Below are positions 1 to 36,366 of a DNA stretch of 36,366 bases, piece by piece (the stretch's first letter is position 1; every line of letters begins with the position of its first letter). This DNA comes from an uncultured beta proteobacterium (lineage in GTDB: Bacteria; Pseudomonadota; Gammaproteobacteria; Burkholderiales; Burkholderiaceae_C). The position numbers and the translations under genes were made by a program. Location: positions 1 to 36,366 of the forward strand of contig CAIWPS010000797.1 of NCBI GenBank assembly GCA_903914615.1, read 5' to 3'. The notes below the pieces were generated by a model. The model did not search any database. It was not told where the DNA came from and saw nothing but the letters and a program-made list of their open reading frames with translations.

Positions 1-235
1 CCTTCGCAGCCGCTGCGGCCTCGGCTTCGACCCGAACGACAGCCTCTTCTGCTGCCGCCTTGGCTTCTGCCGCGATCTTCAGCGCCAGGGCCGGCGCGAT
101 GGCTTCGACCTTCTTCTCGACGGCGGCGACTTCCGCCGCGGCCCTCGGCGAGAAGTGCTTCACCACGCCGACGACCAGCGCCAGTGCGGCGATGATGACG
201 GCGGCGATGCCGATGTACTGCAGGGCTTGTTCCAT
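1..235 (-). CDS. small Ala-rich membrane protein with N-terminal TM segment, C-terminus cut by the window edge
   Basis: Reverse-strand reading MEQALQYIGIAAVIIAALALVVGVVKHFSPRAAAEVAAVEKKVEAIAPALALKIAAEAKAAAEEAVV...; hydrophobic segment then Ala/Glu-rich helix; upstream of endolysin. Confidence 0.55.
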   Translation of the reverse strand, partial: MEQALQYIGIAAVIIAALALVVGVVKHFSPRAAAEVAAVEKKVEAIAPALALKIAAEAKAAAEEAVVRVEAEAAAAAK

Positions 236-253
236 GATGCGTTCTCCGGTTGA

Positions 254-877
254 TCAGGCGAATGCCTGGGTTGCTGCCTCGGCGTACTGCTGGCGCAGGT
301 CGGCCTGCTCCATCGCCGGGCCGTTGATCTGCTTGGTGATCGACCCCCACATGGAGGCGTCCGCGAGTTCGTTGCAGTGCCGCGTCTTCCAGAACCACGC
401 GGCCACAAGGGCGGCGTCTGCCGGGTCGGACAGCAGCCACGGCTGATCGAGGTACGGCCGGGCCATGGCCGTCGCGGCGTCGGCCACATTTCCGCGGCCG
501 GTGAGCATCACGAGACCGCGGCCCCTGAACATCCATCCGTCGCCGGTGTCGGCCGGGCCGTTGCCCATGCGGTCGCTGTAGACCGCCAGGGCCAGGGCCC
601 TCGGGTTGCGCACCAGGGTCGAGGCCTGCTGCAGCGACGTGACCTCTTCGGAGAACACCGCGCGGATGCGCTCCGGAGTCGTGTAGTAGAGGTTCTCCTC
701 GAGGACCGTGAAGTTCGCGCTCTCGACGCGCATCTGCCCGATGAAGGCGCCGACACGGGCCGGGGTGTCGATGTCGTACCTGTCGCAGGCGAATTGCAAT
801 GCGTCCTCGAACTGCCGGGCCTGAGTCGGGTGCAGGCCCGCGGAGACCAGGGTCGCGACGGTGATGTCTTGGGTCAT
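254..877 (-). CDS. GH19 chitinase/lysozyme-like endolysin
   Basis: MTQDITVATLVSAGLHPTQARQFEDAL...RVGAFIGQMRVESANFTVLEENLYYTT...GDGWMFRGRGLVMLTGRGN; typical GH19 endolysin motifs. ATGA overlap with upstream gene favours the start at 877 over the longer ORF start at 1081. Confidence 0.9.
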   Translation of the reverse strand: MTQDITVATLVSAGLHPTQARQFEDALQFACDRYDIDTPARVGAFIGQMRVESANFTVLEENLYYTTPERIRAVFSEEVTSLQQASTLVRNPRALALAVYSDRMGNGPADTGDGWMFRGRGLVMLTGRGNVADAATAMARPYLDQPWLLSDPADAALVAAWFWKTRHCNELADASMWGSITKQINGPAMEQADLRQQYAEAATQAFA

Positions 878-1086
878 GGTGGACCTTTCGCCTCCAGGTG
901 CCGCTGGTGCGCATTGGCGGCGATGTACGCCGCGGTGGTGGCCGTCACGACGCTGGCGAATGCGCCATCGCCGAGGTGCTCGTGTGCCCTCAGCCAGACC
1001 ACGCTGGCGTGACAGAAGACGGTCAGCAGAAAACGCCGGCCGCCCAGCAGATCCAGCCAGCGGCAGGCCAACGAAAACCACTTCAC
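874..1086 (-). CDS. putative holin-like small membrane protein
   Basis: VKWFSLACRWLDLLGGRRFLLTVFCHASVVWLRAHEHLGDGAFASVVTATTAAYIAANAHQRHLEAKGPP; GTG start overlapping the upstream stop (GTGA); position in lysis cluster. Confidence 0.55.
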   Translation of the reverse strand: MKWFSLACRWLDLLGGRRFLLTVFCHASVVWLRAHEHLGDGAFASVVTATTAAYIAANAHQRHLEAKGPP

Positions 1087-1376
1087 GGCTTGCGCGAGGC
1101 TCGCTCGATCAACCGGTCGAGCTTGGCGCTGAGGTCGCGCATGTCGGCGCGCAGCAGCGCCAGCGCTTCGGTCATCGCCCTGTCCTGGCGCTCGTCTCGG
1201 TCGTGCTGCTGCGCAATGGTGATCTGCGTGTCGTGCTCGAGCTGCGTCACACGCGCCTCGATGCGTCCGAGGTACCAGATGCCGCCGGCGCCTTGCGCAA
1301 GCAGGGCCAGGATGATGCTGATCGGCACCTTCTTGTCGAGGTGCCAGCCTTCGGGCGCCCCAGCCCGCTGGATCAC
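1083..1376 (-). CDS. small membrane protein with one TM and coiled coil (holin/spanin-like)
   Basis: VIQRAGAPEGWHLDKKVPISIILALLAQGAGGIWYLGRIEARVTQLEHDTQITIAQQHDRDERQDRAMTEALALLRADMRDLSAKLDRLIERASRKP; GTG start with 4-bp overlap to SGNH gene stop. Confidence 0.55.
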   Translation of the reverse strand: MIQRAGAPEGWHLDKKVPISIILALLAQGAGGIWYLGRIEARVTQLEHDTQITIAQQHDRDERQDRAMTEALALLRADMRDLSAKLDRLIERASRKP

Positions 1377-2104
1377 AGCGCGCCTCCTGCGCGCGCGACC
1401 TGCAGCGCCAGCGACACCGCCCCGGGCGCCATCGGATGCACCCCGTCCGAGGTGTAGATCGCAGCCGCCCAGTCCGGCCACGCCGCCCGGGTATCGACCG
1501 CCCCGCCGGCCAGCAGCGCCGCGTTGAGGGCCGCCAGGCGCACATCCGCATCCGTCAGCCCGAAGACCGCCGTGGCGGCCGTCACAGGCGGGTAGGTCAG
1601 CACCAGGACCTGGATGCCGGCCGCCTGGAGCGTCGCCCGGGCCTGGGCCACGCAGGACGCCACCGAGCCCGGGGTCACGCCGTAGAGCATCACGTCGTTG
1701 ATGCCGATGAGCAGGATGGCGAGCTGAGCGCGCGAGTCGATGACCTGCTGCAGGCGGCCTAGAAGGCCCCTGGGGACGCCATCAAACACTCCCCCGACCC
1801 ACGGGGCCTGCGCGGTGCAGGTATCGCCGCCGCGGCCAAGATTCGCCTGCACGACCCATGTGCCGCTCGTGGCCTCGGGCAGGTAGGCGGCCCAACTTGT
1901 GGAGCTTTGTGCAGCGGTGCAATCGGCCAGCGCTTGGCCGGCAACGCATAGGCCAGTGCGCAATGTGATGCTGTCGCCGGCGGCGACTACGGAGGTAAGC
2001 GAGCCAGCGCTCGCTGCGTCTGAGCCGCCGCAGCTCGAGAGCACCATCGCGAGAGCGCAAACAGCCAGTCGCGCGACAAGTTCAAGCATTCCCGGGCCCT
2101 TCAT
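1373..2104 (-). CDS. SGNH/GDSL-family hydrolase, predicted lipoprotein
   Basis: Signal and lipobox LAMVLSSC; block I AAGDSIT, block III LLIGINDVM, block V DGVHPMAPGA. Confidence 0.85.
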   Translation of the reverse strand: MKGPGMLELVARLAVCALAMVLSSCGGSDAASAGSLTSVVAAGDSITLRTGLCVAGQALADCTAAQSSTSWAAYLPEATSGTWVVQANLGRGGDTCTAQAPWVGGVFDGVPRGLLGRLQQVIDSRAQLAILLIGINDVMLYGVTPGSVASCVAQARATLQAAGIQVLVLTYPPVTAATAVFGLTDADVRLAALNAALLAGGAVDTRAAWPDWAAAIYTSDGVHPMAPGAVSLALQVARAGGAL

Positions 2105-2218
2105 GCGCGCGCGTCATGCGCCTCGCGCCGACCCGCGGATCACACCACCTGGTCGATGCCGCGCCGCCGTCGCCAGGGTCATGAATTCGTACAACGTACC
2201 GATTGGCAACTTGCTACC

Positions 2219-2234
2219 TATCGCATCCCGCTCC
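2219..2234 (+). promoter_or_regulatory. shared upstream element block B (TATCGCATCCCGCTCC), 22 nt before the ATG at 2257
   Basis: 14/16 match to TAGCGCATCCCGCCCC (minus strand 26124..26109), which lies 21 nt before the prohead protease ATG; accompanied by shared 15-mer block A at 2191-2205. Confidence 0.4.
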
Positions 2235-2256
2235 CTGCTGTCGCAGCATCTGCGCC

Positions 2257-3009
2257 ATGTCAGGCAAACCTTCGGCGGCAACAGAGCGGGCCCTGGCCCG
2301 AGTCCGGTCGGGATCTCCGGCGCGCGCCGCCGCTCGAGCAGAGGGCTTGTCGGCAAGCACTGTCTTTCGAGCGCTGGCCAAGACGCGCGGCGGCAGCGGC
2401 CCGCGAATCGTCATCGCGGGGTGCGGCGCGCTCGGCCGCGAGCTCCGCGGTTGGGTTATCCGTGCGCGCCCCGGGGTCGATGTGGTCTTCCTGGACGACG
2501 CCTATCTGCCGGAGGACGAAAGCAGCGAGGCGCGCGGCATCGTCGGCAAGCTCGATGCTTCGTCGCTGCGCGAAGGCGAAACGGCGCTGCTGGCCATCAA
2601 CGACCCACCGGCTCGTGAACGCGCCGCCGAGCGCTTCGCGCCACAGCGCGTGACTCGCTACGTCGACCCGACCGCCACCATCGGAGATGCGGCGCTCAGC
2701 GAGGGCTGCATCCTGCTGCCTTTCACGCTGCTCAGCGATCGCTGCAGGATCGGTCGCCACGCCATCGTCAACACCTACAGCTCAATCGGCCACGACGCGG
2801 TGGTGGGCGACTTCTGCACGCTCTCGAGCTATGTGTGCCTGACCGGGAGAGTCAAGGTCGGGCGCCGGGTGTTCTTCGGAACCGGCGCAAAAGTGGCGCC
2901 TGATGTCGAAATCGGCGACGACGCGCACATCGGCGCGGGTGCGATGGTGCTCAAGAATGTGGCCGCCGGCGCCAGGGTGTTCGGCAACCCGGCGCGCCAG
3001 GTCGCATGA
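2257..3009 (+). CDS. HTH-domain + NeuD/PglD-like left-handed beta-helix acyltransferase fusion
   Basis: MSGKPSAATERALARVRSGSPARAAARAEGLSASTVFRALAKTR (HTH-like), then PRIVIAGCGALGRELRGWV (PglD_N-like) and hexapeptide repeats IGRHAIVNTYSSIGHDAVVGDFCTLSS...IGDDAHIGAGAMVLKNVAAGARVFGNPAR. Confidence 0.85.
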   Translation: MSGKPSAATERALARVRSGSPARAAARAEGLSASTVFRALAKTRGGSGPRIVIAGCGALGRELRGWVIRARPGVDVVFLDDAYLPEDESSEARGIVGKLDASSLREGETALLAINDPPARERAAERFAPQRVTRYVDPTATIGDAALSEGCILLPFTLLSDRCRIGRHAIVNTYSSIGHDAVVGDFCTLSSYVCLTGRVKVGRRVFFGTGAKVAPDVEIGDDAHIGAGAMVLKNVAAGARVFGNPARQVA

Positions 3010-3896
3010 GGCCCCACTTGAACGCCGGCTGGCTGCTGGCAGCGCACCGCTGCGAGCTCCTGCAGCCCGGGGACTTCGTCAACCTGCCGATTTGCTGGCC
3101 GGCGTCCGAGCTGGTGGTGGCCAACGTGGAAGGCCAGGTGCACGCCTTTCCCAACGCATGCCCTCACCGCGGCGCGCGCATCTACACCGATCTGGCCGGC
3201 AACATGCCTCCCGTGTGTCGTTACCACGGCCGGCTGCTGCGCCCAGAGCAGACGAAGACCTACCACACGCGCTGGGCCGGCGACTGGCTGTTCGTGTGTG
3301 TGGCCGATGACATGCCGGCGCTGGAGGACGCGTTCTTTCTGCACGATTCGCCGCCGCCGCGGCGTCACTCGACGCTGCAATACGTCTACCCGTGCCATTG
3401 GCGCGTTGCCGTCGAGAACGCCATTGACAACGAGCACGTCGCACACGTGCACGCGGCGTCCCTGGCGCGCCTTGGCCTGTCGCGCACGAGTCTCGTGACG
3501 CGCGCCAGCGGAAGCTCGTGCGAGTTCTTCGCTTCGCAGCAGTCGCCGCGCCTGGACGCGATCGGACGCACGATGCCCTGCAGCGATGCCTTCGACTACG
3601 CCCATGCGCTCCTCTACCCCTGGGCGGCCGTCTCGAGCACTCGCGGCTGGATCTACTCGCTACAGCACTACTTCCCGAGGCAAGACGGCAAGACGAGCTT
3701 CGTCAGCCGACTGTTCGTCCAGGCCGACGCGCCGCCGCATGCCGCCGCCCTGTTCGACCAGGTCGCAGCTGTCAGCGCGCAAGTGTTCCGGGAGGACGCC
3801 GAGGTGTGCGCGTTGCTGCCGGTGGGCGACGTCGGCAAGCTCGGGCCGGCCGACGATCGAGTCGCGCATTTTCGGCGCGACGGGTACCGAGGATGA
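3006..3896 (+). CDS. Rieske [2Fe-2S] non-heme iron oxygenase (ring-hydroxylating alpha-subunit-like)
   Basis: Rieske motif CPHRG-(15)-CRYHG (CxH-x16-CxxH) and mononuclear-iron motif DNEHVAHVH (D-x2-H-x4-H). Confidence 0.88.
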   Translation: MRPHLNAGWLLAAHRCELLQPGDFVNLPICWPASELVVANVEGQVHAFPNACPHRGARIYTDLAGNMPPVCRYHGRLLRPEQTKTYHTRWAGDWLFVCVADDMPALEDAFFLHDSPPPRRHSTLQYVYPCHWRVAVENAIDNEHVAHVHAASLARLGLSRTSLVTRASGSSCEFFASQQSPRLDAIGRTMPCSDAFDYAHALLYPWAAVSSTRGWIYSLQHYFPRQDGKTSFVSRLFVQADAPPHAAALFDQVAAVSAQVFREDAEVCALLPVGDVGKLGPADDRVAHFRRDGYRG

Positions 3897-4108
3897 TGCC
3901 CGACGAACGCATCGTGGGTTTTGTGGGCACTTGCCGCATAGGACCGCAGAAGGCCGGCGTCACGCTTGGCCCGGTCGATGTGATCAAGCTGCCGGGGCTA
4001 CACGCGCTCGAGCTGCTGCGCGCCGCGCGCGATGCGTGCGACCTCACTGGTGCCGAGGTGCACCGCATCTGGGGCGGCCCTTTCGTGCCGCAAAGGCTGG
4101 TTCGATGA
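3893..4108 (+). CDS. hypothetical protein, 71 aa
   Basis: MMPDERIVGFVGTCRIGPQKAGVTLGPVDVIKLPGLHALELLRAARDACDLTGAEVHRIWGGPFVPQRLVR; ATGA overlaps on both sides. Confidence 0.65.
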   Translation: MMPDERIVGFVGTCRIGPQKAGVTLGPVDVIKLPGLHALELLRAARDACDLTGAEVHRIWGGPFVPQRLVR

Positions 4109-5184
4109 TTCGCGTCCTGATCCCTTGCATGCCCAGCGCAGACGACGTGCTGCCCTACCTGCGGCGCATCGACAGGGCGCGCATGTACAGCAATGGCGGC
4201 CCGCTGTTGCATGATCTCAACGGGCGGCTTACTTCGCTGCTGCAGCAGCCAGCCCGGGCCGTCAGCACCGGCACGGCGGCGCTGGAGCTGTCGCTGCGAT
4301 CGCTGCGCTTGCCCTCGGGATCCCCGGTTCTGTTGCCCAGCGTGACCTTCATCGCAAGCGGCCTGGCGGCGCTCAACGCGGGACTGCGGCCGGTGATCAT
4401 GGATGTGCACCCGCGCACCTGGCAGCTGGATCCGGAAACGGCGGCCGCGCAGTGGTTCTCACTTGGCTTCAACGTCGGCGCGATCATGCCGGTGGCTGCT
4501 TTCGGGATGCCGGTCGACATCGACGCGTGGCGCTGCGTGGCTGAGGAAACCGGCGCCCAAGTCGTCATCGACGCCGCCGGCGCGCTGGTGGAGCAGGCGC
4601 CCAGCAGCGCGCCGCAAACGCTGACTTGCTACAGCCTGCATGCCACGAAATTCATCGGCGCGGGCGAAGGCGGCGTCGTGTGCACGGTCAACGAAGGTCG
4701 ACTGAAAGCCGTCGAGGCCATGTCCAGGTTCGGCGATGGCGGCACGAATGCCAAGCTCAGCGAGTACCACGCTGCCGTGGCCCTGGCCTCGATGGAGCCC
4801 GATGCCGTGCAGCACAAGCACGCCAGGACCAAGCTAGTCGCAGACCGCTACACCGAAGGCCTGCGCCGAGTGCCCGGCATTGCGGTGCAGCGGGATCCGA
4901 GCGCGCTTTCGACAATGCTCGTGGTCAAACTGCCGCGAGGAAGCGATGCGTTGCTGGTGGCCGACGCCATGGCCCACCGCGGCGTGGAGACCAAGCGCTG
5001 GTACTCACCATTCCTGCACGATCACCCGGCGCTGGCCAGCTACTGCGCGGGGGCGGTGCCTGTCGCTTCGGCTTTGGCGCAGCGCCTGCTCGGGCTGCCT
5101 TTCCATCCCTTCATGTCCGCGCTCGACGTGACGACTGTCTGCGGCGCGCTTCACGAAGTTCTCGCACTGACGACGGCCGTATGA
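4105..5184 (+). CDS. DegT/DnrJ/EryC1/StrS-family PLP-dependent aminotransferase
   Basis: STGTAALELSLRSL; LPSVTFIASGLAALNAGLRPVIMDV; PLP-lysine region YSLHATKFIGAGEGGVV. Confidence 0.92.
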   Translation: MIRVLIPCMPSADDVLPYLRRIDRARMYSNGGPLLHDLNGRLTSLLQQPARAVSTGTAALELSLRSLRLPSGSPVLLPSVTFIASGLAALNAGLRPVIMDVHPRTWQLDPETAAAQWFSLGFNVGAIMPVAAFGMPVDIDAWRCVAEETGAQVVIDAAGALVEQAPSSAPQTLTCYSLHATKFIGAGEGGVVCTVNEGRLKAVEAMSRFGDGGTNAKLSEYHAAVALASMEPDAVQHKHARTKLVADRYTEGLRRVPGIAVQRDPSALSTMLVVKLPRGSDALLVADAMAHRGVETKRWYSPFLHDHPALASYCAGAVPVASALAQRLLGLPFHPFMSALDVTTVCGALHEVLALTTAV

Positions 5185-7172
5185 CAGAGACCGAAATCGC
5201 AACATCCTCTGCGCCCGCGAAGGAAGAACCGCAGCAGACTCTCGCGCCGGTGATGCCGCCAGGCGCTGGCGCCAAGCCAATCACCATCGTCAATGTGCGC
5301 CTGGAGGACTTCGAGCGCGCGGTGCTCGAACGCCGCGGGGAGGACGCCGGCCAGTTGCTCATGACCGCGCTGCGTCGCATCAAGCAAGGTGCCGAGTTCA
5401 TCGGCTATCCGGCCGACGCGCGCCTGAAGCCGCACCTGTATACCCGGCTCACAACAGCGATCCTGTACCTGTTCATGGACAAGCAGTTTCAGCTCAGCCA
5501 GGACGGATTCGACCTATTCGCCAGCGAGCACGCCATCATCGACGTGGCCTTCCGCGCGAGCCTTCACGGAAGCAGCGACCACGGCCTGGGCTGGGCGGCG
5601 ACGAACGTGGAAGAGGTCGACCGCAACAAGATGAAGTTCGGAGACGGCTCGGCGTTGATCAAGTTCTTGCTGACCTATTCGATGCGCTCAGGCTTCACGC
5701 TGAACTTCCGAGAGACTTTCGTGAGGTCGCCGCAGCAGCTTTTCTGCCTCTGGGCGGGCATGATCTCGCCACTCATCACGACAAGCGTGGTGGCGATGGA
5801 ACGCAGAGAGGAGCTGCTGGGCCTGCACGAGCTGTTCTCGGACGTGCGAGCCAGCGACGCCGTGCTGCCGACGCTCAGCGACGCCTACATGTACACGAGC
5901 TACGGCCTGCGCGCGGACAAGCACGAGGCCAAGGCGACGATCAGCCGCATCCTCGCGCGCCGCGTGTCCGAAATGCCCGACGCGCTGCCATCGAAGAAGC
6001 AGCTCGCGCGCCGTCGCCACCGCGGCTTGCAGATCGACAAGAGCGGCGGCAAGCCGACGGTGCTGGTGTGCTGCGAGTGGTTCACGAGCCACCACGCGAT
6101 GTTCCGCTGCTATGCGCCGATCATCAGGCAATTGCGCGGCCGTTTCCGCCTGGTCGGCATGTGCCGCGAATCCGACATCGACGACGCCGGGCGCGCCGAA
6201 TTCGACGAGTTCATCCCAGTGCCGATGGCGGACATTCGCATCGATCGCTTGGCGCAGCGCATCAATGGCCTGGCGCCCGACATCATCTTCTACCCGAGCA
6301 TCGGCATGGCCATGTGGTGGGTGGCGCTGTCGAGCGTGCGGCTGGCGCCTATCCAGTGCATGGGCCTGGGGCATCCCGCGTCAAGCCGCAGCCGGGCGAT
6401 GGATTACGTGATCTGCGAGGCGGGCGCGGTGCACGACCAAGCCCTATTCAGCGAGCGCATCGTGACGATGCCGGACAGCTCCGCTCGCTACCTGATGTGG
6501 CCCGGCATCACCATCCCGAAGCCAGCCCGCCAGGTCATGGCCGAGAGGGTCAGGGTCGCGGTGCCGGCGATGGTGTGCAAGCTCAACGCCGTATTCATGC
6601 TCACGCTCAAGCAGATCGGCGAGAAGGCGCGCCGGCCCGTCGAATGGCACCTGTTCCCGAACATGATCGGGCTGAACGCCTACCAGGCCGCGCGCGAGAT
6701 CCGCGACTGGCTGCCGGATGCAGTTGTCCATGACCGCGCCGCCTACGACGTCTACCTGGACCGCCTGGCGCACTGCGATTTGCACCTGTGCACCTTTCCC
6801 TTCGGCGGGACCAACTCGAACATCGACAGCATGCTGCTCGGCATCCCGATCGTCTGCAAGGAAGGCGCGGAGCCGCACGAGCGCTTCGACGCGATGATGT
6901 GTCGGCACGCCGGGCTGCCCGAGTTCTGCATTGCCAAGTCGATCGACGAATACATCCAGGCGGCAGTCGACCTCATCGATAGCAACGACCTGCGCCAGTC
7001 GTTGAGCCGGCAATTGCTGGCCGCGGATCTGCGCGGGCTGTTCTACGGTGATCCGCCGCCTGACCGACGAGACGCGTTCGCGCGCGCCATGGGCTTCGTA
7101 TTCGAGCGTCACGAAGCGATGCAAGACAGCGAACAGCGCATCTGGCACATCGAGCCGAAGGAGGCCGCGTGA
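5181..7172 (+). CDS. HMW1C-like glycosyltransferase (GT41; cytoplasmic protein N-glycosyltransferase family)
   Basis: 663 aa. Motifs match the remembered HMW1C/ApNGT pattern in order: DIIFYPSIGMAMW...RLAPIQCMGLGHPASSRSRAMDYVICE, VCKLNAVFMLTLKQI, CTFPFGGTNSNIDSMLLGIPIVCKEGAEPHERFDAMMCRHAGLPEFCIAKSIDEYIQAAVDL, GLFYGDPPP. N-terminal helical region also resembles the family. ATGA overlap fixes the start at 5181. Confidence 0.92.
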   Translation: MTETEIATSSAPAKEEPQQTLAPVMPPGAGAKPITIVNVRLEDFERAVLERRGEDAGQLLMTALRRIKQGAEFIGYPADARLKPHLYTRLTTAILYLFMDKQFQLSQDGFDLFASEHAIIDVAFRASLHGSSDHGLGWAATNVEEVDRNKMKFGDGSALIKFLLTYSMRSGFTLNFRETFVRSPQQLFCLWAGMISPLITTSVVAMERREELLGLHELFSDVRASDAVLPTLSDAYMYTSYGLRADKHEAKATISRILARRVSEMPDALPSKKQLARRRHRGLQIDKSGGKPTVLVCCEWFTSHHAMFRCYAPIIRQLRGRFRLVGMCRESDIDDAGRAEFDEFIPVPMADIRIDRLAQRINGLAPDIIFYPSIGMAMWWVALSSVRLAPIQCMGLGHPASSRSRAMDYVICEAGAVHDQALFSERIVTMPDSSARYLMWPGITIPKPARQVMAERVRVAVPAMVCKLNAVFMLTLKQIGEKARRPVEWHLFPNMIGLNAYQAAREIRDWLPDAVVHDRAAYDVYLDRLAHCDLHLCTFPFGGTNSNIDSMLLGIPIVCKEGAEPHERFDAMMCRHAGLPEFCIAKSIDEYIQAAVDLIDSNDLRQSLSRQLLAADLRGLFYGDPPPDRRDAFARAMGFVFERHEAMQDSEQRIWHIEPKEAA

Positions 7173-7624
7173 AATTCGAACTCGAACTCGTTCGCGCCGG
7201 GCGCCCCATCGACGCCACCGTCGCGCGACCCGTGAAAGAGGTCGCCGTCGGCGTGCGCAAGGCGCTGCGCGAGACCACCGATGCGCTGCTGGTCGATGGC
7301 ATCCACCACGGCAAGCTGGCCGGCGTGGCCAAGCAATGTTGTCGCACCATGCTCGTCGTCGCCGGCGTCCTGGACGCCTGCATGGTCGAGCCTGAGATTG
7401 CGGACTTCGCCGAGGCGGCCATCAACCTGGTCGAGGGAGCGCGCGGCGTCATGGATAGAGGCTTGACGCTGCACGACTGGCCGACGATCAACGCGGGCGC
7501 CGTGATGATGGAAGTCACGATGCGCGGCATCTGCGCTTGCATGGGCGTCGACTACGAAGCGGCGATGCGCGCGGTTCACGACGGGAGCGAACCGGTGCTG
7601 CCCAAGATCAACGATGGAGCCTAA
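7169..7624 (+). CDS. hypothetical protein, 151 aa, phage-type unknown
   Basis: MKFELELVRAGRPIDATVARPVKEVAVGVRKALRETTDALLVDG...; GTGA overlap with upstream gene. Confidence 0.6.
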   Translation: MKFELELVRAGRPIDATVARPVKEVAVGVRKALRETTDALLVDGIHHGKLAGVAKQCCRTMLVVAGVLDACMVEPEIADFAEAAINLVEGARGVMDRGLTLHDWPTINAGAVMMEVTMRGICACMGVDYEAAMRAVHDGSEPVLPKINDGA

Positions 7625-7625
7625 G

Positions 7626-7850
7626 ATGACCTCACACCGTAATGCGCTGCTTGCGAAACTGTCCGAAATCCTGGAGTCCGAAATTCAGCCAACGACGGCG
7701 CTCGATGCAAACGGGCTCTGGGATTCTCTGGCCGTCGTGTTGACGGTCGCGGCCATCGACGATGTGTGCCAGCGCGAGGTCGACGGTGTTGCGCTGTCCA
7801 AGTGCGAGACGGTCGAGGAAGTGCTGGCGCTGGCGGGACTCGGCGCATGA
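7626..7850 (+). CDS. acyl carrier protein
   Basis: MTSHRNALLAKLSEILESEIQPTTALDANGLWDSLAVVLTVAAIDDVCQREVDGVALSKCETVEEVLALAGLGA; DSL phosphopantetheine site; GGAG SD precedes 7626 (alternative start 7614). Confidence 0.85.
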   Translation: MTSHRNALLAKLSEILESEIQPTTALDANGLWDSLAVVLTVAAIDDVCQREVDGVALSKCETVEEVLALAGLGA

Positions 7851-8833
7851 CGACAACCCGCCGAGGCAACTTCTGCGAGACGATCGGTGCGCACGTGTGC
7901 GGCGTCGTCACTGCCGTGCCGCAGCTCGTCGTCACCGACGCCATGCTGGGCGACCACGCGGCGGCGGCGTCCGAGGCCGGCGCCATCACGGGCGTGCGCA
8001 CGCGTCGCCGCGCGTCGGCCAGCCAGACCACTGAAAGCCTGTGCGCGATCGCAGCGCGGCGGCTGCTCGAGCAGCTCGGTTGGTCGCCGGGCTGCGTCGA
8101 CGCCCTGATCCTCGTGACCCAGACGCCAACCGACGCCATCCCTTCAGGCGCCCACCGCCTGCACGGCGAACTGGCACTACCCAAGCACTGCGCGGCGATC
8201 GAGGTCAACTGGTCGTGCTCGGGCTACGTGCAGGGCTTGTGGCTTGCATCGCGCCTGGCCGAAGGCAATCGGCGCGTGCTGCTCCTGGTCGGCGACACCT
8301 CCAGCCGCATCGTCGACCGGGCCGACCGGGCTACGGGCCCGCTTTTTGGCGACGCCGGCAGCGCTACGGCGGTGCAAGGCGGCTCGCTGAAGAGCCACTT
8401 CGTCATGGGCAACGACGGCCGCGGCGCGCAGCGCCTGCACCGCGAGCACGGCAAGCCGCTGGCGATGGACGGAGCCTCCGTCTTCACATTCGCTTTGCGC
8501 GAGGTTCCCGGGCTCATTGAGGACGTCCTGGACATCGCGCCGAGTCCCGACTACCTTCTGTTCCATCAGGCCAACCGGCTGATGCTCGAGCAGGTCATCA
8601 AGCGCGCGCAGCTCAAGGAGCGCTTCACGCCGGCGCAGATCCCGACGAACCTCGCCGACTACGGCAACTGCTCGTGCGCGAGCATCCCGCTGCTGCTGTG
8701 CGACAAGGTGAGTCCGCTGGCGGCCAAGCGCAGCCGGTTCGCCCTGTTCGGCTTCGGTGCCGGCTGGGCCTGGGCCGGCGCGGTAGTCGGCGGCGCGCAC
8801 CTGGACGCGGTTGAGCTGATCGAGGCGGCGTAA
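7847..8833 (+). CDS. beta-ketoacyl-ACP synthase III (KASIII/FabH-like)
   Basis: Cys in EVNWSCSGYVQGL, His in LLFHQANRLMLEQV, Asn in NLADYGNCSCASIPLLL: intact Cys-His-Asn triad. ATGA overlap with ACP. Confidence 0.92.
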   Translation: MTTTRRGNFCETIGAHVCGVVTAVPQLVVTDAMLGDHAAAASEAGAITGVRTRRRASASQTTESLCAIAARRLLEQLGWSPGCVDALILVTQTPTDAIPSGAHRLHGELALPKHCAAIEVNWSCSGYVQGLWLASRLAEGNRRVLLLVGDTSSRIVDRADRATGPLFGDAGSATAVQGGSLKSHFVMGNDGRGAQRLHREHGKPLAMDGASVFTFALREVPGLIEDVLDIAPSPDYLLFHQANRLMLEQVIKRAQLKERFTPAQIPTNLADYGNCSCASIPLLLCDKVSPLAAKRSRFALFGFGAGWAWAGAVVGGAHLDAVELIEAA

Positions 8834-9525
8834 TGGCTCTGCGCTACCTTGTGACGGGCTCGACCGGCGGCCTTGGCCTGGCTGTGGTCGACGAGCTGCG
8901 CCGCATCGACCTCGATGGCGCGGAGGTCGAGGTCGAAAGCCTGAACCGCGCCGACGCCGACTTCAGCAGCCCGCAAGCGGTCTCGAACGCCATCCTGGCC
9001 CGTTCTGGCGCGCTGGGCCGGGGTTTCGATGCGATCGTGCATTGCGCCGGAGCGGCGGCCATCCAGCCACTTCGGATGCACCGCGACCACACCTTCGCCG
9101 ACATGATGGTAGCGGCCTCTTGTGCCTACGGCATTCTGCGCGCCGCGGCGTGCGACGCCGTGTCTGAAGGCGGCAGCATCGTGCTGATGTCCAGCGTCGC
9201 CGCGCACCGCGGCACGGCCGGCATGGCGGCCTACAGCGCCGGCAAGGCAGCCGTCGAAGCCATGGCGCGCTGCGCCGCCATCGAACTCGCGCCGCGCGGC
9301 ATTCGGGTGAACTGCGTCGCCGCCGGCGCCTTCGAATCGCCCATGCACCAGCGCATCACGAAGCGCATGCCGGCAGCGTCGCGCGATGCGTACGAGGCGC
9401 GCCACCCGCTAGGGTTTGGCGACGCACGGAATGTCGCGCGCACCGTCGTGCACCTTGTGAGCGAGGGGTCGAGCTGGACCACCGGCTCGACGGTCGTGGT
9501 CGACGGGGGTTTCCTGGCCCGGTGA
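8833..9525 (+). CDS. short-chain dehydrogenase/reductase (FabG-like SDR)
   Basis: TGSTGGLG nucleotide-binding motif, VHCAGAA, SSVAA...YSAGKAAV active site, NCVAAGAFESPM, C-terminal GSTVVVDGGF. Confidence 0.93.
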   Translation: MALRYLVTGSTGGLGLAVVDELRRIDLDGAEVEVESLNRADADFSSPQAVSNAILARSGALGRGFDAIVHCAGAAAIQPLRMHRDHTFADMMVAASCAYGILRAAACDAVSEGGSIVLMSSVAAHRGTAGMAAYSAGKAAVEAMARCAAIELAPRGIRVNCVAAGAFESPMHQRITKRMPAASRDAYEARHPLGFGDARNVARTVVHLVSEGSSWTTGSTVVVDGGFLAR

Positions 9526-9526
9526 T

Positions 9527-10330
9527 TCAGCCGTGGCTCGGAAAGGCTGCGGTCGGCAATGCGAAAGCGCGCCCGACGCCCACCGTCATCCGAAAGTCGT
9601 CCATGTAGGTCGGCTGCGGATGGGTGTTCGAGCCGCAGATGCACACGGCAGTGGTGCCGATGGCGTACAGCGCCGCGGTGCCGACCGTTGAAGCCGTGTC
9701 CTGCGAGCCGCCGATGCCGATGGCGAATGTGCTTCCCACGCGCCGGCACTGAACGAAGTTCCAGGCGTTGAGCGTCAACGCGCCCGAGCTGACCAGGCTG
9801 GCGTAGGTCGACCCGCTCGTGCCCTTGCACAGGAAGCCGACCTTCCCGGCGCTCGTGAGGTACACGGTCACGTCGTAGGCCAAAAGTTCATTGGTCGCGC
9901 CGATGTACAGCTCGGTCTGATTGGCGAACGTCGTCGGGTAGACCCAAAACTCGATGGTGAAGTCCGAGGAGCCGACCGCCCAGTGCGGGCTGCTGGTGCC
10001 CTGAATGTTGAAATTGGACTGGTCGCTGACGTGCAGCGCATTGCTGCCCCACTTGACGACGCTCGACTGAAGGTTGCCGTAGGCCGTGGTGTTGCCGAAG
10101 ACGCCCGGCAAGCCCAGGGGCCCGCTGTCTACGCACGGGCCCCCAACGTTCGCATCGAAGTGGTACAGCGCTACCACATCGCTGTAGTACGCATCGCCCG
10201 GAGACTGCCGGCGCATTGAAGCGATCACACCAAGCAGCGCAGGATGAATGTTGCCGCGCTGCGGCCGCCTGGGAGCACAACGCGTGCGCGAGTCGAATCG
10301 ACGCGGCACGATCACGTCGTGTCGCCCCAC
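9527..10330 (-). CDS. LamG/concanavalin-like jellyroll virion protein
   Basis: VALYHFDANVGGPCVDSGPLG...SSDFTIEFWVYPTTFANQTELYIGATN...LTLNAWNFVQCRRVGSTFAIGIGG...YMDDFRMTVGVGRA. Start uncertain. Confidence 0.8.
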   Translation of the reverse strand: MGRHDVIVPRRFDSRTRCAPRRPQRGNIHPALLGVIASMRRQSPGDAYYSDVVALYHFDANVGGPCVDSGPLGLPGVFGNTTAYGNLQSSVVKWGSNALHVSDQSNFNIQGTSSPHWAVGSSDFTIEFWVYPTTFANQTELYIGATNELLAYDVTVYLTSAGKVGFLCKGTSGSTYASLVSSGALTLNAWNFVQCRRVGSTFAIGIGGSQDTASTVGTAALYAIGTTAVCICGSNTHPQPTYMDDFRMTVGVGRAFALPTAAFPSHG

Positions 10331-13158
10331 AGGTCCCAGATGTCGGTGCTGGCGCAGAACAGTGCCGCCGGGCTGTACTGCGCGCGCAGCGTGTTGCTGC
10401 TGACGTTGTTGACCGTGGTCACGCTGGCGTTCTGCGCGCTGACGGTCACCGTGCCAGAGCCTTGGCGCACGACGATGACCGAGCTGCCATTGCCCGCGGC
10501 GACGTTGGCGTGGGTAGGCACGGTCAGCACCAGGTTGCTCGCGCTGTTGAAAACGATCGCCGTCGGGGTGTTGAAGTCCGACAGCGCCAGGGTGTAGTTG
10601 GCGCTCTGCGCGTTGATCGTGATCGAGGGGCTGCGCCAGGTCACCGCGCCGGCCGCCATGGTCAACACCTGGCCGTTCGCGCCAGGCGGAATGTCGGTCG
10701 TGGCAAGGGCACGGAAGGTCGGGGCAGCAGCATTCCCGCTGGTCGGCCCGGCAAAGACCGCCGCCGCGTTTTGGCTGGCCAGCGCCTGCGTGAGGTTGCC
10801 GGAGCTCGTCACCTGCGCCGCGTTCGCCGCGAAGAGCGTCGCTGGCAGGTTCAGGCCCACCGAGGTGACGCCCAGCGTCGGACTCAGCGTGATGTCCACC
10901 GTGTCGCCGTTCGGGAAGGCCACGCCTCCAGCCTTAAAGGCCACCCCGAAGGCGTAGTAGCCGCCGCCGCTGTTGGCGGTGGCCGAGGTGACCGTGTACG
11001 TCGCCCACTTGGCTGTGTCAGCCACATCGCGAATGTCCAGTAGTCCGACCTGGCCGAGGCCGGCGAACAGCGTCGTCATCGCCACGCCATCGGCCGTCGT
11101 GTCGTCGATGTAGATGTGCGCAGCATTGGCCTGGACCGCGTTGTCGAATCGCAGCTTGCCGGCGCCGGGATCGGCGTTCGTCGTGCTGCTGGTGTCGACC
11201 GTGTACGCGTACCCGGTGCCGTTGGTGACCACCTGGGCAGCCACGTTGAAGGTGTAGGGGTTGACGGCGCTCAGCGACTGCAGTGCGCCGCCGACGGTGT
11301 TGAAGCTCAGCAGCTTCACGTAGATCGTCGTGCCGAACCAGGACTGGGCCACGTCGAAGGCGCCGACCGAGGCGTCCAGGCGCATGAACGCCGCGCCGGT
11401 GAGGTGCGCCTGGGCTTGCGTGCCGTCGCGGGCTCGACGGAGGTAGCCGGTGAGGTTGTAGTTGTATGCCGAGGTTAGGTTGGCGGTCGAATAGTCGATC
11501 AGCTCATTGGTCGCAAGATTCGACCCGACGATGACCGAAAGCGTGCCGCCTGCGTCGGCCACGGAGTTGGCGGCGCTGGTCAGCACTCCGCTGCTGGCGC
11601 TCAGGTTGCACGACAGCGTGCTGGTCGTGTCCGGGTCGACCACCAGCGGCAAGTTGGCGGTGAGGGTGCCGAATCGCGCTCCGCTGGTCAACGTTCCGAC
11701 CATCGCATAGGTGGCGTTGTCGTGGCTTACCCATACCTGCGCGCCGCCCCAGTTGGCGCCGCCTGCGCTGCCGATCCACACCTGCGGCTGGCCGCCGGTC
11801 AGCGCCAGCGGCGGCTGGAACATGACCGGCGCGACGGCGTTTCCTGGCGCCACGCCAGCGGCCGGGGTGTGACCGCTCACCGGCGCCGCCGAATAGACGC
11901 CGCCCGTGGACACGCCCGTCGAAAGCTCTTCGGCCTGGATGGCCAGGTTGCCGTTCGCGTCCTCCTCGATGCTGATGATGCGCACCGGGAAGTTCACCAG
12001 GCCGAGTTTGGCGTCGGTGATCGCGACGATGTCCATCGGATCGAGGCGCCCATAGCGCCAGCCCAGAGTGAACGAGTAGACGTTCCTGATGTACAGCTGC
12101 CGCTGCAGGATCTGCTGGGCGACAAAGCGCCCGATCGCAGGGCTGCAGATCGAATGCGCGGTGACGGTGCTCATCACTCGCAGCCCATAGGTCTCGATGG
12201 CGAGCTGGTCGCTGGCCTGGGCAATGTAGATGTTGTACTGGTTGCTGCGGTCGTAGCACTCGACATTGACCTGGTTGTACGCATCGGCTTGGCGAGACCG
12301 GTCGCAGGTTACCGGGTCGGTGCCGGCGGCGGCAATGAAGTCGTCGTACCCAAGCGAGTACTGAACCGTGAGCGACGGCGACCAGCCGCCAATGGCTTGA
12401 TCCGCGTATGGGACGATCTGCAGCAGTCCATCGGCAAAGATGGCGTTCGCGTTGCCGATCTGCAGCAGGTCGGTCAGCATCGAGGACATCGGCGTCTGGC
12501 TCGTGTAGGCCGGGCTGATGACGATGTTGGCCGCCGCGCAGTAGTTGAAGAAGTTGCTGAGGTCGCCAAGTTGCGCGCTGGGCCAGCCGACGCCGAAGTT
12601 CGCATCCGTCAGCAGCGTGGCGACGACGTTGGCAACGTTGGCATCCGCGCCGCCCAGCAGGCCCTGGACCTCGAAGGTCATGTTCGGCAGGCTGCTGCTG
12701 CTGCCAAGCGCCAGCGCCGGCGAACACAGGTACGCGTTGCCGCGGTAGGCCAGGTCCTGGCCGGCGTGGTTCGTCGTGAGGTAAGGCCAAGGCGTCTGGC
12801 TGTAAGTGCCCTGGAAACTCGTCAGGCCCTGCGCCGCGGCTGTGGTGACGTTGGAGTCGACCCAGACCTGCCCCACGAAATTCGCATTCGCCGCAGGCCC
12901 TTCGCAGAGCCCCCAGACCACTGCGGCCGTGTAGGTGTAGCTCGTGCTGGTCTGCGTCGTGCCGCCGCCCTTGCCGCTGCTCTGGCTGGTGGTGGAAGGG
13001 ATGGCGGTGAAATCGCCATACCACAGCAAGTTCGACGCAATGCGCGTCTGGCCGAAGACGATGGGCACCGGCAAGCCCTGCGTGCTGTTCTGCAGCGTCA
13101 GCGCGCCGATCACATTATCGGTGTTGCTGATCGTCTTCTTCTTGAACAAACCGCCCAT
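10312..13158 (-). CDS. phage tail tip / host specificity (J-like) protein, 948 aa
   Basis: MGGLFKKKTISNTDNVIGALTLQNSTQGLPVPIVFGQTRIASNLLWYGDF...; YGRLDPMDIVAITDAKLGLVNFPVRIISIEEDANGNLAIQAEEL; position after NlpC/P60. Confidence 0.85.
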   Translation of the reverse strand: MGGLFKKKTISNTDNVIGALTLQNSTQGLPVPIVFGQTRIASNLLWYGDFTAIPSTTSQSSGKGGGTTQTSTSYTYTAAVVWGLCEGPAANANFVGQVWVDSNVTTAAAQGLTSFQGTYSQTPWPYLTTNHAGQDLAYRGNAYLCSPALALGSSSSLPNMTFEVQGLLGGADANVANVVATLLTDANFGVGWPSAQLGDLSNFFNYCAAANIVISPAYTSQTPMSSMLTDLLQIGNANAIFADGLLQIVPYADQAIGGWSPSLTVQYSLGYDDFIAAAGTDPVTCDRSRQADAYNQVNVECYDRSNQYNIYIAQASDQLAIETYGLRVMSTVTAHSICSPAIGRFVAQQILQRQLYIRNVYSFTLGWRYGRLDPMDIVAITDAKLGLVNFPVRIISIEEDANGNLAIQAEELSTGVSTGGVYSAAPVSGHTPAAGVAPGNAVAPVMFQPPLALTGGQPQVWIGSAGGANWGGAQVWVSHDNATYAMVGTLTSGARFGTLTANLPLVVDPDTTSTLSCNLSASSGVLTSAANSVADAGGTLSVIVGSNLATNELIDYSTANLTSAYNYNLTGYLRRARDGTQAQAHLTGAAFMRLDASVGAFDVAQSWFGTTIYVKLLSFNTVGGALQSLSAVNPYTFNVAAQVVTNGTGYAYTVDTSSTTNADPGAGKLRFDNAVQANAAHIYIDDTTADGVAMTTLFAGLGQVGLLDIRDVADTAKWATYTVTSATANSGGGYYAFGVAFKAGGVAFPNGDTVDITLSPTLGVTSVGLNLPATLFAANAAQVTSSGNLTQALASQNAAAVFAGPTSGNAAAPTFRALATTDIPPGANGQVLTMAAGAVTWRSPSITINAQSANYTLALSDFNTPTAIVFNSASNLVLTVPTHANVAAGNGSSVIVVRQGSGTVTVSAQNASVTTVNNVSSNTLRAQYSPAALFCASTDIWDLWGDTT

Positions 13159-13160
13159 GG

Positions 13161-13640
13161 TCAGCCTCTGCCAGCAAGCGTGTAGAAGCGCACCGGGCGC
13201 GGCACGCTGCCGCCGGCTTCGAGGTGCTCGCGGGAAAGCATTCCCTTGTCGGCATCACCCAGGCACACCGCGTTCTCGTGCAAGAAGGCGTGCAGTACCC
13301 GAGGCCAGTCGACCACCACCGCGCCGTGGCTGAAGCAGTGGCCGAACCTCCACACAGCGACGTCGCCGGGCAGCGGCTGTTCGCAGCGATTGAGGTGGCG
13401 CTCGACGAATGACAGGTAGCGCTCCTCGCTGCGGTGCATCATCCAGTCGGCAGAGTAATCGCCGGTGTCGAAGTCCGGCACCAGGCCGGCCCCGACGAAC
13501 GCCGCGATGATGAACTGCCCGCAATCCACGCCGGCGCCCTTCACGCGAGCGTTGTGGTGGTATGGCGTGCGAAGCCAGGTCATCGCTTCCGCGACAACGG
13601 CCAAGCGCCAAGAGGCGGATGGGGCGGCATCGAACGCCAT
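13161..13640 (-). CDS. NlpC/P60-family tail assembly/peptidoglycan hydrolase-like protein
   Basis: TWLRTPYHHNARVKGAGVDCGQFI (catalytic DCGQ) ... LPGDVAVWRFGHCFSHGAVVVDW. Confidence 0.85.
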   Translation of the reverse strand: MAFDAAPSASWRLAVVAEAMTWLRTPYHHNARVKGAGVDCGQFIIAAFVGAGLVPDFDTGDYSADWMMHRSEERYLSFVERHLNRCEQPLPGDVAVWRFGHCFSHGAVVVDWPRVLHAFLHENAVCLGDADKGMLSREHLEAGGSVPRPVRFYTLAGRG

Positions 13641-14356
13641 CAGTAGGCCGTCTCGGGCGTGGGGATGTACGGGAAACCGCCGAAGTTCAGGACGTTGCTG
13701 AACTTCGAGCTGCACGTCGATTGTTGCTTGTCGCATCCCGCGCTGACCGTGAACGTGTCTCCCGGCGAAGGCGCCAGCGGCAACGGTTGAATGACGGTGA
13801 GATTGCCTGCGACGTAGCTCTTGATTGAGCGTGCAATCTGATTGTTGGCGCCGCTCGTCCACATCATGATGCCCAGCGCGAAATAGCCGTCGGGCTGCGT
13901 GAGGTTCGAGCTGATCTGCGTCGTGGTGCTTCCCGCGGCCGTGTTGCCGCTGCTCGTGAACGACGATGCGTTCAGCGTGCAGCCTCCATCGAAGAGGGTG
14001 TGCCTGCAGCTGGCCATGTAGACGTTGCGAGGCATCTGCGTGTTCAGGATCTCGAGGTCGCTGTTGATCGTCATCGCGATCTCGCTGCCGCTGACCGTGA
14101 TCTGCGCCACCCGCCCGTTGAAAAGCGTCAGAGACCCGCAGCTCGCGCTTTGCCAGTCCTTCGAGAAGCTGCGCGTCAGCACGAGCCGCGCGCCATCGAA
14201 CAGGCCCTGCAACGCGGCCTGGCTGAGCAGCTGGCCGTTGAGCGTGACGCCCGTGTCGGTGAGCAGGCTTACCTGCAGCGTGTCGACCTCGACGCCGACG
14301 ACGCTCTTGATGTTCCCGCGCTGAATGCCGACGTTCGGCAAATTGGTGGTGGTCAT
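13640..14356 (-). CDS. BR0599/DUF2163-like phage tail protein, C-terminal portion
   Basis: GIQRGNIKSVVGVEVDTLQVSLLTD...RHTLFDGGCTLNASSF...AGCDKQQSTCSSKFSNVLNFGGFPYIPTPE. Confidence 0.8.
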   Translation of the reverse strand: MTTTNLPNVGIQRGNIKSVVGVEVDTLQVSLLTDTGVTLNGQLLSQAALQGLFDGARLVLTRSFSKDWQSASCGSLTLFNGRVAQITVSGSEIAMTINSDLEILNTQMPRNVYMASCRHTLFDGGCTLNASSFTSSGNTAAGSTTTQISSNLTQPDGYFALGIMMWTSGANNQIARSIKSYVAGNLTVIQPLPLAPSPGDTFTVSAGCDKQQSTCSSKFSNVLNFGGFPYIPTPETAY

Positions 14357-15705
14357 GAGGTCGGGTAGGGCAAGTCCTCAATGGCCGTGAAGCCGGGAGG
14401 CGGCGAGTAGTTGAGATCGGTCGAATGCGTAGCGAGCTTGGTCGTCGTGTTCGGCTCGCTGTACTGGCAATTGCCGATGGGCAGGATTGGGCCGGTGATG
14501 CCTGTGTACACCGGTTCGAGTCCGGTGTTGGGGTTGCGCCTGCACCATGCGCCGTTGAAGCCGAGCCACGCGACGCCGGCGCCGAAATCGATGGCGAACA
14601 TCACTGTCTGGCCGACCCAGGACTGGTTGCTGATCGGCGCGTTGTCGCCGCTGATGGGAGAAAAGATGAGCGGCGTGCCGTTGAATGTCGGGCCTCCGGT
14701 GCCATTTCCGTCGACGCCCCAAAAGTTGTCGGGTCCACCCCCCACCGAGGTGAAGCCAACGATTCCTGGAGGCGTCGAGCTCGCGCTGCTGTCTGTGTTC
14801 TGCAGCTCGAAGTACGCCTTCCAGTTGCTGCCGCCCATCTGGGTGTTGGCGTAGATGAAGCGGGGAAGACCGCCGACGTTCAGCGCAGTCAGGATCGCCG
14901 TCTTCAGCGTCGGGGAGCCGATGCTCCATGGCGGGTCGTTGCTCCACCCCCACTGCCCGACAGGCATCTGAATGATGGAAGCCAAATCCGTCGACCACGA
15001 GCCCACGACGCCGTTGATGTCTGCGCGGCACTCGAAATCCATGCTGCAGGCCATCCAGTCCTCCAGCTTTGAGACCAGATCAAGCTTCGTGGGCACGCAT
15101 TCGTTGAGCACCAGCGTCATCTGCTGGCCCTGGAAAGACTCGGTCAGCACGGCCATGAAGGCCGGCCCGTCTTGGGCGAAGATGTTGGTCTGGGTGATGA
15201 CCGAGCTGTTTGCTGCGATCGCGCGGGTGTAGCTCAACGTGACGTTGGCGCCGTTCTGCGCCGCGTTGAAGCCGAACACGCCCGCGTTGCACGTGAATTG
15301 CCATGGCGCGGGCGCGTTGAGCACAAGCTCCATGGGCACACCCGAGTTCGCGTCGGCGACGAGCTGCAAGGCCACGAAATTCGACGCCTGGCAGGCCGTG
15401 GCCGCGCCGTTGGCGACGGTCTGCAGCTCTCCCTGGATGGCCTGCACCGGCACAGGGCCCGCGACCGTGTTCAGGAAGATGTCGGTGAAAAGCGCGGAGT
15501 GCAGGCCGATGAAGTCGACGTGCCCGGTGACCTTCCCCTGCCCGCGCGGCACCGCAATGGGAAACGCGTTGCGACCGTACAGCTCCTTGACCGCGAATTG
15601 AAAAGTCACCTGCGCGCCCTGCACTGCTGCCACCTGCGTGGCTTGGCCGCCATTGGCCGCAGCGAACAGTGCGCCGGCTCCGAAGACAAACTGCGGGACG
15701 CTCAT
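14353..15705 (-). CDS. tail-tube-paralogous N-terminal domain fused to SPRY-like C-terminal domain
   Basis: KELYGRNAFPIAVPRGQGKVTGHVDF and FMAVLTESFQGQQMTLVLNECVPTKLDLVSKLEDW align with the 19995-20732 tail tube protein; C-terminus DNFWGVDGNGTGGPTFNGTPLIFSPISG...GQTVMFAIDFGAGVAWLGFNGAW looks SPRY-like. Confidence 0.7.
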   Translation of the reverse strand: MSVPQFVFGAGALFAAANGGQATQVAAVQGAQVTFQFAVKELYGRNAFPIAVPRGQGKVTGHVDFIGLHSALFTDIFLNTVAGPVPVQAIQGELQTVANGAATACQASNFVALQLVADANSGVPMELVLNAPAPWQFTCNAGVFGFNAAQNGANVTLSYTRAIAANSSVITQTNIFAQDGPAFMAVLTESFQGQQMTLVLNECVPTKLDLVSKLEDWMACSMDFECRADINGVVGSWSTDLASIIQMPVGQWGWSNDPPWSIGSPTLKTAILTALNVGGLPRFIYANTQMGGSNWKAYFELQNTDSSASSTPPGIVGFTSVGGGPDNFWGVDGNGTGGPTFNGTPLIFSPISGDNAPISNQSWVGQTVMFAIDFGAGVAWLGFNGAWCRRNPNTGLEPVYTGITGPILPIGNCQYSEPNTTTKLATHSTDLNYSPPPGFTAIEDLPYPTS

Positions 15706-15714
15706 GCCGGCGCG

Positions 15715-15888
15715 CTAGGTGATGCTGGCCACGGGCTGGTTTGCCGATACCGCGAACCCATTGGGCTGGTCGCCGCTCGTGAAAACGAGCACCTGGCCGC
15801 TGGCCAGCGTGAAGGTGTAAGTCTCCACCATCACGAACTGGTTCGAATTCTCGAGCAACGCGATGAGGCTTGAACTTGCGGACTTCAT
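15715..15888 (-). CDS. 57-aa protein resembling the detached N-terminus of the BR0599/DUF2163 tail protein
   Basis: MKSASSSLIALLENSNQFVMVETYTFTLASGQVLVFTSGDQPNGFAVSANQPVASIT. Confidence 0.6.
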   Translation of the reverse strand: MKSASSSLIALLENSNQFVMVETYTFTLASGQVLVFTSGDQPNGFAVSANQPVASIT

Positions 15889-16484
15889 ATCTTGGTCCCC
15901 AGACTGCCCATGAACTGCAGGCTTTTCACGTCCCAAAGGTTGAGCATGAACTCCTCGAATTCCTGCGTGTCGTTGACGAACCGGCAGCGGAAGTAGTAGG
16001 TCCCGCTCCACGTCAGCGCCGCTCCAGCTCCTGGCGCCGAGCCGAAGGTCACGAGGCCGCCGCTGACCGAATAGCCGCTGGTCTGCAGCGCGCCGTTGAC
16101 ATAGATGGCCGGCGACAGCGCCACGTTCGACAGGCCCTCGGTGAAGTAGCCCATCTGGCGCGCAAGTTGAAACGCGGTGGTCGAGCCGTCTCCGGTGCCG
16201 AACGGCTGCAAGGTCGCGATGCTGTCGCTCGGGTCTGCGTAGAGGAAGCTGTCGTAGCTGCCCTGCCGCGCCAGGAAGAAGCCGATCAGCTGCTTCAGCT
16301 CGTTGAAAGTGGTGTTGTCGCGCAGCAGGTCGAAGGTCAGCGTGAAGGTGTAGACCGGAGTGCTCGCGAAGCTGCCTCGCAGCTCGGCCATAGACACGGA
16401 CGTCTGCACGATCGTGTTGAACTTCGGCGCCTTGGTGTTGTTCCACCCCAGGCCTGCCAGCGCCGGGAAAAGCGCGTTGCTCAT
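15885..16484 (-). CDS. DUF2460-family phage tail protein
   Basis: MSNALFPALAGLGWNNTKAPKFNTIVQTSVSMAELRGSF...LKQLIGFFLARQGSYDSFLYADPSD...FGTGDGSTTAFQL. Confidence 0.88.
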   Translation of the reverse strand: MSNALFPALAGLGWNNTKAPKFNTIVQTSVSMAELRGSFASTPVYTFTLTFDLLRDNTTFNELKQLIGFFLARQGSYDSFLYADPSDSIATLQPFGTGDGSTTAFQLARQMGYFTEGLSNVALSPAIYVNGALQTSGYSVSGGLVTFGSAPGAGAALTWSGTYYFRCRFVNDTQEFEEFMLNLWDVKSLQFMGSLGTKI

Positions 16485-16491
16485 GTGATCT

Positions 16492-19338
16492 TCAGCCCGG
16501 GTTGACGGGCACGAAGTTGCGGCCCTGCGTCTGCAGCGCGGTCGCGATGGCCCGGCCGTTGGTCATGAAGAACTGCTTGACGCCTGGGCCGTCGATTGCG
16601 CTGACGTTGAAAGTCACATTGGTGGACCTGCCGCCCACCGCGCTCTGCGCGGCCGCCACGGTCTGGGTGCTCGGCGTGGCCGAGGCTCCGGTCCTGGCGA
16701 TCGACTGCATGGCGCTGGTGGGCATTTGCCATTGCTGGCCGGCGCGGTCGCTCTGCTGTCCGCCGCTGGCGACCATCTTGCGGATGCCCTCGGCAAGCGG
16801 CGCGCTCATGATCATCTCGTCCTTGTGGACCATGGCGAGCTGATCTTCCGGCACCTCGTCCCAGCCGCCCGCCGCGCTGGCCAGGTAGCTCTTTGCGCCG
16901 GCGAATACCGCGGCGCCGACCCCGGCAGCCAGGGCCCAGCCGTAGATAGGGATCGCGGCGACCGAAGCCATGGCGGCGGTGGCGGCGGCGCTGGCGTAGC
17001 TCATGATGCCGGCGGCGGCTTCTGTCTGGCGCGTGGCGGTGATCGTGACGCTTGCGCTTTCTTGCGCGGCCATCTGCTCCTGAGCGCCCGCGGTGGCCTG
17101 CTCCGTGATGGTCGACGTCGCCGCGGTGGCCGATGCAACCTCTGCGTTGTCCGCCATCGCCGCCTCGGACTTGCGGATCTCGTCCAAACCCTTTTGCTGG
17201 ATGTCGGCCGCCTTTGAGGCGGCAAGCTTCTGAGCTTCGGACTTGACGAACAGGGCCAGCACCTGCTGCAAGCCCTGCTGCACCGGATCGACCAGCTGCT
17301 TGATGATCCCGTTGCCCTCACTTCCCGACCCGAAGAGGCGGTCGGCAAAGCGCTGCGCGATGAGCTGCTCGAACATCGTCCCGACCGCCGACGTGAAGTT
17401 GTGGAAAACGTCCTTGAGCTTGGTCGCGCCGCCGATGATCTGGGCGAACATTGTCTGGAAGCTCTTTTCGATGCCGGCTTGCGCGTCGATGGTGAATTGC
17501 GCCGCCTGCTGTGCGGCCTGCTGGTCGATGGCCAGGAGGCGCTGCGCGTGCTGCTGCTCGGCGTTCAGCTCCTGTGCCTTGATCTCGGCGATCTTCTGCG
17601 CGTCGTTGTTGGCGAGCTGGAGCTTCTGCGCGTAGTAGGCCTGATCGGCTGCAAAGCTCCGGTTCTCCAGGTCGCGTTCGATGGCTAGCGCGTCGTCGGC
17701 GCTGACCATGCGCATGGACTTCAGAGCCTCGAGGTTGGCTTTCTCGGTGGCGATCTGGTTGCCAGTGGTGGTCTTCTGCTCTGAAGCGGCGATCTCGGCC
17801 AGTGCGGCCGATCGTTGCCGCGCTGCGTCCATGTAGGCCGTGCCATTGGCGCGGATGGCGTCGGTGCGCTTCTCCACCATGACCGCAATCTCGCCCTCGA
17901 GCTTGGCCTCCTCGGCTTGGCGCTTGACGTTCTCCTCGGGCTTGGCCGAAGGCTTCATCGCTTGCAGCGCCGCCAGTTCCTTCTTCTTGCCGTCGATCTC
18001 AACGTCGGCGGCGTTGAGCTGCATCTGCAGCCTGCTGGCGTAATACTGCTCGGTGGTGACGAGGTTGTTCTTGTAGGCGTCGTCGAGCACCGCGGTGCCC
18101 TCGGTGGCGTATTGCTTCTGCAGCGCAAGGATGGCCTCTTCGTTGGCTTTCTGAAGCGCCAGCCTGGCGGCCGCCATCGCGTCGGCGCCCTTGTTGGCGT
18201 TCGGGTCGAAGTTGACCTTGCCTTTCTTGTCCCGGCCGCCCTCGCCGCCGCCCTTGCCGACGTCGATGTGAACTCCTTCGGCTTGCGACTTGAAGCCGGC
18301 CAGGTCGGATTTCATTTTTTCGAAGGCCGCTTCGTTCTTGGCTTCCTCCTCGTCGCGCATCTTGCCGATGGCGGTGGCGCCCGCAAGGTCTCCATGCGCC
18401 AGCGCCACGGCCTGGGCGGCAAGCGCACCCAGGCCGTCGCCCATGTCCTTGAGCCTCATGAACACGTCGCCCGCGACAAACGCCACGCTTTGCATGACGG
18501 CACCGATGGCCTCCCCCGCCGTCTTGAACGTCTGCCCGTCGGTCGCGACATCGACGAAGGCGGTTGCCATTGCCATCAGCGTGGGCTGCAGCTGCTGGCC
18601 GATGGTCATCTCAAGGCCCTGCGCGGCGCCGTGGACCTCCTTCATCTTCTCGGCCATGGCCAGGGCCGCCTCGCTGGCTTCGCCGCTGAGCACCAACCCG
18701 AGCTGCTTGGCGCGCTCGCCAAGCTCGTCCAGGCCTGCTGCGCCCTTGTTCAGCAGCGGGATCAGCTCCGCGCCGTTGCGCCCGAGCAGCTGCATCGCCA
18801 GAGCGGTCTTCGACGCTCCGTCCTGGGTGCTGCTAAACACCACGGCCATGCGCTCGAGCACTTCCTCGGGCGACATCTCCTTGACCTGCTGGGCACTGAG
18901 GCCGATGGCCTTGAAGGCCTGGTTAAGCGGGCCGCCGTCGTCGGTGACGCTTTGCATGTTGCGCGACAGCAATTGCAGCGCGCGCTGCATCGTCTCGCTG
19001 CTCGCGCCCACTGTGGTCGCCGCGTAGCCCAGCTCGGCAAGCTTCTCAGTGGTCGCGCCCGTTCGCTGCGACGCCAGCTCCAGACCTTCGGCGTACTCTG
19101 ATGTCTTCAGCCCGAGCTCGACGAACTGCTCGCCGATGACGCCCAGCGTGGCCAGCTCGGCGAGCTCCTTGAAGGCGTTGCCGATACTGGAAATCTTGCC
19201 GTTGAGCGCCTCGACCTGTTCGGCGCTTTCGCTGGCGAATTCCTTGACCTTGGCGCCGGCCTCTGACAGGCCTTCGATCAGCGAGTCGATTCGAGCGCCT
19301 AGGCTGACCTCTACGTCGTCTGTGCTGTTTTCAGCCAC
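16492..19338 (-). CDS. tail tape measure protein
   Basis: 948 aa, long helical/Ala-rich, LGRNGAELIPLLNKGAAGLDELGERAKQLGLVLSGEASEAA, hydrophobic C-terminal stretch; between tail chaperones and DUF2460. Confidence 0.9.
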   Translation of the reverse strand: MAENSTDDVEVSLGARIDSLIEGLSEAGAKVKEFASESAEQVEALNGKISSIGNAFKELAELATLGVIGEQFVELGLKTSEYAEGLELASQRTGATTEKLAELGYAATTVGASSETMQRALQLLSRNMQSVTDDGGPLNQAFKAIGLSAQQVKEMSPEEVLERMAVVFSSTQDGASKTALAMQLLGRNGAELIPLLNKGAAGLDELGERAKQLGLVLSGEASEAALAMAEKMKEVHGAAQGLEMTIGQQLQPTLMAMATAFVDVATDGQTFKTAGEAIGAVMQSVAFVAGDVFMRLKDMGDGLGALAAQAVALAHGDLAGATAIGKMRDEEEAKNEAAFEKMKSDLAGFKSQAEGVHIDVGKGGGEGGRDKKGKVNFDPNANKGADAMAAARLALQKANEEAILALQKQYATEGTAVLDDAYKNNLVTTEQYYASRLQMQLNAADVEIDGKKKELAALQAMKPSAKPEENVKRQAEEAKLEGEIAVMVEKRTDAIRANGTAYMDAARQRSAALAEIAASEQKTTTGNQIATEKANLEALKSMRMVSADDALAIERDLENRSFAADQAYYAQKLQLANNDAQKIAEIKAQELNAEQQHAQRLLAIDQQAAQQAAQFTIDAQAGIEKSFQTMFAQIIGGATKLKDVFHNFTSAVGTMFEQLIAQRFADRLFGSGSEGNGIIKQLVDPVQQGLQQVLALFVKSEAQKLAASKAADIQQKGLDEIRKSEAAMADNAEVASATAATSTITEQATAGAQEQMAAQESASVTITATRQTEAAAGIMSYASAAATAAMASVAAIPIYGWALAAGVGAAVFAGAKSYLASAAGGWDEVPEDQLAMVHKDEMIMSAPLAEGIRKMVASGGQQSDRAGQQWQMPTSAMQSIARTGASATPSTQTVAAAQSAVGGRSTNVTFNVSAIDGPGVKQFFMTNGRAIATALQTQGRNFVPVNPG

Positions 19339-19640
19339 GCTGGCTTCTCCTTTGCGAACCCGGACACCCCAAACAGTTCGAGCAGCGCGCTCGGGTCCTG
19401 CTTGGACCGCTCCTGTGTCTTGGGCTTTGCCGCCGAGGCGGACTCAGCCTTGCGGCCGACCCCAAGGAACTGCGCAATGGCCGCGGCGCTGACCGAGACC
19501 GGCGGCACGCGCTCCCACTGCGCGGCGATCAGATCAAGCCGCGGGAGCGTCATTTCCTCGTCGATGTACTCCCAGGTCCAACCGAAGGCGTCGATCAGTG
19601 CGCAGTAGACGACGCCCCAGTCGACGCCAGAGCTTCCCCC
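19311..19640 (-). CDS. tail assembly chaperone GT extension (probable -1 frameshift product, no independent start seen)
   Basis: Reading from the G-run: GSSGVDWGVVYCALIDAFGWTWEYIDEEMTLPRLDLIAAQWERVPPV...; overlaps end of G ORF in the -1 frame. Confidence 0.6.
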   Translation of the reverse strand, partial: GGSSGVDWGVVYCALIDAFGWTWEYIDEEMTLPRLDLIAAQWERVPPVSVSAAAIAQFLGVGRKAESASAAKPKTQERSKQDPSALLELFGVSGFAKEKPAWLKTAQTT

Positions 19641-19993
19641 GTGGCGGCACTGCCAGCCTCCGGCTTGCGAAATCCAGCGATGCCCAGCGTCGCGTCGAAA
19701 ACCTGCCGAAAGTTGCCGAGGTCCAGCATTTCGCGCACCTCTTCGAGCGAAATCGACGGGTAGTTGCGCGCGAGCGCGCAATGCACGACGCGCGCGACGG
19801 CCAGGTGTTGCTCGGGCGTGAGCGTGATGCCCACGATGCTGCGCGCCGTAACGAGCTCGTCCTTCAGCTCCTGCAGGCCCAGCAGCGACAGCGGCGGGAT
19901 GCGGAACTGCTCGTCGCCGATCGTGACCCACACGCCGCCGCGCTTGCGCTCCGGTTCCCGGCGAGCCGGGGCGTCCTGATCCTCGATGCTCAC
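19595..19993 (-). CDS. tail assembly chaperone (G-like)
   Basis: MSIEDQDAPARREPERKRGGVWVTIGDEQFRIPPLSLLGLQELKDELVTARSIVGI...; between tail tube and tape measure. Confidence 0.75.
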   Translation of the reverse strand: MSIEDQDAPARREPERKRGGVWVTIGDEQFRIPPLSLLGLQELKDELVTARSIVGITLTPEQHLAVARVVHCALARNYPSISLEEVREMLDLGNFRQVFDATLGIAGFRKPEAGSAATGEALASTGASSTAH

Positions 19994-19994
19994 G

Positions 19995-20732
19995 TCACTG
20001 CTCCAGGCTGATGGTGCCGATGTTGTTGCTCGCGTCCGCGAAGCACTCGAAATCGAAGCTCGGAATCGTGAAGTCCTCGAGCTTCGTGACCAGGCTGAGC
20101 TTGCTGCTCATGCAGGCGTTGAGCGTGACGGTCATCATGTTGCCTTGGAAAGACTCCTCGAAGACCGCGCTGAACGTCGGGGCGTTGCCCAACAACTGGT
20201 TGGTGATGCTGATCTTTTGCCCGTAGACCGTGTCGGCCCAGGTGTAGCTGACCAGCACCGCGGAGTTGTTGATGCTGTTGTTGAAGGCGTAGGTGCCGGC
20301 GCTGGCGTTGTTGGTGTACTGGCCGCCCACCGGGTTGTTCGCCACGGCCACCAGCACCCCGCCATTAGCTGCGTACACGATGCCCAGGTCGGCGACGAAG
20401 TTCGCGGCATGGGCCACCGTCACGCTGTTGGCAGTGATCGTCTGCGCCTCCTGCACGACTGCGCGCGTGGCACCCGTGGACACCGAGCCGGCGCCGAAGA
20501 AGAGGTCGTTGAAGGTCTTCGCAGTGAACTGCGCAAAGTCGGCTTTCCCGGTGATCTTGGCCGTGCCGCGGCCAATCGCCAGCGGGAATTGGTAGCTTCC
20601 GAACAGCTCCTTGGTCGTGAAAGCCCATTCGATGGTGGCGCCTTGCAGCGCGCCGAACCGAACGGGTGTCTGAGAGCCGGCATTGAGCGACTTGCCGTAC
20701 AGCGTGCCGCTGCCGAATGAATACTGGGCCAT
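19995..20732 (-). CDS. major tail tube protein
   Basis: MAQYSFGSGTLYGKSLNAGSQTPVRFGALQGATIEWAFTTKELFGSYQFPLAIGRGTAKITGKADF...; location and size. Confidence 0.8.
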   Translation of the reverse strand: MAQYSFGSGTLYGKSLNAGSQTPVRFGALQGATIEWAFTTKELFGSYQFPLAIGRGTAKITGKADFAQFTAKTFNDLFFGAGSVSTGATRAVVQEAQTITANSVTVAHAANFVADLGIVYAANGGVLVAVANNPVGGQYTNNASAGTYAFNNSINNSAVLVSYTWADTVYGQKISITNQLLGNAPTFSAVFEESFQGNMMTVTLNACMSSKLSLVTKLEDFTIPSFDFECFADASNNIGTISLEQ

Positions 20733-20757
20733 GGTGGTAACTCCTTGCGTGGCGCGG

Positions 20758-21207
20758 TCAAGAGGTAAGGAACATGAGCGGCACGACGGCGACGGCTTCG
20801 TCGCCCAGCGAGCCCTCGAAGATCTGCACGTCGCCCTCGATCGCGCAGTGCGACACGAGTCCGCCGAGCGTTGCGGCCTGGTTGCCCGGGTCGTCGACCC
20901 TGACGGCCGCCTCGATGGCGTCCAACAGCGGGTTGAGCAGCTGCGACGGCACGACGGTGTCGTCCATCTGCGCGCCGGTGTGGACGTACAGCATTAGCGC
21001 AATGTCGCAGCGCCAGACGAGCGGAAAGCCCTTCTTGTAGGTGCTGCGCTCGGCCATCTGGCGCATGAGCAAGGCGGGCTGCTGCTCGATGCCGCAGTCC
21101 TCCCATGTCTTGATCTTGCGCGTGGCCGTTGCAAAGGCGGGCGACGCGCCGACGGTCAGCGCCGAGAAGAAGGCGAAGACGGCGGCGTACAGAGGCTCGC
21201 GGGTCAT
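20758..21207 (-). CDS. tail terminator/minor tail-like protein
   Basis: MTREPLYAAVFAFFSALTVGASPAFATATRKIKTWEDCGIEQQPALLMRQMAERSTYKKGFPLVWRCDIALMLYVHTG...; position between gp10-like and tail tube. Confidence 0.7.
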   Translation of the reverse strand: MTREPLYAAVFAFFSALTVGASPAFATATRKIKTWEDCGIEQQPALLMRQMAERSTYKKGFPLVWRCDIALMLYVHTGAQMDDTVVPSQLLNPLLDAIEAAVRVDDPGNQAATLGGLVSHCAIEGDVQIFEGSLGDEAVAVVPLMFLTS

Positions 21208-21211
21208 GGCT

Positions 21212-21766
21212 CTACGCCCCCTGCACCGCCGCGATGGCCGCGGCCTTGATGTCGGCCACGATCTGCGGCCGCGCGTCGGCCAGCGAGCTGCGCAGGAACG
21301 AGCTTTCGGGCATGCGCATGTGCATCGTGTGCTCGCGCACGTTGACCACCCCGACGCCACCGCCGGCCTTGGCGTAGCTGCCGGCGATCTCGACCTTGCC
21401 GCCGCCTTTGCGATTGCGGAACCGCGCCAGCGACATCTGGGCGGCGCTGCGGCGCGTGTGGGCCCGGACGGTCACGTCGCCCTCGAAGCCGAATTCGCGG
21501 ATGTGGGCATAGGCCACGTTCGTGCCGACGACGCCGCGCACTTCCTCGGCGGTGCTGGACACCAGCTGGTTGATGGAGCGTCGCAGCGTGCCGGTGCGCA
21601 CATGTAGCACTTCGCCGGTGAGCTTTTGCTTGACCGCGCCCTGAACCAGAATCGTCAGGCGCGTTACGGTGGTCTCCAGCGCGCCGCGCAGCCTCTGTGG
21701 CGCGCCAGCCAGGCGCGCGAGCCACGTCTGGGCGCGCACGTCGATGGTGATGGCGCCCGCGCTCAT
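21212..21766 (-). CDS. HK97 gp10-like neck/tail completion protein
   Basis: MSAGAITIDVRAQTWLARLAGAPQRLRGALETTVTRLTILVQGAVKQKLTGEVLHVRTGTLRRSINQ...YAHIREFGFEG; ATGA overlap. Confidence 0.8.
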   Translation of the reverse strand: MSAGAITIDVRAQTWLARLAGAPQRLRGALETTVTRLTILVQGAVKQKLTGEVLHVRTGTLRRSINQLVSSTAEEVRGVVGTNVAYAHIREFGFEGDVTVRAHTRRSAAQMSLARFRNRKGGGKVEIAGSYAKAGGGVGVVNVREHTMHMRMPESSFLRSSLADARPQIVADIKAAAIAAVQGA

Positions 21767-22533
21767 GTCGGCGCCACCCTTCGGTAGGGCTGCAGGGCCT
21801 GGACGGCGCTCGTGTTGATGGCCGACATGTCGAAGCTGATCGTCTCCTGCGCGAGCGTCTTGGAGCGGATGCCCAGGTTGTCGCGTCGCTTGACGGCCAG
21901 CCCGACCACCTCGATGCAAGCTTGCTCGACCGCGGCCGGAATAAAAGCCATGTCGATCGAGATCGACGTGCCAGCGTCCGCGGCGGCAAAGTTGATCTGC
22001 GGCGGCGCGAACTGATACTGGCCCGAGGCGGGCGAGTTGGCGGTCGAGGTCATCGCCGTGCCAGAGGCCTGCGTAATGCTGTAGATCGTCGAAGGCGATC
22101 CCGGGTCCTGCACAAGCAGCGCCGGCGAGTTTCCTGCCGGGATAACTGCCTGCACGGTCTGGCGGTAGCCCGCCTGGAAGCTGACCTGCACGTTGCGACG
22201 ACCTCGCCGGATTCGCTGGCCGCTGGCGAGGAAGATGGCCTTGTCGTCGCTCACGTAGCCCGTGGACTGCATGCTCGAGGCGGCCGGGATGGACACGCCG
22301 TCGACGGTGAGCGAGCTGACGCTGATGATCGGGTAATCGGGCAGCACGAGCGTGTCGCTGCCGCTTCCGTCCATCAGCAGCCCCGAGTAGGAGGTGATGG
22401 GGAAGATTCGCGAGCAAAAATTCTGGACCAGGCTCGACGCGGACGGGATCAGCCGCGTGATGAGCGGGTCGGAGCCCTGCGAGGTGACGCCCAGGTACTG
22501 CTTGGCGGCGGCGAGCGTCGTCAGAGCAGTCAC
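21763..22533 (-). CDS. head-tail connector (gp6-like)
   Basis: MTALTTLAAAKQYLGVTSQGSDPLITRLIPSASSLVQNFCSRIF...AVEQACIEVVGLAVKRRDNLGIRSKTLAQETISFD. Confidence 0.8.
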   Translation of the reverse strand: MTALTTLAAAKQYLGVTSQGSDPLITRLIPSASSLVQNFCSRIFPITSYSGLLMDGSGSDTLVLPDYPIISVSSLTVDGVSIPAASSMQSTGYVSDDKAIFLASGQRIRRGRRNVQVSFQAGYRQTVQAVIPAGNSPALLVQDPGSPSTIYSITQASGTAMTSTANSPASGQYQFAPPQINFAAADAGTSISIDMAFIPAAVEQACIEVVGLAVKRRDNLGIRSKTLAQETISFDMSAINTSAVQALQPYRRVAPT

Positions 22534-22558
22534 ACTGTGCCTCGCCCGAGCGCGGCCC

Positions 22559-22777
22559 TTACGGCGCGCCGGCGCCCTTGGTTTTCTGCGCGACCTGATT
22601 CGGCGCAGGATCCGTCATGCCGTGATCTCGCAGGCGCTGCGCAAGGTGCTTGGGCACGTCGACGCCACCCTTGTCGTCGACCTCGAGATTGAAGCCCTCG
22701 ATGCTGATGGAGCTGCCCATGCCTTGCGGCGCCTGCAGCCGCACCATCTGGGACAGAAACGGGTTCGTTGGTGCCAA
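22559..22777 (-). CDS. hypothetical protein, 72 aa
   Basis: MAPTNPFLSQMVRLQAPQGMGSSISIEGFNLEVDDKGGVDVPKHLAQRLRDHGM...; co-directional between MCP and connector. Confidence 0.65.
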   Translation of the reverse strand: MAPTNPFLSQMVRLQAPQGMGSSISIEGFNLEVDDKGGVDVPKHLAQRLRDHGMTDPAPNQVAQKTKGAGAP

Positions 22778-22844
22778 GGTGGCTCTCCTGTGTGCGTTCG
22801 CGCGGCGCGCGGGCGGCCAGCGCCCGCGCTCGAGGACAACTCGA

Positions 22845-24362
22845 TCAACCGTTCGCGATGTTGGTGATGATTCCCTGCGACGGCGGGAAGTAGTTCTGCA
22901 GCACGCCGTCGCAGTAGATGCCGTACTGATACTTGCGCGAGGTCTGCGGCCACTCGATCTGGTAGTAGTCGCGGCGCATGCGCATCTGAAGGATGTTGTT
23001 CACGTTGGACAGCGGGTAGGGCAGCGTCTCGGTCGTAAACAAAATCGTCCCCGGCGGCATGTTCGGGTGCAGCTTGATGTCCAGGGTCTGCGCGCCGTTC
23101 ATCGCGAACTTGTTCAGGTAGCTGCGCACCATGATGCCGCCACCGAGCATGCCCTGGTCCGCGTTGAAGACGAATCGCTGAGCGGCGCTGGAATTGCCGG
23201 CAAGGATCTTCTTGCCGATGTTGTTCATCTCCTGCGAGTTCACCCACGCCGTGCTGGGCGACAAGCGGTAGTTGTCCCAGAAGGACTTCAGCGCCGCGTC
23301 GATCTCGACAATGCCGCCGGCGCCGTCGCTCGTCAGCGGCGTGCCAGTGCCGGGCGTGCCGGTAGCCTGCGTGGTTTGAAGCGACCCCAGCGCAGAGTTG
23401 CTGGCGAAGGTCAGCAGCCCGTCGAAGGCCAGGCCGTTGGTCGAGTAGTTCGCCGCGGACAGCGCGTTGAAGTTGGCAACCCCGGGCGCCGTCGCGGTGC
23501 CGGTCGCGGCCGCCGTGATCAGCACGCTGTTGATGGTGGTGATGGCGCCGAGCGTCAGGTTGCCCGCGGCCGGGCCCCAGAACCAGGCGTAGGCCATCGC
23601 GCCGGCGACGGGCGTCACGCTGGCGCTGATCACGCTGGTGTTGCTGCCGGCCGCGGCGGTCACGTTGGCCTGGGAGCTAGGCAGCGCGGTGCCGCCGTTG
23701 ACCACGTCGGTCGAGCCGTCGGCATTGGTCCGGGTGTAGGACTGCACGATGCCGCCAGTCAGCGATGCCGCCATGTAGCCTTCGAAGGTCAGCGCCACAC
23801 AGCCGACGCCGTAGTTCGAGCCGCTCGTCAGCGAGCCGCCGGTGTTGGCGCTGGTCACGGTGGCCGCCGGCGTGTTGGACAGCGGGAAGCCGGTATTGCC
23901 GCCCAGAATGACCTTTTCCTCGGCGATCATCTGCGCGCGGAGCAGGCCTTCGACGGCCAGCGCCTTGATGTCCTCGAAGTCCTCGGCGGCGTAGTCCGCT
24001 TCGAACGTCACGGTGTCTTCCAGGCCCAGGCCCTTGTAGGCCGCGGTGTAGTTGGCCGTCGAGGTCGCGATCACCGCGCCGCGGTTGCCGCCGCTCACGT
24101 AGGGCAGCACGCCCCCGGTGTTCACGCCGGTGACGGCGCGCCAGTTGGCCTGGATGCCGCCCTTGCCGCTCACGCGCGGCGTGCTGTTGCGCAGGGGCGT
24201 GATGACCGGGTAGAGCTTCTTGGACGGCGCCTCCAGGTCGTAGGCGGTGATGCCGCCAATGGCGCTGTTGGACTGCGTCCAGGCTTTCTGCAGCTCGTTC
24301 TGCGGCTGGCCGTGCGCGGCCTTGATGAGGGCCAGGGTCTCGGCGGTGACGTTTGCGTTCAT
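22845..24362 (-). CDS. major capsid protein (HK97-like) with internal Ig/Fn3-like insertion
   Basis: MNANVTAETLALIKAAHGQPQNELQKAWTQSNSAIGGITAYDLEAPSKKLYPVITPLRNSTPRV...EEKVILGGNTG...; internal SVTPVAGAMAYAWFWGPAAGNLTLGAITTINSVLITAAATG. Confidence 0.85.
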   Translation of the reverse strand: MNANVTAETLALIKAAHGQPQNELQKAWTQSNSAIGGITAYDLEAPSKKLYPVITPLRNSTPRVSGKGGIQANWRAVTGVNTGGVLPYVSGGNRGAVIATSTANYTAAYKGLGLEDTVTFEADYAAEDFEDIKALAVEGLLRAQMIAEEKVILGGNTGFPLSNTPAATVTSANTGGSLTSGSNYGVGCVALTFEGYMAASLTGGIVQSYTRTNADGSTDVVNGGTALPSSQANVTAAAGSNTSVISASVTPVAGAMAYAWFWGPAAGNLTLGAITTINSVLITAAATGTATAPGVANFNALSAANYSTNGLAFDGLLTFASNSALGSLQTTQATGTPGTGTPLTSDGAGGIVEIDAALKSFWDNYRLSPSTAWVNSQEMNNIGKKILAGNSSAAQRFVFNADQGMLGGGIMVRSYLNKFAMNGAQTLDIKLHPNMPPGTILFTTETLPYPLSNVNNILQMRMRRDYYQIEWPQTSRKYQYGIYCDGVLQNYFPPSQGIITNIANG

Positions 24363-24419
24363 GTGCGTGCTCCTTGCGGCGCGTGCTGAATGACTGGGTC
24401 GGGGTTGTTGGGTGCGCGG

Positions 24420-26087
24420 CTACTTGCGCAGTTGCTGAGGAAGGGCCAGAGGAGTTCCTCCGCTGGCGTGGATGGACTTGATGAGCGTTGCGGCTTCGTG
24501 CTTCTCGCCGCGGTCGTCGACCACGGGCGCGGTCGTCTTGGCGACGAGCTGCGGGTCTTCGACCTGGTCGGCGCCCTTGGGAACGGCGCGCAGCGCGATG
24601 CGCGCCGGCGCGGGCTGGGCTTCGAGTTTCTGGATGCGCGCCGCCTGTTCGTCGATGACCTTCTGAAGCGGCGCCAGCGAGTCGGCGAGCGCCTTTTGAA
24701 GCGCGGCCGAGCCCATGACCTTCTCGGTCTCGCCGTCTCCCGTGCCGGTTGCGCCGGCGCCGGGCTGGTTCGCCGGCTCGGCGTTGCCCGGCGAGGCGCC
24801 TGGGCACTCGGCGCCGAGCTGCGCGGCGTGGTCGTGGATGCCTTGCACGAGGGCCAGGTCATCCTTGGAGTGGCGAGCGCCGACCTTCACCAAGGTCAGC
24901 AGCGGAGACGGGTGCGTCTTGAGCAGCGCGCCGCACTTCTCGGCCAGCGCGATGGTCATCGGGTCGGGCGTGTTGGCGGACTCGCTGAGCTCTTCCAGCT
25001 CCTCGTCGATCATGTCCTTCAGCACCGAGCCGCACATCGCGATGCAGGCGGCAAGCTTGTCGGGAAGGTCGCTGTCGTCGCCTTCGCGGAAGGTCTCGTA
25101 CTCGGCGCTTTCCTGGAGGTTCTGCAGCCCGGCGATGAGCTGCGCGAAGGCGCTGCACGAGTACATGCCCTTTCGCAGCTCGCTGCGGTAAGCCTTGGCG
25201 AAGGCGGTGGCCTCGGCCTTCTCCTTGTCCTTGTCGGGGGCTTCTTCGCCGATGCCGAACTTCTTCTTGGCCGCGGCGATCTTCGCGTCGATGGCTTTCT
25301 GGTCCGCAGCGCTGTACTTGCTGCGGTTCTTCTCCTGGCCGAAGTAGGAAGCCGCGGCTCGCACATGCGCGGCCGTGTCGAGCGGGTACTTCTTGTTTGT
25401 CGGGTCGGCGAAGTCGGCGTCCTTGCCGTATTTCTCCTCGCCCTCCTTCGGGTCGGCGTCCTTGCGCTCGGCGATCTTGGCGATGACCTGCGACAGGGAC
25501 AGACCGCGCTCGTTCATCAACTTGCCCAGCTGGGCGACCTCGTCCGCGGTGCCGTTGACGGTCACGTCATCGGCTGCGCCCGGGCTGACGAAGTCCACGC
25601 GCGCGGTGGTGCCGTCGGCTTTCTGGACTTCGAAGAAGCGTGCGGTTGGGATGCACGGCCGGTCGACCAGCGAGCCCTCAGACGGATTGGCGGTGTAGCG
25701 CGTCACGTCCTTGCCGTCGACCTTCTCGACGGCCTTGTCGCCGACGTAGCTGCCGCCGATGGAAAAGCCCGTGTAGACGCCTTCGCACACTTTCTTCCAT
25801 TCGCCGTCGTCGACCACCTTGGCGCAGACGTCGATCGCCTTCTCGGCGTCGTTGAAGTCGATGGCGGTGAACTTCCCAGCGGCCACCTTGCCATGCATCG
25901 CGCGCAGGTTTCCTAGCGACTTGCCGCCCGTGTCCTTCGCGATCGCGTCGCTCCATGCCTTGAAGTACGGCTTGCTGGACTCGTAGTCCATGATCTCGTC
26001 GCTCTTGTCGACGGTCTCTTGCGCGAGCCGGCCGAACACCAGACGCTTCGCTTCGTCGACCTTGCGAATCTGCGCGAATAGCTTCAT
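24420..26087 (-). CDS. prohead protease / XkdF-like domain protein with scaffold-like C-terminus
   Basis: MKLFAQIRKVDEAKRLVFGRLAQETVDKSDEIMDYESSKPYFKAWSDAIAKDTGGKSLGNLRAMHGKVAAGK...EGVYTGFSIGGSYV...; GGAG SD upstream of 26087. Confidence 0.82.
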   Translation of the reverse strand: MKLFAQIRKVDEAKRLVFGRLAQETVDKSDEIMDYESSKPYFKAWSDAIAKDTGGKSLGNLRAMHGKVAAGKFTAIDFNDAEKAIDVCAKVVDDGEWKKVCEGVYTGFSIGGSYVGDKAVEKVDGKDVTRYTANPSEGSLVDRPCIPTARFFEVQKADGTTARVDFVSPGAADDVTVNGTADEVAQLGKLMNERGLSLSQVIAKIAERKDADPKEGEEKYGKDADFADPTNKKYPLDTAAHVRAAASYFGQEKNRSKYSAADQKAIDAKIAAAKKKFGIGEEAPDKDKEKAEATAFAKAYRSELRKGMYSCSAFAQLIAGLQNLQESAEYETFREGDDSDLPDKLAACIAMCGSVLKDMIDEELEELSESANTPDPMTIALAEKCGALLKTHPSPLLTLVKVGARHSKDDLALVQGIHDHAAQLGAECPGASPGNAEPANQPGAGATGTGDGETEKVMGSAALQKALADSLAPLQKVIDEQAARIQKLEAQPAPARIALRAVPKGADQVEDPQLVAKTTAPVVDDRGEKHEAATLIKSIHASGGTPLALPQQLRK

Positions 26088-26108
26088 GCGACTGGGCTCC
26101 AATAATGC

Positions 26109-26182
26109 GGGGCGGGATGCGCTAATGGCCGGGAATTCTCAAGTTGTGCGCAATGTTCGGTGCGCTGCAATCGGTACGTTGT
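26109..26182 (-). promoter_or_regulatory. shared upstream element upstream of prohead protease (block A 26182..26168, block B 26124..26109)
   Basis: Minus strand ACAACGTACCGATTG identical to 2191-2205 and TAGCGCATCCCGCCCC 14/16 to 2219-2234. Confidence 0.4.
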
Positions 26183-28076
26183 GCCAATTGCGGAGCCCGG
26201 CAGCCTGTCGGCTCTCGAACAATTCGCGCTGTCGGCGAAGCCGCCGTATTCGCGGAGAGTCGCCTTGCCAGGACGCGAGTCAGCGGGCACAAACATCGAG
26301 CCCTCGGTCATCCAGCGCGTCGTCTCGGGCCTAAAGTACATGGTCACGGGCGTCGGGCCGGACAACTTCTTTGGCCCGGCGCAGCCGCTGCAGCCGCTTG
26401 CCCAGGACCGGTCCGAGGGGCGCGGCTTCGACTACCCTGTCGGCTACAACCTGCGCATTCGTCCGCGCGAGGGCGAGCCGATCGGATTCCCCGAGCTCCG
26501 CGCGCTGGCCGACGGCTACGACCTGCTGCGCCTGGTCATCGAGACCCGCAAGGATCAGATCGAGGCCTACGACTGGGAGATCGTGCCGACGGACCCGAAG
26601 AAATCGGCCGACACCATGACCAAGGTGATCAGCAACGTCTCGAGCTTCCTGACCTACCCGGACAAAGAGCACAACTGGTCGCAGTGGCTGCGCATGCAGG
26701 TCGAGGACCTGCTGGTACTCGATGCCGTCGCGATCTACCCGCGAGCAAGCCGCGGCGGCCAGCTCTATGCGCTGGAGCTGGTCGACCCGGGAACGATCAA
26801 GCGTGTGCTGGACGTGACTGGCCGCACGCCGGAGCCGCCGGACGTGGCCTACCAACAGATTATCAAGGGCATCCCGGCCAGCGATTACTCGCGCGACGCG
26901 CTGTGCTACACGATGCGCAACCCGCGCACGAATCGCATCTACGGGTTTGGCCCGGTCGAGCAGGTGATGATGACCGTCAACATCGCCGTGCGCCGCCAGC
27001 TGACGCAGCTCGGGTTCTACACCGAGGGCAACGTCCCCGAGGCCATTGCGCAGGTGCCAGATTCGTGGACGGCGGACCAGACCAAGCAGTTCCAGCTCTG
27101 GTGGGACTCGATCATCGAAGGGCAGTCCGGCGCCAAGCGTCGAATGACATTTGTGCCTTCGCTCAAGGACATCGTATTCCCGCGGCAGAACGTGCTGAAA
27201 GACGAGTATGACGAATGGCTGGCGCGAATTATCTGTTTTGCATTCAGCATTAGCCCGTCCGCGCTCATCAAGCAAGTCAATCGCGCCAGCGGCGAGCAAA
27301 TGGCAGATACCGCAAAAGAGGAAGGCTTGCTTCCGCTATTGCGATTTCTCGAATCCCACATTACCGGGTTGATTCAGAAATACCTCGGCCATCCCGAATT
27401 GCGTTTTGCGTTCAAGATTGTCAACAAAGTCGACCCGGCATCGCAGGCCAAGATTCACCAGATCTACATCGACACGGAAGTCATGACGCCCGACGAGGTG
27501 CGCGACGATTTGGACCTCGATGCGATGACGCCGCAGCAGCGAGAAAAAGCGTGGCCCAGCAGCGCTACGCCGGTGTCTCCCATGCCGGGCATGAACCCAG
27601 ACGGCACCAAGCAACTGCCGATGACCGGCACTCCGCAGGCTCCCGGCGCGCAGCCGGCATCCCAAGTCGAGGGCGGCCAGGCTGGCGGCGACAAGACCGC
27701 GCCACAGAAGCCGCCGGCCGAGCCGACGCAGGCCGAGAAGCTGCTGAGCCTCGTACTGCCGATGCTCGACCCGGCGCGCCTGGCCGAGGCTGTGAGCGCC
27801 ATCAACAAATCCGCGCCGGCGCAGGTCATCGAGCTGCAGCCTCACGTCGACGTCAACGTCGGGGACACGAACGTGCATGTGCCCGTGCAGCGCGCGGCGC
27901 CCGCGCCCGCTCCAGAACCCGAACCCGAACCCGAGTCCGACCGCATGAGCAAGCGCTTTGTTGGCCGCCGCATGGCCGACGGCACGCTTGCGGGCGCATG
28001 GGAAGACAGGTTGCAGCTCGTCAGCAAACGCGAGCCCGACGGCTCGCTGTCCGCCAACTGGGAAAGCAAGCCATGA
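26160..28076 (+). CDS. phage portal protein
   Basis: VTGVGPDNFFGPAQPLQPLAQDRSEGRGFDYPVGYNLRIRPR...YDLLRLVIETRKDQIEAYDWEIVP...FAFSISPSALIKQVNRASGEQMADTAKEEGLLPLLRFLE. Exact start uncertain. Confidence 0.93.
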   Translation: MRCNRYVVPIAEPGSLSALEQFALSAKPPYSRRVALPGRESAGTNIEPSVIQRVVSGLKYMVTGVGPDNFFGPAQPLQPLAQDRSEGRGFDYPVGYNLRIRPREGEPIGFPELRALADGYDLLRLVIETRKDQIEAYDWEIVPTDPKKSADTMTKVISNVSSFLTYPDKEHNWSQWLRMQVEDLLVLDAVAIYPRASRGGQLYALELVDPGTIKRVLDVTGRTPEPPDVAYQQIIKGIPASDYSRDALCYTMRNPRTNRIYGFGPVEQVMMTVNIAVRRQLTQLGFYTEGNVPEAIAQVPDSWTADQTKQFQLWWDSIIEGQSGAKRRMTFVPSLKDIVFPRQNVLKDEYDEWLARIICFAFSISPSALIKQVNRASGEQMADTAKEEGLLPLLRFLESHITGLIQKYLGHPELRFAFKIVNKVDPASQAKIHQIYIDTEVMTPDEVRDDLDLDAMTPQQREKAWPSSATPVSPMPGMNPDGTKQLPMTGTPQAPGAQPASQVEGGQAGGDKTAPQKPPAEPTQAEKLLSLVLPMLDPARLAEAVSAINKSAPAQVIELQPHVDVNVGDTNVHVPVQRAAPAPAPEPEPEPESDRMSKRFVGRRMADGTLAGAWEDRLQLVSKREPDGSLSANWESKP

Positions 28077-28276
28077 CGCCGGACCCGGCCAAACTCCAAA
28101 CTTGGCTCGGCCCCATCGAAGCCTCGGCGCTTCGCGTGCAGATCACGCGCAGCGTCGTGCCGGCCGGCGATCTCAGGACGACCTCCTACTTCTTCTGCGA
28201 CACGCTGGTGAGGGTCGACCAGCATCTGGACGTGTCGCAGGCAGCACTCGAGGCCGCCGGCCTGTCGCAACTCTGA
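28073..28276 (+). CDS. hypothetical protein, 67 aa
   Basis: MTPDPAKLQTWLGPIEASALRVQITRSVVPAGDLRTTSYFFCDTLVRVDQHLDVSQAALEAAGLSQL; ATGA overlap with portal. Confidence 0.6.
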   Translation: MTPDPAKLQTWLGPIEASALRVQITRSVVPAGDLRTTSYFFCDTLVRVDQHLDVSQAALEAAGLSQL

Positions 28277-28288
28277 AGGACCACTGCA

Positions 28289-28807
28289 ATGCGCACCATC
28301 ACCCTGAATCCCGGCGCCCTCGCCAACCCGCTCTCGGATCTTGCCGAGAAGCTCGGCGACCTCTTCTCACCGATCATTTTGGCCATCACGACGGCGATGG
28401 CCACGTCCTTCAAATCGGAGCTGATGACCGCCACGCACAACTTCAGCGTGGGCGGGAACAACTTCCGGCTGGCGCTCTTCGATGGCACGGCGACGATGGA
28501 CAGCACGACCACGACGTACACCGGGACGAACGAGGTCGTGGGCTCTGGCTACACCGCGGGCGGCCAGCTGCTGACGAACGTCGCGCCCACCACCAGCGGC
28601 ACGACCGCGTTCACCACCTTCAACAGCCCGCTGACGTGGACCGCCGCCACCTTCACCGCCGCGGGATGCCAGATCTACAACTCGACCAACGGCAATCGCT
28701 CCGTGGGCGTCTTCAGCTTCGGCTCAAACATCCCTGTCGTCTCGGGCAATTTCACGCTAAGTTTCCCCACCGCCAACGCCACGGCCGCGGTGCTGCGGAT
28801 TCAGTAG
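28289..28807 (+). CDS. virion-like hypothetical protein
   Basis: MRTITLNPGALANPLSDLAEKLGDLFSPIIL...ATHNFSVGGNNFRLALFDGTATMDSTTTTYTGTNEVVGSGYTAGG; beta-rich, Thr/Ser-rich. Confidence 0.65.
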   Translation: MRTITLNPGALANPLSDLAEKLGDLFSPIILAITTAMATSFKSELMTATHNFSVGGNNFRLALFDGTATMDSTTTTYTGTNEVVGSGYTAGGQLLTNVAPTTSGTTAFTTFNSPLTWTAATFTAAGCQIYNSTNGNRSVGVFSFGSNIPVVSGNFTLSFPTANATAAVLRIQ

Positions 28808-28819
28808 CAGGCGGCGGAC

Positions 28820-29299
28820 ATGGGCACGCTCACCTCTTCGCAGCTCTCGGCGCTTCAGACCTGGATCAACCAGAACCAGGCCGCCAACGCCGCGGCCGGA
28901 AGCATCACGCCGATCCAGGCCGCACTGAACGCAACCGACCCCAGCAACACGATAGCCTACAACCCGCAGCAGCCTACCTTTGGGCCGGGCGGTCTGTTTG
29001 GGGCGCTCGTCTATTCGGATTTCATTGTTCTGACAAGCGCTCAACAGAATTACTTTCTGATGCTCATGTCGCAGCCGTCTTTCGACGCTACTAATTCGAA
29101 TATCGATACAGCCATCGGGACGATGTTTAACGGAAAACAGACGCTCACGAACTTCGGCGCGCTGGCCCGAAAAGGCACGGTCTTCGAGGTGCTATGCATG
29201 ACGAGCCACGTCGTGGCCGCGGGCGCCTCCGGACAGAGCCTCTACGGCTATCAGGTTTCGCAGGTAGACGTCCAGGCGGCCATTGCAGGGAGCTACTGA
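28820..29299 (+). CDS. hypothetical phage protein, 159 aa
   Basis: MGTLTSSQLSALQTWINQNQAANAAAGSITPIQAALNATDPSNTIAYNPQQPTFGPGGLFG... Confidence 0.65.
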   Translation: MGTLTSSQLSALQTWINQNQAANAAAGSITPIQAALNATDPSNTIAYNPQQPTFGPGGLFGALVYSDFIVLTSAQQNYFLMLMSQPSFDATNSNIDTAIGTMFNGKQTLTNFGALARKGTVFEVLCMTSHVVAAGASGQSLYGYQVSQVDVQAAIAGSY

Positions 29300-29766
29300 T
29301 GAGCAGCGGCACCCCGATAATCCGCGAAGCACAAGGCGCGCCGGTTCAAATCACCGCAGCGAACATGCCGGCGTCGAGTCTGGCCACCAATACTATTTCT
29401 GGAGCCATCACGCGAATAACCGCTTCGAGTTTCAACAACGCCATGTTGCTCGATGCGTGGATTAGTGGCTCTTTCGGTACCGACCCGGCTGGCGCTGGAG
29501 CGCTGCAGCTCATCGTCGTGCCGCGCTCGCTCAGCGGCGACCAGGGTCCAGTGCCGACCGCAGCGACGGCGCGCCTGGTCTACAGCGCTGAGATTGGGTC
29601 GACCGGCAACACGGCAAAGGTCTTCTCTTTCGAGCGCATTCCGTTGCCAGTGGACTGCGACCTGTACCTGTACAACAACAATTCGGGCTACACGCTCACC
29701 TACACAAATTCCATGAACGGCAGCGCCTACGCTTTCCAGGCACAGCCTTGGTCCCCCGGCACCTGA
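29299..29766 (+). CDS. virion-like hypothetical protein, 155 aa
   Basis: MSSGTPIIREAQGAPVQITAANMPASSLATNTISGAITRITASSFNNAMLLDAWISGSFGTDPAGAG...; 1-nt overlap with preceding stop. Confidence 0.6.
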   Translation: MSSGTPIIREAQGAPVQITAANMPASSLATNTISGAITRITASSFNNAMLLDAWISGSFGTDPAGAGALQLIVVPRSLSGDQGPVPTAATARLVYSAEIGSTGNTAKVFSFERIPLPVDCDLYLYNNNSGYTLTYTNSMNGSAYAFQAQPWSPGT

Positions 29767-29778
29767 TAGAGCGCTAAC

Positions 29779-31548
29779 GTGGCTGAACAGATCGACCTCG
29801 GCCAGTTCATCTGGCCGGACGTTTCGCAAGGGAGGCAGCCGCAGCAGAACCGTGGCCCGTCCGGCTCCAATTCGCTGGCGTTCGGCCTGACTCGACTCGG
29901 CATTCCGGGTGTCGACTTTGGCGCCACCGCATTCGGCAACTACTCGGGCGCTCCGGGGTCGATTGCGATCCCGCAAGGGGTTGCAGCCAACTTCAGCGGT
30001 TCGCAGGTATTGCAGATCGGCGCCATCGACGCGAACCCGATCACCATCATGGTCGGGGCGCTTGCAGACACTGCATCGAGCCCTCAGTACATCTTCGGCG
30101 TAAATTACGCCGGCGTCGAGCCTTACGAATTGCGGCTGAACAGCGGGCAGTTGCAATTCTCGTCGTACAACATGGGCGCCCAAGACTTGGCGCTAGGCGT
30201 CACGGCTCCGACGGCAGGCTCCTACTTCACGTCATACGCCACGCTGACGGGTTTTGGCGCATCGGTGGCGGCCACGCTCGGGTACTTCAATTCATCGGGC
30301 GTGCTGTCCGCCTCTACGTCGCAGGCCGCCAGCCTGACGAACGGCGGCCCGGGAAGCGCCTGCTACATCGGCGGTTCGGCCAGCAGCGGATCGCCGTGGC
30401 GCTTCTACAGCAAGCCGATCCTGTGGTTTGCCACCTGGAATCGAGTGCTGTCGGCGGTAGAGATTGCCCAGGTCGCCGCCAACCCGTGGCAACTCTTCGC
30501 AACCCCGATGCTGGGCCTGCCGAGCAAAGCCGCGTCCGGCGGCGCATCCGCGAGCATCAGCGGTGTTGCGGCGACTGGCGCAATCGCCGCACCGACAGCA
30601 GCAACCAGTTCCGCGCTGACACTCGCCTCGACCTACGCCACCGGCGCGGTCGGCGCACCGGCTGCATCGGCCTCGGCAGGAGCGACGCTTGCGGGCGTTC
30701 TTGGCACTGGCGCAGTGGGCAGCCTTGCTTTGGCTTCCGCGCCGACGCTGGTGCTGGCCGGCGTCGCCGCCATTGGCGCCGTCGGGGCCATCGGCGCCAG
30801 CGCGTCTGGCAACGCCAATGCGACGCTGCCGTCGGTCGCGGCGACGGGCGCCGTCGGGACGCTGACCGCCAGCGGCGGCGCGATCAATGGCAGCACCACG
30901 CTGTCCGGCCTGGCCGGTACCGGCGCCGCGGGTGCGCTGTCGACCGAGAGCGACTCGTCGCTGGTGCTCGCGAGCGCGTCGGCCATCGGGGCGGCCGGCG
31001 CAATCGTCGCGCTATCGCAGCCGACGGTTGCGCTGGCGTCCGTCTACGGCACGGGCGCGCTTGGCGCGCTACAGCCGGCCACCAGCACCGTCAGCGTGAC
31101 GCTGCAGGGCATCGCCGCCGAAGGCGATGTGGGCGCGATCATCATCGGCGGCCAGCAGGGCCTGGACGGCGCCGGCATCGGGCGAAGGGTCGAGTACGTC
31201 ATCGACAGGACGCACCGGGACAAGCCTATCGACGGCTGGGTCTGCCTGCCCGGCGTCTCGGCGCAATCGGCCCTCGGACCGGTTCAGTGGGCATCCCAGT
31301 GCACGCAGCCCGGGCAGGATCAGGTCACGGCGGCGCAGTTCGCCGCGCAGCTTGAGCGCATCGCCAAGCTGGCGCCGCGCCAGGACGCCACCGTCGGCCT
31401 GCCAGGCCTGACGTGCCAGATCCTGCCGTTTCGACCGCGCGCGCCAGTCGCGGCCGCGGAAGAGCTCGACGAGGAGCTTGAGCAGTTCGCGCTGCTGGCC
31501 GCGGCGGCATGGGAGAAGCAGTACGGCCGGCCGCGGAGGCGAGCGTGA
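29779..31548 (+). CDS. LamG-like domain protein with tandem ATGAVGA repeats and extra C-terminal domain (GTG start)
   Basis: N-terminal jellyroll-like domain ending FYSKPILWFATWNRVLSAVEIAQVAANPWQLFATPMLGLPSK; about nine degenerate 22-24 aa repeats follow. Confidence 0.75.
   Translation: MAEQIDLGQFIWPDVSQGRQPQQNRGPSGSNSLAFGLTRLGIPGVDFGATAFGNYSGAPGSIAIPQGVAANFSGSQVLQIGAIDANPITIMVGALADTASSPQYIFGVNYAGVEPYELRLNSGQLQFSSYNMGAQDLALGVTAPTAGSYFTSYATLTGFGASVAATLGYFNSSGVLSASTSQAASLTNGGPGSACYIGGSASSGSPWRFYSKPILWFATWNRVLSAVEIAQVAANPWQLFATPMLGLPSKAASGGASASISGVAATGAIAAPTAATSSALTLASTYATGAVGAPAASASAGATLAGVLGTGAVGSLALASAPTLVLAGVAAIGAVGAIGASASGNANATLPSVAATGAVGTLTASGGAINGSTTLSGLAGTGAAGALSTESDSSLVLASASAIGAAGAIVALSQPTVALASVYGTGALGALQPATSTVSVTLQGIAAEGDVGAIIIGGQQGLDGAGIGRRVEYVIDRTHRDKPIDGWVCLPGVSAQSALGPVQWASQCTQPGQDQVTAAQFAAQLERIAKLAPRQDATVGLPGLTCQILPFRPRAPVAAAEELDEELEQFALLAAAAWEKQYGRPRRRA
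30535..31143 (+). repeat. in-gene degenerate tandem repeats, about nine units of roughly 66-72 bp
   Basis: Protein units e.g. ATSSALTLASTYATGAVGAPAA / SASAGATLAGVLGTGAVGSLAL / ASAPTLVLAGVAAIGAVGAIGA / SASGNANATLPSVAATGAVGTLTA. Confidence 0.75.
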
Positions 31549-32447
31549 AGCGCTGGGCTACCGTCGGCACCTACTGCGGCTGCGGCGCGCCCCTGGCAGG
31601 CGCTGCGGCGGCGCTGGAGGCATTCGAGAAGGCCGCGGCGGCGCAGCCCGCCAAAGGGCGGCCGCAGCCTCGGCTCACGAACGTCGGCAAGTACGTCCAA
31701 AGCAAGTCGCCGGCCCTGGCCCGAAAGCTCGCCAAGGTGTTGCAGGCCCACGCCAAGAAGGTCGCGCCCAAGCTGGTGCAGGGCTACGTGCAGCACCTGC
31801 AAAAGGCGCAGCTGATGCGGCTGCTGCACAAGGACGCGCGCGGCGGGAAGGACACGATCGACGAGATCGTCGCGAATCTGGGCAGCGCCGACCTCGGCAA
31901 GACCCTCACCGGAGAGTTGGCCGGCCCGATGTTGGCCGCCTTCCGCCGCGCGGCCGCGCTGGGCGCCACGCAGGTCGGCGCGAGCGTCAGCACCGACCAG
32001 GTGGACCCGAAAGCCGTCGCCTACGCCGAGGACCGAGGTGGCGAGTTGATCAAGGACCTTGCCGACACCACCGACGACGACATGCGCGACTTGCTGGCGC
32101 GCGCGGTCGACGAAGGCATGAGCGCCGACGACCTGAGCGACGCGGTTCAAGCCGCTGGCGCTTTCGGCGAGGCCCGAGCCAACACCATCGCGCGCACCGA
32201 GCTGGCTTTCGCGCACGTGCAAGGCAACAAGGAAGGCTGGCGCGCCAGCGGCCAAGTCGCCGGCAAGCGCTGGATCCTGGGCGACCTGCACGACGTCCCT
32301 GACGAATGCGACGACGCGGCCGAGGCCGGCGTGGTCGGCATCGATGAAGATTTCGCCGACGGGATCAGCGATCCTCCGGCGCACCCGAATTGCATCTGCG
32401 ACATCCTGCCCGTCCTGAGCGACGGCGACGACGACGAAGATTCCTGA
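31545..32447 (+). CDS. MuF-like head morphogenesis protein
   Basis: ANTIARTELAFAHVQGNKEGWRASGQVAGKRWILGDLHDVPDECDDAAEAGVVGIDEDFADGISDPPAHPNCICDILPVL; GTGA overlap with upstream stop. Confidence 0.88.
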   Translation: MKRWATVGTYCGCGAPLAGAAAALEAFEKAAAAQPAKGRPQPRLTNVGKYVQSKSPALARKLAKVLQAHAKKVAPKLVQGYVQHLQKAQLMRLLHKDARGGKDTIDEIVANLGSADLGKTLTGELAGPMLAAFRRAAALGATQVGASVSTDQVDPKAVAYAEDRGGELIKDLADTTDDDMRDLLARAVDEGMSADDLSDAVQAAGAFGEARANTIARTELAFAHVQGNKEGWRASGQVAGKRWILGDLHDVPDECDDAAEAGVVGIDEDFADGISDPPAHPNCICDILPVLSDGDDDEDS

Positions 32448-32473
32448 CCACCACCACCACAAGGAGCGCCACC

Positions 32474-32776
32474 ATGACCACTGCACCCACGCCCACCGCT
32501 CGAGTCCTCCCCCCCGCCCCGGGCCGTACGACGACCGTCAACGGCCGGAAGTACACCTGCCAAGCGGGCGGTTACCTGGACGTGCCGACCTTCGACGCGA
32601 TCGCGCTGGAGTCCAACGGCTGGATTCCGGGCGCCAAGAGCGCGCAGAGTGGTGGCACCGCCTTGCGCCCGGCCAACCCGACGCTGGGCATGCGCTACGA
32701 CGACACGGACATCGGCGTCGAGATCGTGTACGACGGCGCGACCTGGCGCAATCCAACGACCGCCGCGGCGGTCTGA
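32474..32776 (+). CDS. hypothetical phage protein, 100 aa
   Basis: MTTAPTPTARVLPPAPGRTTTVNGRKYTCQAGGYLDVPTFDAIALESNGWI...; AAGGAG SD at 32461. Confidence 0.7.
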   Translation: MTTAPTPTARVLPPAPGRTTTVNGRKYTCQAGGYLDVPTFDAIALESNGWIPGAKSAQSGGTALRPANPTLGMRYDDTDIGVEIVYDGATWRNPTTAAAV

Positions 32777-32786
32777 GGCCTGCGGT

Positions 32787-33194
32787 CTATGGGCTGGCCG
32801 TCTGGCCCAGGCTGGTCGTGTGCTGGCTCTGCGACGTGGTCACCGACAGCAGTTTGCCGTCGGGCCCGAACTGCAGGATGGCCAAGCTGCTCTTGGTGTC
32901 GCTGCCGCCAGCGAAGGCGCCAACGATGGGGATGAACGTCGCCGCGTGCACCTTGCTCTCGGCGTAGACGTAGTGCAGCGACACTCTGCCGTCGGGCATC
33001 TGCATGCGCGTGGTCGGCGCCCCCAGCGCTGCCACGGCCTGGTCGACGGTGGTCTCGCCTTTGTGCAGCCCGGCGAGCTGATCGTCGGTGACGCGCACGC
33101 CTGTGGACGCGCAGCCCGCGGCGCCCAGGCCAAGGCAGGCCATCAGGGCCGCGGCCGCCAAGCGCATGGTGATGGACGTGGTCAGTGCGTGCAT
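32787..33194 (-). CDS. small lipoprotein, BamE/SmpA-like fold suspected
   Basis: Signal peptide MRLAAAALMACLGLGAAGC lipobox; QLAGLHKGETTVDQAVAALGAPTTRMQMPDGRVSLHYVY; perfect AGGAGG SD upstream. Confidence 0.75.
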   Translation of the reverse strand: MHALTTSITMRLAAAALMACLGLGAAGCASTGVRVTDDQLAGLHKGETTVDQAVAALGAPTTRMQMPDGRVSLHYVYAESKVHAATFIPIVGAFAGGSDTKSSLAILQFGPDGKLLSVTTSQSQHTTSLGQTASP

Positions 33195-33213
33195 GGTGCG
33201 CCTCCTGGCCGCG

Positions 33214-33241
33214 ACTATAGCTTCGCGCAAGGCGCGGTCCA
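33214..33241 (-). promoter_or_regulatory. candidate sigma70-like promoter for the lipoprotein gene (TGGACC-16-TATAGT)
   Basis: Minus strand -10-like TATAGT (33219..33214), 16 nt from TGGACC (33241..33236), just upstream of AGGAGG and ATG. Confidence 0.3.
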
Positions 33242-33246
33242 TCCCC

Positions 33247-34719
33247 CTAGCGAACGATTTGGCCGGCCGCTGATGCGGCCGCAGCCTGCTGTCGCATCAG
33301 CTCAAACAGACCCATGCCGGGCCCGTGCAGTCGTTTCCTGGCCCAGTTGATGTACTGGGTCATTGCGTCGACCTCGTCGTCGTGTGGCGCGCCAGGAAAG
33401 GCCGTCGATTCGGTCAAGAACACCTCAATGCCGGGCTCGATGCTGGGATCGGGAAGCCATACGTTGCCAGCTTCCTGAGTCGGCTGCATGGCGTAGGCGC
33501 GCGGCACCTTGCCGCCGTCGGGCGTGATAGGCAGCACGCCGGGGATCTCATTTTTCAGCGTCTCGATGACGGCGGTGCCGTTGGCTTTGTCCTCGATCAA
33601 CACCGCGACGGCCTCCGGAAAAAGCGATCGGAAAGTGCGCACCGCGGTGACGGTGGCGGCAAAACCAAGGCGCTCTTTGAACCGGCGACGCAGGTAGTGG
33701 TTCGCGTCCTTTCGGCCCCAGGCCTGGATGGCCACGAAGTCGCTGGTCGCGAGGTCCTTGAACGAGCAGTCAATGCTGATCGTGGTCTCATCCAGCGCAG
33801 GCAGTTCGCGCCAGAAGCGCCAGTGCGCGCGCTGGAATATCACGCCGCTGCGTGGCGCCGGGTTCTGCTGGAGCTGGGCGTTCTTGTGGTATTCGCCGAT
33901 GGAGGCCTCGAGCTCGGCCACAACCGGCTCGGGCAGCCGCTCAGGATGCAGCAGCTCGCCGGGCGCCTTGCGCGGATCCACGAATCCCAGACTCGTGGTC
34001 TTGCGCAGCGCCGGGTCGAAGCGCATCGGAAGAACGAGATGCTCCCAGCCCTTTTCTTCGGCCAGCAGATAGCCGGTAAGGTCGCGCGCGTTGAGCCGCT
34101 GGTGCACGATGACGGCCGCGCCGCTGGCCGGGTCGTTGGCGCGCGTGGCCATGGTGCCGCGCCACCACTCGATCGACGCAGCGATGGCGAGCTGGCTGTC
34201 CGCCTTTTTGGCGCTCACCGGGTCGTCGACGATTCTGATGTCGCCACCGAAACCCGTGCCTGCGCTGTCCGTGCTGGTGACGATTCGCCGGCCGCGCCTG
34301 TCGTTCTCGTATCGCGTCTTGACGTTCTGGTCGGTCGTCAGGGTGAAGATCTCGCCGAAGGCTTTCCGGTACCTGGGCGACTCGATGATGCGGCGCGCGT
34401 CCACCGCGTCGCGCGTCGCGATGTCGGTGGCATAAGCGGCCGTCAGGTACTGGCGCGATGGGTTGGCCAGCCAATCCCACGCCGGAAAGGATTGCGAGAC
34501 GATGGTGCTCTTCAACATCCGAAAAGGCATGTTGATGATGAGGCGCCGGATCTGCCCTCGCGCCACGGCCTCGAGGTGCTCGCAGATCGCGCCGACGTGC
34601 CAGTTGTCCTCAAACGGCGTGGCTGGCGTCAGCGCTGGCCACGCGAAGAAGCGCAGAAAGTCGTGCAGCCTGCGCCTGGCGAGCTCGGCCTCGATCTCGA
34701 GAATCCCGGGGATCTTCAC
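33247..34719 (-). CDS. terminase large subunit
   Basis: RRLIINMPFRMLKSTIVSQSFPAWDWL (Walker A region), GFGGDIRIVDDPVSAKKADS (Walker B region), nuclease-like TTISIDCSFKDLATSDFVAIQAWG, C-terminal HDDEVDAMTQYINW. Confidence 0.93.
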   Translation of the reverse strand: MKIPGILEIEAELARRRLHDFLRFFAWPALTPATPFEDNWHVGAICEHLEAVARGQIRRLIINMPFRMLKSTIVSQSFPAWDWLANPSRQYLTAAYATDIATRDAVDARRIIESPRYRKAFGEIFTLTTDQNVKTRYENDRRGRRIVTSTDSAGTGFGGDIRIVDDPVSAKKADSQLAIAASIEWWRGTMATRANDPASGAAVIVHQRLNARDLTGYLLAEEKGWEHLVLPMRFDPALRKTTSLGFVDPRKAPGELLHPERLPEPVVAELEASIGEYHKNAQLQQNPAPRSGVIFQRAHWRFWRELPALDETTISIDCSFKDLATSDFVAIQAWGRKDANHYLRRRFKERLGFAATVTAVRTFRSLFPEAVAVLIEDKANGTAVIETLKNEIPGVLPITPDGGKVPRAYAMQPTQEAGNVWLPDPSIEPGIEVFLTESTAFPGAPHDDEVDAMTQYINWARKRLHGPGMGLFELMRQQAAAASAAGQIVR

Positions 34720-34741
34720 GGCGCAGGCACCCGCGCCGTCT

Positions 34742-35209
34742 TCACTGAAGCGTCTGCTTGGCCGCTACAGCCTTGGACATCAGCGCATGAAGCACCATCA
34801 ATTCATCCGCGCTCAGAAGCGACAGGTCGGTCTTCTCCGTGATCTCCAGGCCCCCGGACATGGCGATGCGCTCGACGTACAGTCCGACCACCTTTCCGCG
34901 AGCGATCTCGGCCTGCACGGCCGCCGAATAGCGCCCATCCTTGGTCGCCAACTCGCGCAGATTCGCCAGCGTCGCAAGGTGAGTCTGCAGGTCAAGCGCC
35001 GTCGCGCCGGCGGCCTCTTTGCGAAGCTCGTCGAGTCTTGACTGAATCTTGACGTTGGTCAGCAGCCGCGACGCCAGCTCGTTGACGCTCTTGTCGGAAG
35101 CGTGCGGTGAATAGCCAGATTCGCGATAGGCCTGGCTCGCGTTGCCGTGCTTCACGTAGGCCGCGCAGAACTTCTCCTGCCTGGCGGTGAGTCCCTTGTC
35201 CCTCATCAT
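34742..35209 (-). CDS. terminase small subunit (Terminase_2-like)
   Basis: MMRDKGLTARQEKFCAAYVKHGNASQAYRESGYSPHASDKSVNELASRLLTNVKIQSRLDELRKEA. Confidence 0.9.
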   Translation of the reverse strand: MMRDKGLTARQEKFCAAYVKHGNASQAYRESGYSPHASDKSVNELASRLLTNVKIQSRLDELRKEAAGATALDLQTHLATLANLRELATKDGRYSAAVQAEIARGKVVGLYVERIAMSGGLEITEKTDLSLLSADELMVLHALMSKAVAAKQTLQ

Positions 35210-35310
35210 GCACCCCTCGCGCCCATCATGCCCCTCATGCGCCTTCATGCCGCCGACGCGTTGCCGCCAGTCACCCGCAGCCGCGCCCGATCGTGTTCCA
35301 CGTGAAGCGC

Positions 35311-35706
35311 TCAGCAGTCCTGCATGGTTTCGAGAATGGTCATGCCCTCGGCCATCGGTCGCAGCTCACCGATCATGCGTCGTACGCCGCCGTCCAAGAG
35401 CACGGTGAAGATGCCGCGGCAAAGATCCGATTCAATCGGGATCGGGCCCAGCATGCCGAGCAAAGCCGGCCCGGCTCTGTAGGCCAGTGGGCGCTTCGTG
35501 CCCGGCATCAGTGGTGCACAGTCCAGCAAACCACTCTGAACGCTGCGGCGCAGGTTGGAGTAGACGTTCTTGAACGAACAGTCGAATTTCTTCGAGATAT
35601 CCTCGGCCGTCAGCACCTCGTCTGGATGTCGAGCCAGGAAGACAGCGAGCCGCAGGTACAGGTCGAAGGCGTGCCTGGTAGCGCCGCTGCTCCTGACGAC
35701 GCTCAT
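35311..35706 (-). CDS. putative winged-helix DNA-binding protein
   Basis: AFDLYLRLAVFLARHPDEVLTAEDISKKFDCSFKNVYSNLRRSVQSGLLDCAP; wHTH-like pattern. Confidence 0.55.
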   Translation of the reverse strand: MSVVRSSGATRHAFDLYLRLAVFLARHPDEVLTAEDISKKFDCSFKNVYSNLRRSVQSGLLDCAPLMPGTKRPLAYRAGPALLGMLGPIPIESDLCRGIFTVLLDGGVRRMIGELRPMAEGMTILETMQDC

Positions 35707-35867
35707 GGCATTACCCTAGCTACGCGGTACCGGACGCCTTCGAGCACGATCACGTCGCGCCGCTTGGCGTGCATCAGCGTGGGCATCTGGGCCTGCCGCG
35801 CGGCGTCGTAGGTGAGCTCGACCGTCGACCAGTTCCCACGGCCGCAACGGCGCAGGATTAGGGTCAT
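35703..35867 (-). CDS. hypothetical protein, 54 aa
   Basis: MTLILRRCGRGNWSTVELTYDAARQAQMPTLMHAKRRDVIVLEGVRYRVARVMP; overlaps the next start by ATGA. Confidence 0.55.
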   Translation of the reverse strand: MTLILRRCGRGNWSTVELTYDAARQAQMPTLMHAKRRDVIVLEGVRYRVARVMP

Positions 35868-35950
35868 TCCACAATCCCCAGGCGCATGGCCTTCACGCGC
35901 GCCATGTGGCGCTGCGCGGCCTTTGTTGGTGCGGGGCCTGAGCGCTTCAT
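35864..35950 (-). CDS. very small ORF, 28 aa
   Basis: MKRSGPAPTKAAQRHMARVKAMRLGIVE; ATGA overlaps at both ends. Confidence 0.4.
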   Translation of the reverse strand: MKRSGPAPTKAAQRHMARVKAMRLGIVE

Positions 35951-36213
35951 GTCGGACCCGACAGCCGCTTGTAGCCGGTCAGCAGATCGCCATCGCCACC
36001 GAGTTCGCGGGCCGAGCCGATGGACTTGATGACGAGGCGAATTTCGACAATGTCACCCATGGTGTCGTAGTCCACGCGCCGCTCCATCTTGATGTGGTGC
36101 AGTAGCCAGTCGGGCGCAACAGTTGCCATGAGCGGTTCCAGTGCCTCCTTGAATTTGAGGAAGACTGCGCGCGAGTGCGCGTCGTCGTAGGCGGTCCATT
36201 CGCCGCGCTTCAT
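35947..36213 (-). CDS. hypothetical protein, 88 aa
   Basis: MKRGEWTAYDDAHSRAVFLKFKEALEPLMATVAPDWLLHHIKMERRVDYDTMGDIVEIRLVIKSIG...; ATGA overlap. Confidence 0.6.
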   Translation of the reverse strand: MKRGEWTAYDDAHSRAVFLKFKEALEPLMATVAPDWLLHHIKMERRVDYDTMGDIVEIRLVIKSIGSARELGGDGDLLTGYKRLSGPT

Positions 36214-36366
36214 GCGAACTCCGTCATCTCAAGCTGCGCGCCGGCCACCGGCTCGCCGAACGTCACCTCGACAGCCCATTCGCCCTTCGCTCCGCGCCGC
36301 TGCGCGTAGCGGTAGCGCACTCGCATGCGATCGCGGTCATCGACGCCCAGCCACCGCGCGATTTCG
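36210..36366 (-). CDS. hypothetical protein, N-terminus beyond the window
   Basis: ...EIARWLGVDDRDRMRVRYRYAQRRGAKGEWAVEVTFGEPVAGAQLEMTEFA; ATGA overlap with 35947-36213. Confidence 0.5.
   Translation of the reverse strand, partial: EIARWLGVDDRDRMRVRYRYAQRRGAKGEWAVEVTFGEPVAGAQLEMTEFA

Follow-up and report, generated by a model that had tools for sequence, protein, structure and literature searches.

Between lysis and tail-tip genes of the window, by which we mean the whole stretch of 36,366 nucleotides analysed here, lies an operon of nine genes that on balance we regard as a phage-borne protein-glycosylation cassette, one which would attach an acylated viosamine-type sugar to a protein, the likeliest acceptor being a structural component of the virion. 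This reading draws upon sequence analysis, which established the families of the genes and their catalytic residues, the structure of the operon, its conservation and modular make-up in other phages, a phage-only glycosyltransferase clade and the protein fold.

Layout of the cassette

The ORF check returned the nine plus strand genes at 2257-9525 with the coordinates given by the first-pass annotation, flanked, as it had described, by minus-strand lysis genes on one side and minus-strand tail-tip genes on the other:

254-880, minus strand, endolysin (phrog_181, E 1e-52)
1373-2104, minus strand, SGNH/GDSL lipase-like protein, on the same flank as the endolysin
2257-3009, plus strand, NeuD/PglD/VioB-type left-handed beta-helix acyltransferase with an N-terminal HTH-like extension (TIGR03570 NeuD_NnaD, E 1.7e-45)
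3006-3896, plus strand, Rieske non-haem iron oxygenase, oxygenase component only (Pfam Ring_hydroxyl_A, E 5e-7; Rieske, E 1e-6)
3893-4108, plus strand, 71-aa ORF without family, overlapping by 4 nt on both sides
4105-5184, plus strand, DegT/DnrJ-type PLP sugar aminotransferase (PF01041, E 6e-50)
5181-7172, plus strand, GT41 HMW1C-like glycosyltransferase of the phage clade (HMW1C_N and Glyco_transf_41; NGTferase, E 5.5e-85, residues 42-627)
7169-7624, plus strand, 151-aa all-helical protein of family A8 (AlphaFold2 pLDDT 90)
7614-7850, plus strand, acyl carrier protein (PP-binding; phosphopantetheine serine in GLWDS38L)
7847-8833, plus strand, beta-ketoacyl-ACP synthase III, KASIII (ACP_syn_III and C-terminal domain)
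8833-9525, plus strand, SDR, FabG/VioR-like (adh_short_C2, E 4.5e-37)
9527-10330, minus strand, LamG/ConA-like tail protein, convergent with the cassette and a candidate acceptor (Laminin_G_3, E 2.7e-10, and baseplate/structural PHROGs)
10312-13158, minus strand, J-type tail-tip/host-specificity protein, a candidate acceptor (phrog_1101, E 5e-102)

Overlaps occur at all eight junctions and measure, in order, 4, 4, 4, 4, 4, 11, 4 and 1 nt. Profile searches bore out the families that had been named for seven of the nine ORFs, leaving the 71-aa and 151-aa ORFs without a match. The former has a low coding score and is the least certain gene of the cassette; tblastn gave no homologue, and the small ORFs that loci L004, L025, L031 and L033 have at this point resemble it weakly at most. 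The 151-aa protein is present in 9/20 phage GT41 loci; it has no Pfam, PHROG or PDB match and no significant fold match. MazG/NTP-PPase-like folds recur among its weak matches, at E > 0.1. None of the nine cassette proteins matched the PADLOC models of anti-phage defence, and the counts of promoters and terminators in the window did not rise above shuffle expectation. The contig sits in a bacterial MAG bin and is incomplete, with neither terminal repeats nor circularity at the window ends.

This bin membership and incompleteness are what would speak for a cassette without function in the phage, either a hitchhiking or decaying host island or a mis-assembly. We find this barely credible, given that the catalytic residues are intact, the eight junctions overlap, the GC content equals that of the phage flanks, phage genes lie on both sides, and, of 369 class-level genomes searched at E <= 1e-50, the other 368 gave no match to the Rieske family. 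The same cassette also occurs in several different virus contigs, a comparison which has already largely refuted such a reading; since independent contigs whose proteins are roughly 30-60% identical keep a collinear order, chance arrangement is excluded.

Predicted sugar and acyl pathway

The first-pass annotation had proposed an acylated amino-sugar pathway coupled to a cytoplasmic-type protein glycosyltransferase. Our results support this and sharpen the sugar to the viosamine type, for which we infer the following substrates, acyl length, order of steps and donor. dTDP-4-keto-6-deoxyglucose would be supplied by RmlB, from the host in the case of the window and from the phage in its relatives, and C4 amination by the DegT enzyme would give dTDP-4-amino-4,6-dideoxyglucose (viosamine). 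KASIII, ACP and SDR may make a short-chain 3-hydroxyacyl group, with 3-hydroxybutyryl the likeliest, which the NeuD/VioB-like enzyme would place on the 4-amino group. The Rieske oxygenase, with a host reductase/ferredoxin, could further oxidise the sugar or the acyl chain, and cytoplasmic transfer of the completed sugar by the GT41 enzyme would follow, the acceptor being a protein and probably a phage structural protein made concurrently. The predicted product is dTDP-4-(3-hydroxybutanoyl)amino-4,6-dideoxyglucose, probably further oxidised.

The DegT protein conserves the lysine motif SLHATK182F, and its best NCBIfam model is DesI (E 7e-41, under that model's cut-off), which is also the top-scoring model for the phage DegTs; we propose it as a candidate 4-aminotransferase for dTDP-4-keto-6-deoxyglucose. 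The NeuD-like protein, a proposed candidate N-acyltransferase for the 4-amino sugar, scores 155 bits, slightly below the TIGR03570 cut-off of 160.8, with the L031 orthologue above it at 172. Its HTH extension is weak in Pfam (E 0.02) and is also present in L024 and L031.

The 3-hydroxyacyl donor that had been postulated from KASIII, ACP and SDR is likewise supported as a prediction. KASIII keeps Cys124-His240-Asn274 and is proposed as a candidate acetoacetyl-ACP synthase of VioS-like kind, and the SDR, whose active-site Ser, Tyr134 and Lys138 are kept in L004, as a candidate 3-ketoacyl reductase. The PP-binding score of the ACP, 18.3 bits, is weak alone and slightly below the cut-off of 20.8; homologues occupy the same place in L004, L024, L025, L028 and L031, and another was found in L060.

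In the Rieske enzyme, the ligands C52/H54/C71/H74 and D141-x2-H144-x4-H149 are kept in seven phage copies (141 being D or E), and its PDB profile matches are alpha subunits of ring-hydroxylating oxygenases. There is no reductase or ferredoxin partner among the cassette genes and a host redox partner is assumed. Oxidation of the sugar or acyl group is the proposed candidate activity; its substrate is, with the virion as target, among the least certain parts of our explanation.

As the first-pass annotation had noted, the cassette lacks a 4-keto-sugar dehydratase, and dTDP-glucose 4,6-dehydratase (RmlB) was not found in the window. It is present in 8/20 phage loci, that of L029 scoring 372.7 bits, above the curated TIGR01181 cut-off of 365.1, and host bin G000 encodes its own RmlB, 47% identical to the L029 protein.

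We consider a viosamine-type sugar most likely because phage relatives hold this dehydratase in the same cassette, because the phage DegTs score best against DesI, and because the closest gene set with support from genetics and mass spectrometry is the viosamine island of Pseudomonas syringae. In P. syringae pv. tabaci 6605 the island comprises vioA, vioM, vioT, vioS, vioB, vioR and acp, and leads to dTDP-4-N-(3-hydroxybutanoyl)-viosamine for flagellin, as concluded from mass spectrometry of mutant glycans and homology (PMC3927599). This island and the homologous glycosylation island of P. aeruginosa PAK share DegT, VioB/NeuD, KASIII, 3-ketoacyl-ACP reductase and ACP with the cassette; judged by family and active-site residues, the VioA, VioB, VioS, VioR and ACP kinds are all (5/5) in the window cassette. 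VioT and VioM are not, a GT41 enzyme standing in the place of VioT and family searches revealing no methyltransferase. The P. syringae island is chromosomal, its VioT is a 1,173-aa enzyme capping rhamnose, and it includes a methyltransferase and lists no Rieske oxygenase, whereas the cassette has a GT41 transferase and a Rieske oxygenase and lies in a phage genome.

The GT41 transferase and its relatives

The gene at 5181-7172 had been called an HMW1C-like glycosyltransferase, and structurally this stands. Phmmer relates its product to AaNGT and ApNGT at E 1e-66 to 1e-72, and the AlphaFold2 model (pLDDT 86) matches AaNGT best in the PDB over its whole length (TM 0.80/0.85). The model has an N-terminal all-alpha domain that is not TPR, followed by GT-B, with TM scores of 0.78-0.87 to AaNGT/ApNGT and far weaker matches to OGT and SPY. 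In AaNGT numbering, K440, N520, D524, R280, Y500, H276 and H370 are identical in 11/11 phage GTs of family A7 and the G369 equivalent is also kept, while S277->A, T437->M and H494->R are fixed in the phage clade.

AaNGT R177 and D215 recognise the Ser/Thr at +2 of N-X-S/T, and an Ala mutant of either is inactive. In the phage GTs the R177 position is L, M, T, G or A, H214 is deleted and D215 is kept in most. Since the arginine reading N-X-S/T is absent, we do not class the enzyme as an N-glycosyltransferase, and with R177 and H214 both missing sequon N-glycosylation is not to be assumed. The NGTferase score, 286 bits, is below the 1000-bit equivalog cut-off for UDP-glucose:protein N-beta-glucosyltransferase. 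Relative to the HMW1C-like NGTs (ApNGT 3Q3E, AaNGT 8P0O/8P0Q and E. coli plasmid homologues, e.g. of ETEC H10407), the phage enzyme shares the AAD and GT-B fold but is 28-33% identical, has lost the acceptor-contacting R177 and H214, and has dTDP-sugar genes as its linked partners where those enzymes have adhesin secretion genes.

The gene-neighbourhood search that had been recommended revealed related, reshuffled cassettes in about twenty environmental phage sequences, with related GT41s on 19 IMG/VR contigs. In the GT tree every sequence long enough to place joins a phage-only clade (support 97/99), apart from the bacterial GTs. Seven contigs carry NeuD, Rieske, DegT, GT41, 151-aa protein, ACP, KASIII and SDR genes in a class-1 cassette which is collinear (L004, L024, L025, L031), partly collinear (L028, L033) or rearranged (L060). 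The same sugar core is joined to another acyl module, composed of AMP-ligase, ACP and Gfo/Idh, in L026, L027, L029, L030, L056, L057 and L058; Methyltransf_24 occurs in these class-2 cassettes. No described phage operon of this combination had been known to the first-pass annotation, and GT, Rieske and KASIII searches found the cassette in none of 50,697 annotated phage records; nor did we find a paper in the openly licensed literature describing it in a phage.

KASIII, ACP, SDR, Rieske and DegT proteins are also common in natural-product clusters, which would fit a free or ACP-bound small molecule, such as a signal or bioactive metabolite, glycosylated by the GT. We judge this very unlikely: what phages conserve is a core of DegT, GT41 and NeuD, to which RmlB is often added, the KASIII module can be swapped for another, the cassettes showed neither an exporter nor a natural-product synthase, and GT41 acts on proteins.

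These phages carry a whole sugar and acyl biosynthesis along with a dedicated candidate protein glycosyltransferase, the set being reshuffled between two kinds of acyl chemistry. Tentatively, and at less than an even chance, a phage-specific GT41 branch may draw on self-made, acyl-diversified dTDP-4-amino-4,6-dideoxy sugars, which in one class are also oxidised by a Rieske enzyme confined to phages, and cover virion proteins with interchangeable sugar caps. If true, phages would possess a modular glycan coat on a par with O-antigen diversity, and both the donor and the acceptor rule would be novel for HMW1C-like enzymes. GT41s with altered acceptor and donor residues are also of interest for cytoplasmic glycoprotein production.

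Candidate acceptors

Tailed phages have been little studied as a source of protein glycosylation. In mycobacteriophage virions, capsid or tail proteins are modified by phage-encoded glycosyltransferases; neither a Rieske enzyme nor a pathway dedicated to acylated amino sugars is known to us in that system. Mimivirus makes its own 4-amino-4,6-dideoxyglucose (UDP-Vio4NAc), which is placed on the particle surface (PMC9614988). The likeness is a virus-encoded viosamine, but mimivirus is a eukaryotic giant virus, and its viosamine is a UDP-sugar, forms part of a polysaccharide and involves different enzymes.

We favour the virion as target because the GT gene of a sister lineage sits among head genes, with the major head protein on one side and a head-tail adaptor on the other, and because integrases are rare. 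The GT41 gene of L062 lies within the head operon and overlaps the genes on either side, following those for portal and major head protein and preceding an SU10 adaptor and RmlB; that of L061 overlaps an SU10 adaptor, and in L063 the major head protein is immediately upstream. A tyrosine integrase was found in 1/15 contigs and a serine recombinase in 0/15, so that apparently virulent members would gain little by altering a host organelle; many contigs are fragments, which makes integrase absence weak evidence. The GT41s of L061 and L062 fall in a divergent subclade.

A serious rival is that the same chemistry acts on a protein of the host surface, flagellin in particular, as a lysogenic or early-infection conversion that would alter the flagellum, for example to keep out flagellum-binding phages. 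Bacterial GT41 homologues adjoin fliC/fliD/fliS in L050 (a Pseudomonadales MAG, where a DegT gene is also adjacent) and L053 (Idiomarina piscisalsi), the nearest sugar pathway to have been characterised is devoted to flagellin, and bin G000 has flagellins, one sharing a contig with the bin's own GT41-like genes. We nevertheless hold this acceptor to be unlikely, as the phage GTs form one clade separate from the bacterial ones, the gene lies within head clusters in the three contigs named above and integrases are rare. The L050 and L053 enzymes, and that of a class-2-like cluster in Halobeggiatoa (L046; GT41 with NeuD, AMP-ligase, Gfo/Idh and ACP), are about 30% identical and fall outside the phage clade. 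A flagellin acceptor would represent a new kind of conversion, and a virion acceptor a route to how phages disguise particles or tune receptor binding via sugars.

Transfer to phage DNA as a hypermodification would accord with the 5-hmdU DNA kinase and thymidylate-synthase homologue directly upstream of the cassette in L030 and L033. Such genes occur in only 2/20 loci and not among the window proteins tested, the fold matches HMW1C and not DNA glucosyltransferases, and the substrates of characterised GT41 enzymes are protein, all of which makes this highly improbable.

For the virion, the J family is present in 9/15 cassette-bearing virus contigs. A search by tail-tip protein for closely related phages across 60 same-genus genomes gave nothing but one 34% homologue, on C819 of the same bin. 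Enrichment of N-X-S/T in J proteins was considered as evidence for a virion target and rejected: it is 1.54-fold in the cassette phages (0.87 in cassette-less homologues), but the reversed motif [ST]-x-N is enriched as well (1.45-fold), so that the signal reflects a local N/S/T-rich composition and is not sequon-specific. The window cassette itself, adjacent to the tail-tip gene and convergent with it, forms an operon of its own outside the tail operon.

The cassette and its surroundings

The nine plus-strand ORFs that the first-pass annotation had placed at 2257-9525 are all present exactly as described, and they overlap at each of the eight junctions (4, 4, 4, 4, 4, 11, 4 and 1 nt), five times through an ATGA. 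Seven of the products were assigned by Pfam, NCBIfam and PHROGs to the families earlier claimed for them, namely a NeuD/VioB-type acyltransferase, Rieske oxygenase, DegT aminotransferase, HMW1C-like GT41 glycosyltransferase, ACP, KASIII and SDR. The 71- and 151-aa ORFs had no family match in these three collections, the former being a weakly supported gene. Active-site residues are intact in the Rieske protein (C52/H54/C71/H74 and D141-x2-H144-x4-H149), KASIII (C124-H240-N274), DegT (K182) and SDR (Y134/K138), and the ACP sequence contains its serine in GLWDSL. The surroundings are as follows.

Cassette and neighbouring features of the window
Left of the cassette, minus strand: endolysin
1373-2104, left of the cassette, minus strand: SGNH/GDSL lipase-like gene within the lysis region
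2257-9525, plus strand: cassette
Right of the cassette, minus strand: LamG-like tail protein; J-type tail-tip protein
Farther right: tape measure, portal, Mu-F-like and terminase genes

The cassette is similar in GC content to its flanking DNA. The window spans the entire contig C797, which belongs to a 5.9-Mb bacterial bin, has no terminal repeats at its ends and represents an incomplete phage or prophage genome. The same bin holds another, divergent phage, whose J-type tail-tip protein (34%; G000:C819:17301-19643, L073) served as a putative cassette-less control. In Acinetobacter phages sharing the J protein, SGNH/GDSL hydrolases are also annotated close to the tail genes.

Related phage loci and the transferase lineage

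The enzyme kinds all have precedents, and so do viosamine islands, enzymes of the HMW1C type and, in mimivirus, viosamine made by a virus. In annotated phage records and the openly licensed papers searched, no tailed phage with the same gene combination came up, in line with the earlier remark that no described phage operon of this composition was known to its author. The window GT41 had no match among 50,697 annotated phage records; since the same query recovered HMW1C-type genes from plasmids (~31% identity), this result does not reflect poor sensitivity. In plasmid records H32-H34, H37 and H39 (E. coli, Salmonella), HMW1C-type glycosyltransferases are annotated as 'cobalt ABC transporter permease', which looks like an error copied from record to record.

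Alignment-based scans located 19 IMG/VR virus contigs with a related GT41. Genes outside the window were called with a simple codon-usage caller, and exact starts may be off. Class 1, which carries the KASIII acyl module in the order NeuD-Rieske-(small ORF)-DegT-(RmlB)-GT41-F-ACP-KASIII-SDR, where F is the 151-aa protein and RmlB dTDP-glucose 4,6-dehydratase, was mapped in L004, L024, L025 and L031, partially in L028 and L033, where the contig stops short of the full cassette, and in rearranged form in L060. Rieske and KASIII genes co-occur in all six class-1 loci showing both halves (the window, L004, L024, L025, L031 and L060). Class 2 comprises DegT-RmlB-GT41-NeuD-AMP-ligase-Gfo/Idh-ACP plus a methyltransferase and a GT2/radical-SAM protein (L027, L029, L030 and L056), with shorter versions in L026, L057 and L058. 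L032 combines an AMP-ligase with GT41 and F. The latter is confidently predicted to be a helical bundle (pLDDT 90), occurs together with GT41 at 9 of the 20 loci and had no significant match to anything searched.

Several of these loci have further features. A 5-hmdU DNA kinase and a thymidylate-synthase homologue lie immediately upstream of the sugar cassette in L030 (4153-6035) and L033 (3177-5170), which suggests that DNA hypermodification genes adjoin it there. The L060 cassette has a PhyH (phytanoyl-CoA dioxygenase) gene before GT41 (9147-9980) and ends in the Rieske gene, giving two oxygenases. The GT2 and radical-SAM parts are fused in L027 (9738-11903), with homologues in L029, L030 and L056, and a PRA-PH (phosphoribosyl-ATP pyrophosphohydrolase fold) protein is encoded upstream of the F-bearing cassette of L059 (6257-6844). 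A bacterial contig of Candidatus Halobeggiatoa (L046:179-7556) encodes DegT, GT41, NeuD, AMP-ligase, Gfo/Idh and ACP, a set resembling class 2, of which it is possibly a source or sister system.

In a tree with 18 bacterial homologues, the 18 sufficiently long phage transferases fall into a single clade (support 97/99), within which the six class-1 enzymes (98/98) and the seven class-2 enzymes (100/100) each form a group. By this phage-only clade and its class-wise grouping, the transferases are an established viral lineage that diversified jointly with the sugar module. Among 399 same-order genomes only the window's copy reached scores typical of the phage enzymes (best other E 6e-143), and at E <= 1e-50 the Rieske family was absent from all other genomes among 369 of the class. 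The cassette matters as a phage system that is modular, extends across the clade and has chemistry open to testing.

Predicted sugar product and transferase

The window DegT matched best the model for DesI (dTDP-4-keto-6-deoxyglucose 4-aminotransferase), below its equivalog cut-off; L031 NeuD exceeds the NeuD_NnaD cut-off and L029 RmlB the curated one for dTDP-glucose 4,6-dehydratase. As had been noted, the window lacks a dehydratase; the host bin has an RmlB with 47% identity to the L029 copy. The flagellin glycan of P. syringae bears 4-N-(3-hydroxybutanoyl)-2-O-methyl viosamine, and vioA, vioB, vioR, vioT and vioM mutants of its viosamine island have been analysed (PMC3927599). VioA, VioB, VioS, VioR and ACP of that island match the window set in kind. 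Judging from the families and by analogy, the window product would be dTDP-4-(3-hydroxyacyl)amino-4,6-dideoxyglucose, and the Rieske enzyme would add a step beyond the viosamine set.

The AlphaFold2 model of the window GT41 (pLDDT 86) gives TM 0.78-0.87 with the N-glycosyltransferases AaNGT (8P0O/8P0Q) and ApNGT (3Q3E) and fits OGT and SPINDLY far less well, which places it in the HMW1C sub-fold. Residues were mapped on the AaNGT ligand complexes of PMC10507012. The phage enzymes keep the donor core (K440, N520, D524, R280, H276, G369 and H370, with Y500 in all but one) but differ uniformly from AaNGT at the donor site (S277 to A, T437 to M, H494 to R), and they have lost R177 and H214, two of three acceptor contacts; R177A and D215A inactivate AaNGT (PMC10507012). 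The phage enzyme is therefore likely to recognise another acceptor, and it may also use another donor, which fits its genetic link to dTDP-sugar genes. The earlier HMW1C-like assignment stands for fold and donor core, but with R177 and H214 lost we describe the enzyme as a predicted GT41 protein glycosyltransferase and do not class it as an NGT.

Virion or flagellin as candidate acceptor

Flagellin is a serious candidate acceptor: the model viosamine pathway serves it, and the host bin encodes flagellins, and the contig carrying one of them also has GT41-like genes of its own. GT41 homologues adjoin fliC, fliD and fliS in the bacterial loci L050 (4249-11812, with DegT too) and L053 (5595-11725); these seem to represent flagellin-directed GT41 enzymes, a family that has received little description. 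The outcome of a sequon test was not discriminating. Gene position counts for the virion. The order in L062 is portal, major head protein, GT41, small ORF, SU10 adaptor and RmlB, with other genes before and after the head gene and GT41 overlapping its neighbours; GT41 overlaps the SU10 adaptor gene in L061 and closely follows the major head protein gene in L063. The scarcity of tyrosine integrases (1 of 15 contigs) and serine recombinases (0 of 15), in contigs that may be fragments, was counted likewise, as were the J-type tail-tip proteins in 9 of the 15 cassette contigs. We consider the virion the likelier acceptor, with flagellin ranked second.
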